Assembly (NCBI RefSeq): GCF_024159085.1 | Contig: NZ_JAMZDE010000001.1 | Coordinates: forward strand, 310,001 to 374,000 | From: Idiomarina rhizosphaerae | GTDB taxonomy: Bacteria > Pseudomonadota > Gammaproteobacteria > Enterobacterales > Alteromonadaceae | Direction: 5' to 3' | Length of the DNA: 64,000 bases | Shown: positions 1 to 64,000 of the stretch, piece after piece | How positions within the stretch are numbered: the first letter of the stretch is position 1 | How the letters are laid out: every line of letters starts with the position of its first letter | Position numbers and translations under genes: made by a program | Notes under the pieces: model-generated | Databases searched by the model: none | Seen by the model: the letters and a program-made list of their open reading frames with translations, nothing else | What the model was told of the DNA's origin: nothing

Positions 1-1539
1 GCAAAAAGTAAAAAGAGCACACCGGATCTCAGCGTAGCAACAGTCGTTGACCCCGTGCGCCTCACCACCGTTAAGCCGAGTTCCAGAGAGCTGGATTTTT
101 CGTACTTTTATAACGGCAAGGTGGTTTACAGCTATTGTCACCAGTTCCCCTGGCACTTTCAGCGTTTTCCGGAACTGAACCCGGAAACGGTGCAGGCCAC
201 CAGTTGGGGCATTCGGGATGAAAACTACGCCGTTATTGGTCATCAGCTTATAAAAGTGAAGCCAAAACGTTGCCGTCGTATTGGTAAATACGCCCATTTT
301 TATTTTTTAATTGATGAGCAGGTTTTTAGCCCTAATGAGGTTGATGGTGAACTGGCACTGGAGCTTGTCCCCGACGCTGATGCGCGTTCATTTAAAGTTC
401 ATGATGAGCTCTACGCTGAAGATGCAAACGCTTACTACAGGCTGGGCGGACGCCGAATTGGCAGCAAAACAGAGGACTTTCCCGGAGTCTCCAGCCCCGA
501 CGACTTAACGCCGCCGGCACCTAAACCCGCGCAACAGGCTAAGCCCGACACGTGGTTTCCGCAAATACCCGATGGCAGCGCTCTGGAGCGCTTTGAATGT
601 ATACAGCAATGGTTCGACAGGGATTTTTCATTAAAATGGCAGCGACATCGCAGTGCGCCCCGTTTGTATCAGTTACTGAATTTCGGCCTGCAACTGTGCT
701 GTGAGATAAGCGAAGACACGAATATTACCATGGCGGATCGGGGCATCAGGCTTTATGAGCGCTTTAAAGATTATGCGTGGTTAATGCCTGAGCTGGTGCA
801 CAATGCCGCCTGCCTTTATGCCATTCAAAATAAAGCTGACCTTGTCGCTTCCTGTTGCGAAGAGGCACTGGGCTATCGCTACGAAAATTCAGACGCATTA
901 CTGGCTGAACCCGTTATCAAGGCGTGCCTCAGCGCACAGGTGCTGCAAAGCCTACAGCAGCGCGCCAAAGCGCTGCAACTACACACCCCTTATATTTCTC
1001 TTGAGCTTATAGAAGCCTACGAAAAGGTAGCTGAAGAAGCTAAAAACGACGCAGTATTCAGCAAAATGCTGGAGCGCCACATTCTTTACACCTGGCTGTA
1101 TTACAGTGCCGATGAGCTGCATCGGTTAACTGCCCAGGAAAATGCTGATCAGACCTACTGGAAAAAGCTGGATGAAAAAATCTACTGGTACATGCAGAAT
1201 CTGATGTTACTGGACTTCAAGTTTATGGTGATGCAGGACGTGCGCCAGCGTATTCAGTCTTTAATTGACGTCTATTATCAACATCCCTACCTGAATCCGG
1301 TAGCCATTGTCAGTGTGGCTCATGACTTATTTCGGATGTTTCACAGCGAGACAAACTGGCAGGAGACTTTCTTTTCCGAAGAAGGAAAAAGACTACCACC
1401 CAGTACGAGAATGCTACAAAGCGAAGCCTTAATTAAGCTGTTTGAAAAACAGTTAAGCAAGCTGCCGCAGGCGCAGCAGCAACGCTACAAAGCGCAGGCG
1501 GAAACCTATTTTGTCTATCTTTTGATGAGTTCAAGCTAA
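1..1539 (+). CDS. Unrecognised protein, 5' end outside window
   Basis: The reading frame is open from base 1, so the true start probably lies upstream; the first start-like codon inside the window is a GTG at 55. About 512 residues are visible. I recognise no family. The first 150 residues look like a compact beta-rich domain, followed by a Pro/Lys-rich linker around residue 175 and then a long helical half rich in Leu, Trp and Tyr. There is no signal peptide or membrane segment in the visible part. The next gene starts 26 bp downstream on the same strand and is of similar size and composition, so the two are probably co-transcribed and may act together. Function unknown. Confidence 0.75.
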   Translation, partial: AKSKKSTPDLSVATVVDPVRLTTVKPSSRELDFSYFYNGKVVYSYCHQFPWHFQRFPELNPETVQATSWGIRDENYAVIGHQLIKVKPKRCRRIGKYAHFYFLIDEQVFSPNEVDGELALELVPDADARSFKVHDELYAEDANAYYRLGGRRIGSKTEDFPGVSSPDDLTPPAPKPAQQAKPDTWFPQIPDGSALERFECIQQWFDRDFSLKWQRHRSAPRLYQLLNFGLQLCCEISEDTNITMADRGIRLYERFKDYAWLMPELVHNAACLYAIQNKADLVASCCEEALGYRYENSDALLAEPVIKACLSAQVLQSLQQRAKALQLHTPYISLELIEAYEKVAEEAKNDAVFSKMLERHILYTWLYYSADELHRLTAQENADQTYWKKLDEKIYWYMQNLMLLDFKFMVMQDVRQRIQSLIDVYYQHPYLNPVAIVSVAHDLFRMFHSETNWQETFFSEEGKRLPPSTRMLQSEALIKLFEKQLSKLPQAQQQRYKAQAETYFVYLLMSSS

Positions 1540-1565
1540 TCAACTATCGGAATCATTTTTAGAAA

Positions 1566-3080
1566 ATGGCTAAAAAAAGCAGTTCGACACGTCTAAAAGA
1601 AACACTCTACGCTGTCTTCTCACTTTCAGAGGATACTATTCGCGCGGCAGAAGAGCGTTTCGCCCAGTTAAATAAAGACGAAGTCAAAGCATTGGCGCAG
1701 CGCTGGTGTTTTGATGGGCTGACATCCGACGGTTATCAGCCGGTATTTTCCGATGAAAACAAAATCATGTTAATTAACGCCATGGTTCACGGCACTCTGT
1801 CCGAACGTAAAAAGATAGCGCAGGAATTTAACTATCAGTCGAGCTACCTTTGTGGCCGTTTGTATCAGCTTGGAATGTTCGAACTTTTTTACACATGGGC
1901 GAATCAGGTAAACAATAAGAAGCTGCTGGAACAACTCGGCCCGGCCATTCTTAAATATATGAATGATGAGCGCGCATGGCTGTATTACGAGGAACATCGC
2001 GACGACGAAGACTTCCACCTGCACGCCTTGGCCAGCCTGCATGGGCCCGCGTATCTCAACCTCTTCCGATACCGAGACAAGTACCTTGCCCTGTGGCAAC
2101 ACGTGGCGGATAGATTTCAAGCCGATGGATGGGGCTCTCATCTGCTGGTGGAAAAAAACCTGGGACTGCGCCCTCCTGAACCAGGCTACTTTTCCCTGCA
2201 TTCGGTTGAAACCCCCTGGAATTATTCCGATGCGCCCATTCGTAAGCTGCAGCAACTGGGTATCGATATTCAACTGGACGGCGAGATTGGCGACCACTAC
2301 CACCAGAGCAAAAGCGAAATGCTGGTGGGGCTTATTTTAAACGGAGAGAAGTTTGACCGGTTGTTCTGTGGCCCTTTTTTACCAAACCCGGAGAACACCC
2401 GCCTGTATTGCAGCTTGTCAGACCCCTACTTCGGTCTGATGCTGGTAGAAATTGATTTAAACACCAACGAGATTTTTTATATCGATTCCTCTCCGACAAT
2501 AAATGTGCCCATGGCCTACGAACATGACGGAGAAAAACTGACAGCCTATGACTGCTGGAATAACCTTAATCTGGCTTTAAACAAGCAAAAGGCAAAGTAC
2601 TATTACATTCCGGAACGGCTTAGAAGTGAACCGTTTAAAGCGCAATTTAAACAACTTACAGCAACACAAGCCCCGGGCTTTGAGTTTGAGAAAGGCGCAA
2701 TGATTAGCGTACGGAACTGGCACCATGGCTTTCCCGACGACTATTATCTGAAGTTCATTCTGGGTACCTTTAGCCTGCCAAAAACCTACCCTCTTCGCAT
2801 ATGTTTGTGCGCTGAGTCGGGCGAGATTTTTGCACTTTATCACTGTGGCACCGAAAGGCAGTATTACCAGTTTGTGGTCAGTAAAAACCTCAATGACTTT
2901 ATTGAGAGCATTAAGGGATACCAAAGCTTTATGACTGAAGAGGGCTTTGCGAGCAACCGGGACGCTGAGACGGCTCAACTTTCTGCGGATCAGGTGAGTA
3001 AATTGCGAAGTCGCTTGTCACCTTTCTTACCTCCAGAGCCGGTTGAACGTAACTTTTGGCTCTGGTTGTTAACCCGATAA
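1566..3080 (+). CDS. Unrecognised cytoplasmic protein, 504 aa
   Basis: This 504-residue protein has a Lys/Ser-rich N terminus (MAKKSSSTRLKE) and no export signal or membrane helix. The first 150 residues look all-helical. The rest is rich in aromatic residues (YYY, WNY and WHH patches) and ends in FWLWLLTR. No known catalytic motif stands out. It follows the preceding unknown gene by 26 bp, so an operon is likely. About 120 bp separate it from the following chemoreceptor, which has its own upstream region. The function cannot be assigned from sequence reading alone. Confidence 0.75.
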   Translation: MAKKSSSTRLKETLYAVFSLSEDTIRAAEERFAQLNKDEVKALAQRWCFDGLTSDGYQPVFSDENKIMLINAMVHGTLSERKKIAQEFNYQSSYLCGRLYQLGMFELFYTWANQVNNKKLLEQLGPAILKYMNDERAWLYYEEHRDDEDFHLHALASLHGPAYLNLFRYRDKYLALWQHVADRFQADGWGSHLLVEKNLGLRPPEPGYFSLHSVETPWNYSDAPIRKLQQLGIDIQLDGEIGDHYHQSKSEMLVGLILNGEKFDRLFCGPFLPNPENTRLYCSLSDPYFGLMLVEIDLNTNEIFYIDSSPTINVPMAYEHDGEKLTAYDCWNNLNLALNKQKAKYYYIPERLRSEPFKAQFKQLTATQAPGFEFEKGAMISVRNWHHGFPDDYYLKFILGTFSLPKTYPLRICLCAESGEIFALYHCGTERQYYQFVVSKNLNDFIESIKGYQSFMTEEGFASNRDAETAQLSADQVSKLRSRLSPFLPPEPVERNFWLWLLTR

Positions 3081-3200
3081 AGCCAGTAAATTACCGACTA
3101 ACGATTTTTTAGAGAACTTACTGCTCATTTTTCGCTCATGCTTTGTATTTTCCGCCCGATATAAGTAGACGACCTTTATATCGGATGCCTGGATACTTTT

Positions 3201-5321
3201 ATGCAAACAGCGTCACTGCGTTTTAAACTTATATTTGGTGCCGCCTGCCTGCTTATACTAAGCATGGGCTCACTAACACTGTACAGCTGGTACTCAATGA
3301 ACCAGGCCGGGCAAAATGCTATTGAGCAAATTAGTGAACCTCTGGAAGAACAAGTAACCGCATCTTTAAATGACACCGCGTTACGCTTTGCCGGCAATAC
3401 TGAGGCTTTGCTAAACCGTAGCTTCGATATTCCGGCAGGACTTGCCTCTATCATGCGCCATACCGCCGTAGGCAGTGAGGGAGAACCCTACACCCGTGAC
3501 GAAGTAAAGTTTCTGGCAAGAAACCTGCTGCTCGCGCACCCTTCTGTTTCTTCCATATATAACCAGTACGAACCCAACGGTTACGACGCCCTTGATGACG
3601 AGTACAGCTCCAGTGAGCCACATACCTCAAACCAGGGAACGCTGGAAATTTACTGGGTGTCGGAAGGCGCGGATCAGGCTCGATTTATCGAGACCGAAGA
3701 CACGTCAGAGAAATACCTTACAAACTTAACCGAACAAGGCTTCCGCGAAGCCGAATGGTACCTTTGTAGCCGTGATAGCTTAAAACCCTGCCTCATAGAG
3801 CCTTACTTATATGAGATCAGCCCCGGCGAAGAAATGCTGTTAACCTCACTGGTGTATCCTGTTGTGGTTGATAATGAGTTTCGCGGTGTTGCGGGTGTAG
3901 ATATTAACTTACCGGTATTACAAAACCGTATTCAGCAACAATCTAAGGAATTTTATCAGGGCAAGGCGAATATGTTTCTGGTCAGCAGTAACGGCTTCGT
4001 CGTCGCCAGTAACCAACACCCTGACCGTCTTGGTAAGTCGCTGGAATCCATTAATCCGGATTTAGCTGAGCTTCTCGACAGTCCTGGCCAGTCAGAATTT
4101 AATGTCGCCGACAATATAGTGGTTAAACAGCCAGTTTATACCGAAGCCTCGGATACCACCTGGTGGATCATTGTCTCCGTACCCCGCGAATTAGCTTTTG
4201 CAACTGTTACTGAGCTGTCAGAGAGCCTTGAAGAAGACACTGCATCGACAGTCTGGGGGCTATTAATGATTGCGGCATTACTATTAGCCGTGTTCGTCAC
4301 TCTGGTCTTTTTCTGGGTCAGTGCATCCACTCGTCCACTGAATAACCTGAGTATGCTAATGAAAGAGTTAGCCGGTGCCGAAGGCGACCTTACCCGACAA
4401 CTAGAGCGGACCTCGCACAGCGAATTAAACGATCTGGCCGACGGGTTTAACTTATTTACTGCCAAACTTCGCGATTTAGTCCGGGCTTTGAAAAAAGTGG
4501 CCGAAAACGTTGCACTGGAAAGTCGGCATATGCTGGAAAGCTCGAAACAGGCATCCAGTGCTACCGAGATACAAGCAGACCAGGTGCAACAAGTGGCTAC
4601 CGCTATGAACGAAATGACCGCAACAGCGAATCAGGTTGCATCATTGGCCAGTGACACGGCACAGGGTGCAGAAGAATCCAGTAAGTCATTGAATAGAGCA
4701 AACAGTCTGGTCAATCAAACCCTGTTGGCATTCCAGCAAGTTGCTGAAGAGTTCGACCAGGCGCGCCATCAGTTTACCGAAGTTGCTGCCCGCAGTGACG
4801 AAGTGACCGGCATTACGCAGACCATTGATGGCATTGCCGAACAAACGAATTTGCTGGCACTAAATGCCGCCATTGAAGCCGCGCGTGCGGGCGACCAGGG
4901 CCGTGGATTTGCCGTGGTCGCCGATGAGGTGAGAACTCTGGCACAGCGTACCCGCCAGTCGACAGAAGAAATCAACGGCCTGATTCAGGGCCTTCAAAAG
5001 CAGGTTCAGGCAAGTGTTCAGCAAATGGAAAGCAGCGCAGTAAAAGTAACGCAGACACTTGAAGGCGCAAAACAAGCCTCCGAGCAGCTGAATTCAGCCA
5101 CTGAGCAAGTACAGTCAATTAATGACAACGCGTTCCAGGTAGCCTCAGCCGCCGAAGAGCAGAACCAGGTAAGTGAAGAAATCAGTCGAAACATCAGCGC
5201 TATCAGTGATGCCACGCACGATTTAGAAAAATTGTCGGGACAGATTACTCAGATTAGCAGCGCGCTGGATAACGCCTCAGGCGAAATGGAGGAGCAACTC
5301 AATGCACTTAAAAGCGATTAA
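3201..5321 (+). CDS. Methyl-accepting chemotaxis protein, dCache type
   Basis: A 706-residue transmembrane chemoreceptor. A first membrane helix lies near residues 10-30, followed by a periplasmic region of about 310 residues that fits a double Cache ligand-binding domain. A second helix lies near 350-375, then a HAMP linker and a long cytoplasmic coiled coil. The signalling hairpin is unmistakable around residues 540-590 ([18 protein letters not shown] followed by [12 protein letters not shown]). It should control CheA activity in polar arrays; the ligand is unknown. There is no C-terminal NWETF-like CheR/CheB tether. The last 20 bp overlap the start of the porin gene, and the porin's strong Shine-Dalgarno lies inside this gene, so the two are translationally coupled. 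Confidence 0.93.
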
Positions 5322-5979
5322 TATAGCCCTGTTTGCCGGTTTCCTAATCAGTGGCACTGCGCAGGCGTCCTGGGACTTAACCGCGACGGCAACCAGTGAC
5401 TACCTGTTTAACGGGGTAACTCAGACTGACGGTGACCCGGCGCTACAGTTTATTGCCAATAAAAACTTTGATAGCGGCTGGTACGCCGGAGGTTTTGCTT
5501 CCAATGTCGATTTTGGCGACGATACCTGGCTGGAGCTGGACGCGTTTGGCGGCCGCTACTGGCAGATTAATGATGAGATTGGCGTCGAGCTGGGCGCTTT
5601 ATATTACAGCTATTATGGTGACGGCAGCGACATAAACTACGGCGAAACCACCGCGGCTGTCGATATCAGTGATTTTCGCTTTCAACTCTGGTACGCCTGG
5701 GATTACGCCGGCAGCGACGCCAAACATCTGGTTGCAGCAGTTTCTTATCAGGTGTATAGCGACGGTAAAAATGGCGTCAATGTAGGATTTAACCAGTCGC
5801 GCTCTTTGGACTCTGAAGATTTTCAGTGGGATACCCGAGACCACTACAACCATGCCTGGATAGCTTATGACAGAAACTGGCAGCAGTGGAACTTTATGGT
5901 TTCCTATAATCACACCACCTTAAGCAGTGACTGGGGTGGCGGTAATACCCTGGCAGCGAACGTCACTTACACGTTTTAG
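5302..5979 (+). CDS. TorF-family putative porin
   Basis: A 225-residue outer-membrane protein with a clear signal peptide ending near residue 22 (ISGTAQA). The mature start [20 protein letters not shown] resembles the SDYxFRGxSQT signature of the TorF/Gcw_chp family (PF09694), and the protein ends in an aromatic residue (VTYTF) as beta-barrels do. Alternating beta strands run through the whole chain. The start at 5302 is supported by GGAGGAG at 5288-5294, seven bases upstream and inside the 3' end of the chemoreceptor. The coupling suggests that the porin admits, or reports on, the compound sensed by the receptor; that is an inference. Confidence 0.85.
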
Positions 5980-6048
5980 AGTTTTTCGTTGCCAACACTC
6001 AGGCTCTAACATAGGATTGCGCCACTAACATTAGTGGCCCTTTAAAAT

Positions 6049-7974
6049 ATGACTATTCTCAAACGTATGAGCTTATGGCTCAGCCTCAGTATCCTTTCTC
6101 TTACAGTCCTTGCAGTTATCGTTGCGGCCACTCAAACGAGTAATAAGATAAGAGCCGATCTTGATAATGAAACGGCACTAATTGCCAGCACCGTTCAAGA
6201 TATGCTGACTATCACCGATCGCTTAATGCGTGATGAGGTAGATGCCAGCTTGTCGGTATTGAATCATTTAGTAAATACCCGCGGCGGACTCAGTGTGGGC
6301 GATACGACGCGAGTAGGCGAACAAACTGTACCAGACCTTTTATTAGACGGTAAACCACTGGCCAACAGTACCGAGCTGGTTGATCTCCAGAGTCGGCTTC
6401 AGGGTGGAACCGCAACGATATTTTCGCGTAACGGCGACGAGTTTATTCGTATTACCACCAATGTGCAGAACTCACAAGGTAATCGCGCTACGGGCACCCG
6501 CTTAGATAGTTCAACTCAGGCATACCAAACTGTTATGCGCGGCGAAACCTACCGGGGTCAGGTCAACATTCTCGGTCAATCGTACATTACGGCGTATCAA
6601 CCCATTATAAACAGTGCAAACCGAGTAATTGGTATTTTATATGTTGGCTACCTAGCCAGTTTTGAAGAGTTAAAACACTACATTGCAGAGGAACGCGTTT
6701 TAGAGAATGGTTTCGTTGCCCTGAGGGACGATCGCGGCACTATTCGCTTGCACTCAACGCATCTGACCCCCGATGAAATTACCCGTATTGTCGACGGAAA
6801 TACGTCTGACTGGCAAATTTCAGAGACTCCTTTCCCCAACTGGCGGTATGACGTTTTAGTTGGCGTGGATGAGGATGAAATACATGCTCTGGTGCTCGAG
6901 CAAGCCGTTAAGATGAGTGTCATTATTATCGTATCCGGCCTGCTCCTGCTGGGCTTGATTTTATGGCTGGTTCACAGCGTTGTACTTAAGCGTATAAACC
7001 GCATGAATTCGATGATACGCCGTATTGTTGAAGAAGAAGGTGACTTGCTTCAGCGCATGAACTCTGACTCTCCCGACGAGCTTGGGGATATGGCACGCCA
7101 GTTCGATGCTTTGCTTGAGCGTATGCGCTTAACCATAGCGTCGGTGGCTACTTTGAGTAAGCAGTCACACGACGAGTCGGCTAAATTGGCTCAGATAGCA
7201 CGCCACTCCGATGAGCTTGCCGGCGAGCAGGCTATGGAAGTTGAAACCATTTCAGCGGCGGTACATGAACTTGCCACAACGGCACGTAACGTGGCCGACA
7301 ACACCAGTTTAGCCGAAACATCGGCAGTAGAGATTAGCCAGCAGGTTCAATCAATGCAGGACATGATTAACCAGTTGCGCAAACAACAGGTTGGTTTAGC
7401 CAAGGAATCGGAACGAGCACAACAGGAGCTCGCTTCACTGACCAAAGCTTCTGATGATATCGCGCGTGTTATGGAAGTGATAAATGCGGTGGCAGAGCAA
7501 ACTAATTTGCTGGCTCTGAACGCGGCTATAGAAGCGGCGCGGGCCGGAGAAGCCGGACGAGGCTTTGCCGTCGTTGCAGATGAAGTCAGAGCTTTGGCGT
7601 CGAGAACGCAGAAATCCACGGAAGACATCGCTCATTTATTACGTAGTCTGCACGATGGTGTCGAAGCCGTTGGCGGCGTCATTGTGGCTCAGGCCGAGCA
7701 GTCACAGCAAAGCCTTTCAGCTGTAGAAGAAGTGTCGGGAATGAGCAACACAGTGAGTCAGGCGGTTGAAAATATTACGAGCCAAAACGCTCAGGTGGCA
7801 AGTGCCGCCGAGGAACAAAACGCCGTATCCTCTGATGTCAGTGTACGCTTAGAGCGACTTAAAGAGCAAAGTACAAACGTCGCCGAACAGGCAGAAGAGA
7901 CCGCCAGCTCCAGTAATACGCTCAGCGGCTTGATTCAGCAGGTTGATGACCAACTGAAACGATACAAAGTGTAA
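6049..7974 (+). CDS. Methyl-accepting chemotaxis protein, Cache type
   Basis: A 641-residue chemoreceptor. The N-terminal membrane helix is at residues 8-28. The periplasmic region up to about 288 looks like a Cache_3/Cache_2-type sensor ([20 protein letters not shown] is typical). TM2 is at about 289-312, followed by HAMP. The conserved MCP hairpin lies at roughly 478-523 ([20 protein letters not shown] then [17 protein letters not shown]). There is no C-terminal pentapeptide. It is a paralogue of the receptor at 3201 in its signalling half but has a different sensor. It lies 69 bp after the porin and may share its transcript. Confidence 0.92.
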
Positions 7975-8068
7975 CGAGTTAACCGATGTCACAAAAGCTT
8001 AAATGAACTGTCAACGGCGGTTCATTTAAGCAGAGGAGTATGGACGAAACCCACAGTGGGAGATCGTT

Positions 8069-8878
8069 ATGCCTCAGGCTCGCTTGAACGCCCGAACTTT
8101 GTTTATTTCCGACGTACACCTTGGCTCCAGAGACTGCAAAGCCGAATTTCTGCTTCACTTACTCAAACGCGTTGATGTTGAACGGTTGTATCTGGTTGGC
8201 GACATTGTCGACTTTTGGGCAATGAAACGGCAGATATTTTGGCCGGATCGGCACCATCAGGTACTTCAGCAAATACTGGCTATGGCACGTAACGGTGTCG
8301 AAGTTATCTACATTCCAGGCAACCATGATGAAGTTATGCGTAAATATCGCCATCCGGATGTGGCCAGTATTCGTATTCAACGTCAGGCTATTCATACTAC
8401 CGCGGACAACAAGCGGTTGTTGGTGATGCACGGTGACGCGTTTGATGCAGAAACCTGCCACAGTCGCTGGCTGTCTTTTGTCGGCGACCATCTTTATGAC
8501 TTCTTACTGTGGCTTAACCGAACAACAAACCGCATTCGCAACCTGTTTGGCCACAATTACTGGTCATTGTCGGCCTACGTGAAAAGCCAAATTGGTAAAG
8601 CCGAAGAAGTCATTGGCCGCTATCGGGCAGCCTCATTCCGCGAAACTAAAAAGCGCGGTTTAGACGGTATTGTTTGTGGGCACATTCATCACCCGGAACT
8701 AGTCGAGTCAGACGGCTTACTGTACGCCAACACGGGTGACTGGGTGGAAAATTGCACCGCTCTGTTTGAAAACCACGACGGCGAGCTGTCGCTGATGAAG
8801 TACACATTATCGGATGCTCAGCCAGCTCGCTTAAGTCGCTTCCGTCGGCGTCGCCGCGCCTATAACAACGCGGCCTGA
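8069..8878 (+). CDS. UDP-2,3-diacylglucosamine diphosphatase-like metallophosphoesterase
   Basis: A 269-residue calcineurin-like phosphoesterase of the LpxH-related group. All the dinuclear metal motifs are present: D15-x-H17 (ISDVHLG), GD with D45, GNHD at 84-87, H121-GD and GHIHH at 204-208. In LpxH these residues hydrolyse UDP-2,3-diacylglucosamine to lipid X in lipid A synthesis. The family also contains paralogues with unproven substrates, so the exact reaction is likely but not certain. The C terminus is very basic (RFRRRRRAY), fitting peripheral membrane binding. An inverted repeat (TTTAAGC/GCTTAAA type) lies in the 90 bp upstream. Confidence 0.82.
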   Translation: MPQARLNARTLFISDVHLGSRDCKAEFLLHLLKRVDVERLYLVGDIVDFWAMKRQIFWPDRHHQVLQQILAMARNGVEVIYIPGNHDEVMRKYRHPDVASIRIQRQAIHTTADNKRLLVMHGDAFDAETCHSRWLSFVGDHLYDFLLWLNRTTNRIRNLFGHNYWSLSAYVKSQIGKAEEVIGRYRAASFRETKKRGLDGIVCGHIHHPELVESDGLLYANTGDWVENCTALFENHDGELSLMKYTLSDAQPARLSRFRRRRRAYNNAA

Positions 8879-8881
8879 ACG

Positions 8882-9676
8882 CTAGGTTAAGGTATCGACA
8901 ATACCGCCTTCGACTCGCAACGCTGCGCCGGTAGTGGCGCTGGCCTGCGGCGATGCCACGTAAACACTCATATTAGCGACCTCTTCAGGTGTTGCTAAGC
9001 GCTGGATAATGGACGAGGGGCGGTTCTCCTGAACAAAGCGGGATTCTATTTTGTCCTGAGAGACGCCCTCTTCCTCGGCCATATCCTTAAGCATTTTAAG
9101 CACGCCTTCTGAGCGTGTAGGACCGGGCAGTATGGCGTTAACTGTCACTTGAGTGCCACTAAGTACTTTCGCCAACCCTCGAGAAATAGACAACAGCGCT
9201 GATTTTGTCATGCCGTAATGCACCATTTCACTCGGAATATTAATGCCCGATTCACTCGATATAAACTGAATACGACCCCAGTCTCGCTCCTTCATGCCTT
9301 TCGCATAATGGCGCGAGAGTCTCACCGCACTCATCACGTTCACATCGAAAAACTGCTGCCAGGTATCATCGTCCACCTCAAAGAAGTCCTCGGGCCCGAA
9401 AATACCGACATTATTAACCAAAATATCGGTGTCTGGTTGCTGCTCAGTCAGAGTTTTGCAACCTTCAGCGGTTCCAAGATCGGCTGCGACACCTTCAATA
9501 CCAGCATCAGGAGCCACTTTTTTAATCTTGGCGATGGCTTCATCAACCCGTTGTTGAGTACGCCCGGTGATCACAACATTAGCACCAGCCTTGGCGAGCC
9601 CCTCGGCAATTGCAAAGCCAATACCTGCTGTAGAGCCAGTAATAATGGCGTGTTTTCCGTTCAGATCAATGTGCAT
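8882..9676 (-). CDS. SDR-family oxidoreductase
   Basis: A classical 264-residue short-chain dehydrogenase/reductase. The nucleotide-binding GSTAGIG is at residues 14-20, NNVG at 88-91, and the catalytic set is Ser141, Tyr154 and Lys158 (YGMTK). Asn113 completes the tetrad (DVNVMS). The C-terminal region has the usual PEEVANM and GAALRVEGG elements. The substrate cannot be inferred. It is convergent with the LpxH-like gene, leaving only 3 bp between stop codons. GGAGCAGCTT upstream of the ATG provides the ribosome-binding site. Confidence 0.88.
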   Translation of the reverse strand: MHIDLNGKHAIITGSTAGIGFAIAEGLAKAGANVVITGRTQQRVDEAIAKIKKVAPDAGIEGVAADLGTAEGCKTLTEQQPDTDILVNNVGIFGPEDFFEVDDDTWQQFFDVNVMSAVRLSRHYAKGMKERDWGRIQFISSESGINIPSEMVHYGMTKSALLSISRGLAKVLSGTQVTVNAILPGPTRSEGVLKMLKDMAEEEGVSQDKIESRFVQENRPSSIIQRLATPEEVANMSVYVASPQASATTGAALRVEGGIVDTLT

Positions 9677-9768
9677 AAGCTGCTCCTTTTTTCTGAATAC
9701 CCGTGCGACATAGAAAAACTATAAACGCACGGCTTATTAAGGAAAACATGGGACTCTTTTTCTCATAT

Positions 9769-11154
9769 TCAAGGTGCCGAGGCTCGGAAGGTCGCCGCCT
9801 CTTTTTCAATATCAGACGAAGCTTTACTAAGCTTCAGGCTACCTTCATGCAACACCAGATAGACCTCTGGCTTATCAACCAAATGATAAGAAGACCACTC
9901 ACTATTGGCCAGGCCTTCAACCTGCTTAAAGGTCGCGTTGGCGATAAAACGGTCTGTGCCATCGTGCTTGCTCACGGTTAATTCGCCATTTTCCGAGACA
10001 AGGTAGAAGCCAGGTGACGCTTCAGGCTGGAACGAAACGGTATTCTTTTCACCGCGTAACGACTGCAGATGCCACAGCTGGCTATAGTTTTCTTTCTCAC
10101 CAGCAACAACAACGTCACCTTCACCCTGATAAGTCAAAAACTCTTTATTTGAAAAGGCCTGCAACTGTTTCGCGTCGTAGTGAATACCCGACGCCGTTGG
10201 CGTGATTTTCAGGATGCTGCCGTCTTCATCATACTCAAGATGCTCTATCGAAACCGAACGGCGGTAGTTCCCACCCGTTGGCAGCGCGGCGGTGTGATAA
10301 ACCAAATACCACTGTTCTTCAAACTCAAGCACTGCCTGATGGCTAGTTCCGCTATCGGGCAGCACATCCATTATCAGCCCCTGATATTCCCACGGTCCTT
10401 CAGGCGAATCACTGACCGCATACGCCAGCTCTTCAGGGTAGTTCATTGCAAATGTCAGGTAATATTTATCCTGGTATTTATGCAGCCACGGCGCCTCAGT
10501 GAAGGTACCCGGCATGTTATTGATATCAACTTTATGAATTTCACTGTCCAGTTCGATCATATTGTCTTTCAGACGTGCATAGTAGAGGTGGGTATTTCCC
10601 CAATACAAATACGCTTGTCCGTCGTCATCAATAAATACTGTCGGGTCGATATTGTCCCACGGCTCCGGTGCCATAAATTCAGGAGACTCGGTCATATCCG
10701 GCGTTATCAGTGGCCCGCCTATTGCGTCTTTCCAGCCATTAACCGGGTCATCCGACACCGCCACTCCTATCGCAAAACCTTGCTTTTTCGGATCGGGGTC
10801 ATCGTTTAGTACAGTCACATACCAGTAAAACTTACCGTCTCGTTCAGTCGCCTGGGCCGCCCAGGCGGTATCGCCTTTTGCCCAGTCAAATTCAGTGCGG
10901 GGAAAGGCGCCTTCCAACGTCCAGTCCTTTAAGTTATCTGACGAATAGATAGACCACTCGCGAAGGACAAAAAAATCGCCGTCTTCTTTAGCTTCGTCAT
11001 GGCCTACATACAGATAGACCACACCGTCATGAACTAGGGTTGCCGGGTCGGCGGTAAAATGTTCTTTAATAATAGGGTTTCCGGCCACAGCAGAGCCAAT
11101 AGCTGAAGCAGCCAGCACAAAGCCCCCGAGCATAGTCATTAATTTATTCGGCAT
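9769..11154 (-). CDS. Secreted glycoside hydrolase family 43 with AbfB-like C-terminal domain
   Basis: A 461-residue exported enzyme; the signal peptide is likely cleaved after AVA at residue 25. The five-bladed GH43 catalytic domain occupies about 30-320 and shows the three acidic residues expected: base D36 in DPATL, D170 in IDPTVF, and acid E220 in FTEAPW. GH43 enzymes hydrolyse arabinosides or xylosides. The last 110 residues carry the AbfB beta-trefoil style repeat (SPGFYLVSE, RFIANATFKQVEGL, then ATFRAS), suggesting arabinose binding. No other polysaccharide genes lie nearby, so it looks like a solitary scavenging enzyme. Confidence 0.85.
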   Translation of the reverse strand: MPNKLMTMLGGFVLAASAIGSAVAGNPIIKEHFTADPATLVHDGVVYLYVGHDEAKEDGDFFVLREWSIYSSDNLKDWTLEGAFPRTEFDWAKGDTAWAAQATERDGKFYWYVTVLNDDPDPKKQGFAIGVAVSDDPVNGWKDAIGGPLITPDMTESPEFMAPEPWDNIDPTVFIDDDGQAYLYWGNTHLYYARLKDNMIELDSEIHKVDINNMPGTFTEAPWLHKYQDKYYLTFAMNYPEELAYAVSDSPEGPWEYQGLIMDVLPDSGTSHQAVLEFEEQWYLVYHTAALPTGGNYRRSVSIEHLEYDEDGSILKITPTASGIHYDAKQLQAFSNKEFLTYQGEGDVVVAGEKENYSQLWHLQSLRGEKNTVSFQPEASPGFYLVSENGELTVSKHDGTDRFIANATFKQVEGLANSEWSSYHLVDKPEVYLVLHEGSLKLSKASSDIEKEAATFRASAP

Positions 11155-11233
11155 ATAGCATGGTTCCTGGTTTTAGGTATTCGGGAAATAGCTTTAGAGA
11201 CTACCCCGAACTTAATTCGCACAAAGTTAATTT

Positions 11234-11248
11234 GTATTACTATAATAC
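11234..11248. promoter_or_regulatory. Inverted repeat upstream of ohrR
   Basis: GTATTA-CTA-TAATAC is a perfect 6-bp inverted repeat with a 3-bp centre, about 85 bp before the ohrR start. A second, wider pair (ACAAAGTT at 11221-11228 and AACTTTGT at 11275-11282) surrounds it. An autoregulatory OhrR site is possible; this is an inference from position and symmetry. Confidence 0.4.
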
Positions 11249-11332
11249 ATTAACTGATTTAACTACAAACCCTAAACTTTGTTTGTAAGCTGACTTTGCG
11301 TATCATTGAGACAAACGACACAGGAGCAACGC

Positions 11333-11788
11333 ATGACAGACAATAACAGTAATAAAGCGCTCAGGCTGGATAACCAGCTTTGCTTTGCGTTGTACTCAAC
11401 CTCTCTAGCAATGAATAAGCTCTACAAGCCTCTGCTCTCAAAGCTTGATTTGACCTATCCGCAATACCTTATTTTACTGCTTTTATGGGAGCGCGATGGC
11501 GTAACCATTACTGAAATAAGCCACAAGTTGTTTCAGGAAAAAGGGGCGTTAAGCCCGGTTATTAAGCGGCTGGAGCAACGCGGGCTAATAACCCGAAAGC
11601 GCAATACCGACGATGAGCGTCAACTGCATTTATACCTCACCGAACAAGGCCGTCAACTGGAACAGTCTGCCTGCGATGTTCCGGAGCAGGTTTTCTGTGC
11701 CACTCAGCTTGAGCCTAATGAAGCCCTTGCCTTAAAACAAACCCTTGAATCACTGCGGGCGCAGTTACAAGACAAGCCCAACCGCTAA
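11333..11788 (+). CDS. ohrR: OhrR, MarR-family organic peroxide sensor repressor
   Basis: A 151-residue MarR-type winged-helix repressor. The start at 11333 is chosen over a TTG at 11306 because AGGAG lies at 11322-11326. The OhrR hallmark is the sensing Cys17 in LDNQLCFALY, which is oxidised by organic hydroperoxides and releases DNA. Cys114 and Cys122 near the C terminus fit the 2-Cys subgroup, in which a disulfide forms between subunits. The recognition region is around ITEISHKLFQEKGALSPVIK. It lies directly upstream of ohr on the same strand and is expected to repress both genes. Confidence 0.93.
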   Translation: MTDNNSNKALRLDNQLCFALYSTSLAMNKLYKPLLSKLDLTYPQYLILLLLWERDGVTITEISHKLFQEKGALSPVIKRLEQRGLITRKRNTDDERQLHLYLTEQGRQLEQSACDVPEQVFCATQLEPNEALALKQTLESLRAQLQDKPNR

Positions 11789-11800
11789 CCAAATCAAATG

Positions 11801-11850
11801 TATCGAAAATATCGATAATACTGTTCGGAAAATACTGTTATCGCGATAAC
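11801..11850. promoter_or_regulatory. Putative OhrR operator region before ohr
   Basis: Between ohrR and ohr there are clustered symmetric elements: TATCG/CGATA arms at 11801-11817 (with TATCGATA at 11810-11817) and a perfect 14-bp palindrome GTTATCGCGATAAC at 11837-11850. Their place 60-110 bp before the ohr start fits an OhrR-controlled promoter. The sequence does not obviously match the Bacillus OhrR box, so the assignment is contextual. Confidence 0.45.
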
Positions 11851-11911
11851 TATTATTGCACTAACATTATGTGTGTTAGTTCCCAACACACCAACTAGTA
11901 AGGTAATCGTT

Positions 11912-12331
11912 ATGGATATTCTGTACAAAGCTGTAGCAACATCAACCGGCGGACGCGATGGTCAGTCAGAGTCTGACGACGGCCAACTGAAAGTAAAACT
12001 GACAACGCCTAAAGAACTGGGTGGCGCAGGCGGCGACGGTACCAACCCGGAGCAATTGTTTGCGGCAGGTTATTCAGCCTGTTTTATCGGCGCACTGAAG
12101 TTCGCTGCGGGTCAGGAAAAAGTCAAACTGCCCAAAGACACTGAAGTTAAAGCCGAAGTAGGTATTGGTCAGATTGAAGGCGGGTTTGGCATTGATACCA
12201 CTCTGAACATTCATTTGCCGGGCATGATCCAGGACGAAGCGGAATCTCTTGCTGAAAAAGCACACCAGGTGTGCCCTTACTCAAACGCGACGCGTAATAA
12301 CATCGACGTACGCCTGAACGTGACGGTGTAA
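11912..12331 (+). CDS. ohr: Ohr, organic hydroperoxide resistance peroxidase
   Basis: A 139-residue OsmC-superfamily thiol peroxidase that reduces organic hydroperoxides using lipoyl-protein electrons. The two redox cysteines are in the expected settings: Cys57 in AAGYSACFIG and Cys121 in HQVCPYSNATRNN, and the catalytic Arg is likely R15. The start at 11912 is preferred over an upstream in-frame codon at 11873 because homologues begin MDxLYKA and AAGG lies just upstream. It is the second gene of an ohrR-ohr pair. An 11-bp perfect hairpin follows. Confidence 0.95.
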   Translation: MDILYKAVATSTGGRDGQSESDDGQLKVKLTTPKELGGAGGDGTNPEQLFAAGYSACFIGALKFAAGQEKVKLPKDTEVKAEVGIGQIEGGFGIDTTLNIHLPGMIQDEAESLAEKAHQVCPYSNATRNNIDVRLNVTV

Positions 12332-12362
12332 CCGTTATTAAAACCAGCGGTGTTAATAGTGT

Positions 12363-12389
12363 CAGCCGATCAGCTTAACTGATCGGCTG
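12363..12389. terminator. Hairpin between convergent ohr and phoX-like genes
   Basis: A perfect 11-bp stem CAGCCGATCAG / CTGATCGGCTG with a 5-base loop (CTTAA) lies between two convergent stop codons. The T tract is short, so it may act as a weak bidirectional terminator. Confidence 0.7.
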
Positions 12390-12395
12390 GCTATT

Positions 12396-14393
12396 TCAGG
12401 CTCCTACTACCCCGCCGTCTTCACGAGTAATAATAACCGTGGCTGAGCGCGGACGCGCACCGTTACCGGCAGGCCAGCTACTGCTGAACTTACCCGGCGC
12501 CAGTCGGTCACCAGGGTGCTGAACATTCACGAACATGGTTTTGCCATCGGGCGTGGTAACCACCCCGGTAATTTCGCAATCCACAGGCCCCACCAAAAAG
12601 CGCTTCAACTCGCCAGATTCCGGGTTCGCAGCGTACATGCCGTTATTACCAAAACTACCCTGACTTAATAGCTCGCCACTCATGTCCGTTTGGATCCAGA
12701 GCGTGCCTCTATAATCAAACCACAGGCCGTCCGGGCAGGCGAACTGGTTGTCGGACGTTAAAGTCACATCATTTCCTTCGGCATTCGGGGTGTGAGTACC
12801 CGCTTCACCGCCCATTAAGAAAATGTCCCAGTGAAAGGACTCAGCACTTTGCTGCTTGTCTTCGCTCCAGCGCACAATATGACCGTAAGCGTTTTCTGCA
12901 CGCGGGTTCATGGCATTTGTCTGCACTTCGGTGCGGCGGGTGTTATTGGTTAAGCTGAAGTAGACTTCTTTGGTCGTTGGGTGAACCGCTCCCCATTCCG
13001 GGCGATCCATTTTCGTAGCACCCATAACGTCGGCCGCAAGCCGAGTATTTAACAGCACATCGGCCTGAGAATGGAACTCAACGCCCGCTTCGCGAACCTT
13101 TGCCTGAAACTCTGAGTTTTCAATATCTAACGGCAGCCAGCGACCAGTTCCGTCATCATTAAAGTGCGCAACATACAGCGTACCTTCATTCAGCAAATCG
13201 CCTGAAGCAGTTGCTTTGTAATAAGGTTTCGCCGAAACAAACTTATAAATATATTCAAAGCGCGAATCGTCGCCGGAATAAGCCACAAGCGGCTCTCCTT
13301 CCACTGCCGGAGCAAACACAATACCTTCATGAGCAAAGCGACCGAGCATGCTTCGTTTAACCGGTGTGCTTTTAGCGTTGAAAGGGTCTATTTCAACAAT
13401 CCAGCCAAAGTGGTTCGGTTCATTCCGGTAGTCTTCCGCGGCCGAAGCTCCGGTAGAAGAGGCATTAAAGCGCTCAGTTTCATCAAGACCCGGCGTTGCC
13501 GTTTCCCAGTAGTAACGGCTGTTCTCGCGGTTCACACCGTACCTTTCATGCTCACGAGGATGAGTCTCGTCATCGTTCATGAAACAGCCCGCCCAATTTT
13601 CTTCGCAGGTTAAATAAGTGCCCCAGGGCGTATGGCCATGCGAACAGTTATTAATGGTTCCGCGAGTCTTGGTGCCTTCAGGGCTAAAGCGGGTTATCAG
13701 CTTGTCATGACCGGCAACGGGACCGCTCATTTGCATTGGGGTACTAGCGGTAATTCGGCGGTTGTAGGGGCTGCCTTCAATCAGCTGCCATTCTCCATCC
13801 GGTTTACGAATAATATGAGCCACTGACACACCATGTGCCATCATCTCTTTCAGCACTTCCTGCTGCGGACGTGGTGCGTTAGGGGAAAAACTAGCGTGCA
13901 GAATTTGTGGATCAACGTATTCATGGTTCATCACCAGCAGCCCTTCTTTCGAGGAAGCGCCACCTTCTTTCACGTCTATGGGAAAAAAATGCATACCGTC
14001 GTGATGCGAGCCAACTTGCCGTGCCTGATCTAACGCCGAATTGCTAGCGTCAGTTTTAAACTCGCCGGCACCTGGTACAAGTGGCGTACCCCAGGGCAGA
14101 AAAGGCTGAGCACGATACCCAACGGGTACATCAACAACATCGGTTCGATTGCCGGCAACGGCCTGAAAACCAAGCCCCGCGGATGAACTGGCAGAGCCTT
14201 TAGAGGACGTACAACCCGCCATTAAAGGCGACAACATAAAGGAGCTGACGGCAACGCCAAGACCACCTTTAAGGAAAGAGCGCCGGCTTAACTGACGGTT
14301 CACCACATCGTAAAAGTCATCACCTTTTGACTTATTACAAATTGGATCAACACCTGAAATGTCAATCTTCAGCTTTTTCTCTTTCGTGGTCAT
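12396..14393 (-). CDS. PhoX-family phosphatase, Tat-exported lipoprotein
   Basis: A 665-residue member of the PhoX/DUF839 family, calcium- and iron-dependent alkaline phosphatases that act in the periplasm or at the cell surface. The N terminus carries a twin-arginine signal (SRRSFLK, Arg37-Arg38) followed by a hydrophobic stretch and a lipobox MAGC (Cys61), so a Tat-exported lipoprotein is expected. Family motifs include LLVMNHEYVDP, NCSHGHTPWGTYLTCEENW and WFDYRGTLWIQTDMSG. The ATG at 14393 (GGGGAAGACGGC upstream) is favoured over a TTG 36 bases earlier. No Pho box was recognised. Phosphate release from organic esters is the likely role. Confidence 0.9.
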   Translation of the reverse strand: MTTKEKKLKIDISGVDPICNKSKGDDFYDVVNRQLSRRSFLKGGLGVAVSSFMLSPLMAGCTSSKGSASSSAGLGFQAVAGNRTDVVDVPVGYRAQPFLPWGTPLVPGAGEFKTDASNSALDQARQVGSHHDGMHFFPIDVKEGGASSKEGLLVMNHEYVDPQILHASFSPNAPRPQQEVLKEMMAHGVSVAHIIRKPDGEWQLIEGSPYNRRITASTPMQMSGPVAGHDKLITRFSPEGTKTRGTINNCSHGHTPWGTYLTCEENWAGCFMNDDETHPREHERYGVNRENSRYYWETATPGLDETERFNASSTGASAAEDYRNEPNHFGWIVEIDPFNAKSTPVKRSMLGRFAHEGIVFAPAVEGEPLVAYSGDDSRFEYIYKFVSAKPYYKATASGDLLNEGTLYVAHFNDDGTGRWLPLDIENSEFQAKVREAGVEFHSQADVLLNTRLAADVMGATKMDRPEWGAVHPTTKEVYFSLTNNTRRTEVQTNAMNPRAENAYGHIVRWSEDKQQSAESFHWDIFLMGGEAGTHTPNAEGNDVTLTSDNQFACPDGLWFDYRGTLWIQTDMSGELLSQGSFGNNGMYAANPESGELKRFLVGPVDCEITGVVTTPDGKTMFVNVQHPGDRLAPGKFSSSWPAGNGARPRSATVIITREDGGVVGA

Positions 14394-14519
14394 GCCGTCT
14401 TCCCCGTTCTGAAACCTCTGGCTTAACAAGCTCAGCGTTATATTTTCGAACAGGCAATAGTACTGACTTTAAATGACAGTTTGATTACGTCGTTAACCAG
14501 CTTTAATGACGGCTATTTC

Positions 14520-15368
14520 CTACATTTTTTGAATATCAGCGCCCTGCTTTTCAAGTTGCTCAAGCACGCCTTGCTGGCCACCAAGGTGCCCCGCCCCAAC
14601 GGCCACGAATACGGTATCAGACTCATTTACCTTAGCGAGCTTTGTTATCCATTCATTGTTACGTTTCGTGATCAGCTCGTCTAACGCCTTCGGAGGTAGG
14701 TTCTGGTTTAAGTAGCGGGTGAGTTTATCCAAATCGCCCTCGAGCCAGGTCTTCTGGATATCGGCAAAAACCTCTTCAATTTTTTCCACTTCCGCAAGCG
14801 TCTGCTCCAGCAATTCACCCTCACCAGATTCACTTTGAGCCGCCCGTAATGCATCAATTTGTCGCTCAACGGTTTCGAGTCCTTTAACTGGTATGTCCGA
14901 GCTTTTTGCCAACTCAAACAGCTTTCCTTCAGAGCCACCTTCGGCGGTGTAACCCGATTGCGCAATGGCTTGCGAAACAATGACAATTTGTGCAAACCAG
15001 GCATTGAGCGGTTCTAGCGCACTGGCGTTCATACCATACTTTTCTGCCAACGTAGTGAGCTGCTGCCAGGTATCACTGTCAACCGTGTCAGATAACTTAC
15101 CCTCGGAGCGGCGGGCATGCTGCATAAACAAGGACTGAGCACTTCCTAACTTTTCAGGATGCACTTCAAACCATACCGTTTCGCTGTTTTTAAGCGCACT
15201 CTTTGCCGTTTCAGACAGGATTATGGCGTCTTTTTTGGCCGCATGCAGCGTGCCGTATACCCAAATGGTCTGGTCTTCTTTTGTCACCTTGTAGAGAATT
15301 TCAGCCTGCGCGGAGGTACTCAATAAACACAATACAAAACTGATGAGTATCGTTTTCAACTTCAGCAT
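14520..15368 (-). CDS. TraB/GumN-family exported protein
   Basis: A 282-residue protein with a signal peptide cleaved near residue 22 (STSAQA). The TraB/GumN family (PF01963) signature is present: a GxxH motif early (WVYGTLH, residues 37-42) and a second glycine-histidine motif near the C terminus (FVAVGAGHLGGQQGVLEQL). The family is related to TIKI-type metal-dependent proteases, but bacterial members are mostly uncharacterised. The middle is helical. It is transcribed alone, divergent from the gene at 15601. Confidence 0.85.
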   Translation of the reverse strand: MLKLKTILISFVLCLLSTSAQAEILYKVTKEDQTIWVYGTLHAAKKDAIILSETAKSALKNSETVWFEVHPEKLGSAQSLFMQHARRSEGKLSDTVDSDTWQQLTTLAEKYGMNASALEPLNAWFAQIVIVSQAIAQSGYTAEGGSEGKLFELAKSSDIPVKGLETVERQIDALRAAQSESGEGELLEQTLAEVEKIEEVFADIQKTWLEGDLDKLTRYLNQNLPPKALDELITKRNNEWITKLAKVNESDTVFVAVGAGHLGGQQGVLEQLEKQGADIQKM

Positions 15369-15600
15369 AGTTATCTCCGGTCTATTTTTGTAGCAGTAGT
15401 CTCATATTTGCCAGTATACGACAACTCTATAGCGCTCATCAGCCGGTTAACGGGTAAAACCCACCGCTAGCCTATGTTTTTACAAATCCTTAACTTAAAA
15501 TTGTGCGCTTTAACAGGTACCCTTAGAGACCATGCTTTAAACGAGCAGAATTTTTAGCGCCAGCTGGTACAGCCATCAGTAAAACAGATTAGGTACTGTT

Positions 15601-17529
15601 ATGAATAAAAAAGGAATTTTGTTGCTTATTGGTGCGCTTTCAGCGGGCGTTATTACGCTGAGCTGCAACAGTAACGGCAGTTATTCAGCAAGAGAGGTAC
15701 TGAGTGTGGAGCAAAAAGAAGCGGCTTTGGCTGAGTTACAGCAAAAGAGAAAAGAGCGTAAGGAAAAAATCCAAACCATTGAAGATAAAGCTCTGTTTGA
15801 AGCTCTGGAAGGCGAGGAGTTTATAGCCCACCGGAACATTTACAGAACGATAAAATTCGATGAAAAACCTGCGCAGTACTTTTATGTTGAGCCTTTCAAG
15901 GCTTCTTATATTGGCCCTTTAGGTCGCCCCTACACCGCCGACCGCTTTAAACGACTAAAAGACTACGAGAGCCCACAAAAGCTTCTGGATATTTACCGTA
16001 ACAATTTTGTGGCTTCCACCGCTTCACGCGAGGGTCAGTGGTTTCATGTCCGTGAACCTTTTGCTTTTCCCTTTAGAAGTCAGCTGCAGTTTACCCAGGT
16101 AGTTATGGATAACGGAGACGTTAAAGCCCTACCCGACCTATTAGACTGGGTTGCCCAAACCGATGAAATTCGTTACGACCCGGAACGCTTTTATTTTAAA
16201 GAGCCGCGTACCGAAGACGACCCACAACCCGTTAAACTGCTCGGCGACGTTGAAACTGAGTTACCAAAAGATGTGCTTCAGTTCGAGTTTAAAGCAAGCG
16301 AGGTAGGCAAAACTCTTGAGCAGCGCGGATACTCTGTCACTCTGGTTAAGGTCGGTGATTTTAACTACGACATAAAAATTGAAGTACCGGATGACCAGGC
16401 AATGCCGCTGCGAGACGAAGACATTATCGGCGAAGCCCTCTCTCCGACAGAGCGCGAACTTCAACTGCGAATGGATACGACACTGCAGTCTGATTATCAC
16501 GAACGAATGGGTGAATGGCTTGACGAAATTATAGAGCGGGCCCTGCGAGGCGAAGTTGATGCAGAAACCGTGCGCACCGAGGGCAATAACTTACATGACA
16601 AACTTTCCGTAGGCGAAGGCCGCGTTCTGCATAAAGCCTTTTCTTTCATGGGGCCGGTGGCTACCGCACGAGTGACTTTGCTGCCGCGCAAGAAAACCCG
16701 CGATAAAGTAACCCACAAAATTGAAATTCCAATTCATTTCCTTGGTCAGCAAGGCAATAGTGATGAGATTGATTTAAGCACTTTGCCTGATATCGACCTG
16801 GAAGGCCCAGTTTATGATGAAAGGCCAAAACGACGAGTCGATTTAACCGAAGAACAAATGAAACAGCTTATTGATATTCGCTATGAAAAAAGTCGGCACC
16901 TTCCGGAATATCAACACACAGAACGGATCTATCTGAAATACCCGCCGGTACAAAGCCAGCTTTTTATCAGCAGTTCAGACCGCTACCACTTCAACTTAGA
17001 GCCAGAATTTAAGCGAGTGATACTGACCGAAATGGTGAAATTTTTCGATGATGCAGACGAAACCATTGAGTTAACACGCGACAAAGATGATGTATTCAGT
17101 TTCACCACATATGGCTTCGCGTATACCCCTGAGTATATGCCGGAGCCGCCCGCCCGTATCGAAGCCCGCATTCCGGTATTAACGGCACCGGATATTGTCA
17201 AAAAAAGCTACAGTGCCGACAATTTACCCGACGGTATGCGCTTAGACGGCAACCGACTTGTTGTTGACTACAGCGTGTTTACTCCCGAAGAAACCCTGGA
17301 CGGCACTCGGTTGAACACAAAACTTCGCAACCGAATTTTCGCGAAGAACGCAGAGCAAAAATACCTGCAGCCCTTTGAAAACGTTATTCTACTTGAGCGC
17401 GAAGACGGCGAGCCGGTGCACGTGTTCTATTATTACGGACAGCCTGAAAGTATTGAGCTCTGGTATCGCGGTGCAACGAAAGTCGTCGACTTCAACCTGG
17501 ATGTTGAGTCCCGGGAGCAGAAAGGTTAG
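15601..17529 (+). CDS. Unrecognised exported protein, 642 aa
   Basis: The N terminus (MNKKGILLLIGALSAGVITL) is a signal sequence, and SC at residues 21-22 could be a weak lipobox (TLSC), so it may be a lipoprotein. The next 40 residues are a charged helix rich in Lys, Glu and Gln. The rest is a highly charged, mainly beta-looking chain with repeated short motifs such as ERIYLKYPP. No family or catalytic motif is recognised. It is a single-gene unit that ends at a strong shared hairpin and has about 230 bp of upstream non-coding DNA. Confidence 0.75.
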   Translation: MNKKGILLLIGALSAGVITLSCNSNGSYSAREVLSVEQKEAALAELQQKRKERKEKIQTIEDKALFEALEGEEFIAHRNIYRTIKFDEKPAQYFYVEPFKASYIGPLGRPYTADRFKRLKDYESPQKLLDIYRNNFVASTASREGQWFHVREPFAFPFRSQLQFTQVVMDNGDVKALPDLLDWVAQTDEIRYDPERFYFKEPRTEDDPQPVKLLGDVETELPKDVLQFEFKASEVGKTLEQRGYSVTLVKVGDFNYDIKIEVPDDQAMPLRDEDIIGEALSPTERELQLRMDTTLQSDYHERMGEWLDEIIERALRGEVDAETVRTEGNNLHDKLSVGEGRVLHKAFSFMGPVATARVTLLPRKKTRDKVTHKIEIPIHFLGQQGNSDEIDLSTLPDIDLEGPVYDERPKRRVDLTEEQMKQLIDIRYEKSRHLPEYQHTERIYLKYPPVQSQLFISSSDRYHFNLEPEFKRVILTEMVKFFDDADETIELTRDKDDVFSFTTYGFAYTPEYMPEPPARIEARIPVLTAPDIVKKSYSADNLPDGMRLDGNRLVVDYSVFTPEETLDGTRLNTKLRNRIFAKNAEQKYLQPFENVILLEREDGEPVHVFYYYGQPESIELWYRGATKVVDFNLDVESREQKG

Positions 17530-17557
17530 TTCATATTGAAAATAATCGGTGCGGCTT

Positions 17558-17582
17558 GTGCCGGGCGAAGTTCGCCCGGCAC
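17558..17582. terminator. Bidirectional hairpin between convergent genes
   Basis: Two perfect 12-bp arms (GTGCCGGGCGAA and its complement) flank a single G. The right arm touches the stop codon of the minus-strand gene at 17582. It very likely ends transcription from both sides. Confidence 0.75.
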
Positions 17583-18232
17583 TATCTATTTACAAATAGC
17601 TTATCGACGCCTTCTAAATGTCGATTAACTAATGGCTGGTAATGAGTGAGCTTCAGGTCATTAAGAAAAGAGTACTCGCCGTTGATAAAATCTTTATAAG
17701 TGGGTTTCAACGTTTTAAAGCCAATATCAACGTTAATCTCCGAAAACTCTTTTCGTAAACCATTCACGAGTCCACGAAGCGCCCCGTTTACTGCCATGGG
17801 CAAAGACGACAATGCACTAAATTCGTAAGACTCTTCATAGAGAAATTGAGTCACGCGGCATGATTTTTGTGACCTTAGTCTGTCTGCCAGTATTCGGTAT
17901 ATTTGCATGACAGAAACGATTTGCCGGGAAACCTGTTCGTCAATAATTCGTGAAGGAATAGCTTCAATGGCGCCAAACTTCAGGTCTCCCGGGAATAGCA
18001 TCACTTCATCGAAAGAGCCAAATTCTAAAAAAGCCCTCTCAAATTCATAGTTCAGACTCCAGTCATCTTTGGGATCGCAGACACTAAAATACGGGTTCTT
18101 GTGACTCTTTCCCTCAGTAAGATATTCATCCGTAAAATTGAGCTCCCAAACTGCACTTTCCAGCGATGGGATCATTTTCATGAATTGTTTCGCTAAAAGC
18201 GTTTTGCTATTAATCAATAAATAATTATGCAT
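17582..18232 (-). CDS. SDR-shaped protein lacking catalytic residues
   Basis: This 216-residue protein is the last gene of a four-gene operon; its ATG overlaps the histidine kinase stop (TAATG). I do not recognise a named family. The order of segments resembles a short-chain dehydrogenase: an N-terminal strand-helix (NYLLINSKTLLAKQF), a central FDEVMLFPGDL strand, then SSLPMAVNGALRGLVNGLRK, which aligns with the usual YxxSKaAlxgl helix. The glycine-rich loop and the Tyr/Lys pair are missing. It may be a non-enzymatic Rossmann protein serving the two-component system. That is an inference from pattern, not from a match. Confidence 0.65.
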   Translation of the reverse strand: MHNYLLINSKTLLAKQFMKMIPSLESAVWELNFTDEYLTEGKSHKNPYFSVCDPKDDWSLNYEFERAFLEFGSFDEVMLFPGDLKFGAIEAIPSRIIDEQVSRQIVSVMQIYRILADRLRSQKSCRVTQFLYEESYEFSALSSLPMAVNGALRGLVNGLRKEFSEINVDIGFKTLKPTYKDFINGEYSFLNDLKLTHYQPLVNRHLEGVDKLFVNR

Positions 18233-19626
18233 TACTCTTCACCAGGAAATTGACTTTTGACGTGACGAAATTGCAGTTGAAATAACAGTCCGGGCTCCAT
18301 TCTTTGAGCCGTTAATAGCCAATCATGGTTCAATGCTATTTCCCGACATATTGCTAAACCAAGCCCCGCACCGAGTTCTCGCCGATGTTCCCCCCGCCAA
18401 AAACGATTAAATAATTGGGACAACTGCGTTTCGTCGACTCCATCCCCCCAGTCACGCACGGTAATTCTATCCGGATAAATCACTATGCGTACTTCTTTGC
18501 CGGAACCGGCATGTTGAATTGCGTTTTCAATCAGATTCTTCAATAAGGTAAATAAAGCGCCTTTATCCGCTTGCAAACTTACTCCAGAGGCATGATTAAT
18601 TAAATTCAGTTTAACCTTTTCAGCATCTGCTATACGCTGTAGATAAGATAATGCATCGATGGCTACCTCATACATATCGACGATACAGATTCGGTAATTC
18701 TGTTGCTCGCTGGCCTCGGCCAAAAGCAGCAGTTGCTGAACTTGACGCGACATATAGTTCACATCGCGAAGTAACCAGTTCCGCTCTTCTGTCTCGGGCG
18801 TCAGTTCGAGTTGGGCATGAATTAACGCTAGCGGTGTTTTCAATTCATGTGCGGCAGTGGCAAGAAATTCTTGTTGCACGCGATAACCATGCTCTAATCG
18901 TTCAAGTGCGTGATTAAAGCTATTTACTAAAGGAGCTATCTCTGACGGAACCTTTTTATTTTCAAGTCGGCTCTGCAAAGAGCGTGGGGATATTAAAGCC
19001 GCCGATTCAGATAATTCCCTTAGCGGTTTTAAGGTATGGCTCAGTATAAAATGAACACAGGCACTAAATACAAAAAATAGCACCAATGACAACAAGACTA
19101 GCCCTTTCTCTATGAAATTTAAGCCAAATGCGTGATGGGCAAAATACACAAACCGTCTGCTGACAGCTGCCTCAACAAACCATCTATTACCGTTATTCTC
19201 GATACTATGAATCGCCGCATCAACAACGATGCCATCTCGCTCAAACTGAAAAAAACCGTTCATCAATGAGTTTCGAGTATCAACAGAAGACCAGAACTCT
19301 TCCCCTGCTGGAGAATAAAACAAAACGTTTCCGGATTGATCCAACACCCGATAAGCAATCTCACTCCTAAAGCTCTCAAATACCCAGTTATATTTGTTCT
19401 CAAGAGTAATTTTTACTGGAACACCGTCGGCATTGAACACCAGCCTTTCAACTAACTCCTGAGCAAAATCATGAACCTCAACTTCAGAAAATATATTGTT
19501 TCTGAGTACCGATGCGGTCACAAATACGATAATAATCAGGCTGACGCTCAGTATCAGGCCAACAACAAAAGCCAATAAGACTTTTGCACTAATACTATTC
19601 AGCTGTCCCATCGTCCTGAAGCGCAT
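18232..19626 (-). CDS. Sensor histidine kinase
   Basis: A 464-residue membrane kinase with TM1 at about 15-40, a periplasmic sensor of roughly 130 residues, TM2 at about 172-196, a HAMP-like linker, HisKA with phospho-acceptor His260 (TAAHELKTPLALI), and a HATPase domain with N box NLIENAIQHAG, G1 RDWGDG and G2 GAGLGLAI. It resembles QseC/PmrB-type kinases. The ATG at 19626 lies inside the regulator gene with GAGGAG six bases before it, giving a 32-bp overlap. It should phosphorylate the regulator encoded at 19595. The signal is unknown, but the partner mipA-like outer-membrane protein suggests an envelope or cationic-compound stress. Confidence 0.92.
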   Translation of the reverse strand: MRFRTMGQLNSISAKVLLAFVVGLILSVSLIIIVFVTASVLRNNIFSEVEVHDFAQELVERLVFNADGVPVKITLENKYNWVFESFRSEIAYRVLDQSGNVLFYSPAGEEFWSSVDTRNSLMNGFFQFERDGIVVDAAIHSIENNGNRWFVEAAVSRRFVYFAHHAFGLNFIEKGLVLLSLVLFFVFSACVHFILSHTLKPLRELSESAALISPRSLQSRLENKKVPSEIAPLVNSFNHALERLEHGYRVQQEFLATAAHELKTPLALIHAQLELTPETEERNWLLRDVNYMSRQVQQLLLLAEASEQQNYRICIVDMYEVAIDALSYLQRIADAEKVKLNLINHASGVSLQADKGALFTLLKNLIENAIQHAGSGKEVRIVIYPDRITVRDWGDGVDETQLSQLFNRFWRGEHRRELGAGLGLAICREIALNHDWLLTAQRMEPGLLFQLQFRHVKSQFPGEE

Positions 19627-20281
19627 AACCCACTCCTCTTAAATTGACAATTCGCTGCTGTGAACCGATAACCTGCAGCTTTCGGCGGATACGATGTAAA
19701 GCGACATCCAGTGCATTAGGAGTCACAGCTTCACTGAACCCCCAACCTGCCGCTTCAAGAACTCGGTGCCGCACAGGCTCTCCATGCTTGCGCATGAGTG
19801 ACAACATAATTTGCATTTCCGCTTGAGCCAGAATCTCACATCTATCGTTACAACAGAGCAAACTACTGGACGGACGCAGCACTAAATCGCCACAGCGGGG
19901 TTCCAAAGAACGAGACTCAGAGGGGCGACGCAAGAGTGCTTTAACACGCGCCACCAGCTCTTCCATCGCAAAAGGTTTAGCAAGATAATCATCAGCGCCC
20001 GCATCCAATCCCTCGACACGGTCATTCAGGGCATTCCGCGCGGTCAGCACCAAACATGGCATAGCATTGCCATTCGCACGTAAAGTTTGCAGCAATGACA
20101 GCCCGTCACCATCAGGCACGCCCCGATCAATAATCATCGCCTGGTAAGGCATTTGACTAATAGCAACCATGGCGTGGTCAATGCGACAGAATACATCTAC
20201 AACCACGCCAGCATTGGACAAACCCTCACCAATTAGCCTTGCTAAGCGTTCATGATCTTCAAGCAAAAGAACCCGGTTCAT
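19595..20281 (-). CDS. OmpR-family response regulator
   Basis: A 228-residue regulator with a receiver domain (acidic pair E8-D9, phospho-acceptor D52 in IIDRGVPDGDG, Lys near residue 102 in LAKPF) and a C-terminal winged helix (NALDVALHRIRRKL, NLRGVGYAL). The ATG overlaps the stop of the mipA-like gene by one base, and its 3' end overlaps the kinase start, so three genes are tightly coupled. The target is probably its own operon; no binding site was identified. Confidence 0.93.
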   Translation of the reverse strand: MNRVLLLEDHERLARLIGEGLSNAGVVVDVFCRIDHAMVAISQMPYQAMIIDRGVPDGDGLSLLQTLRANGNAMPCLVLTARNALNDRVEGLDAGADDYLAKPFAMEELVARVKALLRRPSESRSLEPRCGDLVLRPSSSLLCCNDRCEILAQAEMQIMLSLMRKHGEPVRHRVLEAAGWGFSEAVTPNALDVALHRIRRKLQVIGSQQRIVNLRGVGYALQDDGTAE

Positions 20282-21108
20282 CAGAATCTGTAAATGTAGC
20301 CAAGAAGCACGTTATTTTCGGTTGAGCGGTCAACCAATGGACTGTCTTTTATTTCCTCTGCCAGACTTGTGACACTGGCATCCAGAAACATAAAATGCTT
20401 TTGGTTGATCATATAACCGACCCTCGCGCCGACTTCTATATTGATAGCAGCTTCCCCCTTATAGAGAGATCGATCAGCATTCACTTCGTTTGCCTGAACG
20501 CCATAGTAGTAATCAACATATTTATCGTCGTGCCATTTGACTTCAACACGCGGACTGAAAGTATAGTTCTCAGCAAAGTGCCAGGTTTTTTCAATACCCA
20601 GATTAAAGCGACTGCCTTCGCTGTCTCCGGCAACTTCACTCACAAATTCAGCGCTAACATCAACTAAACTGCTCTTCCACTCTACTCTCGCACCAGCCCA
20701 AAAGCCGCCATCTCTATCTTCCATACCCTCCAGAATTTGGGTATCACTCTCATCGTAGTCATTAATATCAAGCTTGCCGACGAGGCTGAAATCGAACCGG
20801 CCTAAATTACTGAGCTCATAACTCGGGAGCTTAAACGCCAGTTCTGGGCCTGTTAACCGAATGTATTGGTTTTCAAAGGTCAGAATAGGAACAACCCGGT
20901 TCTTACGGTCGACATCTATATAAGCTTTCTGCTCACTGTATACTCCTGCACCCAGTCCCCAAGATGATTCAGCCGTTTCTTTCCCTGTAACCCGCTCAGC
21001 TGAAACAGGGAAAGCCACCCAAAAAACCAGTAATGAAGCAGCTACTGTTGGCGCAGATAGATGGCTCCGAAACGGCAGACTGCAGGCCTTAGAAAATAAA
21101 GATTGCAT
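20281..21108 (-). CDS. MipA/OmpV-family outer-membrane protein
   Basis: A 275-residue protein with a long signal peptide ending near FPVSA (residue 37), followed by a beta-barrel pattern and a terminal aromatic residue (LLGYIYRF). WGLGAGVYSEQKAYIDVDRK followed by PILTFENQYIRL is typical of MipA/OmpV (PF06629). MipA is an MltA-interacting scaffold in E. coli, and family members are often induced by antibiotics or metals through an adjacent two-component system. Being first in an operon with a response regulator and a kinase fits that role. Confidence 0.85.
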   Translation of the reverse strand: MQSLFSKACSLPFRSHLSAPTVAASLLVFWVAFPVSAERVTGKETAESSWGLGAGVYSEQKAYIDVDRKNRVVPILTFENQYIRLTGPELAFKLPSYELSNLGRFDFSLVGKLDINDYDESDTQILEGMEDRDGGFWAGARVEWKSSLVDVSAEFVSEVAGDSEGSRFNLGIEKTWHFAENYTFSPRVEVKWHDDKYVDYYYGVQANEVNADRSLYKGEAAINIEVGARVGYMINQKHFMFLDASVTSLAEEIKDSPLVDRSTENNVLLGYIYRF

Positions 21109-21181
21109 AAATAAACTCCCTTCAAAAGACGCTAAAGAGTCTTCATCATCTATCCGCTTAACTTACATAGAACTTACCAAC

Positions 21182-22576
21182 CTAGATTTTATTTCCACTT
21201 AACTGAATACCGCCGCCAAAGTTCCGGTAAATGTCGACTAAGCGAATAAAACTCTGTTGCTGTAATTGCGCCAGTTGGTCGCGACTGCTCAGCAACTCGC
21301 GTTCGGCATCAAGCAAATCCAGAAACTCGTTGCTACCCGCTTCATATCGCTGGCGGGCAATTTCCACGGCCTTTTTACTGGCCTGCCACTGTTGCTCTGT
21401 ATTAAGTTGCTGCTCGCGGCTCAGGTTGTAACTGTTAAGCGATAGCTGCATTTCGTTAATGGCATCAAATACCTGCTGCTCGAACTGAGCCAACGCCATT
21501 TGTGCACTGGCTTCGGCTTGCTGAATGCGTGCTTTTACCGAACCTAAATCGGCAGCCTGCCAACTTAAACTTGGTGCCACAGACCAGCTTTGTGTTTCGC
21601 TACCCAGTGTTAGCCCGGGCCCGGATAAAAATCCCAGAAAACCGCGCACCGACAGGTTCGGATATAAGTCTGCCGTAGCCACGCCAATATTTGCCGTACG
21701 AGCAGCGAGTAACCGCTCACTACTTGCCACGTCCGCCCGGTGGCGCAAATAATTTTCACCGTTCACTACTGCTACCGGTCGCTTCAGCGCAGGCAACTGC
21801 GGCTCAGCACTCAACTCTAACTGGCCGGGTTCTAATGCCAACAATGCTGACAAGGTTGCATCCGCCGCCGATAGCGCTTCCCGGTATGCGGGCACTGACG
21901 CTTTCACCCGGTGCAATTGCACGTCAATTTGCGCTAGCTCCAGCTCAGAGGCCATGCCGACCTCTAATCTGGCCTGCACTATGGCACGACTTTGCTGCAG
22001 GTTTTCCAGGTTTTCCTCGGCAACTTTCAGACGCAGCTGCGCTCCACGGTATTCGCCGTAACTGGTTGCCACCTGACTAATCAGTCGCACTTGCGCGTCG
22101 CGCCATAAAATATCTGCTTGCTGCGCCTGAGCCTCTGCCGCCTCACTGGCACGACGTAACTTGCCAAACAAATCCAGATCCCAGCTTAAGTTGGCACCGC
22201 TGCTGTACCCGCGGGTAATAACGTCATCATCGTCTGCCGACAGAGTATTGTTTTCACTTGCCTGATAACCTGCTTCCAACGTCCCTTTCGGCCATGAATC
22301 GTTGTCGGCATCACGAAATACCGCATAGGCCCGGTCGACATTCGCCCTGGCTTGCGCCAGGGTACGGTTCTCCGCCAGAGCACGTTCAACCAACTGATTA
22401 AGCTCGGCGTCATCAAACGCCTGCCACCAGCTCAAAGCCTGCTCGGCCTGCTGATAGGGCTGACTTAGGTTAATGCTTTCTACCTTCTCCGGCTTTTGAT
22501 AATCCGGTCCGGCAGAGCAGGCACTTAGCGACGCCACGAGCAGAGCCAGTGTTGATATTTTTGCTGCATTACGCAT
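21182..22576 (-). CDS. RND efflux outer-membrane lipoprotein, OprM/NodT type
   Basis: A 464-residue outer-membrane channel. The lipobox LSAC gives lipidated Cys20. Two TolC-like repeats follow with the usual helical motifs (NLSWDLDLFGKLRRASEAA; SWQAADLGSVKARIQQAEA). It forms the exit duct of the tripartite pump. Its ATG overlaps the permease stop by 8 bp (ATGCGTAA), showing translational coupling. It is the last gene of the adaptor-permease-channel operon. Confidence 0.94.
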   Translation of the reverse strand: MRNAAKISTLALLVASLSACSAGPDYQKPEKVESINLSQPYQQAEQALSWWQAFDDAELNQLVERALAENRTLAQARANVDRAYAVFRDADNDSWPKGTLEAGYQASENNTLSADDDDVITRGYSSGANLSWDLDLFGKLRRASEAAEAQAQQADILWRDAQVRLISQVATSYGEYRGAQLRLKVAEENLENLQQSRAIVQARLEVGMASELELAQIDVQLHRVKASVPAYREALSAADATLSALLALEPGQLELSAEPQLPALKRPVAVVNGENYLRHRADVASSERLLAARTANIGVATADLYPNLSVRGFLGFLSGPGLTLGSETQSWSVAPSLSWQAADLGSVKARIQQAEASAQMALAQFEQQVFDAINEMQLSLNSYNLSREQQLNTEQQWQASKKAVEIARQRYEAGSNEFLDLLDAERELLSSRDQLAQLQQQSFIRLVDIYRNFGGGIQLSGNKI

Positions 22577-25500
22577 GGTTACTTTCCTCCGAAGAGCTTT
22601 CTGTTGGCTCTGATAGCGATTTTTTCTCGCCGCGTTTAGCCAACATGTAGTAAAACAGCGGCGTTAGAATCAGACCAAAAATGGTGACGCCTATCATGCC
22701 GGAGAATACGGCAACGCCCATAGCCTGACGCATTTCAGCACCGGCACCGGTGGAGAAGACCATAGGCACCACGCCCATAATAAAGGCAATAGACGTCATC
22801 AGTATCGGGCGCAACCGCAAACGACCCGCTTCCAGAATCGCGTCCATCGTACTCATACCGTGGTCTTGCAACTCTTTGGCGAACTCGACTATTAATATGG
22901 CATTCTTCGTCGCCAGCCCCACCAGCACAATCAAGCCTATCTGGGTAAGAATGTTGTTATCTCCGCCATAGATAAGCACACCGCTTAACGCCGATAACAG
23001 GGTCATCGGAATAATCAGGATGATGGCCAACGGCAAAGTTAAGCTCTCGTACTGCGCAGCCAGCACCATAAAGACCAGCAAGATAACCAGCGGATAAATG
23101 AACATGCCCGCATTACCGGCCAGAATTTGCTGGTAAGTCAGTTCTGTCCACTCGTAGGTCATGCCGTTCGGCAGCGTTTCAGCCAGAATCTTTTCAATGG
23201 CTGCCTGCGCCTCACCCGTACTATAGCCAGGTGCCGGACCTCCGTTGATTTCCGCTGTGGTAAATCCGTTATAGTGCATTACCCTATCCGGCCCTGCGGT
23301 GTTGGTGATGTTCATAAACGAGCCCAACGGAACCATTTCACCACTGCCGTTACGCACTTTCAGCTGACTGATCTGCTCAGGCGTCTGCCGAAACTGCTCA
23401 TCCGCCTGCATATTCACCTGATAGGTGCGGCCGAAGCGGTTAAAGTCATTCACATACACTGAGCCCATGTAAGCCTGCAAAGTCTGAAATACCTCATCCA
23501 GGCTCACATCTTGTTGTTTAGCTTTAGTACGGTCGACATCGATATTCAACTGCGGCACATTTACCTGATAGCTGGAAAACACACCCGTCAGCTCAGGCGT
23601 CGCCCAGGCTTTTTGCATAACCTCCATGTTGACCTTATACAGCTCCTCGTAACCATGGTTGGCACGGTCTTGTATTTGCAGCCTAAAACCACCAATCGTA
23701 CCTAACCCCTGCACCGGAGGCGGCGGGAATATCGCAATGTAAGCTTCATCAATAGCGGCGAACTTCTGGTTCAATGCACCCGCTATTGCATTAGCCGACA
23801 TTGAAGAATCCGTTCGCTCATCAAAGTCAGTTAGCGATACAAACACTATTCCGGAGTTCGGGCTGTTAGTGAAACCGTTAATACTCAGACCCGGAAAAGC
23901 AATTGAGTTCGCCACACCCGGATGATCCAAGGCAATACTCGACATTTCTTTAATCACCGCAGCGGTGCGATCCAGCGAAGCAGCATCCGGCAATTGGGCA
24001 AAGGCCACCAGGTATTGCTTATCCTGACTCGGCACATAACCCGTGGGAGTCGTCGCAAACTGCAGACCGGTTAACCCTAATAAAGCCACATAAAGAACGC
24101 CTACAATGACACCATAGCGGATCACTTTTTTAACCAGCCAGCCGTAACCTTTAGACAAACGGGCAAAAAAGCGGTTAAAGGGGTCAAATAACCAACGGCC
24201 TAACAGCTTGTCCATGCCGCGGGTCAGTATGTCTTTTTTCTCGCCATGGCCTTTTAACAGAAGCGCCGCCAATGCCGGGCTTAGTGTTAATGAGTTAATA
24301 GCTGAAATAAAGGTAGAGATGGTAATGGTTAAAGCAAACTGTTTATAAAATTGCCCGGTTAAGCCCGACATGAAGGCGGTTGGAATAAACACTGCTGCCA
24401 GCACCAGTGTCGTCGCAACAATAGGACCGGTGACTTCTTTCATGGCTTTTTGTGTGGCAGCAATGGGGGATAAACCTTCGCTAATATTTCGCTCTACGTT
24501 TTCCACCACCACAATGGCGTCATCCACCACAATACCAATGGCCAGCACCAACCCAAACAGCGACAAGGCATTTAACGAAAAGCCAAGCATATGCATAAAG
24601 GCGAAAGTACCCACCAGCGACACCGGCACGGCGACCAAAGGAATAATTGAGGCGCGCCAGGTTTGCAGAAACAGCACCACAACCAGTACCACAAGCAATA
24701 CGGCTTCAAGCAGAGTTTTCACTACCGCATCAATAGAGCCGCGTACAAAAACGGTTGGGTCATACACAATGTCGTAAGTTAAACCGTCAGGAAAACCTTT
24801 CGACAATTCCGCCATTTTGGCGCGAACATCGTCAGAAATTTGAATGGCATTGGAGCCGGACGCCTGGAAAATCGGAAGCGCTACCGCGTCTTTATTGTTC
24901 AGCAATGAGCGCAATGCATAAGTTGAAGCGCCAAGCTCAACACGGGCGACATCTTTTAAGCGACTGATTTCGCCGTTCTCGCCCACCTTGATAATAATAT
25001 CTTCAAACTCTTCGACGTCTGTCAAACGGCCTTTCACGTTGATCAGCAATTGAAAATCGGCGTCACCGCTTGGCTGAGAACCCAAACTGCCAGCTGCCGC
25101 CTGCTGGTTTTGCTCACGAATTGCCTCGGTAATTTGCGCCGGAGACAAACCCAGCGCCGAGACTTTATTTGGATCCAGCCAAATTCGCATGCTGTATTCA
25201 CCAGCACCAAATAACCTGACGGCCCCAACGCCTTCTATGCGCGCCAGTTCATCTTTGATATTTAAGTTCGCATAATTCGACAGGTACAGCATGTCGTAGC
25301 GATCATCCGGTGAAGTTAGATGCACCACCATGGTTAAATTCGGCGACGACTTCTCGGTCACCACACCTAAACGTTGCACCACTTGTGGCAGGCGCGGTTT
25401 AGCCCGCTCTACCCGGCTTTGCACCTGAGTTTGCGCTAAGTTGACGTCCGTACCTATAGCAAAGGTGACGGTTAATGTCATACGACCATCCGAGGTGGCC

Positions 25501-25745
25501 TGAGAGGACATATACAACATGTCCTCGACACCATTAATTTCCTGCTCCAGTGGCGAGGCCACAGTCTCAGCTATGACTTTGGGGTTAGCGCCCGGATAGT
25601 TAGCCGTTACTACAACCGTTGGCGGCACCACTTCGGGGTATTCGGTAATTGGCAACTGCCATACCGCTATCGCACCAGTAATAAAGAACAACAGCGAGAT
25701 AACCGCGGCGAAAATGGGCCGTCGGATGAAAAATTGAGAAAACAT
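22569..25745 (-). CDS. RND multidrug efflux permease, HAE1 family
   Basis: A 1058-residue inner-membrane proton/drug antiporter. It has the standard N terminus MFSQFFIRRPIFAAVISLL, twelve membrane helices in two halves, and large periplasmic pore and docking loops. The proton-relay acidic pair D408-D409 sits in GIVVDDAIVVVENVERN, matching AcrB D407-D408. GPAPGYSTGEAQ and a QYESLTLPLAI segment are typical of the MexF/AcrB group. The substrates are probably lipophilic antibiotics, dyes or solvents, but cannot be specified. It lies 10 bp after the adaptor gene. Confidence 0.96.
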   Translation of the reverse strand: MFSQFFIRRPIFAAVISLLFFITGAIAVWQLPITEYPEVVPPTVVVTANYPGANPKVIAETVASPLEQEINGVEDMLYMSSQATSDGRMTLTVTFAIGTDVNLAQTQVQSRVERAKPRLPQVVQRLGVVTEKSSPNLTMVVHLTSPDDRYDMLYLSNYANLNIKDELARIEGVGAVRLFGAGEYSMRIWLDPNKVSALGLSPAQITEAIREQNQQAAAGSLGSQPSGDADFQLLINVKGRLTDVEEFEDIIIKVGENGEISRLKDVARVELGASTYALRSLLNNKDAVALPIFQASGSNAIQISDDVRAKMAELSKGFPDGLTYDIVYDPTVFVRGSIDAVVKTLLEAVLLVVLVVVLFLQTWRASIIPLVAVPVSLVGTFAFMHMLGFSLNALSLFGLVLAIGIVVDDAIVVVENVERNISEGLSPIAATQKAMKEVTGPIVATTLVLAAVFIPTAFMSGLTGQFYKQFALTITISTFISAINSLTLSPALAALLLKGHGEKKDILTRGMDKLLGRWLFDPFNRFFARLSKGYGWLVKKVIRYGVIVGVLYVALLGLTGLQFATTPTGYVPSQDKQYLVAFAQLPDAASLDRTAAVIKEMSSIALDHPGVANSIAFPGLSINGFTNSPNSGIVFVSLTDFDERTDSSMSANAIAGALNQKFAAIDEAYIAIFPPPPVQGLGTIGGFRLQIQDRANHGYEELYKVNMEVMQKAWATPELTGVFSSYQVNVPQLNIDVDRTKAKQQDVSLDEVFQTLQAYMGSVYVNDFNRFGRTYQVNMQADEQFRQTPEQISQLKVRNGSGEMVPLGSFMNITNTAGPDRVMHYNGFTTAEINGGPAPGYSTGEAQAAIEKILAETLPNGMTYEWTELTYQQILAGNAGMFIYPLVILLVFMVLAAQYESLTLPLAIILIIPMTLLSALSGVLIYGGDNNILTQIGLIVLVGLATKNAILIVEFAKELQDHGMSTMDAILEAGRLRLRPILMTSIAFIMGVVPMVFSTGAGAEMRQAMGVAVFSGMIGVTIFGLILTPLFYYMLAKRGEKKSLSEPTESSSEESNHA

Positions 25746-25755
25746 TGAGTGCCCC

Positions 25756-26997
25756 TTAACCGTGATTATCTTCTGTCGATGTCTGCGCAGTCAGCTCGTT
25801 ATTGGCTTCGTCCAGCAGCTGTTGTGCTTTACGTAACCTGACCAATTGCTCACTGCTTGCCATTGGTACAAGTTGAGGATCAACTTGCATATTGGCTCTA
25901 ACTCGCTGCAAACCGTTCACTACAATTTTGTCCGTTGGCGTTAAGCCTTTACTCACTATGCGTAGCCCGTTAACTTTTTCACCCAGCTCAATCGCCCGAT
26001 ACTCCAGCTCGTTATTACTATTAACCACCAGCACAAACTTGTTATTCAAGTCGGTTCCAACGGCCTTTTCGTCAATCAAAATGCCTTCATAAGAGTCGCT
26101 GCCCACCAAACGAATTCGGGCAAATAGACCGGGTAACAAGTCGTTATCCTCGTTAGGGAAACTGGCTCGTATACGGATGGTGCCAGTTTGCGCATCAATG
26201 CGGTTATCGACAAAATCGACCCGGCCTACGTGCTGATAATTGCTGTCGTTAGCCAGTGCCATATAAACGGGGTTCGAGGTCGAGTCGCGAGTATCAGCCC
26301 GTTTCCCTGTTTCAGCCAGACGGGCGTACTTGAGGTAGCTCTGCTCGTCTACATCGAAGTATGCATACATCTTCTCGGTTGAAACCAGGCTGGTAATTTG
26401 ACTTTGTCCCGCGCTCACAAAGTTACCAGCGGTAACCTGAGCATAAGATACCCGGCCGCTAATGGGCGCAGTAATGCGGGTGTAGCTTAAGTCGAGTTCA
26501 GCGCGTTCAAGTGCCGCTTCAACCGAAGCCACGGTTGCCGCAGTTTGTTGTTTACGGGCCAAGCGACTGTCCAGTAATTCAGCAGAAATTGCCCGCTGGC
26601 TACTGAGTTTTTCAGCCCGGCGATATTCCTTTTCCGCCTGAACCGCAGCGCTTTGCGCACTTTGCAACTCAGCTTTTAAGCGAGCAACTTCCGTGGCGAA
26701 GGGACGAGGGTCAATTTGCACCAGCAAATCCCCTTTATTGACCAAAGCACCTTCATTGAAGTGCACCTGTTCAATATAACCAGAAACTCGCGGTATCAAC
26801 TGAACCGTCTGTGGCGCTTGCAAACGGCCGGTGAATTCATCCCATTCGGTGATCCGTTCATGAACCACCTGCGCTACGCTAACTTGCGGTGCAGCCGGCG
26901 CCGCAGTCTCTTCCGCAGCTTCCGGATTGCTGCACGCGGCTAATACCAGCGCAGCAATACCTCCTAAAAGAACTTTTACAGTGTTTGTCGTACTCAT
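25756..26997 (-). CDS. RND efflux periplasmic adaptor, MexE/AcrA type
   Basis: A 413-residue membrane-fusion protein and lipoprotein (LAAC, Cys22). Domain order is a half-lipoyl motif (VSGYIEQVHFNEGALVNKGD), a long hairpin, a second lipoyl half (ITAPISGRVSYAQVTAGNFV) and then beta-barrel domains. The ATG at 26997 is chosen over a TTG at 27012. It is the first gene of the pump operon, expressed from the promoter bracketed by two operators at 27064-27125. Confidence 0.94.
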   Translation of the reverse strand: MSTTNTVKVLLGGIAALVLAACSNPEAAEETAAPAAPQVSVAQVVHERITEWDEFTGRLQAPQTVQLIPRVSGYIEQVHFNEGALVNKGDLLVQIDPRPFATEVARLKAELQSAQSAAVQAEKEYRRAEKLSSQRAISAELLDSRLARKQQTAATVASVEAALERAELDLSYTRITAPISGRVSYAQVTAGNFVSAGQSQITSLVSTEKMYAYFDVDEQSYLKYARLAETGKRADTRDSTSNPVYMALANDSNYQHVGRVDFVDNRIDAQTGTIRIRASFPNEDNDLLPGLFARIRLVGSDSYEGILIDEKAVGTDLNNKFVLVVNSNNELEYRAIELGEKVNGLRIVSKGLTPTDKIVVNGLQRVRANMQVDPQLVPMASSEQLVRLRKAQQLLDEANNELTAQTSTEDNHG

Positions 26998-27063
26998 GGC
27001 CTTGCTCTCCAAACTATTGCCAGATGCTGCGAAACGAGCATCAAATAAAACTAGCTATTTATG

Positions 27064-27125
27064 TACCGTTCGGTAAGAATATAGAAATCGGAGTTGCTGT
27101 CAAATGAATTTTGTACTGATCGGTA
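27064..27125 (-). promoter_or_regulatory. Efflux promoter bracketed by two TetR-type operators
   Basis: On the minus strand TTGACA (27098-27103) and TATTCT (27076-27081) are 16 bp apart. TACCGTTCGGTA at 27064-27075 touches the -10 on its downstream side. TACTGATCGGTA at 27114-27125 lies just upstream of the -35. The two operators match at 10 of 12 positions and are exactly 50 bp apart, which fits binding by the divergent TetR protein with repression of the pump. Confidence 0.72.
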
Positions 27126-27145
27126 AAATTGATGATTATTTTGAA

Positions 27146-27259
27146 CTAAATACTGAAAAACAACGTAAGAACAACTGAAGCAACCAAAAACAGGCCGCCT
27201 TTAATACGAGGTAAAGTATAGTTAGCGCAGGTAGAAATTAGCGTGCCGAAAACTGCTGA
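27146..27259 (-). other. Possible membrane-protein remnant in a 430-bp spacer
   Basis: The region 26998-27429 carries the pump promoter, the tetR upstream region and a 7-bp hairpin (CTGCGGC/GCCGCAG, 27313-27332). In addition, one minus-strand frame of 37 codons without a start reads AVFGTLISTCANYTLPRIKG followed by a hydrophobic helix and a stop. It may be the tail of a lost transporter. Support is weak. Confidence 0.2.
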
Positions 27260-27429
27260 CTACTTGCCTATTTCTATAGAGTCGATACGAATACCCTGTT
27301 TTACATTGATGCCTGCGGCGTCTTTGCCGCAGCTGAATAAGACAGAGTATCGCTGGACAGTATTCGCCCGCCTGTTTACTATGTGAGCGTGTCAGCAAGG
27401 GCGCTAAAGTGTCGATGAGGAGTATAGCT

Positions 27430-28041
27430 ATGACAACGAAAACTCAAACTGTTTGTCGCGGACGACCATGTGCTTTTAATAAAGAAGAAGCACTGGGCAA
27501 AGCGCTAGAACTGTTTTGGCGTAATGGCTACGAAGGCACCTCATTGAGCGACCTGACAAAAGTGATGGGTATTAATAAACCCAGCCTCTACTCGGCTTTT
27601 GGCAATAAAGAACAGCTGTTTTTGCAGGCTATCGACCTTTACGAAAAGCGCCCTGACGCCTTCTTTTATCCGGCAATGGAGCAGAAAACGGCTTACTTAG
27701 CGGTGCAAGCCATGCTACGCGGCGCTGCCGACAGAATGGCGAACGCTGATCACCCTCAAGGCTGTGTCATTGTCCAGGGTGCGTTATCTTGTAGCGAAGC
27801 TTCAGCAACCGTTAAAGATGCACTAGTTAAGCGCAGACTTGAAGGACAGCAAGCACTCGAGAAACGTTTTGAACAGGCACAACAGGATGGCGACTTGCCA
27901 CAGCATGTCGATGCAGCTAACCTGGCTTCTTATATTGGTACCGTGCTACAGGGTATGTGCGTACAGGCTAATAACGGCGCCTCTACTGAGGACTTATATG
28001 CGGTTGCCGACATGGTGCTGCAGAACTTTCCGAAGGCGTAA
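27430..28041 (+). CDS. TetR-family regulator of the RND pump
   Basis: A 203-residue TetR/AcrR repressor with the HTH at about residues 25-60 (GTSLSDLTKVMGINKPSLYSAF). The ATG at 27430 is chosen because TGAGGAG lies seven bases upstream; earlier in-frame starts have no such site. Cys8 and Cys13 near the N terminus and Cys in GCVIVQGALSC are notable but not known to be functional. The divergent position and the two matching operators in front of the pump point to local repression relieved by a pump substrate. Confidence 0.9.
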   Translation: MTTKTQTVCRGRPCAFNKEEALGKALELFWRNGYEGTSLSDLTKVMGINKPSLYSAFGNKEQLFLQAIDLYEKRPDAFFYPAMEQKTAYLAVQAMLRGAADRMANADHPQGCVIVQGALSCSEASATVKDALVKRRLEGQQALEKRFEQAQQDGDLPQHVDAANLASYIGTVLQGMCVQANNGASTEDLYAVADMVLQNFPKA

Positions 28042-28201
28042 TCTTGCAGGATAAAACAAGCTAAGACATGTAAGATCCTCCGCAATACTTGCCTAATACT
28101 ATAATCCTTGAGCCGTTCACTGGTCGAAACATAACACCCGCACCTATACTGATTAATCTCATTTAAAGGGTGAACTTAGCCACAGCTCGAGGATTACAAT
28201 T

Positions 28202-29131
28202 ATGTCTGATCAGTACCTTGCCCGGCGAATGGCAGACCTGACACAACGACTGCTTCCGTTACTTACAAAAGAAGACCTGACGCAAACCGCCATTGCTGAC
28301 ATTTCACTAATGCATCTCAGTAATCCGTCGCAGGCTCGCCCAATTATTTATCGCCCCGCTGTTTGCTTTATGCTGCAAGGAGCAAAAGAGCTGCTGGTCG
28401 GCAATACCAAAGTCACTTACGAGCAAATGAATTATCTTTTGATTCCGGTCATGTTGCCGGTTTCTGGTCGAGTGTCACAGGCATCTCCGGATAAACCCTA
28501 CATCGGTTTAAGCTTTAATTTTGACACGGCCGAATTGCGTGAATTAATTCTGTTACTGGGCGACCGCATTCCAGCGACGGTAAAATCACAAAGTAGCCTA
28601 TGTGTTGGCAAGGTCGACAGCGAAATGCTGCAGTTACTGGAGCGCGCAACTGAATTACTGGAAAAGCCCGATGACGCGGAAGTGCTGTTTCCCTTAATTA
28701 GGCGCGAATTGATGTATCGTTTGTTACTCGGAGAGCTGGGGGGTCTATTGCGAGATTTTAACCTCATAGACACCCAGGCAAGTCGTATTGCTCAAGCCAT
28801 CGATATTATCAAACGCCGGTTACACGAGCCGCTGCGCGTTAAAGATCTAGCTGGTGCTGTACATTTAAGTGAATCCGCCTTTTATCAAGCATTTAAAAGT
28901 GTGACTGCAATGTCGCCCATTCAATTCCAGAAAAAGCTTCGACTAGATGAGGCACGGCGAATTATGTTGTTTGAAGGAAGCGATGTCAGCACCGCCTGCT
29001 ATCAGGTAGGTTATGAAAGCCCATCTCAGTTTAGCCGTGAATACAGCCGTTTATTTGGACAGTCACCTAAAGCCGACATTAATGAATTCCGAGTGACGTC
29101 TGAAAGCAGTTACGCTCAGTTGGCGGGGTAA
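28202..29131 (+). CDS. AraC-family regulator (AraC_N type)
   Basis: A 309-residue regulator. The N-terminal cupin-like AraC_N domain shows IIYRPAVCFMLQGAKELLVG, a family signature. The C-terminal double HTH is at about 205-300 (RVKDLAGAVHLSESAFYQAF; ACYQVGYESPSQFSREYSRLFG). It precedes an Old Yellow Enzyme reductase by 132 bp on the same strand and probably activates it. The inducer may be an electrophile, judged from the neighbour; this is an inference. Confidence 0.88.
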   Translation: MSDQYLARRMADLTQRLLPLLTKEDLTQTAIADISLMHLSNPSQARPIIYRPAVCFMLQGAKELLVGNTKVTYEQMNYLLIPVMLPVSGRVSQASPDKPYIGLSFNFDTAELRELILLLGDRIPATVKSQSSLCVGKVDSEMLQLLERATELLEKPDDAEVLFPLIRRELMYRLLLGELGGLLRDFNLIDTQASRIAQAIDIIKRRLHEPLRVKDLAGAVHLSESAFYQAFKSVTAMSPIQFQKKLRLDEARRIMLFEGSDVSTACYQVGYESPSQFSREYSRLFGQSPKADINEFRVTSESSYAQLAG

Positions 29132-29263
29132 CATTTCGTTTGATTCATTTTTTCGATGGTTGAGATAGATTATTTCTAATTATCTCAAACGAGTGCCCGA
29201 GCTAGTATAGGTGCTTCAAAATTGCTTTTACAGCAAGCGCAGTAATTAACAGGAGTACTTAAG

Positions 29264-30352
29264 GTGTCCGCACTATTTCAACCGTTCGAGTTAAAAGACG
29301 TACGTTTGCGTAACCGCATTGCCGTTCCCCCAATGTGCCAATATATGGCTGAAGAAGGTGTCGTTAACGACTGGCATTTAAGTCATTACACCAGCCTGGC
29401 GCGTGGCGGTGCCGGCTTAGTCATTGTCGAAGCTACCGCGGTTTCCCCTGAAGGGCGCATTACCCCTAACTGCACAGGCCTCTGGAACGACGAACAGGCA
29501 CAAGCTTTTGCGCCTGTTGTGGAGAATATAAAAAAAGCAGGCGCCGTTGCCGGTATTCAAATTGGCCACGCCGGCCGCAAAGCCAGCGCAAACCGTCCGT
29601 GGGACGGTGACGACCACATAGCTGAAGATGATGCTAAAGGTTGGCAACCAATATCGCCTTCTCCTATCGCTTTTGGCGCAAACCTGCCTCGCGAACCTAA
29701 AGAAATGTCGCTGGATGACATAAAACGCGTGCAAAACGACTTTGTTTCCGCTGCGGAACGAGCTCGTGATTTAGGATTTGAATGGCTGGAACTGCACTTT
29801 GCTCACGGCTACTTAGGGCAGAGCTTTTTCTCCCCTCATGCGAACCAGCGTACCGACGAATACGGTGGTTCATTCGAGAACCGTGCCCGTTTTCTGGTGG
29901 AGACGGTTCGTGCAGTAAAAAAAGTGTGGTCAGATAACTTCCCGCTGACCGCGCGTTTTGGTGTGATTGAATTTGATGGCAATGACGAGCAGCAAATGCA
30001 GGAGTCCGTTAAGCTGACTCAGTTGCTAAAAGCTGAGGGGCTGGACTTTTTAAATGTCAGTATCAGTTTCTCAACACCAAACGCCAACATACCCTGGGGC
30101 CCAGGCTTTATGGCACCTATTGCGGAGCGCATTCGTAAAGAAGCAGATATTCCAGTGGCTTCCGCCTGGGGCATTGATTTACCTCAGCTGGCAGAACACA
30201 CGGTTGCACAAGGGCAACTGGATTTAGTCATGGTGGGTCGTGCTCATTTATCGAATCCTCACTGGCCTTACGACGCAGCCAAAGCACTGCGTGTCGAGAA
30301 GCCCTCTTGGGTCTTACCAGCACCTTACGCGCACTGGCTTGAACGCTACTAG
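29264..30352 (+). CDS. NADH:flavin oxidoreductase, Old Yellow Enzyme family (YqjM-like)
   Basis: A 362-residue FMN-dependent ene-reductase. It begins at a GTG preceded by AGGAG at 29251-29255. The YqjM-class features are Cys25 in PPMCQY (redox tuning), HAHGYL-type substrate His (HFAHGYLGQSFFSPH) and EYGGSFENRARF. Such enzymes reduce alpha,beta-unsaturated carbonyls or nitro compounds using NAD(P)H. It is followed by a long terminator hairpin. Together with the AraC gene it forms a likely electrophile-response unit. Confidence 0.92.
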   Translation: MSALFQPFELKDVRLRNRIAVPPMCQYMAEEGVVNDWHLSHYTSLARGGAGLVIVEATAVSPEGRITPNCTGLWNDEQAQAFAPVVENIKKAGAVAGIQIGHAGRKASANRPWDGDDHIAEDDAKGWQPISPSPIAFGANLPREPKEMSLDDIKRVQNDFVSAAERARDLGFEWLELHFAHGYLGQSFFSPHANQRTDEYGGSFENRARFLVETVRAVKKVWSDNFPLTARFGVIEFDGNDEQQMQESVKLTQLLKAEGLDFLNVSISFSTPNANIPWGPGFMAPIAERIRKEADIPVASAWGIDLPQLAEHTVAQGQLDLVMVGRAHLSNPHWPYDAAKALRVEKPSWVLPAPYAHWLERY

Positions 30353-30373
30353 GCAATAAGTTTTTCGCACTTT

Positions 30374-30409
30374 AGCAAAGGCGGCCCCTTTACGGTGGCC
30401 GCTTTTGCT
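30374..30409 (+). terminator. Terminator after the OYE reductase gene
   Basis: AGCAAAG-GCGGCC pairs with GGCCGC-TTTTGCT around a 10-base loop. The T-rich right arm makes this a typical intrinsic terminator. Confidence 0.85.
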
Positions 30410-30432
30410 TATTAAGCGCCGAGATCCATTAA

Positions 30433-30462
30433 GTCGGTTTACGCGTATAAAAGAGTGATGAA
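30433..30462 (+). promoter_or_regulatory. dps upstream element, repeated at 43711
   Basis: This 30-bp stretch contains a -10-like TATAAAA and lies 19 bp before the dps start. 27 of its 30 positions recur at 43711-43740, where no dps gene follows. The conservation suggests a functional promoter or regulator site. Confidence 0.5.
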
Positions 30463-30480
30463 TAAATAACAGGAGGAATA

Positions 30481-30996
30481 ATGAATACAAGTGATAAAAC
30501 AGCTGAATTCACCGCCCCTGGGATTAAAAACGAATCTGCCCAAGACGCCATAGCGCTGCTCGATGACCGCCTGGTCGCACTACTTGACCTTCAACTGACT
30601 CTTAAGCATGTTCACTGGAACGTTGTTGGCCCTAACTTTATTAGCGTACATGAAATGCTGGATCCACAGGTTGATAGCGTTCGTGAAATGACCGACACCA
30701 TCGCAGAACGTATTGCGACTTTGGGTGGCGTGCCAGCCGGTACCCCGCAGTCAATTGTTGATCGCCGTTCATGGCAGGACTATTCGATAGGCAGAGGCCT
30801 GGTAACTGAACACTTAGTTGCGCTCGATAAAGTGTATAACGGTGTTAATAAAGACCACAGAGACGCGCTCAATAAGCTCTCTGAATTAGACCCTGTTTCG
30901 GAAGACATGCTCACCGGTCAACTCGCCGAGCTTGAGCAATATCAGTGGTTTGTCCGCGCTCATATCGAATCAGCATCGGGTGAACTCAAAAGCTAA
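30481..30996 (+). CDS. dps: Dps, DNA-protecting ferritin-like protein
   Basis: A 171-residue Dps monomer. The intersubunit ferroxidase site is intact: His45 (HVHWN), His57 and Asp61 (VHEMLD), Asp72 and Glu76 (DTIAER), matching the E. coli ligand pattern. Twelve subunits store iron oxidised by H2O2 and protect DNA. The N-terminal tail has few Lys residues, so direct DNA binding is uncertain. AGGAGG lies just before the ATG. It is a single gene with its own terminator at 31027-31057. Confidence 0.95.
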   Translation: MNTSDKTAEFTAPGIKNESAQDAIALLDDRLVALLDLQLTLKHVHWNVVGPNFISVHEMLDPQVDSVREMTDTIAERIATLGGVPAGTPQSIVDRRSWQDYSIGRGLVTEHLVALDKVYNGVNKDHRDALNKLSELDPVSEDMLTGQLAELEQYQWFVRAHIESASGELKS

Positions 30997-31026
30997 TTAA
31001 TTTTTACAATTAGCAAACCACTCTGG

Positions 31027-31057
31027 AAGCCCGGCAACAATGTTGTTGGGCTTTTTT
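31027..31057 (+). terminator. dps terminator
   Basis: AAGCCC pairs with GGGCTT, with inner AACA/TGTT pairing, followed by TTTTTT. It differs at only three positions from the hairpin at 43753. It separates dps from the peptide cassette. Confidence 0.85.
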
Positions 31058-31206
31058 GCCTTTTATAGTATTGCCATAACACTAGATAAATTGTTGCGTT
31101 TTTGTTTTTTGTTTGCTATTCGTAAACTGAAGGCTTTGCGGAGTTCGATAGTACAAAGGCTTCTTGTAGTTTTTAATCCATACATAATCAATAGGAAATA
31201 GATCCA

Positions 31207-31377
31207 ATGGAAAACAACAAGAAACTGTTCGCATTTAAACTGGCGAAAAAGCAAGCTAATCAGGTCAAATCTAAGCCAGAACAATTTAAGGCTCGTGAAG
31301 GTGTCGCTATTGCAGGCTGCACCGATCCTTCAGGACGATTCCTTGTCCGATACAGCGATAATGGCATGTATTGCTAA
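31207..31377 (+). CDS. Putative ATP-grasp RiPP precursor peptide, 56 aa
   Basis: A small gene encoding 56 residues. AGGA lies before the ATG (31192-31195). The first 31 residues form a Lys/Gln-rich, probably helical leader (MENNKKLFAFKLAKKQANQ onward). The last 25 are different in character: GVAIAGCTDPSGRF, then LVRYSDNGMYC. This putative core has Cys38 and a C-terminal Cys56, hydroxyl residues Thr39, Ser42 and Ser50, and acids Asp40 and Asp51, i.e. the side chains that graspetide ligases join as esters or amides. No double-Gly cleavage site is present. A terminator and an ATP-grasp gene follow immediately. The precursor role is inferred from size, composition and position; the product is undescribed as far as I can tell. 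Confidence 0.75.
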   Translation: MENNKKLFAFKLAKKQANQVKSKPEQFKAREGVAIAGCTDPSGRFLVRYSDNGMYC

Positions 31378-31386
31378 AAACGCCTT

Positions 31387-31416
31387 TAAAAGCCCCAGTA
31401 ATTTCTGGGGCTTTTT
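31387..31416 (+). terminator. Attenuating terminator between precursor and ATP-grasp genes
   Basis: AAAAGCCCCAG / CTGGGGCTTTTT with a six-base loop (TAATTT) lies 10 bp after the precursor stop. No clear new promoter is visible before the ligase gene, so partial read-through would yield much precursor and less enzyme, as is common in peptide pathways. Confidence 0.85.
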
Positions 31417-31450
31417 ATACAATTTATAAAAATAATAATAAGAGCTTTTG

Positions 31451-32452
31451 ATGAGTCAAAAACGAATACTTATTATCAGTCATTCTGATGACCTCCACGT
31501 TGACGTTCTAACCCCAATATTAGAACGAAAAGGGCATATCCCTTTTTTCTTGAAACTAGACGCCTTTCCTCGGGATTACGAAATTTTTCATCAGTTCAAT
31601 GATGGTGACTGGACTGGTGAAATTAAAAATCTGATAACCGGAGATTCTGTTGCTATCTCGGAAATAGGCGCCGTCTGGTTAAGAAAAAGTGCCGAGTTTT
31701 CTTATCTCGACGAGCAACTAAGTGAACAAGAAAGAGCTTTTTCTCAGGAAGAAACTAATCATACACTGTTTGGCCTATTCTACGGCCTAGATTGTTACTG
31801 GATAAATCATCCACTAGCTAATCGCCATGCCTCATATAAAGGCGAACAAATGAAGCGTGCAGTTAATATGGGCTTTCTGATTCCACCATCAATTATTACT
31901 AATAGTCCTAATAGAGCAAAAGATTTTAAAAACAGTTCAACAAGTGAGATAGTTTTTAAAACATTATCCTCCCCTCTTCTAGGTGCGGAAAAAATCACCT
32001 CAGAAAACCGCGAAGTTGATGGCCTGAGAACTACAATTATAGACGGGGACTTAAGCGAACTTGATGCTGTAGCCCAACTACCTTGTTATTTTCAGTCGTA
32101 CATCGACAAAGCTTTTGAAGTTCGCGTAACAGTAATTGAAGACAAGGTTTTCGCCGCACGAATTGACTCTCAAACGGATGCAAGAACACGAGTGGATTAC
32201 CGCGACTTTAGCGTCAGTGTCCCGTATCAAGCAATGGACTTACCAAGCGAAGTCAAACACCGCTGTTTACAATTTTTAAAAAGTTACGGACTCGTTTTCG
32301 GCGCACTTGATTTTATAGTCACTCACGATAATGAGTACATCTTTCTGGAGAATAATCCGGGCGGCCAATTTTGGTTTGTTGAACAATTAGTGCCGGAATT
32401 AAACATGATGGAAACATTGGCAGGCAGCTTAATAAAAGGGTTGGAATGTTAA
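31451..32452 (+). CDS. ATP-grasp peptide-modifying ligase, MvdD-like
   Basis: A 333-residue ATP-grasp enzyme. ATP-grasp ligases of the microviridin/graspetide type activate Asp or Glu side chains as acyl phosphates and join them to Ser, Thr or Lys of a precursor. The C-terminal catalytic half shows FEVRVTVIEDKVFAARID, ALDFIV with Asp287, and the metal-binding FLENNPGGQFW (Glu300, Asn302), which closely resembles the ENPxGQW element of MvdC/MvdD. The N-terminal third (VWLRKSAEF, HPLANRHASYKGEQMKRAVN) also follows the MvdD pattern. The ATG at 31451 is used rather than the TTG before it. Its stop overlaps the protease start by 7 bp. Whether it makes lactones, lactams or another bond is unknown. 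Confidence 0.85.
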   Translation: MSQKRILIISHSDDLHVDVLTPILERKGHIPFFLKLDAFPRDYEIFHQFNDGDWTGEIKNLITGDSVAISEIGAVWLRKSAEFSYLDEQLSEQERAFSQEETNHTLFGLFYGLDCYWINHPLANRHASYKGEQMKRAVNMGFLIPPSIITNSPNRAKDFKNSSTSEIVFKTLSSPLLGAEKITSENREVDGLRTTIIDGDLSELDAVAQLPCYFQSYIDKAFEVRVTVIEDKVFAARIDSQTDARTRVDYRDFSVSVPYQAMDLPSEVKHRCLQFLKSYGLVFGALDFIVTHDNEYIFLENNPGGQFWFVEQLVPELNMMETLAGSLIKGLEC

Positions 32453-33312
32453 GCAACGAATCGATATTTGAGTTAGAGAAAACCCGCAATAGCCGAGTTC
32501 TGGTACTTGCTGCCAGTAATTTAGAGATTGAACTGTTGCCAGAACTTTATCGCGTATTACGCTCACTCGACAAAGTAAGAAGACTTGACGTTTTAATTTA
32601 TAGCCGCGGAGGTATTGTTAATGGCGTACGCCGTTTAGCAATGATATTAAGAGAGTACTGTGAACATTTAACTTTTATAGTGCCTCATTACTGTGAATCA
32701 TCAGCGACGTTACTATGCTTAGCGGGAGACGAAATTATTGCTAGTTCAACCGCCATTTTTTCACCTATAGATCCCCAACTCCAAAGCCAGGGTTCAGATG
32801 AGCACAGCACACCTGTAAGTATTTCTTCTCAGGATGTTCGTTTATTTCGCCAAGTTATGAGCGACTGGTTCGAATTAAATGACGCAGAGGCCAGCGTTCA
32901 GGCCGTACAACAGATAGGCCAAGGAATTTTCCCTACAACTTTGACATCATTTTACCGTGCGACAAAGGAGCTTGAGGAGATCGGAATGCAACTTCTAACT
33001 CTCTCATTACCCAAGAAAACCACTGATTTTCGTGCGTCAATCGTTAATAATTTAATTTATGGTTATCACTCGCATAGTTATGCCATATGCGGGGAAGAAT
33101 TATTGCAGCTTGGTCTAAATGTATCGCGAGACTACACTGTTGAAGAGCTAGCTTGGCGTATAGTTGAGGGAATTCGTAGTATTTTAGGCCCAGGAAACGG
33201 CGATACGGCTAGTTGGTGCGATGCCATTATAGCTATTTCAGATTGCCAGATGAGTCGTTGGCGTAACCAGAACAACATATCTGCCGATTGGAAAGAGTCA
33301 CACCAACAATGA
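32446..33312 (+). CDS. SDH/Clp-fold serine protease, likely leader peptidase
   Basis: A 288-residue soluble protein related to the SDH_sah/ClpP-SppA serine protease group (PF01972). The signature block is clear: SRGGIVNGVRRLAMILREY, then VPHYCESSATLLCLAGDEI, then AIFSPIDPQL. Aligned with the usual PHYAMSGGT, the nucleophile should be Ser85 in CESSAT; the neighbouring residues (ESSA instead of MSGG) are atypical. There is no signal peptide or membrane helix, so it acts in the cytoplasm. It starts inside the ligase gene and ends overlapping the MauE gene (ATGA). In this context it is a good candidate for cutting the leader from the modified precursor, since the exporter lacks a protease domain. 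Confidence 0.82.
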   Translation: MLSNESIFELEKTRNSRVLVLAASNLEIELLPELYRVLRSLDKVRRLDVLIYSRGGIVNGVRRLAMILREYCEHLTFIVPHYCESSATLLCLAGDEIIASSTAIFSPIDPQLQSQGSDEHSTPVSISSQDVRLFRQVMSDWFELNDAEASVQAVQQIGQGIFPTTLTSFYRATKELEEIGMQLLTLSLPKKTTDFRASIVNNLIYGYHSHSYAICGEELLQLGLNVSRDYTVEELAWRIVEGIRSILGPGNGDTASWCDAIIAISDCQMSRWRNQNNISADWKESHQQ

Positions 33313-33836
33313 GTTATATAGCACTGTTATCCAAGTATATTGTAACAATAATACTCTTAGTAGGCGCTATCGGAAAACTTAGCGACGTAAAACAGTTCCG
33401 TGAAACCTTAATCTCTTCAATTGACATGCCACACTCGTTAACTTTAATCCTTGCATTTAGCGTTATAGCAATAGAATTTGCTTTAGCTATATTTTTTCTA
33501 ACTTTGCCAGAAAATTTTTTTATTATATCCATTGCCAATTTTTTTCTCTTTCTCGCATTCTCTTTTTTTCTCTTGTTTAACCTACTAAAAAATAGAGTTA
33601 TACAATGTAACTGTTTCGGTAGAAGTGAAGATCCAGTTAATTGGTGGGACTTGGTTAGAAACACTATAATTTTGGGCTTATGTTTAGTTGTCACATTCTA
33701 CTATAATCCAAGCCTAAGCATGCCTTACAACCTTAAACTACTCGTGATTGGCTGCTCGCTTATTTGGGCTCAACTTTTAATCAACCTCCCTTTAATAGCT
33801 TCTATCCTTCGTATAAATTCTAACAGGGTTAGCTAA
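33309..33836 (+). CDS. MauE/DoxX-like membrane redox protein
   Basis: A 175-residue integral membrane protein with about four or five helices. It carries the MauE-type motif QCNCFG with Cys100 and Cys102 after the third helix. MauE is needed with MauD for disulfide formation during methylamine dehydrogenase maturation, and related proteins pass oxidising or reducing power across the membrane. The start is the ATG at 33309 that overlaps the protease stop (ATGA). The next gene encodes a thioredoxin-like partner, as in mauED. It probably oxidises the two cysteines of the exported peptide or recycles the partner; this is inferred. The gene is very AT-rich. Confidence 0.82.
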   Translation: MSYIALLSKYIVTIILLVGAIGKLSDVKQFRETLISSIDMPHSLTLILAFSVIAIEFALAIFFLTLPENFFIISIANFFLFLAFSFFLLFNLLKNRVIQCNCFGRSEDPVNWWDLVRNTIILGLCLVVTFYYNPSLSMPYNLKLLVIGCSLIWAQLLINLPLIASILRINSNRVS

Positions 33837-34408
33837 TGGATTATTTTTTATTAAACCTAATTTTATTCAGTTTAATTATATCTGTAATTCTAAATTTATC
33901 ACTTACCTTATACCTATTTAAATATGTTAGATTACTAAACAAAAATAAACAAGATGCTCCTCCATTAACACTACCTCCAGGGTATATTATTGAAAACTTT
34001 AAAGCCCGGCTAATAAATGATAATAAGTTAATAACTCTAGGAGATAACTCTAGTGTTGTTATATTTTTATCTGAGAAATGCAGGTTATGTCGTAGCAAAG
34101 TTCCGCAGTTAGAGTTTTTGTTACCTGCAGTCGAAAAAGTCGATGTTTCTCTTTGGATCAATTTAATTGACAATGTTTCTGCGAAAGATAGCTTCCTTTC
34201 TGAAAGTCCTCTCATCAAAAAAACTATTTCAATAGATAAAGATCTAATTAGGACACTAAATCCAAGGACAGCGGCGCCATTCTATTTACTTATCGATCAT
34301 GAAAAGGAACTTCAGGCTAGTGGAATGATTGGTGATGCCAATTGGAACAGCTTTATTGACCAGATGGAAAATATATTAAAACAGAACAGCGCTGAACATC
34401 ATGAATGA
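33836..34408 (+). CDS. Membrane-anchored thioredoxin-like protein (MauD/TlpA-like)
   Basis: A 190-residue protein with one N-terminal membrane helix (residues 4-30) and an extracytoplasmic thioredoxin-like domain. The redox motif is CRLC (Cys82-Cys85) in VVIFLSEKCRLCRSKVPQLE, in the position of the TlpA/MauD active site, and TAAPFYLLID supplies the cis-Pro region. It starts at TAATG overlapping the MauE stop. The likely role is disulfide exchange on the peptide's two cysteines outside the cytoplasmic membrane, working with the MauE-like protein. Codon and base composition are unusually AT-rich compared with genes outside the cassette. Confidence 0.8.
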   Translation: MDYFLLNLILFSLIISVILNLSLTLYLFKYVRLLNKNKQDAPPLTLPPGYIIENFKARLINDNKLITLGDNSSVVIFLSEKCRLCRSKVPQLEFLLPAVEKVDVSLWINLIDNVSAKDSFLSESPLIKKTISIDKDLIRTLNPRTAAPFYLLIDHEKELQASGMIGDANWNSFIDQMENILKQNSAEHHE

Positions 34409-36113
34409 AATATTCCGACGTTACGCAATAAAGCCTTTATCATTTTTAAAACCGTCTTTCGGACGATTGACTCTTGGTTTTATAATGATGATAGTAACGA
34501 TTGCCATACAGTTAAGCATTCCCACCGCTATAGCTTACTTCATTGATAACTCTGTCAAAGCGAATGATAATAACTGGCTCACAATTGTAGCTATTATCAT
34601 GATATTTGTTTTAGTTCTCCATGCAGTTGCAACAGCACTTCGTATATATTTATTTGAATCTGCAGGTACTGTTATTGTAACTTCAATTCGCCAACGCCTG
34701 TATCAAACTATCATTTCTCAAAATATAGCTTTTTTTGACCGTAATCGTATCGGCGACTTAAGTAACCGCTTGTCTGTTGACGTTGATATACTAAAAGACA
34801 CCATGACTATGGGGTTAGCAATCGGTTTGCGTTCGCTTATAACCTGTATTGGCGGAGTTGCCTTTCTCTTTATTCTTTCACCTATACTAAGCTTATTAAT
34901 GATTATTATAATTCCTTTGTCTTTTTTTGCTGCTCGCTTTACTGGTAAACACCTTAAAGAAAAATCAAGAGTAGTACAGGAAGAACTAGCCAATTGCAAT
35001 CAATTGGCACAAGAGAACTTCTCTAATATTCGTCTAGTTCACACATTTAATCAGCAAGTAAACTCGATTAAACAGTACGAAGAAGCCACAGAGAGAGCGA
35101 AAAAAGTTTCTTTGTCTAGTTCTAAGCTGCTGTCTGGCTACCAAGGTATCACGACATTTATTCAATATATGGTGTTATTAATTACACTTTGGTTTGGAGG
35201 GCGTCTGGTTTTATCTGGAGATATGACGATTGGCGGATTAACAAGCTTCGTTTTGTACGGGGCAATGGTAGCCATGTCTGCGACCGGGGTTAGTTGGTTT
35301 TGGGGTGAGTGGATGAAAGCTGTCGGAGCAACAGAACGAGTATTTCAACTGTTGAGAGTCAACGTGAAGCAAGACAGGAGCCGCGGATTTGAGGATTCAA
35401 TAGCTTTTCGGGGTGAAATAGAATTCAAAGATGTGTCATTTATGTATCCAGAACGACCCGATATAAAAGCGTTAGATTCATTTAGCTTACACATTAAAGA
35501 AGGTGAGCGCGTAGCTTTGGTTGGCGAGTCCGGAGCAGGAAAATCCACAATTTCTAACTTGCTGCTAGGATTTTATCACCCAAATTCAGGCGAATTATTA
35601 TTTGACGGGGTTGCTGCCCAAAAGATAGATCTTGATAACATTCGAAAGAATATCGCCGTCGTTGAACAAGAGCCAAGCTTATTTTCAGGATCGATAGCCG
35701 ATAATATTCGTTATGCAATACCCGACCGCTTAGTAAGTAATGAAGAGGTCATAGAAGCAGCTAAACAGGCAAACGCACATGACTTTATTTGCGCTTTACC
35801 TAAAGGCTATGAAACTGATCTTGGTGATCGAGGCATGCAGTTATCTGGCGGGCAAAAACAACGCATAGCCATTGCCAGAGCTTTATTGAAAAAAGCTAAA
35901 ATTCTAATTCTGGATGAGGCAACAAGTGCCCTTGATGAGAATAATGAAAATATTATACAAACCGCACTAGACCATCTTATGGAGGGCTGTACAACAATAA
36001 TAATTAGCCACCGTCCTTCTACAATTGAACGTGCAAATCGTATAATTAGATTAGATCGAGGTAAGATTTTAATACCATCCTCAGTTGGATCGCATGAAAA
36101 CCAGGATCTTTAA
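34401..36113 (+). CDS. ABC exporter (fused permease-ATPase), no peptidase domain
   Basis: A 570-residue half-transporter that works as a homodimer. Six membrane helices lie within residues 20-310, followed by the ATPase: Walker A GESGAGKST at 375-383, signature LSGGQ at 481-485, Walker B ILILDEA with Asp505, and the switch His537 (ISHRPST). It resembles MsbA/lipid and peptide exporters. It starts directly with the membrane domain, so the C39 leader peptidase of PCAT bacteriocin exporters is absent, which fits cleavage by the SDH-like protease. It overlaps the thioredoxin gene by 8 bp and closes the cassette. No clear terminator follows. Confidence 0.92.
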   Translation: MNEIFRRYAIKPLSFLKPSFGRLTLGFIMMIVTIAIQLSIPTAIAYFIDNSVKANDNNWLTIVAIIMIFVLVLHAVATALRIYLFESAGTVIVTSIRQRLYQTIISQNIAFFDRNRIGDLSNRLSVDVDILKDTMTMGLAIGLRSLITCIGGVAFLFILSPILSLLMIIIIPLSFFAARFTGKHLKEKSRVVQEELANCNQLAQENFSNIRLVHTFNQQVNSIKQYEEATERAKKVSLSSSKLLSGYQGITTFIQYMVLLITLWFGGRLVLSGDMTIGGLTSFVLYGAMVAMSATGVSWFWGEWMKAVGATERVFQLLRVNVKQDRSRGFEDSIAFRGEIEFKDVSFMYPERPDIKALDSFSLHIKEGERVALVGESGAGKSTISNLLLGFYHPNSGELLFDGVAAQKIDLDNIRKNIAVVEQEPSLFSGSIADNIRYAIPDRLVSNEEVIEAAKQANAHDFICALPKGYETDLGDRGMQLSGGQKQRIAIARALLKKAKILILDEATSALDENNENIIQTALDHLMEGCTTIIISHRPSTIERANRIIRLDRGKILIPSSVGSHENQDL

Positions 36114-36206
36114 GCGTTTAAAGAATACGGCTCTGGAATACAGTTTCTCCCAGGCCTACAGAAGAACAGATAGCTCAGTGTTATCTCTAGCATATAAGGC
36201 AACATT

Positions 36207-37295
36207 ATGAATATTCGCGGCATTATAAGCAGTGCCCTACTTATGTCGGTTAGTCTGTTCACTCAGGCTGCCGACACCGGGCACACATCTTCGCACAGCC
36301 TAACCTTGTCCGAAGCGAATAAGCTAATCACCCTGCCACTGCATTGTGTTGAAACTCCTTATCCATACAAAACAGGAATAATATTAGGCAGTGCCGATGA
36401 TTTAAAGGAACCGTCGGTTCTGCACCCGGTTTTTTACGGCTGCTTTGACTGGCACAGCGCCGCTCATGGTTATTGGTCAATGGTGACTTTGCTGCGCCAG
36501 TTTCCAGACTTAGAACAGGCTGACGAAGTCAAAGCCATCCTTAAACGTAATTTAACCGCCGAGAAAGTGGCTCGTGAAGTCGAATTTTTCAGTAAAGATA
36601 TTAATGATTCGTTTGAGCGCACTTATGGTTGGGCCTGGCTGTTAAAGCTGTCTGACGAGCTCCATTCATGGCAGGATCCTATGGCTGAAGAGCTAGCGGC
36701 TAACTTACAGCCATTAGCCGATTTAATTGTTGATCGCTATATCAACTTCTTACCCCGGCTGGTCTATCCGGTGCGTGTGGGCGAGCATACCAACACGGCC
36801 TTTGGCTTAAGTTTTGCCTACGACTATGCCGTTAATCAGCAGCACACCGAACTACAGCAGTTAATTACCAAACGCGCGAAAGACTATTTTCTGGAAGATA
36901 AAAACTGCCCCATAGGCTGGGAACCAAGCGGCTACGATTTTCTTTCACCGTGTCTGGAAGAAATTGGTCTAATGCAGCGTGTTCTGCCGGAGCAGCAGTT
37001 TTTAACCTGGCTAGATGATTTTATGCCACAACTCTCCGATCCCGAATTCAGCTTGGCAGTAGGTGAAGTTGGCGACAGAACCGATGGCAAATTGGTTCAT
37101 CTGGACGGATTAAACTTTAGCCGCGCCTGGAACCTTTATGCACTGGCAAACCAATACCCGCAGTACAGACATTTACGCAAAATAGCCGATAAGCATATGG
37201 CGCACTCCTACCCTAATCTAATCGGCGATAGCTACGAAGGGGGTCACTGGTTAGGCAGTTTTGCTATTCAAGCACTAAATCAGACCCAGCAGTAG
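36207..37295 (+). CDS. DUF2891 family exported protein
   Basis: A 362-residue protein with a signal peptide ending near TQAAD (residue 22). The DUF2891 pattern is clear: LHCVETPYPYK, HPVFYGCFDWHSAAHGYW, WAWLLKL, then HTNTAFGLSFAYDYA and GLNFSRAW. It is likely an all-alpha (alpha/alpha)6-type protein. His/Trp clusters suggest an active site, but no reaction is established. It follows the peptide exporter by 93 bp, and whether it belongs to that unit is doubtful because base composition returns to the chromosome norm. Confidence 0.87.
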   Translation: MNIRGIISSALLMSVSLFTQAADTGHTSSHSLTLSEANKLITLPLHCVETPYPYKTGIILGSADDLKEPSVLHPVFYGCFDWHSAAHGYWSMVTLLRQFPDLEQADEVKAILKRNLTAEKVAREVEFFSKDINDSFERTYGWAWLLKLSDELHSWQDPMAEELAANLQPLADLIVDRYINFLPRLVYPVRVGEHTNTAFGLSFAYDYAVNQQHTELQQLITKRAKDYFLEDKNCPIGWEPSGYDFLSPCLEEIGLMQRVLPEQQFLTWLDDFMPQLSDPEFSLAVGEVGDRTDGKLVHLDGLNFSRAWNLYALANQYPQYRHLRKIADKHMAHSYPNLIGDSYEGGHWLGSFAIQALNQTQQ

Positions 37296-37358
37296 TTGCT
37301 GTCAGAAGAGGTTAGTCCTCCATTTGTGGAGCCTTCCCTAGAACCAACTCAATGAGTT

Positions 37359-37391
37359 AAGCCGCGCAATAAAGCGCGGCTGTTTGTTTTC
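37359..37391 (+). terminator. Terminator after the DUF2891 gene
   Basis: AGCCGCGC / GCGCGGCT with a six-base loop (AATAAA) and a trailing T-rich tract (GTTTGTTTT). It also separates the convergent HAAS gene. Confidence 0.85.
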
Positions 37392-37400
37392 CTCATCTCA

Positions 37401-38339
37401 TTAATTGCGAAACAACCGCCGTGTGTCACGGACAATTTCATAGGCCACAATGAGCGCAACAGTTACCAAAAGCACCTGAATACTGCGCTCAGCGATTGTA
37501 ACACCCAGTCCGTCTCGCCATGCACCGTCGTTGATCTGCAAAACAGGTTCTGTCAGCAAGATAATTGACGCAATTAAGAACGCGGTATTGACGCCAATAT
37601 TGAGCATGAGCATCGAGCGACTCCAAAACCTTGTGCGCAATTGCCATAAGTTATGTACGATGGCGATTACGATAACGGGCGTAAACCAAAGTAAAACGGT
37701 TAGTGTGTCGTCAGTAAAAATACTCTGCGCACCGCTATCGGGCTGCCACAATGGGTACCAAATCAACATCACTAAAGCTAACAGCGTAGCGAGCTCGGTG
37801 AAAATATCCTGTAAGCTAATATACTGCCAGCTCTTGCTGGCAGGAGGGAGCTTCTCAGGGCTCCATTTGCAGGTGCCTGCAACCTCTGCAGTTTTCTTCT
37901 TCCGAGAGCGGCTCATAACTGCAAAACCAATGGTAATTGCGGTGAACGCAAAATAAACGCTCTCCAGAAAATCGCTTGCTATGCATTTCATGAACAACAG
38001 CAAGCTCATTTCAGCACCACCAAGCCAGCGACTGGTAATTTCAATGGTCGAAATCACAAATAACACGCCGAGCACCATATACAACGTATGCAAATACAAA
38101 GGCATAAGTTGCGCAGTTACCAACGGAGTCGGTGGGCAGAACTGAAGTGCTACCCGGCGCGGATGCCCCATTGTTTTTAATAATGTAGCCACCTCAGCGT
38201 CAGATACGCTTCCGTGCTGCGCTTCCAATGCTTCTATTTGATCAAGAATATTAGCTTTTAACTCGCGACCGATATCATCGCGCTTATTGTCTGGCAGTTC
38301 TCGCTGCACGGCGGCAATATAACGTTCTAACATATCCAT
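37401..38339 (-). CDS. HAAS-domain membrane protein paired with PadR
   Basis: A 312-residue protein. Residues 1-70 form a HAAS (DUF1700/permease prefix) helical domain (LERYIAAVQRELP, ILDQIEALEAQ, LLKTMGHPRRVALQF). Six or so membrane helices follow, interrupted by a Lys/Arg-rich loop near residue 155. HAAS proteins are commonly encoded with PadR regulators, and the PadR partner directly precedes with a one-base TAATG overlap. They are thought to sense or act on membrane stress. The substrate is unknown. Confidence 0.82.
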   Translation of the reverse strand: MDMLERYIAAVQRELPDNKRDDIGRELKANILDQIEALEAQHGSVSDAEVATLLKTMGHPRRVALQFCPPTPLVTAQLMPLYLHTLYMVLGVLFVISTIEITSRWLGGAEMSLLLFMKCIASDFLESVYFAFTAITIGFAVMSRSRKKKTAEVAGTCKWSPEKLPPASKSWQYISLQDIFTELATLLALVMLIWYPLWQPDSGAQSIFTDDTLTVLLWFTPVIVIAIVHNLWQLRTRFWSRSMLMLNIGVNTAFLIASIILLTEPVLQINDGAWRDGLGVTIAERSIQVLLVTVALIVAYEIVRDTRRLFRN

Positions 38340-38689
38340 TAGTGTTGCTCCTCATTGAGGTTGCGCAACAGTAGGGGACCAATCGCGCTGTTGAGCGAGG
38401 TCCACTCTTGGGTTAGTTGCTCTAGTCGTTCTGTGCCAAGCGTTGATAACTGGTAGTAACGCCTTTCACGCCCTTCGCCCTGCTTCCACTCGCTATCAAG
38501 CAGACCTTGATCCGCCAGGCGTCTAATGAGCGGATACAAAGTGCCTTCATCAATATCTACGCCTGCATCCTTTAGTTGTTTGCGCAGTGAATAGCCATAA
38601 TGAGGCTCGCGTAAAGAAGCAAGTACAGCTAAAACCAATACCCCACGGCGCAGTTCTAGCTTAAGTTTATCGATTGGTGTAGTAGTCAT
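38339..38689 (-). CDS. PadR-family transcriptional repressor
   Basis: A 116-residue PadR regulator with a winged helix: LELRRGVLVLAVLASLRE, HYGYSLRKQLKDAGVDIDEG, TLYPLIRRLADQGLL, then RERRYYQLSTLG. It is probably a dimer that represses its own operon with the HAAS membrane protein. Inverted repeats immediately upstream (38706-38764) are good operator candidates. Confidence 0.93.
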   Translation of the reverse strand: MTTTPIDKLKLELRRGVLVLAVLASLREPHYGYSLRKQLKDAGVDIDEGTLYPLIRRLADQGLLDSEWKQGEGRERRYYQLSTLGTERLEQLTQEWTSLNSAIGPLLLRNLNEEQH

Positions 38690-38705
38690 AGTAAGTCCTT
38701 ATTTA

Positions 38706-38764
38706 TACTGTATTGCACACACTGTGTGAAACACAGTAATTAACATACTAGGTGACATACAGTA
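38706..38764. promoter_or_regulatory. Putative PadR operator
   Basis: A perfect 7-bp inverted repeat ACTGTGT-GAA-ACACAGT lies at 38721-38737. It is flanked by a perfect outer 8-bp pair, TACTGTAT at 38706-38713 and ATACAGTA at 38757-38764. The position just before the padR start fits autoregulation. Confidence 0.6.
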
Positions 38765-38902
38765 AAAGTGCAAATAATAATCTGAATCACGATATTGCGA
38801 GGGCTTAATGGAGACATCCGTATCTAGCAAAGTAATTTTAATTAGAAAAGAGCAAGCTTCGGGTCGTCGTAGGGTAAACTGCTTTTTATGATTGGGGTCT
38901 AA

Positions 38903-39052
38903 GAGTTTGTAGAGAGTTTTCATGCAATGAAGCGAATTGCAAAACCGGAAGAAATAGCTCAATCAGCGTTATACTTAGCCTCTGACGCTTCCAGTTTTAC
39001 CACCGGCTCCACCTTGTTGGTGGATGGTGGTGTATCAATTAATCGTGTCTAA
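38903..39052 (+). pseudogene. C-terminal remnant of an SDR gene
   Basis: After an in-frame stop at 38900, this frame reads 49 codons ending in the typical SDR tail: [20 protein letters not shown] followed by FTTG, then [12 protein letters not shown] and a stop. The Rossmann and catalytic parts are missing. An internal ATG at 38927 could give a 41-residue peptide, but a decayed gene is more likely. It occupies most of the 374 bp between padR and the methyltransferase gene; the rest holds the PadR operator and nothing else recognised. Confidence 0.75.
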
Positions 39053-39063
39053 AGGTATTGATT

Positions 39064-39903
39064 ATGTCTGACTATATCCGCATTGAAAAAGCCATGACCT
39101 ATATGTCAGAGCATGTATCGAGCCAGCCGACCCTGAAAGAAGTAGCTGCTCATGTTCATCTCAGTCCGTTCCATTTTCATCGGGTATTTTGTAAATGGGC
39201 AGGCACCACACCGAAACGCTTCCTGCAGGCCCTTACGCTGGAACGAAGCAAACGAATGCTGAAAGAAGAAGGGTCTCTCATGGATGTTTCCCTCAGCATG
39301 GGGTTAAGTGGTGGCTCCCGACTGTACGACCACTTTGTAAAACTAGAAGCCGTAACGCCGGGTGAATACAGGAATGGAGGCCAGGGAGTTACTATTCAAT
39401 ACGGCGTAAATGAAACTCCTTTTGGTAAGATATTTGTCGCAATTACGCCACGGGGCGTATGCCGCGTTGAGTTCTTAGGCTCCAGATCCGCTGACGAAGT
39501 ACTTACGGATTTGCGCAAAGACTGGCCTAAAAGCTCACTCGTAAGCAATGACAACGCGACCAACTATGTTGCTAACGTACTGTTTAGCCGTTTAAAAGAC
39601 GGGCAATCTACCCCCTTGTCATTGCACGTTATGGGCACTAATTTTCAAGTAGCGGTGTGGCGAGCTTTATTGAGGATACCACCGGGAAAGCTGGCGAGTT
39701 ACTCCCAAATTGCCAATGCATTAGGTTACCCGAAAGCATCTCGGGCGGTTGGTAATGCTGTTGGTTCGAACCCTGTTGCCATGCTCATTCCGTGTCACCG
39801 CGTTATTCAGAAAAGTGGTGCTTTGGGCGGGTATCGCTGGGGTTCGACGAAGAAAGAGATGATTCAGGCATGGGAGCTCATGAGCGAAGAGCCCTTAGAG
39901 TAG
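39064..39903 (+). CDS. AraC-type regulator fused to O6-methylguanine-DNA methyltransferase
   Basis: A 279-residue fusion. Residues 1-105 are an AraC double HTH (TLKEVAAHVHLSPFHFHRVF; PGEYRNGG), and residues 115-279 are a methyltransferase with the suicide site PCHRV (Cys244), preceded by FQVAVWRALLRIPPGKLASY and followed by GGYRWG. It corresponds to Ada without its N-terminal zinc domain, the part that senses methylphosphotriesters. It should repair O6-alkylguanine, and any control of an alkylation response would need another trigger. AAAGG lies eight bases before the ATG at 39064; an earlier TTG at 39058 is less likely. Confidence 0.92.
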   Translation: MSDYIRIEKAMTYMSEHVSSQPTLKEVAAHVHLSPFHFHRVFCKWAGTTPKRFLQALTLERSKRMLKEEGSLMDVSLSMGLSGGSRLYDHFVKLEAVTPGEYRNGGQGVTIQYGVNETPFGKIFVAITPRGVCRVEFLGSRSADEVLTDLRKDWPKSSLVSNDNATNYVANVLFSRLKDGQSTPLSLHVMGTNFQVAVWRALLRIPPGKLASYSQIANALGYPKASRAVGNAVGSNPVAMLIPCHRVIQKSGALGGYRWGSTKKEMIQAWELMSEEPLE

Positions 39904-39948
39904 TAACACTTGCTTACCGACCTGCCACCATATTATTGGGCTTGCTAG

Positions 39949-41163
39949 TTAACCGTTGAGACGGTCAAACGAGAATAATTTTGCCAACCGGTGCTCTTTC
40001 CCTTCAATTTGATCACGGAGCAGTTTTGCGCCTATCATGCTGTAGGTAATACCGTTACCGCCGTATGCCATAGCAAACAAAACTCGCGGGCCATACTGTC
40101 GGTTCGTGCCAAAAAAGGGTAAACCATCGGACGTTTCTGCAAAAGTGCCCGCCCAGGAAAAAGTAGGACGCAATTCAAAGCCCGGAAACAGCTCCGAAAT
40201 ACGCTTAATCATTTTATCGCACTTATCTTTTACCCGGCCGTCACGCCTTGAGGGAATATCAACATCGTCATCTTCACCACCAACCAATATGCGCCCTTCT
40301 CCCGTGGTACGAAAATACAAGTACGGGCGCGCCGACTCCCACATCATGGTGTTGGTTAACTCTCCCAGAGTGTCTGCATCCATAGGGTCAGTGATAAACA
40401 CATAAGTGCTGCGGTTTTCAGAAACCTTTTGTTTCAGCCACCTTTGCGAGGCATAACCCGCCGCCATTACCACATGCTGACAACTTAGTTTTGCGCCTTC
40501 GGTAGTGCGCAAAGTAACGCCATTCTCTGATGGGGTTATTGACTCAATGGTGGTTCGGTCAAACACCTGACCACCGCGTAGCACAACCCGATCCAGCAGC
40601 CGGTAAGTCATTCGGTAGGGGTCGATGCGCGCAGCGTGATGAGTCAGAATAGCACCTGACGAGAAAAGACCGTAGCGCTCCTGTACTTCGTCAGCCTTGA
40701 GCCAGTCGACTTCAAAGCCATGTTTTTGGCGCAACGTAAACTCATTGTGCAGAGTCTCTTTATCTTCCGCCTGGCTGGCAAAATAAAGGCTTTTCTGACG
40801 AGCAAAGTCGACATCGCCGACTTCAGATGCAAGTTCAGAGAGACTATTAATGGCATCAGAGCAGCCCTGATAAGCCTTAACACCGTTATCCTCTCCGCAC
40901 CACTTAAAGAGATCCAACAGGTGCGTGTCAATTTCATATTGCAGTAACGCGGTGCTGGCTGATGTGCTTCCCCAGGCGATATCTCGCTGCTCTACCACCG
41001 TGGTGTCAAAACCGTTGGCAACCAGCTCATCAGCAATTAAAGCGCCAGTAATACCGCCGCCAATGACGACAACATCACATTTGATATCAGACCGCACCGC
41101 CGGAAAGTTCGACATAAGACCATTCTTTATCGGCCAAAACGGGTACCCACTTTTCAGATCCAC
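39949..41163 (-). CDS. FAD-dependent amine/glycine oxidase-like oxidoreductase
   Basis: About 404 residues of the DAO (D-amino acid oxidase) superfamily. The FAD-binding GGGITGALIADEL lies near the N terminus, then EQRDIAWGSTSASTALLQYE, which is typical of the group with glycine oxidase and gamma-glutamylputrescine oxidase. The C-terminal part has WAGTFAETSDGLPFFG and FAMAYGGNGITYS. The substrate is probably an amine or amino acid. The start is uncertain: a GTG at 41163 with GGGGAGAGACA upstream is preferred to a TTG at 41187. It is transcribed alone on the minus strand. Confidence 0.82.
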   Translation of the reverse strand: MDLKSGYPFWPIKNGLMSNFPAVRSDIKCDVVVIGGGITGALIADELVANGFDTTVVEQRDIAWGSTSASTALLQYEIDTHLLDLFKWCGEDNGVKAYQGCSDAINSLSELASEVGDVDFARQKSLYFASQAEDKETLHNEFTLRQKHGFEVDWLKADEVQERYGLFSSGAILTHHAARIDPYRMTYRLLDRVVLRGGQVFDRTTIESITPSENGVTLRTTEGAKLSCQHVVMAAGYASQRWLKQKVSENRSTYVFITDPMDADTLGELTNTMMWESARPYLYFRTTGEGRILVGGEDDDVDIPSRRDGRVKDKCDKMIKRISELFPGFELRPTFSWAGTFAETSDGLPFFGTNRQYGPRVLFAMAYGGNGITYSMIGAKLLRDQIEGKEHRLAKLFSFDRLNG

Positions 41164-41197
41164 TGTCTCTCCCCAGCGCGAATGCAAGCCTATTCAA

Positions 41198-41228
41198 CAA
41201 AAAAGCCCAGCATAAATCTCGCTGGGCT
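41198..41228 (-). terminator. Terminator of the small Gln/Lys-rich gene
   Basis: Reading the minus strand, AGCCCAGC and GCTGGGCT form an 8-bp stem with a nine-base loop followed by TTTTTT. It ends the small gene at 41246 before the oxidoreductase begins. Confidence 0.82.
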
Positions 41229-41245
41229 CGGGGTTGCGTAATTAA

Positions 41246-41368
41246 CTACGCTTTTTTAGCAGGTGCTTGCTGAGGCTGCTTTTGGTCTTTTTGCTGACCA
41301 GGGTTCGCCTGCTTTTGTTCGCCTGATTTATTCGGCGTTTGTGAACCTTTATTTTCTTGCGTATTCAT
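41246..41368 (-). CDS. Small Gln/Lys/Pro-rich protein, 40 aa
   Basis: The open frame begins at an ATG with an ideal AAGGAG seven bases upstream (41375-41380 on the plus strand as CTCCTT) and ends 18 bp before a clear terminator. The 40-residue product starts MNTQENKGSQTPNKSGEQ and continues with repeated Gln-Lys-Pro segments to APAKKA. It is low-complexity and surely disordered, with no Cys, Trp or hydrophobic core. It resembles small hydrophilic stress peptides in character only; I recognise no family. The signals on both sides support real expression. Confidence 0.6.
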   Translation of the reverse strand: MNTQENKGSQTPNKSGEQKQANPGQQKDQKQPQQAPAKKA

Positions 41369-41581
41369 TGTCAACTCCTTAAAGAGTCTATTAGCATCAC
41401 TCAATTATGACGCTATTTTAAAGTATAGACGGCTCTTAGAAATATGTATGTCCGTTACCGTAAATAACTCAGTATTTCTTTAGATGCATCTAACAATACT
41501 TGACGGATAGAAGCTCCACGTAAGCAGTCCTCCGAATAACTTCTTCTTTGAGCAAATAGGACACCTTGCTTTATTTTAAAT

Positions 41582-41600
41582 GAATAATATAATCATTCTC
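41582..41600 (+). promoter_or_regulatory. Putative Fur box
   Basis: The stretch, with the core ATAATCATTCTC, matches 14 of 19 positions of the GATAATGATAATCATTATC consensus. It lies 27 bp before the TonB-receptor start, in the promoter zone, consistent with iron repression. Confidence 0.7.
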
Positions 41601-41626
41601 ATTTAGATTAATAAAAATAAAGGGGA

Positions 41627-43684
41627 ATGATTTTGAATAAGTTTATCTTTACTGGAGCGGTGTTTTCGCTATTTAGCCCAGCCCTGTTTGCGCAGACAGC
41701 GGATGTTGAAAATGGCGATAAAGGTGAGAAACAAATAGAGCGAATTTCTGTCGTAGGCGCTGCGACAAACTTTAGCGTAACTGCAGACGATATTGAGCAG
41801 TTTCAGGCAAATGACCTTGCTGACATTTTTCGGGAGTCGCCCTCGGTAAGCGTAGGTGGCTCTGTTGGAGTAGCTCAAAAAATTTATATTCGCGGCCTTG
41901 AAGATGCGTACCTTAATGTGACCGTCGATGGCGCGCAGCAAACTTCCACCCTGTTTCACCATATTGGTCGTGTAACCCTGGACCCAGATTTACTGAAACA
42001 AATAGACGTACAGGCCGGCGCCGGTGAGGCGACCAGTGGTCCGGGCGCTATTGGAGGTTCCATACGCTTCAAGACAAAAGACGCTCAGGATTTATTACAT
42101 AGTAACGAGCAGTTTGGTGGTCGTTTAAAAGCGAACTACTTCTCTAATGATGGTACGCGTTACAGCGGCACGTTATACGGTAGGCTTAATGACTCATTTG
42201 GTCTTTTAGGTTATTTCAGTACTGTTGATCGCAACACTATGGAAGACGGTGACGGCAATAAAATATACGGTACAGCAGCAGACCAGAATCTGACCTTTTT
42301 AAAAGCAAGTGGTGACATTGCCAATAATCATTATGTGTCATTAAGCTTTGAGCAACGCGACGAAGAAGGCGAATTCTCTGCCCGTCCGAACTGGGTTGTA
42401 CCCGAAGGTTCACCACTTTATCCAAGCGCCGCTAAACGTGACACCTATGTCGCCAATTACCGGTTTGACCACAGTGATGCGGTGTACCTTAAAGCGACCG
42501 CTTATCAAACAAGCTCATCGTTTCGCGGTGGCCGTTTTGATTGGTTAGCTGAAATTGACACTCAGGGTTTTGATATTCGTAACACCAGCGAAACTCTGAA
42601 CCACAGTTTTACTTACGGCGTCGATTATCGCAATGATGAGGTAGAAAGTGGTTCTGCTGCCGGCCCGAAAGAAAACTCAGAAGAAAGCAGTGTATTAGGC
42701 GTTTACGCGCAAGCACATAGTCATATTACAACCGATCTTTTGTTTAGCTACGGCGTACGCTATGACGATTATGATTTCCAACAACACATTCTGCTCGATG
42801 AGTATTCTGGCGAGCCTGTAACGGATACGGCGGCGAGCCTCGATGACAGTGAGTTTAGCTTTAACGCCGGTTTATCGTATCAGTTGTCGCAGGCATGGAA
42901 ATTGGGCCTGAGTTACGCCGAAGCTGCCAGAGGTAAAGAAATAGGCGACGGCTTTACTCTGGACGAATACCTTTACGATGGAAACGACATTCCGGTTGTC
43001 GCCGGTGATGTCGTACCGGAAACGGTTGAGAACATCGAAACCTCGATTGAGTACAGTGCTAATAATCTGAATGCAAAATTCAGTGTTTATCAATCAACCA
43101 TATATGACGTCATTTTCAGTGGTTTCGCAGGGAACTCTGTTTACAACAACATTGGTGACGTTGAGTCGACAGGTGTGGAATTTAACCTTGCGTATCGTTG
43201 GAATTCGCTGGATATGTACTTCGGCTTCTCCAGCGCAGATTCCGAACTTTCACCGCGCGACGACTTGTACACTGAAAGCTATGATTCAATTGATTTGAAC
43301 GCCTATGAGTTTAATGGTTTAGGTAACAGCCGTGGTAACACCATTGTACTGGGTGCAGACTACTTTGTTACAAACAACCTGAGCTTTGGTTTTAATGTGA
43401 CTCAAGTAGATGACATTAATATTAAGACCCTGCATCAGGCGCTGGAGAATGGCTGGACCGACTCGCTGTATACCTTAAACAAGCCAAGTTATACCGTCGT
43501 TGATCTCTATGGCGCGTGGGATATTACTAACAACTTTTCGGTGAATTTAGCGGTAACTAACCTTCTGGACGAGCAATATATCAACCATTCAAGTGTCGGT
43601 GACTACAGCGATGTGTTCCCTACCGTGATGGGGCCTTATGAGGCTGGCCGCGACATTCGCTTGTCTGCAACCTACGATTTTTGA
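41627..43684 (+). CDS. TonB-dependent receptor, iron-regulated
   Basis: A 685-residue outer-membrane receptor. The signal peptide ends near ALFA (about residue 22), a TonB-box-like ERISVVGA lies around 35-42, and the plug has DIFRESPSVSVGG, IYIRGLEDAYLNVTVDGAQQ and GPGAIGGSIRFKT. The barrel ends in LSATYDF. An upstream Fur box points to iron or heme-type cargo; the exact ligand is unknown. AGGGG sits too close to the ATG at 41627, so a TTG at 41633 may be the true start. A hairpin lies about 70 bp after the stop. Confidence 0.92.
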   Translation: MILNKFIFTGAVFSLFSPALFAQTADVENGDKGEKQIERISVVGAATNFSVTADDIEQFQANDLADIFRESPSVSVGGSVGVAQKIYIRGLEDAYLNVTVDGAQQTSTLFHHIGRVTLDPDLLKQIDVQAGAGEATSGPGAIGGSIRFKTKDAQDLLHSNEQFGGRLKANYFSNDGTRYSGTLYGRLNDSFGLLGYFSTVDRNTMEDGDGNKIYGTAADQNLTFLKASGDIANNHYVSLSFEQRDEEGEFSARPNWVVPEGSPLYPSAAKRDTYVANYRFDHSDAVYLKATAYQTSSSFRGGRFDWLAEIDTQGFDIRNTSETLNHSFTYGVDYRNDEVESGSAAGPKENSEESSVLGVYAQAHSHITTDLLFSYGVRYDDYDFQQHILLDEYSGEPVTDTAASLDDSEFSFNAGLSYQLSQAWKLGLSYAEAARGKEIGDGFTLDEYLYDGNDIPVVAGDVVPETVENIETSIEYSANNLNAKFSVYQSTIYDVIFSGFAGNSVYNNIGDVESTGVEFNLAYRWNSLDMYFGFSSADSELSPRDDLYTESYDSIDLNAYEFNGLGNSRGNTIVLGADYFVTNNLSFGFNVTQVDDINIKTLHQALENGWTDSLYTLNKPSYTVVDLYGAWDITNNFSVNLAVTNLLDEQYINHSSVGDYSDVFPTVMGPYEAGRDIRLSATYDF

Positions 43685-43710
43685 AGCACTACGTACGTAA
43701 AGAGGTATTC

Positions 43711-43740
43711 GTCGGTTGATGCGTATAAAAGACTGATGAA
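43711..43740 (+). repeat. Second copy of the dps upstream element
   Basis: It matches 27 of 30 positions of 30433-30462, including TATAAAAGA and TGATGAA. It is followed 12 bp later by a hairpin nearly identical to the dps terminator, with no gene between. Confidence 0.6.
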
Positions 43741-43752
43741 CGAACGACTCGT

Positions 43753-43785
43753 AAGCCCAGCAACGGTGTTGTTGGGCTTTTGTTC
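43753..43785 (+). terminator. Terminator, near-copy of the dps terminator
   Basis: AAGCCCAGCAAC and GTTGTTGGGCTT pair around a short loop, followed by TTTGTTCTTTT. It ends the TonB-receptor transcript and matches the hairpin at 31027 except for three bases. Confidence 0.82.
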
Positions 43786-43801
43786 TTTTATTTAAGTCTA
43801 T

Positions 43802-44137
43802 TTAAGAAGAATGCGAGCGCCAAATTCTAAAGCGCGTCACTATGTACCAGATAAGGCCGCCGATAAACATAATCAGAGGTATCACATTGATTTCGTTACT
43901 TTGCTGAGATTCCTCGGAGGTTAGAAAAAACCAAAGCACACCCACGATGAGAATAACGAGCGATAACACACCTTGTATTTGCAAACTTTTCGAGGTGTTC
44001 TCGGAGGTAATCGTGCTGTTTTCGCCCGGTTGATTCTCTTGTTCCGATTTTTCACTCTTCACAAAACCACAGGCCGGGCAGCTATAGTTATTATCCAGTA
44101 CCTGATCTTCACACTTTGGACATTTTTCAAATGCCAT
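43802..44137 (-). CDS. Zinc-ribbon membrane protein
   Basis: A 111-residue protein. Residues 6-24 form a zinc ribbon with four Cys (CPKCEDQVLDNNYSCPACGF), followed by a Glu/Ser-rich linker and two membrane helices (SLVILIVGVLWFFL; VIPLIMFIGGLIWYIV). AGAGAGG lies before the ATG. Function unknown; such proteins are widespread small membrane proteins. It is a single gene. Confidence 0.82.
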   Translation of the reverse strand: MAFEKCPKCEDQVLDNNYSCPACGFVKSEKSEQENQPGENSTITSENTSKSLQIQGVLSLVILIVGVLWFFLTSEESQQSNEINVIPLIMFIGGLIWYIVTRFRIWRSHSS

Positions 44138-44259
44138 TGAGGTACCTCTCTGTTTTATTTATGAGTGTTCATTATTTAGTGTAGTCAAAAACTTTTGTGT
44201 TTGTCATTTCCAGTACGCTGATGACATCCGTTCTAAGCTGTGCCACGTAATAGGGTTTT

Positions 44260-44676
44260 ATGTATTTAAGTATATTCCTGACAGCCTTTCTGGCCGCCAC
44301 AATACTGCCTGCTCAGTCTGAGTTTGTGGTAGTGGCAGCCCAGCGCATGGATTACGATGTCTGGATAATCTGGTGGCTGGCCTCAATCGGAAATACGCTG
44401 GGGTCAGTGGTTAACTATGTTCTGGGCCGTTTTTTGGTACGGTATCAGGATCGCCGCTGGTTCCCGTTCAAACCAAAATCTCTTGCCCGTGGTCATCGCT
44501 GGTTTGAACGCTTTGGTAAGTGGTCGCTGCTGATGGCCTGGGCCCCTTTCATTGGTGACCCTCTCACCTTTATAGCCGGTATGTTGCGGTTAACCTTCTG
44601 GCAATTTTTGATACTGGTTTTTATTAGTAAAGCTGGCCGCTACGCTATTTTGCTTGGTATTACGCAGTTGTTTTAA
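44260..44676 (+). CDS. YqaA/DedA-like small membrane protein
   Basis: A 138-residue integral membrane protein with a re-entrant-helix pattern. LPAQSEFVVVAA, SIGNTLGSVVNYVLGRF, and then WAPFIGDPLTFIAGMLR are characteristic of the YqaA branch of the VTT/DedA group. These proteins are linked to membrane homeostasis; the molecular role of YqaA is not settled. It is a single gene without obvious partners. Confidence 0.88.
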   Translation: MYLSIFLTAFLAATILPAQSEFVVVAAQRMDYDVWIIWWLASIGNTLGSVVNYVLGRFLVRYQDRRWFPFKPKSLARGHRWFERFGKWSLLMAWAPFIGDPLTFIAGMLRLTFWQFLILVFISKAGRYAILLGITQLF

Positions 44677-44715
44677 TGTGCTGTAACGGCCTGCCTGGTC
44701 GAAACGCGCCGCCCC

Positions 44716-45177
44716 CTAAGCCAGTTGCTTTTTCTCGTGCTTAATACTCGAATGTATGAAAAACAGAGCTACGCCCAGGCAAAGCACGGCGCCAATTCGA
44801 GAGACCGAGAGAGTAACTTCGGAGTTATCAAACCAACCAAGGGTGTCAATTAAAACACTCATCGCGAGCTGACCAAAAATAACCGCCACAGTCGCGACCG
44901 CGGTTCCTATCTTCTGTACTGCAAGTACCATAATGACAATATAAGGAACGCCACATAAAGCACCGAGTAATTGCCATTTCGGCACATCTGCTAGCGTCAT
45001 CGCGTAGCTGGGTTCGAAATAGAAAATGAGCAACCCGGTAATAATGGCGCCGAGTAGAAAAGTCAAAAAAGCACTTTTAAAAACACCAACTTTACTGCCA
45101 AGCTCACCGTTTACGGCAGCCTGAATACTCAGTGCAGCGCCGCCCACAATGGCGATAATAATCATGAATAATGTCAT
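44716..45177 (-). CDS. DMT-superfamily transporter subunit, YdcZ/DUF606
   Basis: A 153-residue protein with five predicted helices. It carries the DUF606 pattern AALSIQAAVNGELGSKVG, WQLLGALCGVPYIVIMVLAVQKIG and then FGQLAMSVLIDTLGWF. A related half-size protein lies immediately upstream, so the two may form a heteromeric transporter like other EmrE-size DMT pairs. The substrate is unknown. GGAAG precedes the ATG. Confidence 0.88.
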   Translation of the reverse strand: MTLFMIIIAIVGGAALSIQAAVNGELGSKVGVFKSAFLTFLLGAIITGLLIFYFEPSYAMTLADVPKWQLLGALCGVPYIVIMVLAVQKIGTAVATVAVIFGQLAMSVLIDTLGWFDNSEVTLSVSRIGAVLCLGVALFFIHSSIKHEKKQLA

Positions 45178-45186
45178 AATACTTCC

Positions 45187-45621
45187 TTAATCCAGCGCCA
45201 TGAGAACGAGTGCGACAATAATAAAAAAAAGTGCAATGAAGCGCCTGCCGTCAACTCTACGAGGTGGCGTGCCAAACAAACCATAATGATCGATAATAAA
45301 GCTCTTGGTAATTTGCCCCACCAGGATTCCAATCATAGTCATAGCAATGCCAATGACCGGAACAGTTAGAGTCAGTGCAACGACATACACCGGACCTAGC
45401 AGCCCCCCTGTAAGGGTCCACGCGGGCTGTGATGAGAACGAAGGACTATTGCGAGGACTGAAAAACAGCATGAGAAGGAAGGTCAGCGCCGCGCCGACTC
45501 CAAAAATGCTTAACGTTGCCCAGAGCTTTCCAACCTGTGAGCCAAGCGGTCCAAGCAGCCCAGCCTCAACTGAAAGGCCCATGCCGGCAAGTACCGTTAA
45601 TAAAACCATAATAATTTGCAT
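45187..45621 (-). CDS. DMT-superfamily transporter subunit, YdcZ/DUF606
   Basis: A 144-residue paralogue of the next gene, from which it is separated by 9 bp. It shows GMGLSVEAGLLGPLGSQVG, WTLTGGLLGPVYVVALTLTV and LVGQITKSFIIDHYGLF. The pair is divergent from a LysR regulator and is probably controlled by it. Confidence 0.88.
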   Translation of the reverse strand: MQIIMVLLTVLAGMGLSVEAGLLGPLGSQVGKLWATLSIFGVGAALTFLLMLFFSPRNSPSFSSQPAWTLTGGLLGPVYVVALTLTVPVIGIAMTMIGILVGQITKSFIIDHYGLFGTPPRRVDGRRFIALFFIIVALVLMALD

Positions 45622-45717
45622 AAGCTACCTCTTACTTTTCAAGAACAGCAGCCTACCCTAGACTCAGCAACCGAAAAATGGGAAGGTTCACTAAACTCTT
45701 TTGCGAATTTTGCACAA

Positions 45718-46656
45718 ATGAACTCAATTAACGCAATAAATCTCAGAGCACTGCAGTTTTTTATCGACGTATATGACAGCAAAAGCTTTTCAGTCGTGGC
45801 TCGGCGGGAAGGTGTGTCACCCTCTATGGTTTCGCGTGTAATTCAGCAGTTAGAGGATGCGTTAGGCCAGCAGCTGTTTTATCGAAATACCCGGGCGATT
45901 ATGCCAACCGAGTCAGCTCGCCTATTTATTGAGTTTGCTCGCGAAACCAGGGAGCAATTTCTTGATGTGAGCAATAGACTGCAAGATAGAAAGGATGAGC
46001 CGGAAGGTATAGTCAGAATAAATGCGCCGGTTTATTTTGGGCAACGGCATATTGCGCCCTGGTTACCAAAGCTATTTCTGCGTCATCCTAAACTTCGTGT
46101 TGAACTCACTCTAACCGACGACTACGTTGACCCGCACCTGGAACCTGCGGATGTTATTTTTCGAATTGATACTCTGAATGATTCGTCACTACATGCGCGA
46201 GTTTTAGGGAACCAGACTTATCATTTGGCAGCCAGTCCCGAATATGTGAAAACACACGGCGAACCTCACACTCCAGAAGATCTAACTCAGCATAATTGTT
46301 TGGTCTATAGCGGAACATCAGGACCAAACCGCTGGCTTTTCAAAGAACCGGATGGCAACTGGCGCCAACAGGCAATCACCCCTATTTTAGCTTCTAATAA
46401 CGCAGATACTCTGCTCACCTCTGCATTAAATAGTACAGGTATCGTGCTTTTTCCCGACTGGCTAATTGGCGACTACCTGAAAAATGGCAGCCTAGTGAAA
46501 CTACTTAAAAACCGCCCTACAGCCATAAGAACGACACCACAATATATTGCCGCTATTTATCCTGACTCCCGGCACCCACCTCTTAATGTGAGAGCTGTGA
46601 TTGACTACTTCGTGGAAGTTTTTGGCTCACCACCGTATTGGCAATACGGTGAGTAG
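45718..46656 (+). CDS. LysR-family transcriptional regulator
   Basis: A 312-residue LysR regulator. The N-terminal HTH is LRALQFFIDVYDSKSFSVVA, then SPSMVSRVIQQLEDALGQQLF, followed by a periplasmic-binding-type effector domain and ending near WQYGE. The frame is open upstream to 45616, overlapping the divergent ydcZ-like gene, but the conserved domain begins at the ATG at 45718. No strong ribosome-binding site is visible. It most likely controls the divergent transporter pair. Confidence 0.9.
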   Translation: MNSINAINLRALQFFIDVYDSKSFSVVARREGVSPSMVSRVIQQLEDALGQQLFYRNTRAIMPTESARLFIEFARETREQFLDVSNRLQDRKDEPEGIVRINAPVYFGQRHIAPWLPKLFLRHPKLRVELTLTDDYVDPHLEPADVIFRIDTLNDSSLHARVLGNQTYHLAASPEYVKTHGEPHTPEDLTQHNCLVYSGTSGPNRWLFKEPDGNWRQQAITPILASNNADTLLTSALNSTGIVLFPDWLIGDYLKNGSLVKLLKNRPTAIRTTPQYIAAIYPDSRHPPLNVRAVIDYFVEVFGSPPYWQYGE

Positions 46657-46834
46657 AGCTAATCAGTAATTTATTTAGCTTCTGAAATAGGTACTTTTCG
46701 GCTGTAGTATTTCATAGGCGCAATAACCATCTAGATTGAAAAAGCGTAAATATGCGCTTATGGTAAGCACGCTGGTTTGAAATTTTACATAGTTAAGTAC
46801 TTATAGCACGAAAATATAAAACAATATAAACTAA

Positions 46835-46849
46835 AAACCAACGTGGTTT
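46835..46849. promoter_or_regulatory. Possible antitoxin operator
   Basis: An inverted repeat AAACC-AACGT-GGTTT lies 24-38 bp before the AbiEi start. AbiEi proteins bind inverted repeats in their own promoters, so this is a candidate site. It is short and could be chance. Confidence 0.35.
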
Positions 46850-46872
46850 ATAAATTAATCTAGAGAAGCACC

Positions 46873-47643
46873 ATGAGTACCGAAATAACGTCAAAATTAA
46901 ACAGACTACTGAGTACTCAACCTACCGGTGTGGTACTTTGCTCGTCCTGGCTTGCCGATAATGGTTACAGCGTTGACTTGCAGCAGCGGTATAAAAAAAG
47001 TCGGTGGTTTGAGTCTATCGGCACTGGCGCATTAATACGCCACGGGGATCAAGTTGATTACCTAGGTGCCGTATATGCAATGCAAACCCAGCTGGGACTA
47101 TCGGTTCATCCATCCGGCAAGACGGCTTTGGCGTTGCAGGGCAAATCACACTACCTTGAGCTCTCCCCAAAACATGCTCAGCTGTTTGGCAACCAAGGCG
47201 AGCATTTGCCGCTTTGGTTTAAAAAGCGAGATTGGGGTCTTAACGTAAAGTCCACCCTCACCAACTTCTTACCCCCAGAGGGGGGCTTAACCGAAATATC
47301 GCATAAGCAGTTTAAGGTGAAAGTATCCGATCCGGCACGCGCGATAATGGAATGCTTATACCTGTCACCAAAATCACAACCATTAGTAGAAGTTTATGAA
47401 CTAATGGAGGGGCTGAATAATCTACGCCCAGCGTCCGTGCAAAAACTTCTGGAGGCCTGCAAATCAATAAAGGTTAAGCGGCTATTTCTTTATCTGGCCA
47501 ACAAAGCCGGCCATGACTGGATGCGTTACCTTAACTTAGACAATATAGACTTGGGCTCCGGCAAGCGCGCGATAGTAGCCCATGGAGTCTATGTGCCGAA
47601 GTACCAGATAACGGTACCGAAAGCATTGGAGGCAATGGTATAA
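46873..47643 (+). CDS. AbiEi-family type IV antitoxin, no toxin partner seen
   Basis: A 256-residue protein with an N-terminal winged-helix part (MSTEITSKLNRLLSTQPTGV; WLADNGYSVDLQQRYKKSRW) and a C-terminal AbiEi antitoxin domain (LTEISHKQFKVKVSDPARAI followed by MECL). AbiEi autoregulates the abiE operon and counters AbiEii, a nucleotidyltransferase that blocks tRNA. Here the next full gene is an HD-domain protein, not AbiEii. A 19-codon open frame (ATG 47653) of no recognisable family fills the gap. The toxin was lost, lies elsewhere, or has been replaced by the downstream genes. Confidence 0.85.
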   Translation: MSTEITSKLNRLLSTQPTGVVLCSSWLADNGYSVDLQQRYKKSRWFESIGTGALIRHGDQVDYLGAVYAMQTQLGLSVHPSGKTALALQGKSHYLELSPKHAQLFGNQGEHLPLWFKKRDWGLNVKSTLTNFLPPEGGLTEISHKQFKVKVSDPARAIMECLYLSPKSQPLVEVYELMEGLNNLRPASVQKLLEACKSIKVKRLFLYLANKAGHDWMRYLNLDNIDLGSGKRAIVAHGVYVPKYQITVPKALEAMV

Positions 47644-47711
47644 CAGAGTGAAATGCCTATTACTAAACATCGGGCAGCGAAGGCTGGCGTTAAACAAGGA
47701 AAGGAGTCTTG

Positions 47712-48290
47712 ATGAAAAAAATAGAAGAAATCCTAAATTTCATAGTTGAGATAGAAAAGTTAAAAGGCGTACAGCGCAAAACGAAACCTGTGGGATTCGA
47801 ACGATACGAAAACTCAGCGGAGCACAGTTGGCACGTTTGTCTCTCCGCTTTGATGCTAAAAGACTTTGCCAATGAGCCGGTAAATATCGACCGTGTTATC
47901 AAGATGCTCCTTATTCACGACCTTGGTGAAATAGACGCTGGTGATACCATTATCTATGCCAGCGAAACGAATGAGCTAAAAGGCAAAGAAGCAGCCGGTA
48001 TTAAACGGATTCTGAGCATTTTGCCCGATGGAATGGAAGATGACTTCATGGAGCTATGGTATGAGTTCGAAGCGGGTGCAACTGCAGAAGCCCGGTTTGC
48101 GAAGGCGATAGATAGAGTACCACCCCTGCTTCATAATATTCATGGCGACGGACACAGCTGGAAAGCGCATGGAATTACGAAAGATAAGGTGTTTTCCGTA
48201 AACCAACGAATTGAGAACGGCAGCGAAGCACTTTGGTCTGTTATGCGCAGTAAACTTGAGAGCGCTGTTGATGAGGGCATACTTAAATAA
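47712..48290 (+). CDS. HD-domain phosphohydrolase, YfbR/HDDC2-like
   Basis: A 192-residue HD-family protein. Metal ligands are in the expected order: His38 in NSAEHSWH, His69-Asp70 in LLIHDLGE, and Asp134 in KAIDRVPPLL. The layout is that of YfbR/HDDC2 5'-deoxynucleotidases, which dephosphorylate deoxynucleoside monophosphates. AAGGAG lies five bases before the ATG at 47712. It lies between an AbiEi antitoxin and a RibD-type deaminase, all on one strand with short gaps. A role in nucleotide turnover is likely; a link to defence is speculative. Confidence 0.85.
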   Translation: MKKIEEILNFIVEIEKLKGVQRKTKPVGFERYENSAEHSWHVCLSALMLKDFANEPVNIDRVIKMLLIHDLGEIDAGDTIIYASETNELKGKEAAGIKRILSILPDGMEDDFMELWYEFEAGATAEARFAKAIDRVPPLLHNIHGDGHSWKAHGITKDKVFSVNQRIENGSEALWSVMRSKLESAVDEGILK

Positions 48291-48319
48291 ACCAGTTAAA
48301 CAGGGTTTGAAGGTTTCAA

Positions 48320-48745
48320 ATGTCTGAAAAATTCATGCTGGACGCTTTAGAAGTTTCCAAACAGGCGCTTCCCCACTGTGAACCAAATCCTCCTGTCGGA
48401 TGTGTACTGGTTAAAAACGGCCAGATAGTATCGAAAGGATTTACGCAAGCCATTGGCGGAAGTCATGCCGAAGTAGAGGCTTTAAATGCTCATTCAGGGG
48501 AGCTCAACGAGGTGACTGCCTACGTTACGCTCGAGCCTTGCTCTTTTGTCGGACGAACTGCAGCTTGCGCGAGCACACTTCTCGCTTCGGGTATAAAACA
48601 TGTAGTTATCGCCATGCTTGACCCGGACGTAAGAAACAATGGTAAAGGAGCAGAAATACTGAGAGCGGGAGGCATAAAAGTTGAGGTCGGCCTGTGTGCT
48701 GAAATGGTGGCTCAGTTCCTTACGCCTTACTTAGGAAAATCGTAG
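48320..48745 (+). CDS. RibD-type pyrimidine deaminase domain protein
   Basis: A 141-residue zinc deaminase. H49-A-E51 (SHAEVEAL) and EPCSFVGRTAAC (Cys74, Cys83) reproduce the RibD deaminase signature, including the GRT segment typical of riboflavin intermediates. The reductase half of RibD is absent. It could deaminate 2,5-diamino-6-ribosylamino-pyrimidinone phosphate or another cytosine-like substrate. No other riboflavin gene is nearby. It lies 29 bp after the HD-domain gene, so the two are probably one operon. Confidence 0.85.
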   Translation: MSEKFMLDALEVSKQALPHCEPNPPVGCVLVKNGQIVSKGFTQAIGGSHAEVEALNAHSGELNEVTAYVTLEPCSFVGRTAACASTLLASGIKHVVIAMLDPDVRNNGKGAEILRAGGIKVEVGLCAEMVAQFLTPYLGKS

Positions 48746-48850
48746 AGACCTTGGGTACCATCAATAGCTTATATCAAAAAATTTAGGCTAAAAGTCAAAA
48801 ACAGCACGCAGAAAATACCCGCTAAACTCGTGGCTAGTTTTACTTGGCCA

Positions 48851-50167
48851 CTACAATTCGATGAGTAGGCGGCGTTTACGCTCTTGCATGCCATCAAAGA
48901 TTGGTGTCGAAACCCTTGTCGGGAAATCATCCGGTAAATCGCCTTTTACTCGTTCAATAACGTCATCAACCTGATCACACAGGCCGATGATAATTTCACT
49001 CATTCTGGTCGGACTGAATTCAGCCTCTTTCGCTGCGTTTAAAAAATGACGCTTAAAAATTTGATAGATGTTCCACTTTTTCCCCCCCGTCCCTCGCAAG
49101 CTCATCGCAAGTTTCAAGTCGCGAATATTGATGCCTGTTCCACCCACAGCAGTATAAGCAGAAATAATGTCGTACAAAGGCGTTAAACGGAAAGCCCCAT
49201 AAGGCTCAATATGCACAGAGAAATTCTTTGCGTGCCCATCAGTCGCGCCTAATAGAAAGAAAAGAACCTGTGCCCCCATAAAAGTCTCACGATCACCCGT
49301 GGAATCAGCAGACCCCTGAAGATGCTTCATAATACTGGCAATCGATGGACCGTCATCCGATTCGTATTTTCGTGCGGATGGCAGGCCAAGCACCTGGCAA
49401 TAGTCTTCTTGAGGGAGTCGCATTAACCAGGAGTGATCACTTGAATATGTGCGATCAAAGCGCTCAATGGCGAGGGCTTTAACATTTGGTGTGATAATTA
49501 CCTCACAATCCGGTGCTTCAAAACCGAATGCTCGTGCAATTTTTAAGCAGAGCATTTCATTTTCGACGCTGTCACTTAAATCAATTGTGTGATCGTGGCT
49601 GTGAATCTTCCCAATCGGAAGTTTAATGATATGAGTAGTCGGCGTGTTTCCATTTGGAATACACCATGCACCATCTATTTTTAACAGGGCTGTTTTCTCC
49701 TGAGCCCCAGCAATTGATATTCTAAAATCGTCCAACTCCCGAAGCATGCCCAAGGGCGCCTTGGACTGATAGCCTTTTAAAACACGTTCTAACTTCTCTT
49801 CGGTGAGTTTTTCATAACGCAGTTCACGAATATTCCCTGGTTTTTCTCCTGCCGGGACGAACTGCAACGCACCGACACTATCTTTTCCAGTAGCCTCCAG
49901 TAGATCAAATGCTTGATCGGAGTCGGCTTGATAACGGGCAACAATCCGGTCTCTAACTTCCTCATTGTCAGGCAGCAGGTTATCAAAAAAGTTAATAACC
50001 TCGTGCCCTGAATAAGCGTCATGACGTAAGGGCATAGATAAAGAGATTGGCCGTGCACCCTCTTTATCAATCCACATCTCATCATAACGAAATGTGTGAG
50101 CGCCGGAATCATTTCGACTCAGGTAACCTACGCAGTAGCCGTTCATATAGACGTCGAGCGTATTCAT
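48851..50167 (-). CDS. hipA: HipA serine/threonine kinase toxin
   Basis: A 438-residue HipA-like kinase. Catalytic residues sit almost exactly where they do in E. coli HipA: autophosphorylated Ser151 in RISIAGAQEK, Asp310 and Asn315 in GATDGHAKNFS, and the magnesium-binding Asp333 in LYDIISAY. E. coli HipA phosphorylates glutamyl-tRNA synthetase and induces persistence. The kinase appears intact. The ATG at 50167 overlaps the hipB stop (TAATG) with GGAG five bases upstream; a GTG at 50173 is less likely. Confidence 0.93.
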   Translation of the reverse strand: MNTLDVYMNGYCVGYLSRNDSGAHTFRYDEMWIDKEGARPISLSMPLRHDAYSGHEVINFFDNLLPDNEEVRDRIVARYQADSDQAFDLLEATGKDSVGALQFVPAGEKPGNIRELRYEKLTEEKLERVLKGYQSKAPLGMLRELDDFRISIAGAQEKTALLKIDGAWCIPNGNTPTTHIIKLPIGKIHSHDHTIDLSDSVENEMLCLKIARAFGFEAPDCEVIITPNVKALAIERFDRTYSSDHSWLMRLPQEDYCQVLGLPSARKYESDDGPSIASIMKHLQGSADSTGDRETFMGAQVLFFLLGATDGHAKNFSVHIEPYGAFRLTPLYDIISAYTAVGGTGINIRDLKLAMSLRGTGGKKWNIYQIFKRHFLNAAKEAEFSPTRMSEIIIGLCDQVDDVIERVKGDLPDDFPTRVSTPIFDGMQERKRRLLIEL

Positions 50168-50439
50168 TACCACTCCTCAGTCCATTCATCACCAGGCGTT
50201 GACGAATCAACGTTCTTCTTCAGAACGGTGCCTTTAGGTTTCACTGCCAGCTCGAGCTCTAAAGCGGACAGCAAGCGAAACAACGTATCGAGCTGCATTT
50301 TCTCTGGCATTGATTCAAACTTAGAGACCGTCCCCTGCCTAAGTCCGACTAAATCACCAACCTTAGCTTGACTCAGGCCGCGACGTCTTCGTTCATCCCG
50401 TAGGTAGATCGATAATGCTTTGGGATCAGTAATTTTCAT
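50167..50439 (-). CDS. hipB: HipB antitoxin and autorepressor
   Basis: A 90-residue XRE/Cro-type DNA-binding protein (LSIYLRDERRRRGLSQAKVG, then LRQGTVSKFE) with a C-terminal tail ending GDEWTEEW; in E. coli the HipB tail promotes degradation by Lon. The ATG at 50439 has GAGAGG upstream and is preferred to a TTG at 50460. It neutralises HipA and should repress the operon through the four operators at 50452-50553. Confidence 0.93.
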   Translation of the reverse strand: MKITDPKALSIYLRDERRRRGLSQAKVGDLVGLRQGTVSKFESMPEKMQLDTLFRLLSALELELAVKPKGTVLKKNVDSSTPGDEWTEEW

Positions 50440-50451
50440 TACATCCTCTCT

Positions 50452-50553
50452 TATACGCAAATTCGTATGAAACTAGTATTATACGCAACTCCGTATAAGT
50501 CAAGATATATGCGCGAATGCGTATAATACTGAACCTATACGCACTCGCGTGTA
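50452..50553. promoter_or_regulatory. Four HipB-type operators at exact 28-bp spacing
   Basis: Four 18-bp inverted repeats of the form TATACG-N6-CGTATA start at 50452, 50480, 50508 and 50536. The second is perfect; the others have one arm mismatch each (CGTATG, TATGCG, CGTGTA). They begin 12 bp before hipB and cover its promoter. They are palindromic operators, not CRISPR repeats, because the intervals are only 10 bp. Confidence 0.85.
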
Positions 50554-50560
50554 AAAGAGG

Positions 50561-50968
50561 CGTTCTATTCATCTTACACATGAAAACTTCCCCGTACTTA
50601 GCTGTCCAAAATCGGATCTAAGGTCAACGAAAGTTTTCGGAGGTAACTCCGAACAAAAAGCACACGAAAAAGAATATAAAAACCGCGCCAAATTTGAAAT
50701 AAAACTGAGTAAATGTGCTAGTTTAAGGCCGTAGGGCTTAAGGCAAGGGATACGGGGTAAAGTGGTTTGGGAAGAACACGGCGCACGTTATGAATTGAGT
50801 GCTTCTTCTAGTCTGTTATACGCTACTCGGTGTTTTTCTTCACTCATTTTTTCAGCTTCCACCGAACCGCCGGCAGCTACCCAAAAATATTAAACCCAAG
50901 TAAAGTTAGTCCAGTTTGCGTAGTTTAACGTCAAAAGAGACACCTTTTCCTCCTTCAGTCACTAGCAA
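50561..50968. other. 408-bp spacer without a supported gene
   Basis: I see no confident gene. Inverted repeats occur near 50633-50651 (TTTTCGGAGG / CTCCGAA type). A 19-codon minus-strand frame (50788-50847) reads MSEEKHRVAYNRLEEALNS. It may be the tail of a lost gene, since the frame stays open for another 14 codons upstream of the ATG. Confidence 0.4.
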
Positions 50969-51433
50969 TTACGAACCAAATAGCTTACTCCTAATTAAAC
51001 GCACCAAATTCAAACCAGAAAACAACATTAAACCTAAAGATGCAGCAAAGAGTATGAAAACCACTTCATCTAAGCCTTTTAACAAATATGCAGTTGAGTG
51101 TTTTTTCGGATCGAAATATACCCGTACTTTTTCACCTGCTTTATAGCGCTCGAGCAGCTTGTCCTTTTCAGATCGAGTTAGCATAGCGTTGAAGTTAGCA
51201 ACTTTATCACTCTCATAAGTCTCCCCCTCAACTGTATACTTATAGCTAACTTCGAGGATATACCTTTCTTTATCGTGATTTATTCTTTTTTCACTAGAAG
51301 AAATTATGAAGCCGGTAACATTAGGCCAGTCATTTGTTTTTAATCCAGTAATGACTATTGATGCTAAATAGACACACCAAAGAAATGCGCCAATGAACAT
51401 AAAAATGAAAAATAACTTACTATTTTTAAACAT
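50969..51433 (-). CDS. DUF3592 membrane protein
   Basis: A 154-residue protein with an N-terminal membrane helix (FFIFMFIGAFLWCVYLASIV), an extracytoplasmic domain with the DUF3592 pattern (WPNVTGFIISSSEKR; VSYKYTVEGETYESDKV; YKAGEKVRVYFDPKKHSTAY) and a second helix near residue 130. Function unknown. It lies just beyond the 3' end of tRNA-Arg on the same strand. Confidence 0.85.
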   Translation of the reverse strand: MFKNSKLFFIFMFIGAFLWCVYLASIVITGLKTNDWPNVTGFIISSSEKRINHDKERYILEVSYKYTVEGETYESDKVANFNAMLTRSEKDKLLERYKAGEKVRVYFDPKKHSTAYLLKGLDEVVFILFAASLGLMLFSGLNLVRLIRSKLFGS

Positions 51434-51460
51434 ATTTAGCCGTGGAAAGCCATGCCAAGA

Positions 51461-51537
51461 TGGCGCGCCCGACAGGAGTCGAACCTGTGACCTCCGCCTC
51501 CGGAGGGCGGCGCTCTATCCAGCTGAGCTACGGGCGC
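51461..51537 (-). tRNA. tRNA-Arg (anticodon CCG)
   Basis: A 77-nt cloverleaf with acceptor GCGCCCG/CGGGCGC, D-arm AGCTCAGCTGGATAGAGC, anticodon arm CCGCC-CTCCGGA-GGCGG with anticodon CCG (reads CGG), T-loop GGTTCGACTCC and an encoded CCA end. Confidence 0.97.
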
Positions 51538-51651
51538 GTAGTTAGGAGTATTCAGAGCAGGCGTGGATTTTAGGGAATATCTGCCGCAATGTCCAGTGCA
51601 GCACGCCTTTCGCGTGTTACAAAAGCTTGAATAGGCTACGCCGACAACACT

Positions 51652-52596
51652 CTAACAATAACTCATAAGCTGCTCGGCGCGCCGCCGCAAGGCTTGTTTC
51701 AAACTGTCGGGGCTTATAATGGTGAAGTCGAAAGGCAAGCGAACCAGCCACCAGGCAAACCATTCTGTGCTGTCTACTACGGTTTCAATAAATATCGCGT
51801 TGTCTTCCTGGGTTAAAATACTGGCGCTTGTGCCTAGCTCGCGGGTCGCCGTATCCAGGTCGGTATGTAATAACACTCGCACCTTCAGGTTCCCTGGCAT
51901 GGCACACAGGCTTTGTTTGAACTGCTCGGCGGCGTTGTAGTTTAAAGGCCTCTCAAAGGTCGCTTTAAGTAATGTCACCTCGGTTAAACGGTCTAATCGA
52001 AACGTGCGCAGTGCCTGTCGCAAATGGCAGAATCCGCCTATATACCAGTGCCCTAGCCTATAGAACATTCCGTATGGGTCTAGTTCGCGCTGCTGCCCGG
52101 GCTCAGCTTTGCCCACATACATAACTTGTACCCGCCGCTGGCTCTCTATGGCTTCCATTAATGGCATTAATAACGACTGCTCCTGCGGCAGCCCAGAGTC
52201 GGGCAATAACAGGTTTGTATGCTGAGTAATGGAACGAGCTCTTGCCTGAATATGCTCTGGCATAACGCGCTCAAGTTTCGCCTGAACGCTGGTCAACGCA
52301 GGCGAGGCATCGGTCAGCTGAAGAGTCTTCGCTGCCAACAAGCCTAACGAGAGCGCCAGCGTTTCTTCATGAGTAAACATCATCGGCGGCAGCTTAAAAC
52401 CGGTAACTAGCATGTAGCCCCCATGAGGACCATGCTCTGTGGTAACCGGAATACCCAACTCCTCAAGCGCACTGATATAGCGCCTGACTGTGCGTTTATC
52501 CACGCCTAGCATTTCTGCAATTTCAGTGCCGTTCAAGCGCTTGTGGGACTGCAATAACTCCAGTAAGGCAAGTACTCGTGTTGTCGGACCGGTCAT
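51652..52596 (-). CDS. YafY-type HTH-11/WYL-domain regulator
   Basis: A 314-residue regulator. The N-terminal HTH_11 is TRVLALLELLQSHKRLNGTE followed by LGVDKRTVRRYISALEELG. A central WYL domain (YGMFYRLGHWYIGGFCHLRQ, then TFRLDRLTEV) and a WCX extension follow. WYL proteins sense ligands, often nucleic-acid or metabolite related. It is divergent from a GST gene, and the shared intergenic region has a perfect 9-bp inverted repeat, so it probably regulates that gene. Confidence 0.9.
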   Translation of the reverse strand: MTGPTTRVLALLELLQSHKRLNGTEIAEMLGVDKRTVRRYISALEELGIPVTTEHGPHGGYMLVTGFKLPPMMFTHEETLALSLGLLAAKTLQLTDASPALTSVQAKLERVMPEHIQARARSITQHTNLLLPDSGLPQEQSLLMPLMEAIESQRRVQVMYVGKAEPGQQRELDPYGMFYRLGHWYIGGFCHLRQALRTFRLDRLTEVTLLKATFERPLNYNAAEQFKQSLCAMPGNLKVRVLLHTDLDTATRELGTSASILTQEDNAIFIETVVDSTEWFAWWLVRLPFDFTIISPDSLKQALRRRAEQLMSYC

Positions 52597-52642
52597 AATT
52601 TTCCTGAAAAAAGGCGGTGAAAATAAATTGAGATAAATATTT

Positions 52643-52671
52643 TTATATAGGACTAATTATGACCTATATAA
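52643..52671. promoter_or_regulatory. Inverted repeat between WYL regulator and GST genes
   Basis: TTATATAGG and CCTATATAA are perfect 9-bp arms separated by 11 bp, placed centrally between the divergent starts. It is a likely operator for the WYL regulator. Confidence 0.55.
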
Positions 52672-52722
52672 CCAATATAGTTCTTATCAGAAGTAAAACC
52701 CATAATAAAAAGGAGCTGAGCT

Positions 52723-53361
52723 ATGAAAGAAAATATGTCTAAAAACACCAAAGAAATCGTTTTCTATACTAATCCTGAGTCTCGAGCACGCATTGTTCGT
52801 CGTATGCTGGAAGAGGTTGGCCAGCCGTATACGGTCAAAGTACTTAACTACAATGGCGAGATGAAAACACCCGAGTATCTGAAAGTTAATCCGTTAGGAA
52901 AGGTGCCAGCAATACAACACGGCGATTTGGTTGTTACGGAAACAGCGGCTATTTGTGCCTACCTGGCCGATCAATTTCCGGAAAAGAACTTAGCGCCACC
53001 GCTGGACAGCCCGGAACGCGGAACTTACTACCGTTGGTTATTCTTTGCGGCCGGTCCGGTGGAAATGGCCAACAGCGCCAAAGCCTGTGGCTGGAACCTT
53101 GAAGATAACCTGCAAATGGTTGGCTCTGGTAGTCACGATGATGTTCTGAAAGCTCTTGAATTAGCCGTTTCTAAAGGGCCTTATATTTGTGGCGAGCAGT
53201 TTACCGCGGCCGATGTATACGTTGGCAGCCATATTAGCTGGGGCATGCAGTTCAAAACGCTCGAGGAACGGGATTCATTCAAAAGCTACGTTAAGCGCAT
53301 TGAAGAACGCCCCGCTTTCCAGCGGGCAACGAAACTGGATGACGAATTAAGCAAGAGCTAA
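52723..53361 (+). CDS. Glutathione S-transferase family protein
   Basis: A 212-residue GST. The N-terminal thioredoxin-like domain has NPESRARIVRRMLEEVG (candidate catalytic Ser), the cis-Pro segment GKVPAIQHGD and the glutathione-binding VTETAAICAYLADQF; the C-terminal helical domain follows (FTAADVYVGSHISW). The substrate is unknown. AGGAG lies seven bases before the ATG. It is likely controlled by the divergent WYL regulator. Confidence 0.92.
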   Translation: MKENMSKNTKEIVFYTNPESRARIVRRMLEEVGQPYTVKVLNYNGEMKTPEYLKVNPLGKVPAIQHGDLVVTETAAICAYLADQFPEKNLAPPLDSPERGTYYRWLFFAAGPVEMANSAKACGWNLEDNLQMVGSGSHDDVLKALELAVSKGPYICGEQFTAADVYVGSHISWGMQFKTLEERDSFKSYVKRIEERPAFQRATKLDDELSKS

Positions 53362-53375
53362 AACGTCTGAAAATA

Positions 53376-53407
53376 AGCAGCCAGAAGGCCCTGGCTGCTG
53401 ACTCTTT
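53376..53407 (+). terminator. Terminator after the GST gene
   Basis: AGCAGCCAG / CTGGCTGCT, a 9-bp stem with a 6-base loop, followed by TTTT. It faces the convergent moxR-like gene. Confidence 0.85.
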
Positions 53408-53496
53408 TAATCGGCGGTTTCCCGCTCAAACGACGGTGATGGAAATATATAAACCCTTTCCCTGTCGCAAGTAAGCATATTTAACGACACGCACGG

Positions 53497-54498
53497 TCAA
53501 TCAATAGCATACGGTGTTTTCAAATCTTTTAATAACTTCTGTAAAAGTTTGTCACTGGTAATGCCCGCAGCTTGCCCTTGAAAATTGATGACCAGACGAT
53601 GGCGTAATACAGGCATTGCAATAGCTTGAATATCCTCGACACTCACGGCATAGCGATTAGCCACTAAAGCCCGTACTTTTGCCGCCAGCAACAAGCCTTG
53701 AATGCCGCGAGGTGAAGCGCCTAATGCAACATAACGATTGATCTCATCATTGGCATAGTCGCTGTGAGGCTGAGTTCCCATGACTAAACGAATGGCATAG
53801 CTTTTAGCGATTTCGGGAACCGGTACTTGTCGCACGATTTGCTGCATCAGGCATAAGGTCGGTGCATCCGCGACGGTATCGATTTCAATACGCTGGTTAC
53901 TGGTGGTGCGGTCTATGATGGTATGGTAGTCCTGCTCATTCGGGTATCCGACCACTAGTTTAAATAAGAAGCGGTCTAGTTGCGCCTCTGGCAAAGGATA
54001 CGTACCTTCTTGATCAACCGGATTTTGTGTTGCCATAACGCAAAAAGGTTCCGGCATCTTAATGGTATTCCGCCCAGTAGAAATTTGTTTCTCTTGCATT
54101 ACTTCAAGCAGAGCCGCTTGAGTTTTTGGCGTGGCGCGATTAATTTCGTCGGCGAGAACCAAATTTGCGACCACCGGTCCCTGTTGAAACTGTAACTGAT
54201 GATCGCCCTTCGCATCAGAAGTCAGCATAGCCGAGCCGATAATATCAGCTGGCATCATGTCGGGGGTAAATTGGATGCGCGAGAAGTTCAAATTGACCGC
54301 ATGACTTAAGGCATTGATTAATTGTGTCTTACCTAAACCGGGTACGCCTTCCAACAGCACATGGCCACCGGCAAATAAAGCAGTCAGGACACCATCAATC
54401 ACATCGCGCTGACCGACCATCACACGCCCAACTTGCTCGCTTATACGCTGGTATAATTGTTTAAATAAGTCCGCATCCTGCTTTGCGCTATTATTCAT
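53497..54498 (-). CDS. MoxR-family AAA+ ATPase
   Basis: A 333-residue AAA+ ATPase. Walker A is GVPGLGKT (51-58), Walker B is LVLADEINRA, sensor 1 is ATQNP and the MoxR arginine segment is RFLFKL. MoxR proteins act as chaperones that assemble or activate envelope complexes, usually with DUF58 and VWA proteins encoded next door. No such partners are seen: the downstream side is a convergent GST gene. It lies 82 bp after a response regulator on the same strand. Confidence 0.92.
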   Translation of the reverse strand: MNNSAKQDADLFKQLYQRISEQVGRVMVGQRDVIDGVLTALFAGGHVLLEGVPGLGKTQLINALSHAVNLNFSRIQFTPDMMPADIIGSAMLTSDAKGDHQLQFQQGPVVANLVLADEINRATPKTQAALLEVMQEKQISTGRNTIKMPEPFCVMATQNPVDQEGTYPLPEAQLDRFLFKLVVGYPNEQDYHTIIDRTTSNQRIEIDTVADAPTLCLMQQIVRQVPVPEIAKSYAIRLVMGTQPHSDYANDEINRYVALGASPRGIQGLLLAAKVRALVANRYAVSVEDIQAIAMPVLRHRLVINFQGQAAGITSDKLLQKLLKDLKTPYAID

Positions 54499-54537
54499 GA
54501 ACGGTGACTCCGCGTGTGACTATGATTATCAATATCC

Positions 54538-54574
54538 TGTCAGTTTCTCATAACAAGCTTGTCGTAAACTGACA
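54538..54574. repeat. Nested inverted repeat between regulator and moxR-like genes
   Basis: TGTCAGTTT and AAACTGACA (perfect, 9 bp) enclose a second palindrome ACAAGCTTGT. There is no T tract, so it may be a regulatory site or an RNA hairpin that lowers downstream expression. Confidence 0.5.
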
Positions 54575-54579
54575 TTCAG

Positions 54580-55260
54580 TCAGGTTGTTTTGGTTTCTAT
54601 CAAGCTATAACCAATCCCACGCACAGTCTGAATTTTTATTTTATCGGTGTATTCGCCCAAGTGCTTACGCAAGCGCGAAATTTGTGACTCCAGCGTATTT
54701 GAACTGACCAACTTGTCGTAGCCATAAACACGCGACTCCAGCGCTTCCCGTGTAATCAAGGTGCCTGGCCTCGACATAAGCGCTTCTAACACTAAGGCTT
54801 CAGTGCGGCGCAGACCTAGGGTGGCACCATTCACTTGAAAGCAGCGGCTCTCGACATCAAAGCTTAACGGTCCAAAGGTCTTAATTTCGTGATTAATGGG
54901 GAGCGGATGACGTAATACGTTACGGATTCGTGCTAGCAACTCCCGTGGTTCGAACGGCTTGGCAATATAGTCGTGTGCGCCAGATTCTAAACCAGTAACT
55001 TTATTATCAATATCGGCAAGCGCTGTTAATAAAATCACGCGTTGGGGTTTTTGTTGACTATCTAAAAAGTTGAGTAACGAAATACCATCTCCATCGGGAA
55101 GCAACCGATCTAGTAGAAGTAAATCAAATTCATTATCAAGTAATGCAGTTTTTGCCATACTCAAGCTGTCAGCCAAATCGACAACAAATCCCTGCTTTTC
55201 TATGTAAGCGATTAGTGTTTCTGCGATATTAACATCATCTTCGACTAATAAGATTCTCAT
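54580..55260 (-). CDS. OmpR-family response regulator
   Basis: A 226-residue regulator with receiver residues E7-D8-D9, phospho-acceptor Asp51 (LLLLDRLLPDGDG), Lys in AKPFEPREL, and a C-terminal winged helix (SSNTLESQISRLRKHLG; TVRGIGYSL). The ATG at 55260 is used because the fold begins there and GAGG precedes it. The probable partner kinase is encoded at 58577. It is predicted to bind the tandem 8-bp motifs, 11 bp apart, at 58451, 62871 and 62937, a spacing normal for this family. Confidence 0.92.
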   Translation of the reverse strand: MRILLVEDDVNIAETLIAYIEKQGFVVDLADSLSMAKTALLDNEFDLLLLDRLLPDGDGISLLNFLDSQQKPQRVILLTALADIDNKVTGLESGAHDYIAKPFEPRELLARIRNVLRHPLPINHEIKTFGPLSFDVESRCFQVNGATLGLRRTEALVLEALMSRPGTLITREALESRVYGYDKLVSSNTLESQISRLRKHLGEYTDKIKIQTVRGIGYSLIETKTT

Positions 55261-55292
55261 ACAAGACACCTCAACGAATAATACAGGTCGGG

Positions 55293-55322
55293 ACACACAA
55301 CCACAAAGACGCGGTTGTGTGT
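55293..55322. repeat. Hairpin between TonB receptor and regulator genes
   Basis: ACACACAACC and GGTTGTGTGT form a perfect 10-bp stem with a 10-base loop just after the receptor gene. Without a T run it is probably an mRNA stabiliser or weak attenuator, allowing more receptor than regulator. Confidence 0.55.
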
Positions 55323-55343
55323 CAGACTTGCCAGGGAGACAAG

Positions 55344-58300
55344 CTAAAACTCATACTGCAATTCTAGCGCTAATGTACGGCCAGCAACATTGTAGCGAGC
55401 GGTGTCGTATGGACGACGCTGCACGACGACAAAAGGAGGTTCTTTGTCGAAAATGTTACGTCCGGCAAAATTAACCCGCAAATCATCCGTTAGTTGATAC
55501 ATCATAGTTAAATCGATGGTCGTGTACGAGCTCACTTTCTTTGCGTTTTCCGGGACATCGATGACACCACCGTACATATTTAATTCATAGTCGTTGATGT
55601 ACTCTGGAGTGAAATAAGCAAGTAAGTTCACGGTCAAATCATCATAGTGATATCGAATCGTACCGTTGATTTTATAGTCATCTACCCCTAGCAGTTTGCC
55701 AATATCAGATATAGGCGCCTTATTCTCAAACGCAGTCATTTCTGCCTTAAGGTTATCAAGATACAATGCTTCAAAATCAAAATTACCAAACGATGTATTC
55801 AGCGCATAGCGCGCTTCGTATGTAATAGACGCATATTTTGAGCCGACGACATTAAATATCATGTTCTGTTGTCGCGTGATTTTGCCGTTTTCATCACGTG
55901 GAAAAAACTCCCCCAACTGATATATTTCATCAGTGGTGAGAAAACGGTTTAATGTTCCATTACTTGCAAATTCATCGCTAATGGTTGTTTCACTATAGTT
56001 AATATCTGCCGAAAACCCAGATATCATATTACTAGGACGCCACGATAAACCTAAAGATCTTTGAATGGAGGTTTCTGGCTTCAAATCTGGGTTAGGAGCC
56101 GTAAATTGTGGGACATTATAACCCTTGGTGCCATCATCATAGACGACATCACAGTCATTGGTACAATCATATAATGGATCATCATAAATGGTGACGTTGT
56201 AAACCCGCTCGCCAGTGGTGCTGAACATTTGTGTAAACGGGGGCGCTTTAAAACCCCTATTCCATTTTCCTCGAATTGCAAGATCATCATTAACCTCCCA
56301 CAAGAAACCGAAGCTTGGTGTGGTTTTACTGTATTTGTTGGTACCGTAAATTATCTCCCCTCCTTGCTCAATTGGAACATCATCAATGGTACCGACAGCC
56401 CCTTCGGTTTCGTATGTATCGCGACGAGCAGCTATGTTGAAAGTTAATCCATCAATGAGAAAGGTGTTAAACTCGGCACCGAAAACTGGAATATTAAATT
56501 CAGCAAAGTAAGCGTAACGATCTCGACTTACTTTTTCGCCAGTGTAATTCCGTACCTCTCGGCTGGAAATCCCGTCGTCATGAAGCTCACCTCCAATAGC
56601 ATAATAAACTTTGCCCGCAGGTAGCTCTGCCAACGTGCTAATGAAGCGCAATTCAAAATTTTTAGTTTGAGAACCACGAGTTTCATTTTCCTGGATATCA
56701 CGATAATAAAAGGTATTAACGGCATCACCGGCGCCTCCTGATTTCCAGGGATTAAACGCAACATCAGGATCTTGGCTCATTAGTGCCGCACATTGGCGCT
56801 CAAAAAGGTCTTGATAATAGGTTAATTCTTCACCTTCAAAGCGGTTATTTTCAAGTTGGAAATTATAACAGCGATAACCATCAGGTGAACTTTCATCTCT
56901 GATAAACGTAGCCGTGGAACCCAAGAAAAACTGCTCACCTTCGGTTTTAGATGCCGATGTAGTGTAAACAAAGTCGAGTTTGCTATCTTTACTAAATTCA
57001 TAGGTTAAACCTAGATTTAGATTCCAAACTTGGCTCTCATTCATAATAGCATCAGCGGGTAAAGTGCCCGACTGAATTTCAGCATCAGGAGAATAATTTA
57101 CAGTTGTCGCGGGCTCCCAACTGCTAAAGCTATACGCTGGAAACGGATTATAATATTGTCCTGGAGCTAACTGTATTGTTAGTCCTGTTGCAAAAGTTTG
57201 TTCTTGGCGATTTTTACTGCGACTAAATAATCCGTTTCCTGAAAATATTAGATTTTCAGTAAGTTGTTGTTCAAGGTTTAAAGTCAAACTGGTGGTTTCT
57301 GTTTCAGGTCCGGCTAACTCAGGTACAAAATCGGGCTTATCTTCGCTGCCTAGTTCAATAAAATCACTTACACTAGGTCGACCGACAAACCCCTCTGGAA
57401 CGCTTAAACCTCGCTCAACCGTCGTAGATTGGCCTGTATCGGGATTGTAAAAAGATTCGGTCTGATTAATAACCCCCGGCTGTAAACCCCGACTGAACGA
57501 GCGTTTATCGTAGTCTGGGTTATCGTTAAAATAGCCTGAATAGTCTTCGGTATAATATCCGGTCTTATAGTTGTTAACCGGTTTCCGTTCGCTATAATCC
57601 GCGGTGCCTGAAATACTCCCTGAGGTCCATGCATAGCCTGAGTATAAGCTCAAACGGGAATTGTCAGCACCATTATTCGAGTATTCTTTTTGCGCGCTAA
57701 AAGTGCTGCCAACATAATCTTTCTTTAAGATAAAGTTGATGACCCCGCCAAGCGCATCAGAACCATAAACTGCTGAGGCTCCGTCGGTATGAATTTCAAC
57801 TCTCTCTATGGCACTAAGAGGGATACCATTAAGATTAACAAAGCCATCTTCGATACCGGCAGCTCCCGCCATACGTCGACCATTGATCAGTATTAGTGTG
57901 TTACCAGCCCCCATACCTCCGAGATTAGCAGCTGATACACCTAACGAACCGATGCCCGTAACCGATGCCGGTCCACGATCATTTAACGAGCCTTTTTGCC
58001 GCTCGTTGGTAATCGCACCAATGTTGGAAATATTCTGTGGCAAAGTACGCATTAATTCAGCTACGCTCGTGACACCGCGCGCACGAATTTCCTCGGCATT
58101 AATTGTGATACTACGTGCGGTGACATCGCCGAATTGCAAGCGACTGCCGGTAACCTGAATTCGTTCAATTTGCTCACGGCTGCTAGGTTCAAAGCCGGAG
58201 TCTTGCTGCTCTGTTGAATGGGGAGCCGTATTGCTTTTGGTTTCGCTTTCGATCAGATCCTGACTGGACCAGGTTGCTGCACTGGCTGAATGTGCGCCAT

Positions 58301-58346
58301 ATATCGCTAACGCGATAAGAGACAGCTTAAATGTCTGGGTACGCAT
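55344..58346 (-). CDS. Large TonB-dependent receptor
   Basis: A 1000-residue outer-membrane receptor. The signal peptide ends near HSASA, and a TonB-box-like IERIQVTGSRL precedes the plug (IRARGVTSVAELMRTLPQNI, then GAGNTLILINGRRM and GASAVYGSDALGGVINFILK). The barrel is long and ends in LALELQYEF. This subclass (LINGRR...YGSDALGGVINF) is frequent in marine gammaproteobacteria and often imports peptides or other organic ligands rather than siderophores. The ATG at 58346 is chosen over an upstream start. The 21-bp regulator motif lies about 105 bp upstream. The regulator gene follows. Confidence 0.92.
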   Translation of the reverse strand: MRTQTFKLSLIALAIYGAHSASAATWSSQDLIESETKSNTAPHSTEQQDSGFEPSSREQIERIQVTGSRLQFGDVTARSITINAEEIRARGVTSVAELMRTLPQNISNIGAITNERQKGSLNDRGPASVTGIGSLGVSAANLGGMGAGNTLILINGRRMAGAAGIEDGFVNLNGIPLSAIERVEIHTDGASAVYGSDALGGVINFILKKDYVGSTFSAQKEYSNNGADNSRLSLYSGYAWTSGSISGTADYSERKPVNNYKTGYYTEDYSGYFNDNPDYDKRSFSRGLQPGVINQTESFYNPDTGQSTTVERGLSVPEGFVGRPSVSDFIELGSEDKPDFVPELAGPETETTSLTLNLEQQLTENLIFSGNGLFSRSKNRQEQTFATGLTIQLAPGQYYNPFPAYSFSSWEPATTVNYSPDAEIQSGTLPADAIMNESQVWNLNLGLTYEFSKDSKLDFVYTTSASKTEGEQFFLGSTATFIRDESSPDGYRCYNFQLENNRFEGEELTYYQDLFERQCAALMSQDPDVAFNPWKSGGAGDAVNTFYYRDIQENETRGSQTKNFELRFISTLAELPAGKVYYAIGGELHDDGISSREVRNYTGEKVSRDRYAYFAEFNIPVFGAEFNTFLIDGLTFNIAARRDTYETEGAVGTIDDVPIEQGGEIIYGTNKYSKTTPSFGFLWEVNDDLAIRGKWNRGFKAPPFTQMFSTTGERVYNVTIYDDPLYDCTNDCDVVYDDGTKGYNVPQFTAPNPDLKPETSIQRSLGLSWRPSNMISGFSADINYSETTISDEFASNGTLNRFLTTDEIYQLGEFFPRDENGKITRQQNMIFNVVGSKYASITYEARYALNTSFGNFDFEALYLDNLKAEMTAFENKAPISDIGKLLGVDDYKINGTIRYHYDDLTVNLLAYFTPEYINDYELNMYGGVIDVPENAKKVSSYTTIDLTMMYQLTDDLRVNFAGRNIFDKEPPFVVVQRRPYDTARYNVAGRTLALELQYEF

Positions 58347-58434
58347 GATATGTTGCCCTCTGCCCTGTTTCTTATGGTTGTTATTTTTATTTGCTATTAT
58401 TAGATGCAGCACAGCGTTTATTTCGCTACATTAA

Positions 58435-58471
58435 CAACCTTGTAACATGACAACCTTGCACCAACCTTGCG
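58435..58471 (-). promoter_or_regulatory. Response-regulator motif before the TonB receptor
   Basis: Three copies of CAACCTTG (plus strand) start at 58435, 58451 and 58462. The last two are 11 bp apart and form the same tandem motif (CGCAAGGTTG then TGCAAGGTTG on the minus strand) found before the M16 gene. The motif lies between the divergent receptor and kinase genes. Confidence 0.7.
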
Positions 58472-58576
58472 CCGATTAATTTTTCAACAACTATAATTAC
58501 TCAACGGATAAACGTTGGCAGATGAACAGTTCATCGCTATGGTGTTGGCAGAACTATACCAATAACTGATCACAGC

Positions 58577-60013
58577 ATGCGAAAAAGCTCTCCGTTTAAA
58601 TGGTTTAAATCGATGTTTGGTCAGATGGCCATACTGACCGCATTTGTTACCTGCGTGGGCACATATTACCTGGTGATCCAACCGACGTTGGAGAATACTC
58701 AGTTTGTAGAAAGCTCTCCGATACAGGCGACGTTAAACCGCACTATTGTTGAATTTAATCAGTATATTTTTCAGCGTCGTGAAGGCTCAGACTTGCCTTT
58801 TAGAGAAAGTGACTATCTACATAAAGTCAGGCAGGCTAATCCGGATTTTCGCTACTATTTACGTTTCGAAAACGATGTTTTTGACAGCGGTGCAGGAAGC
58901 TTATTTTATGAACGTTTTGGTTTTCGTCAATTCAACCTGTTAAATAAGCAGTTCAGTACTTCAACACTGTGTAGCAGCGCCATTGATACTTTCCAACATA
59001 ATGGTAGTAATGCCTATTACAAATATTACTCTTGTAATGGTTCTTTTGACTATTATGAGTTCAGTGGCTTGAACACGGCTATAGAGACGTCAACGACTAG
59101 CATGGTTATGTTTTATCTGTCTCGGATATGGGCATCAAGCCAATATTTAATCTTTTCTGCCGGTGCTGTATTTTTGGTTTTTGTGCTAATGATGGTCGGC
59201 AACCTCGTCATGATCCGCCGTGTGGCTCGTTTAGCACGATCGTTTGATCCAGAATCATTGGATCAACAATTACCGGAAGAGGGGCTACCCAACGAAGTTG
59301 TACCACTGGTACAAGCCGTCAATCAAATGATTGGTAAAGTTGATGAAACTCATCGACGGCATAAATTCTTTCTATCCACCGCAGCGCACGAAATGCGCAC
59401 ACCATTGACGGTTTTACGCAATCGTTTAGAAATGATGGAGGAAAGTGAACTAAAAGAGAAGTTAATCGGTGACGTGCGGCGCCTAGTAAACCTGGTCAAT
59501 CAGTTGTTGACGTTAATGCGAGGCGGCCCCAAAGCCATCGATACCGAAATTGATATTGTGAAGTGCATTCAACGGGTTTGCAGCGAGCGTCAGTTAATTG
59601 CCGATGATAAAAATGTGGCGCTACGTTTGCAAACTGAAGTGCCGTATTTTGCGATGCTTGCAGATCGAGGTCTGATGGAGGTGGCGATTGCTAACTTAAT
59701 CGATAATGCGCTGTCTTTCTCACCCGCGGGTAGTGAGGTATTAATCACCCTCAGCGCTGATGGTAAGTTGTCAGTACGTGACCATGGGCCGGGCATTCCG
59801 GCGCAGCATTTAACCGCTTTGTTCGAGCCTTTCGCTAAGTTTCCGCCGAACCGTAACGGTCACGGATTAGGACTAGCGATAGTGGAAGCCGCTGTCACTT
59901 TGCATGGTGCAAAAATTGAAGCGTGTAACGCTACGCCAAATGGCGCAATTTTCACCATTCATTTAAACCCAAGTCAGGCTCCGTTACCAAATAACGAAAA
60001 AAGCCCCCAATAA
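58577..60013 (+). CDS. Sensor histidine kinase
   Basis: A 478-residue kinase with TM1 at about 15-35, a periplasmic sensor of about 150 residues rich in Tyr and Phe (YYKYYSCNGSFDYYEF), TM2 near 190-215, HAMP, and HisKA with His271 (TAAHEMRTPLTVLR). The ATPase boxes are NLIDNALSFSPAG, RDHGPGIP and GHGLGLAI. It is divergent from the receptor gene and is the likely partner of the regulator at 54580. The signal may be the receptor's ligand or its breakdown products. Its stop codon lies in the loop of the M16 terminator. Confidence 0.92.
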   Translation: MRKSSPFKWFKSMFGQMAILTAFVTCVGTYYLVIQPTLENTQFVESSPIQATLNRTIVEFNQYIFQRREGSDLPFRESDYLHKVRQANPDFRYYLRFENDVFDSGAGSLFYERFGFRQFNLLNKQFSTSTLCSSAIDTFQHNGSNAYYKYYSCNGSFDYYEFSGLNTAIETSTTSMVMFYLSRIWASSQYLIFSAGAVFLVFVLMMVGNLVMIRRVARLARSFDPESLDQQLPEEGLPNEVVPLVQAVNQMIGKVDETHRRHKFFLSTAAHEMRTPLTVLRNRLEMMEESELKEKLIGDVRRLVNLVNQLLTLMRGGPKAIDTEIDIVKCIQRVCSERQLIADDKNVALRLQTEVPYFAMLADRGLMEVAIANLIDNALSFSPAGSEVLITLSADGKLSVRDHGPGIPAQHLTALFEPFAKFPPNRNGHGLGLAIVEAAVTLHGAKIEACNATPNGAIFTIHLNPSQAPLPNNEKSPQ

Positions 60014-60025
60014 TTATTTGGGGGC
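59997..60025 (-). terminator. Terminator of the M16 gene, overlapping the kinase stop codon
   Basis: On the minus strand GCCCCCAA / TTGGGGGC form an 8-bp stem around a 7-base loop, followed by TTTTTT. The kinase stop (60011-60013) lies in the loop, so the two convergent genes share this sequence. Confidence 0.85.
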
Positions 60026-60052
60026 CAGTCGGGTCATCACTCACAACTCGGT

Positions 60053-62812
60053 TTAACGCAGTTTATTACCGTAGATATCCCACACTTCAATTTCGCCAAA
60101 GTTCAGCGCACGTATATCGTCTTCAATTTTGCTCAAGTCCCCCGCGATAACCCAAGTTAATTGCTCCGGCTTAAAAGTTTGTTTAGCCAGTTCCCGTGCT
60201 TGTTTCAGCTGTACTTGCTGATAGCGGCCTATTGTACCCTCAGCACGATCATAAGGAAGTCCGAATGTCGCCGAGCTGACAATCGACGATAAAAACGATG
60301 CGCCACTGCTAAAATGTGACGGGATAGCGCGAATTGAAGAAATACGATCCCGCTCTAGCTCTTCAGCTGTTAGCGGTTGGTCACCAATATAAAGGCTAAT
60401 TTCCCGTTTAATCTCGCGCATGCTAGCGGCGGTTTTATCGGTTTGCACACTGCCATTGGCTGAGAATACGCGCTGCCCTTTCGGGGCGTTAGATATACTA
60501 CTATAGAAACCGTACGCCCAACCTTTATCTTCACGCAGGTTCATATTCAGACGACCGTGAAAACTACCTCCCAAAGCATCATTTACCAGCGTCTCAGTGG
60601 CAACAATATCAGCTTTGAAGGGAGCTAATAACTGACCTGCGGTAATGCTGCTTTGCTGCGCACCAGGCACATCCAATAAAATAATTTTGGCTTGCTCTGG
60701 CTCCGCTACAGGTACGTTACCCAACGCTGAAGGCTGTACTTGTCGCCAATCACCAAAGTAGTTATTGGCCAGCTGAGTTGCGTGTTCCAATGTAATATCA
60801 CCGATAAGATAAAGAGTGGCGTTGTTAGGGCCGATTTCATTATCGTGAAAATCGACCACGGCATCCCTAGAGATCTGCTTACTTTCGGAGCGTGTATCAA
60901 TCTTACCATACGGGTGAGACTTGCCCCAAAGTGCGCGCTGATAAATAGCGTTGGAAGCTTGCATGGGGTTGCTTTCATAATTGTCATAAAAGGCATCAAC
61001 ATTACTGATGATCCTATCAATTTCTACTTGCGGGAAACTGGGTTCCCGGAGCATTTCTGCAACCAATCCAAATGAATCATCGACGTACTCGGTTAGGCTA
61101 CCCCAACTAACACTACTAAAACGTTCGCCAGCGGCACTGCTGAAATTCATACCAATGGCATCGATACTGCGCGTTAATGCTTGTTTATCTGAGCGCTTGG
61201 TGCCCAAGCGCAGTAAACCGAAGGTGTGCGTTGCAACATCTGTGGCATAAGCTTTTTCAGCCAATGACCCAGTGTTGAACTGCAAAATCGCATCCACCAC
61301 AGGCAAGTTATGGCGTTCAGCGACCACCAGTTTCATACCGTTGGTTAAGGTTGTTTCCGTGATCTCGGGGAATGTCACTTTACCGTCAAAAGCGTCTGGT
61401 TTTGGGATTTCGCTGCGATCCACCTCGACCTGTCCATCTTGAAATTTTGGTAAAGGTAATAACACCGATTCAAAATAAGGTTTAGATAACCAAGTCTTCG
61501 TCAATTGACGAATCTCGTCGGCAGATGCATTTCTAATCCAGTCGCGTTGTTTCAAGAAAAACAGCGGATCATTCTGAAGAATGTAACCGTTAACCAGATG
61601 ATTACCAATAGCCGAATTGCTCTCTAACGAGCGAATTAACGAAACATTCGCGCCGGTTGCAATGGCCTCCAAACGATCCTCATCAGGGCCTTCAGTAAAA
61701 TACTGCTGTAAAGCATCATTCAAAGCAGCATCCGCTTGTTCGGTTGTTACGCCAGGGCGCAGAGTCATGGTTAAACGAAAAATACTACTGATGGCGCTAG
61801 GACTCACACCGGCACTAACATTTAATGCAACTTGTTTTTCATCAACCAGGATACGTTGCAATGGTGTAGTATTGGAGCCCGTTAAGGTCAAACCAGCCAA
61901 ATGCAGCAACGACGTTGCTTTGCTATCACCGTTGGGTAACGGCCAGGCACGTGAAATGGTCGCAGTGCCCACCTTATCATAAGCAATATCGCGCTTAACG
62001 CTATCAAGACTCGGCACCCACTGCTCCACCCGATCAATCGGCTTCCCGGCGGGAGCGTCACCAAAATAATAGCTAACTTTAGCTTTAGCAGTATCGACAT
62101 CAACATCACCGGCTAAAACAAGCACAGCGTTAGATGCGCCATAGTAATCCTCAAACCATTGCTTGACGTCGTCTAAAGAAGCATTATTCAAATCATCCAT
62201 TGAACCAATAATGCTATGTGCATAGGGATGCCCTTCTGGATAGAACATACGATCAAAGCGTTCGTGCACTTTTGCACCTGGTTTTAACTCTCCTTCTCGT
62301 TTTTCATTTTTCACCACCTCGCGCTGCTCATTTAGCATTTCCTGAGTAATACCGTCGGCCATGTGAGCCATACGGTCAGACTCCATCCACAAAGCCATAT
62401 CCAGAGCATTGCTGGGAACAGTCGCGTAATAATTGGTGCGATCTTTATTAGTGGTACCATTCATACCAGTTGCACCCGCTTTATCGAACGGTAAAAAATA
62501 CTCTTGCTGACGGTTTGGCGTCTGTTGAAACATAAGGTGTTCAAACAAATGTGCAAAACCGGTTTTTCCCTTTGGTTCATCTTTAGAACCGACACGATAC
62601 CAGACACCAACAAAAACATTAGGAACGGTTGAATTGTTATAAACCAAGGTTGTTAGACCATTAGGCAGGGTAAACATCTCGTAGTCGATATCGACTTCGT
62701 GATTAATGGTCGAGTTACCAGAACTGGTCTCAGCGGCGGTTACTGCTAACGACAGCGTCAATAGGGCGCTGGTTAGCAATACCGAAAGCAGTGTTGTTTT
62801 TAATGTATTCAC
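60053..62812 (-). CDS. Periplasmic M16 metallopeptidase (two-lobed, pitrilysin type)
   Basis: A 919-residue zinc peptidase with a signal peptide ending near LAVTAA (residue 27). The inverted zinc motif HLFEH (His88, Glu91, His92) is intact in the first half and is followed by the distal acidic helix (LNEQREVVKNEKREGE). The second half is a catalytically inactive M16 repeat (VAERHNLPVVDAILQFNTGS). M16 enzymes clip peptides held in a closed chamber. A GTG at 62812 with AGGA upstream gives a clean signal peptide and is preferred to 62860. It shares the regulator motif with the TonB receptor, so imported polypeptide is a likely substrate. Confidence 0.9.
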   Translation of the reverse strand: MNTLKTTLLSVLLTSALLTLSLAVTAAETSSGNSTINHEVDIDYEMFTLPNGLTTLVYNNSTVPNVFVGVWYRVGSKDEPKGKTGFAHLFEHLMFQQTPNRQQEYFLPFDKAGATGMNGTTNKDRTNYYATVPSNALDMALWMESDRMAHMADGITQEMLNEQREVVKNEKREGELKPGAKVHERFDRMFYPEGHPYAHSIIGSMDDLNNASLDDVKQWFEDYYGASNAVLVLAGDVDVDTAKAKVSYYFGDAPAGKPIDRVEQWVPSLDSVKRDIAYDKVGTATISRAWPLPNGDSKATSLLHLAGLTLTGSNTTPLQRILVDEKQVALNVSAGVSPSAISSIFRLTMTLRPGVTTEQADAALNDALQQYFTEGPDEDRLEAIATGANVSLIRSLESNSAIGNHLVNGYILQNDPLFFLKQRDWIRNASADEIRQLTKTWLSKPYFESVLLPLPKFQDGQVEVDRSEIPKPDAFDGKVTFPEITETTLTNGMKLVVAERHNLPVVDAILQFNTGSLAEKAYATDVATHTFGLLRLGTKRSDKQALTRSIDAIGMNFSSAAGERFSSVSWGSLTEYVDDSFGLVAEMLREPSFPQVEIDRIISNVDAFYDNYESNPMQASNAIYQRALWGKSHPYGKIDTRSESKQISRDAVVDFHDNEIGPNNATLYLIGDITLEHATQLANNYFGDWRQVQPSALGNVPVAEPEQAKIILLDVPGAQQSSITAGQLLAPFKADIVATETLVNDALGGSFHGRLNMNLREDKGWAYGFYSSISNAPKGQRVFSANGSVQTDKTAASMREIKREISLYIGDQPLTAEELERDRISSIRAIPSHFSSGASFLSSIVSSATFGLPYDRAEGTIGRYQQVQLKQARELAKQTFKPEQLTWVIAGDLSKIEDDIRALNFGEIEVWDIYGNKLR

Positions 62813-62870
62813 ACGATTAATCCTCAAATTACGTAGAGAGTTACGATAGTGAATACGCATTTAGACATAG

Positions 62871-62891
62871 CAACCTTGCAGCGACCTTACG
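62871..62891 (-). promoter_or_regulatory. Response-regulator motif before the M16 gene
   Basis: Plus-strand half-sites CAACCTTG (62871) and CGACCTTA (62882) are 11 bp apart. The 21-bp unit matches the receptor site at 18 positions. It lies 59 bp before the proposed GTG. Confidence 0.68.
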
Positions 62892-62936
62892 CTGTGTAAC
62901 TCATTTTTCAATCAAGTTATAACGACTTTTTAACGG

Positions 62937-62957
62937 CGTAAGGTTGCTGCAAGACTG
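62937..62957 (+). promoter_or_regulatory. Response-regulator motif before the last gene
   Basis: In the opposite orientation, TAAGGTTG (62939) and CAAGACTG (62950) are 11 bp apart, again with CGT in front. The unit differs from the M16 site in three bases. It lies 55 bp before the ATG at 63012. Confidence 0.66.
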
Positions 62958-63011
62958 CTGCGCTTTAATGGCTCGACACCAACAGTAATGAAATACACGC
63001 AGGGTATACAG

Positions 63012-64000
63012 ATGGCGCTTAACGATAGCTCACAAGTGCGACAGCAACTAGAGCGGCTAATTCAACAAGGCCGACGTCAGTTACGCCATGTCGCATTGCG
63101 TAGAGCAATACAACAGGCATGGCCGGCGCTGCTGCTGAGTACCCCGACGGTGCCGTTGGTAGCGTTACTCTATAGATTTTGGCAGCCACTACCTACCAGC
63201 CATTGGTTTGTTGTTGCCTTCGCTTTGCCTGTCATTATAGGTCTGTTAGTTGGGTGGCTAAATTACGACCGACAAGCTATCGACCGACGCTCAGTGCTGA
63301 TGCAATATCAACGGCATTTGCAAGCGGCTGATGGTTTAACGACAGCAGATGAATTTTTGCAGCAGCGAGAGCCGTTGTCAGCTTTCCAGCAGGCGGCGAT
63401 AAAGCAAACGCTACCGGTTATCGAAAAAGCATTAAGCAGCTCGATTGTTGGCACCCGAGTCAGTAGCAAACTGTTGTGCTGGCGTTATTGGCCCATGTTG
63501 CCGATTGCCTTACTAATCACCGCGCTAGCATGGTTGATGCCAATACGGCTTGCTCAACCCGCTCTAACCGATGCGGCTATGACTGCTAGCAAGCAGCATT
63601 CACAGCCGAGGGATACGGCTGCGAATGCGACCTCTAGTAAGACTGAGCGAATCAACAATAGTGCACCAAACAACCAAGATAGTGGAGCTTATAAGGCTGA
63701 CAGCAGTCGGATACGACTACAACCCGGCGATACTGCGCAGCAACTATCACAGCCAACAGCCTCCACAAACAATTTTGCAGGACAATCCGAAAGTACAATG
63801 TTGACTCAACCTGTCGGCGATACTCAGGTGCAACAAATAGATACTAACAAGGAGCTTGCGTCAGTGTCGCAGTCATCCACTAGCAACAACGACAACGAAA
63901 ATGTTGTGGAACAACAAACATCAGCAGCTTTAAAATCATCCAATAGTGCTCAAAACGGCGCACTACAACAGACAGGTAATCGCCAGCAACAGCCAACGAC
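63012..64000 (+). CDS. Unrecognised membrane protein, 3' end outside window
   Basis: The frame is open from an ATG at 63012 (AGGGT upstream) to the window end, giving 329 residues so far. A basic, Gln/Arg-rich N-terminal helix (residues 5-35) is followed by membrane segments near 38-55 and 62-80, a cytoplasmic-looking stretch, and another helix near 160-178 (WPMLPIALLITALAWLMPI). The rest is a low-complexity Gln/Ser/Asn/Thr-rich region, presumably extracytoplasmic. I recognise no family; membrane proteins of this layout often occur near MoxR genes. It is divergent from the M16 gene and shares its regulator motif. Confidence 0.7.
   Translation, partial: MALNDSSQVRQQLERLIQQGRRQLRHVALRRAIQQAWPALLLSTPTVPLVALLYRFWQPLPTSHWFVVAFALPVIIGLLVGWLNYDRQAIDRRSVLMQYQRHLQAADGLTTADEFLQQREPLSAFQQAAIKQTLPVIEKALSSSIVGTRVSSKLLCWRYWPMLPIALLITALAWLMPIRLAQPALTDAAMTASKQHSQPRDTAANATSSKTERINNSAPNNQDSGAYKADSSRIRLQPGDTAQQLSQPTASTNNFAGQSESTMLTQPVGDTQVQQIDTNKELASVSQSSTSNNDNENVVEQQTSAALKSSNSAQNGALQQTGNRQQQPT

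Follow-up and report, generated by a model that had tools for sequence, protein, structure and literature searches.

A mobile graspetide cassette of Idiomarina rhizosphaerae predicted to make a peptide with an ester ring inside a disulfide

Graspetides such as microviridin, marinostatin, plesiocin and chryseoviridin (CdnC) share an MvdC/MvdD-type ligase and a short precursor that has a hydrophobic leader motif and invariant Ser/Thr and Asp/Glu residues in its core. The published leader motif, Phhx(1,2)h, is present in about half of graspetide precursors, and the enzyme cutting their leaders was unknown as of the 2022 survey (PMC8939145). Since then, the M1 metalloprotease NosP and a C39 exporter domain have been reported for this function; NosP, encoded 0.8 Mb from its cluster, is the only protease described as cutting class I microviridin leaders (PMC13039773). 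Neither of the two is Clp-fold, and the leader-peptidase literature that we searched makes no mention of a Clp-fold SDH protease in this role. As for redox enzymes, MauE, and once MauD, adjoins a Cys-containing candidate precursor in candidate families obtained with decRiPPter (PMC7794033).

The window studied here is a 64,000-nucleotide stretch of Idiomarina rhizosphaerae contig NZ_JAMZDE010000001.1 (assembly GCF_024159085.1, positions 310,001 to 374,000). All six frames of the original prediction were found in place on the plus strand (Table 1). The precursor gene stands apart, separated from the ATP-grasp gene by 73 bases which include a strong hairpin and a T-run, while the five downstream genes overlap one another by 1-8 bases. 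A hairpin element of this kind was found in 22 of 34 other loci (shuffled sequences: mean 1.2, maximum 5); a consensus terminator scan missed the one in the window, though it is visible by folding.

Table 1. Features of the cassette; positions count from the first base of the window
Feature	Positions	Strand	Basis
Acquired block, extent	31057..36107	+	homology breaks against genomes G152 (same genus) and G132; GC shift
Precursor peptide gene, 56 aa	31207..31377	+	homologues in all 44 other loci; those of L063 split
Leader motif LFAFKLA, residues 7-13, presumed ATP-grasp recognition element	31225..31245	+	FAF/FAQ conserved; role by analogy
Predicted core, residues 38-56 (C38...C56)	31318..31374	+	core conservation, 75/75 distinct cores
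Predicted acceptor T39	31321-31323	+	[ST] at C1+1 in 75/75 distinct cores
Predicted donor D51	31357-31359	+	[DE] at C2-5 in 75/75 distinct cores
Terminator-like hairpin with T-rich sequence after it, in the gap before the ATP-grasp gene	31388..31415	+	folding: -18.5 kcal/mol, z = -5.1
Graspetide synthetase-like ATP-grasp ligase, 333 aa	31451..32452	+	PF21068; solved relatives; conserved residues
SDH-type Clp-fold serine protease, 288 aa	32446..33312	+	PF01972; S-D-H residues; no N-terminal membrane helix seen
SDH S85 / D109 / H210	32698-32700 / 32770-32772 / 33073-33075	+	retained in 45/45
MauE-like membrane protein, five predicted helices, CxCFG (C100, C102)	33309..33836	+	PF07291
Membrane-anchored thioredoxin-like protein, CRLC (C82, C85), P148	33836..34408	+	predicted fold, conserved residues
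ABC exporter half-transporter, 570 aa, no N-terminal peptidase domain	34401..36113	+	PF00664 from residue 24, PF00005

Judged by its sequences, the cassette is a graspetide subfamily: it combines an MvdC/MvdD-type ligase with a short adjoining precursor having a conserved leader, S/T and D/E. The ligase matches PF21068, the MvdD pre-ATP-grasp family (59.1 bits vs. a cut-off of 27), and phmmer retrieved the solved relatives CdnC (7mgv, E = 5e-40), an ATP-grasp ligase (5ig8, 4e-36) and AMdnB (7m4s, 3e-32). The claim of a new RiPP class thus proved too strong, because the ligase, like these relatives, is of graspetide type. The ligase stays under the NCBIfam cut-off of every model matched, namely TIGR04187 (218 bits, cut-off 350), the equivalogs MvdD (194.6/475) and MvdC (178.7/425), and the grasp-with-SPASM model TIGR04192 (99.6/230); a SPASM family is absent among the matches shown for the eight proteins scanned (six cassette, two flanking). 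E300, N301 and N302 are kept in 45/45 ligases.

Unlike described graspetides, the cassette has two invariant Cys per core with one predicted linkage, and it adds an SDH protease, a MauE/thioredoxin pair and a C39-less ABC exporter. It may correspond to predicted graspetide group 9, more than half of whose examples have a serine proteinase according to a 2026 survey (PMC13097080), and whose core motifs share one precursor cluster with groups 8 and 11 (PMC8939145). The text of PMC13097080 mentions neither Cys nor MauE nor thioredoxin. The decRiPPter families with mauE/mauD differ in belonging to Streptomyces and in having precursors with at least eight Cys (PMC7794033), whereas the cassette cores contain exactly two. 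The literature searched, mainly non-subscription, yielded no description of a MauE/thioredoxin pair or a two-Cys core in graspetides, nor of this enzyme combination.

The six genes form a conserved unit. Distinct loci number 45, and SDH was the route to every one of them; the precursor, ATP-grasp and SDH genes are present in 45, MauE and thioredoxin in 44, and a co-oriented ABC exporter in 40; on named contigs the first three occur together in 39/39, with both precursors split between frames in one locus (L063). A neighbourhood check of the kind suggested in the original prediction showed that the set recurs with similar small precursors, since wherever another genome had a full-length relative of SDH the set was there too (10/10); nor were ATP-grasp genes of the 45 loci found lacking a nearby small Cys-containing gene, the precursor lying beside the ligase in all of them. 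Strong ATP-grasp matches (521-585 bits) were obtained in 8 of the 394 genomes of the order, the same eight carry a strong SDH, and the next ATP-grasp scores 220. Elsewhere, 0/18 other ATP-grasp loci had a cassette-type SDH, MauE, thioredoxin or precursor, and ATP-grasp was found in 0/5 ordinary SDH loci. For the five larger genes, distance matrices agree in 10/10 pairs (r 0.91-0.95), an agreement due in part to species relatedness. Homology with the window proteins missed the MauE of L024 and the precursor of L010, both of which were found with ORFs, profiles and a motif scan. One locus, L100, has the precursor, ATP-grasp and SDH genes but lacks MauE, thioredoxin and ABC within the 16.8 kb examined, and five Lysobacterales loci, L100 included, are without a co-oriented ABC; the redox pair and the exporter may therefore be replaceable.

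In the window, the cassette looks horizontally acquired. Homology with one same-genus genome (G152) stops at 31056 and restarts at 36108, with genome G132 it stops at 31068, and GC content is 33-43% inside the block vs. 45-50% outside. The cassette is mobile and occurs in dozens of bacteria, including named Massilia, Janthinobacterium and Shewanella strains. Plasmid-borne spread was considered and rejected: the 24 matching PLSDB records all show less than 60% identity (at most 29% among the 15 listed). Phage carriage was likewise discarded, as an IMG/VR scan with ATP-grasp alignment confirmed 0/23 pattern matches. The downstream DUF2891 gene is not counted as a cassette member; it is present in 3/7 same-genus genomes, none of which has the SDH gene.

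Coding conservation of the 56-codon frame is evident from pN/pS values of 0.17-0.54 in 9/9 precursor pairs compared (0.18-0.28 for the window precursor vs. three homologues). The leaders carry FAF or FAQ in 90/90 precursors, preceded in just three by the Pro with which the published motif starts; by analogy with the microviridin PFFARFL motif (PMC8939145), LFAFKLA is presumed to be the recognition element for the ligase. The 90 precursors, a count which leaves out four split L063 fragments and nine precursors from five loci duplicating counted genomes, gave 75 distinct cores, and two loci hold nine precursors each. All 75 fit C-[ST]-x(9-21)-[DE]-x-G-x-x-C(A), have Gly at C2-3 and contain two Cys and no more. 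An AGC[ST] scan contributed to the choice of the first precursors, so the acceptor count is biased, but those of the donor and the last Cys are unaffected. The invariant S/T - D/E pair shows only conservative swaps. Because 11 cores have no S/T/K outside the conserved acceptor and three have no D/E outside the conserved donor, this pair is the likely ester; the two ends are fixed by different cores, 0 cores lacking both. Additional acidic residues are present in 72/75 cores and additional S/T/K in 64/75, so extra linkages are possible. A mature peptide of residues 32-56, as originally suggested, is possible, but conservation favours residues 38-56 as the core, linked through T39 and D51. Overall, the precursor, RiPP and cross-link-plus-disulfide ideas survived the sequence tests made (75/75 cores, co-occurrence and pN/pS).

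On these sequence grounds, we consider it probable that a graspetide with two bridges is made and exported by the cassette, a Cys-Cys disulfide enclosing its one [ST]-[DE] macrolactone. The ATP-grasp ligase would bind the LFAFKLA leader and, as the invariant residues suggest, join the T39 side chain to that of D51 in a single macrolactone. The cytosolic SDH/Clp-fold protease would cut off the leader, perhaps between AG and C, leaving a product with Cys at both ends; the MauE/thioredoxin pair would close the C38-C56 disulfide, and the peptidase-less ABC protein would export the peptide.

The SDH protein matches PF01972, as foreseen (66.1 bits vs. 31.3), and reaches 76 bits with the NF047768 equivalog model, whose cut-off is 250. 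It shares the S-D-H residues with SDH-type Clp-fold proteases, S85/D109/H210 being fixed in 45/45 cassette proteins and common to 34 ordinary PF01972 members, and differs from the latter in that its group is tied to a graspetide ligase. Weak SDH relatives look like ordinary SDH proteins, 5/5 inspected being without ATP-grasp; the remaining 29 weak loci were used for residue mapping only. The fixed residues led us to reject an inactive protease. Removal of the leader in the cytosol is predicted for this enzyme, a proposal supported by the pairing of an exporter that has no peptidase domain with a protease that has no membrane helix. A less probable reading, though one to be taken seriously, is that a protease encoded elsewhere, or one outside the cell, cuts the leader, whereas SDH serves in self-protection (as a decoy or a spare version of the peptide's protease target) or as a partner that the ligase needs. 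Every graspetide characterised to date inhibits proteases (PMC8939145); the serine proteinase of group 9, like similar genes, may be a housekeeping gene duplicated for self-resistance, and partner-dependent graspetide ligases have been reported (PMC13097080). Microviridin leaders are cut by NosP from a distant locus (PMC13039773), and the enzyme acting on a graspetide leader can thus be encoded away from the cassette. The presence of SDH in 45/45 loci fits this reading as well, a point weakened by every locus having been found via SDH. Against it, a decoy or scaffold need not retain every active-site residue, the exporter has no peptidase domain of its own, and the last 7 bases of the ligase gene also belong to the SDH gene.

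MauE (PF07291, 75.7 bits vs. a cut-off of 27) has CxCFG in 44/44, and the thioredoxin-like protein keeps C82, C85 and P148 in 44/44; two Cys per core accompany CxCFG and CxxC in 44/44. The pair resembles MauE/MauD of methylamine dehydrogenase maturation in combining a CxCFG-bearing MauE with an adjacent anchored thioredoxin, and differs in that its substrate would be a two-Cys RiPP and that the thioredoxin lacks a MauD model match: no NCBIfam family, MauD (TIGR02661) included, was found at E up to 1, and PF00578 is barely touched (E 0.016, below cut-off). The predicted structure (pLDDT 92.9) matches DsbE/ResA/TlpA thioredoxin folds, bearing out the proposed membrane-anchored thioredoxin-like protein with CRLC. 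Charge patterns put its domain on the cytoplasmic side in 44/44, the MauE count leaving out 6/44 rows without five predicted helices; as controls, two readable MauD proteins share the pattern (2/6 loci usable, three apparently being in the wrong frame and one having no helix), and 4/19 DsbE rows lean the opposite way, three of them apparently with wrongly guessed starts. This gives a hint that the pair faces the cytoplasm.

DsbE and ResA are reductants, and ResA and CcmG keep cysteines reduced, such that these nearest folds count against a disulfide-forming role. The pair might instead keep the cysteines reduced for another fate, e.g., metal binding or a thioether, which we regard as rather unlikely: the folds DsbE, ResA and TlpA and a domain lying in the reducing cytoplasm speak for it, but the family matches shown for the six proteins give no sign of an enzyme that forms thioethers, and MauE has been speculated to help form the disulfide bridges of methylamine dehydrogenase (PMC7794033).

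The exporter matches PF00664 and PF00005, as expected, with no C39 match in the family scan; 34 homologues are of 543-621 aa. Finally, a RimK-like reaction in which the ATP-grasp protein attaches an amino acid, or some other group, to the small protein without making a macrocycle is highly improbable. A weak similarity to RimK speaks for it; the MvdD pre-ATP-grasp domain, the kinship with CdnC and other solved ligases, and the conservatively swapped S/T - D/E pair speak against it.

Only tentatively do we put forward the whole combination: a Cys-to-Cys product whose terminal disulfide encloses a single ester ring, a cytoplasm-facing disulfide module inverted relative to Dsb, and a Clp-fold SDH protein as leader peptidase. 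Secondary modifications of graspetides are only lately coming to light (PMC13097080). With a cassette that is compact and mobile and whose donor, acceptor and Cys pair are invariant, three questions become directly testable: whether an SDH/Clp-fold protease may serve as a RiPP leader peptidase, what role MauE/thioredoxin pairs play beyond methylamine metabolism, and whether an ester ring and a disulfide occur together in one natural graspetide.

By Pfam, the cassette proteins include one with a pre-ATP-grasp domain of MvdD type and a ClpP-like protease of SDH type, besides MauE and an ABC exporter. The thioredoxin-like protein gave a marginal sequence match (PF00578 at E 0.016) and no NCBIfam match; its predicted structure (pLDDT 92.9) fits the DsbE/ResA/TlpA folds. 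The ATP-grasp protein scored under the cut-off of each NCBIfam model it matched, the top one being TIGR04187 (218 of 350 bits), and obtained 195 of 475 bits with the MvdD model. Its sequence relatives of solved structure carry labels such as CdnC, AMdnB and ATP grasp ligase; we take most of them to be graspetide synthetases, and 5ig8 and 5ig9 to be microviridin ligases.

Positions of the cassette and of related features (first two rows, window; others, named locus)
Feature	Position	Strand	Remark
six-gene cassette	31207-36113	+	ORF reading: 56-codon gene, then five genes mutually overlapping by 1-8 bases
C83 of the SDH protein	32692-32694		two residues N-terminal of presumed nucleophile S85
nine precursor genes, Pseudoduganella violacea	L074:4894-6910		upstream of single ATP-grasp gene
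nine precursor genes, Massilia sp. BJB1822	L075:4892-6910		upstream of single ATP-grasp gene
two precursors, Shewanella sp. HN-41	L063:6442-6914		
oligopeptidase-like gene (720 aa), same genus	L151:1924-4086		adjoins Dps gene, at cassette position
oligopeptidase-like gene (720 aa), same genus	L152:2225-4387		adjoins Dps gene, at cassette position

SDH relatives were searched for in 196 genomes from the family and 394 from the order. A full-length relative (E 7e-52 or better) was found in ten genomes besides that of the window, and all ten share its gene content and gene order. Named genome contigs, scanned with an alignment, yielded 39 loci, in Shewanella, Idiomarina xiamenensis, Massilia, Duganella, Pseudoduganella, Rugamonas, Janthinobacterium, Undibacterium, Luteimonas, Lysobacter, other Lysobacterales, Rheinheimera, Kangiella, Bowmanella, Aestuariibacter and Pseudoalteromonas. 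The precursor, ATP-grasp and SDH genes were present in 39/39, both precursors of Shewanella sp. HN-41 being frame-split past the leader by decay or sequencing error. Five of the 39 duplicate genomes counted before, leaving 45 distinct loci, window included; SDH occurs in all 45 by construction, because this protein was the route to every locus. Of these, 44 also have MauE and thioredoxin, and 40 have an ABC gene in the same orientation. The five loci devoid of the latter are all from Lysobacterales; two have an opposite-strand ABC gene upstream, and one (L100) also lacks MauE and thioredoxin. Two different cassettes, located on separate contigs, were seen in each of two MAGs, JAEUPQ01 (Lysobacteraceae; L079 and L088) and JAHCAU01 (Lysobacter; L086 and L099). 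Residue C83 is fixed in 45/45 cassette SDH proteins, whereas in ordinary SDH proteins (n=34) it is not among the columns conserved at 70%.

None of the seven same-genus genomes in the family sample gave an SDH protein match. In the same-genus genome G152, homology to the window ends at 31056 and restarts at 36108, and between the homologous flanks lies a 720-aa frame, presumably an S9-type oligopeptidase as read from its sequence. In all, a 720-aa oligopeptidase-like gene next to the Dps gene was seen in two same-genus genomes (table). GC content is 33-43% inside the block vs. 45-50% outside. On the simplest reading, the cassette would have arrived as one block, replacing the 720-aa gene.

The loci hold one to nine precursors each, 90 in total, with 75 distinct cores. 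All 75 follow C-[ST]-x(9-21)-[DE]-x-G-x-x-C (with an additional Ala in three) and contain exactly two Cys, while the middle is variable. The acceptor is Thr in 42 and Ser in 33, the donor Asp in 73 and Glu in two. Ser/Thr/Lys is restricted to the conserved acceptor in 11 cores and an acidic residue to the conserved donor in three; no core lacks both kinds of extra residue. The cores free of spare acceptors and those free of spare donors together point to a predicted T39-D51 linkage in the window peptide. Microviridin leaders carry the PFFARFL motif, whereas 90/90 leaders here have FAF or FAQ in its place. All nine precursor pairs compared gave pN/pS values of 0.17-0.54, in keeping with coding conservation of the 56-codon frame. 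Folding revealed a hairpin and a T-rich stretch after the window precursor gene, and a similar element in 22 of 34 other loci vs. a shuffle mean of 1.2; this would fit expression of the precursor above the enzymes.

The RiPP reading also stood when the neighbourhoods were searched by the ATP-grasp protein. Its alignment matched 23 of the 394 order genomes at E up to 1e-10, eight of them at 521-585 bits and the next at 220 bits; these eight are exactly the strong-SDH genomes of the order sample. No cassette SDH, MauE, thioredoxin or precursor was found at 18 ATP-grasp loci of other types (E up to 0.001; up to 6 kb per side), and the core pattern was missing from 31 shorter ATP-grasp loci searched; in the window it occurs once, within the precursor. 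For the five larger genes, pairwise distances correlated at r = 0.91-0.95 in all ten gene pairs (0/1000 permutations each), a correlation partly due to shared species history. Two compared genomes, G873 and G402, each have three separate graspetide-type ATP-grasp profile matches, some with internal stops.

MauE retains CxCFG in 44/44, and thioredoxin likewise retains CxxC and P148 in 44/44. In all 44 thioredoxin anchors, Lys and Arg are absent ahead of the single helix, and one to five of them follow it. Five helices were predicted for 38 MauE rows, and in 38/38 of these the basic residues cluster in three segments, namely the first loop, the loop holding CxCFG and the C-terminal tail (means 3.6, 3.6 and 1.5 vs. 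0.1, 0.6 and 0.4). By the positive-inside rule, both redox active sites would therefore face the cytoplasm. DsbE is periplasmic, and its control anchors (n=19) mostly show a tie or the opposite pattern (N>C in 10, ties in 5, C>N in 4). The two readable MauD control proteins match the cassette pattern, which may thus be a trait of the whole MauD/MauE type. The substrate of MauD/MauE is periplasmic. Among MauD-family matches from other Pseudomonadota, L178 (above the model cut-off) and L180 (below it) have this basic-after-helix pattern, which is at odds with a periplasmic domain.

A survey of predicted graspetides, more than 20,000 of them in 43 groups (PMC13097080), reports a serine proteinase in over half of the group 9 examples. 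Group 9, which is defined in other papers, may be the present group. The survey text names no MauE, thioredoxin or Cys; that of PMC8939145 no MauE, SDH, ClpP or thioredoxin; and passages of a RiPP leader protease review (PMC10885120) no ClpP or SppA. The combination is not described in the literature searched, which leaves out most subscription papers. We conclude that the cassette represents a genuine graspetide subfamily, unusually clean and apparently uncharacterised, in which the two nine-precursor loci, with their differing cores, constitute a natural core library.
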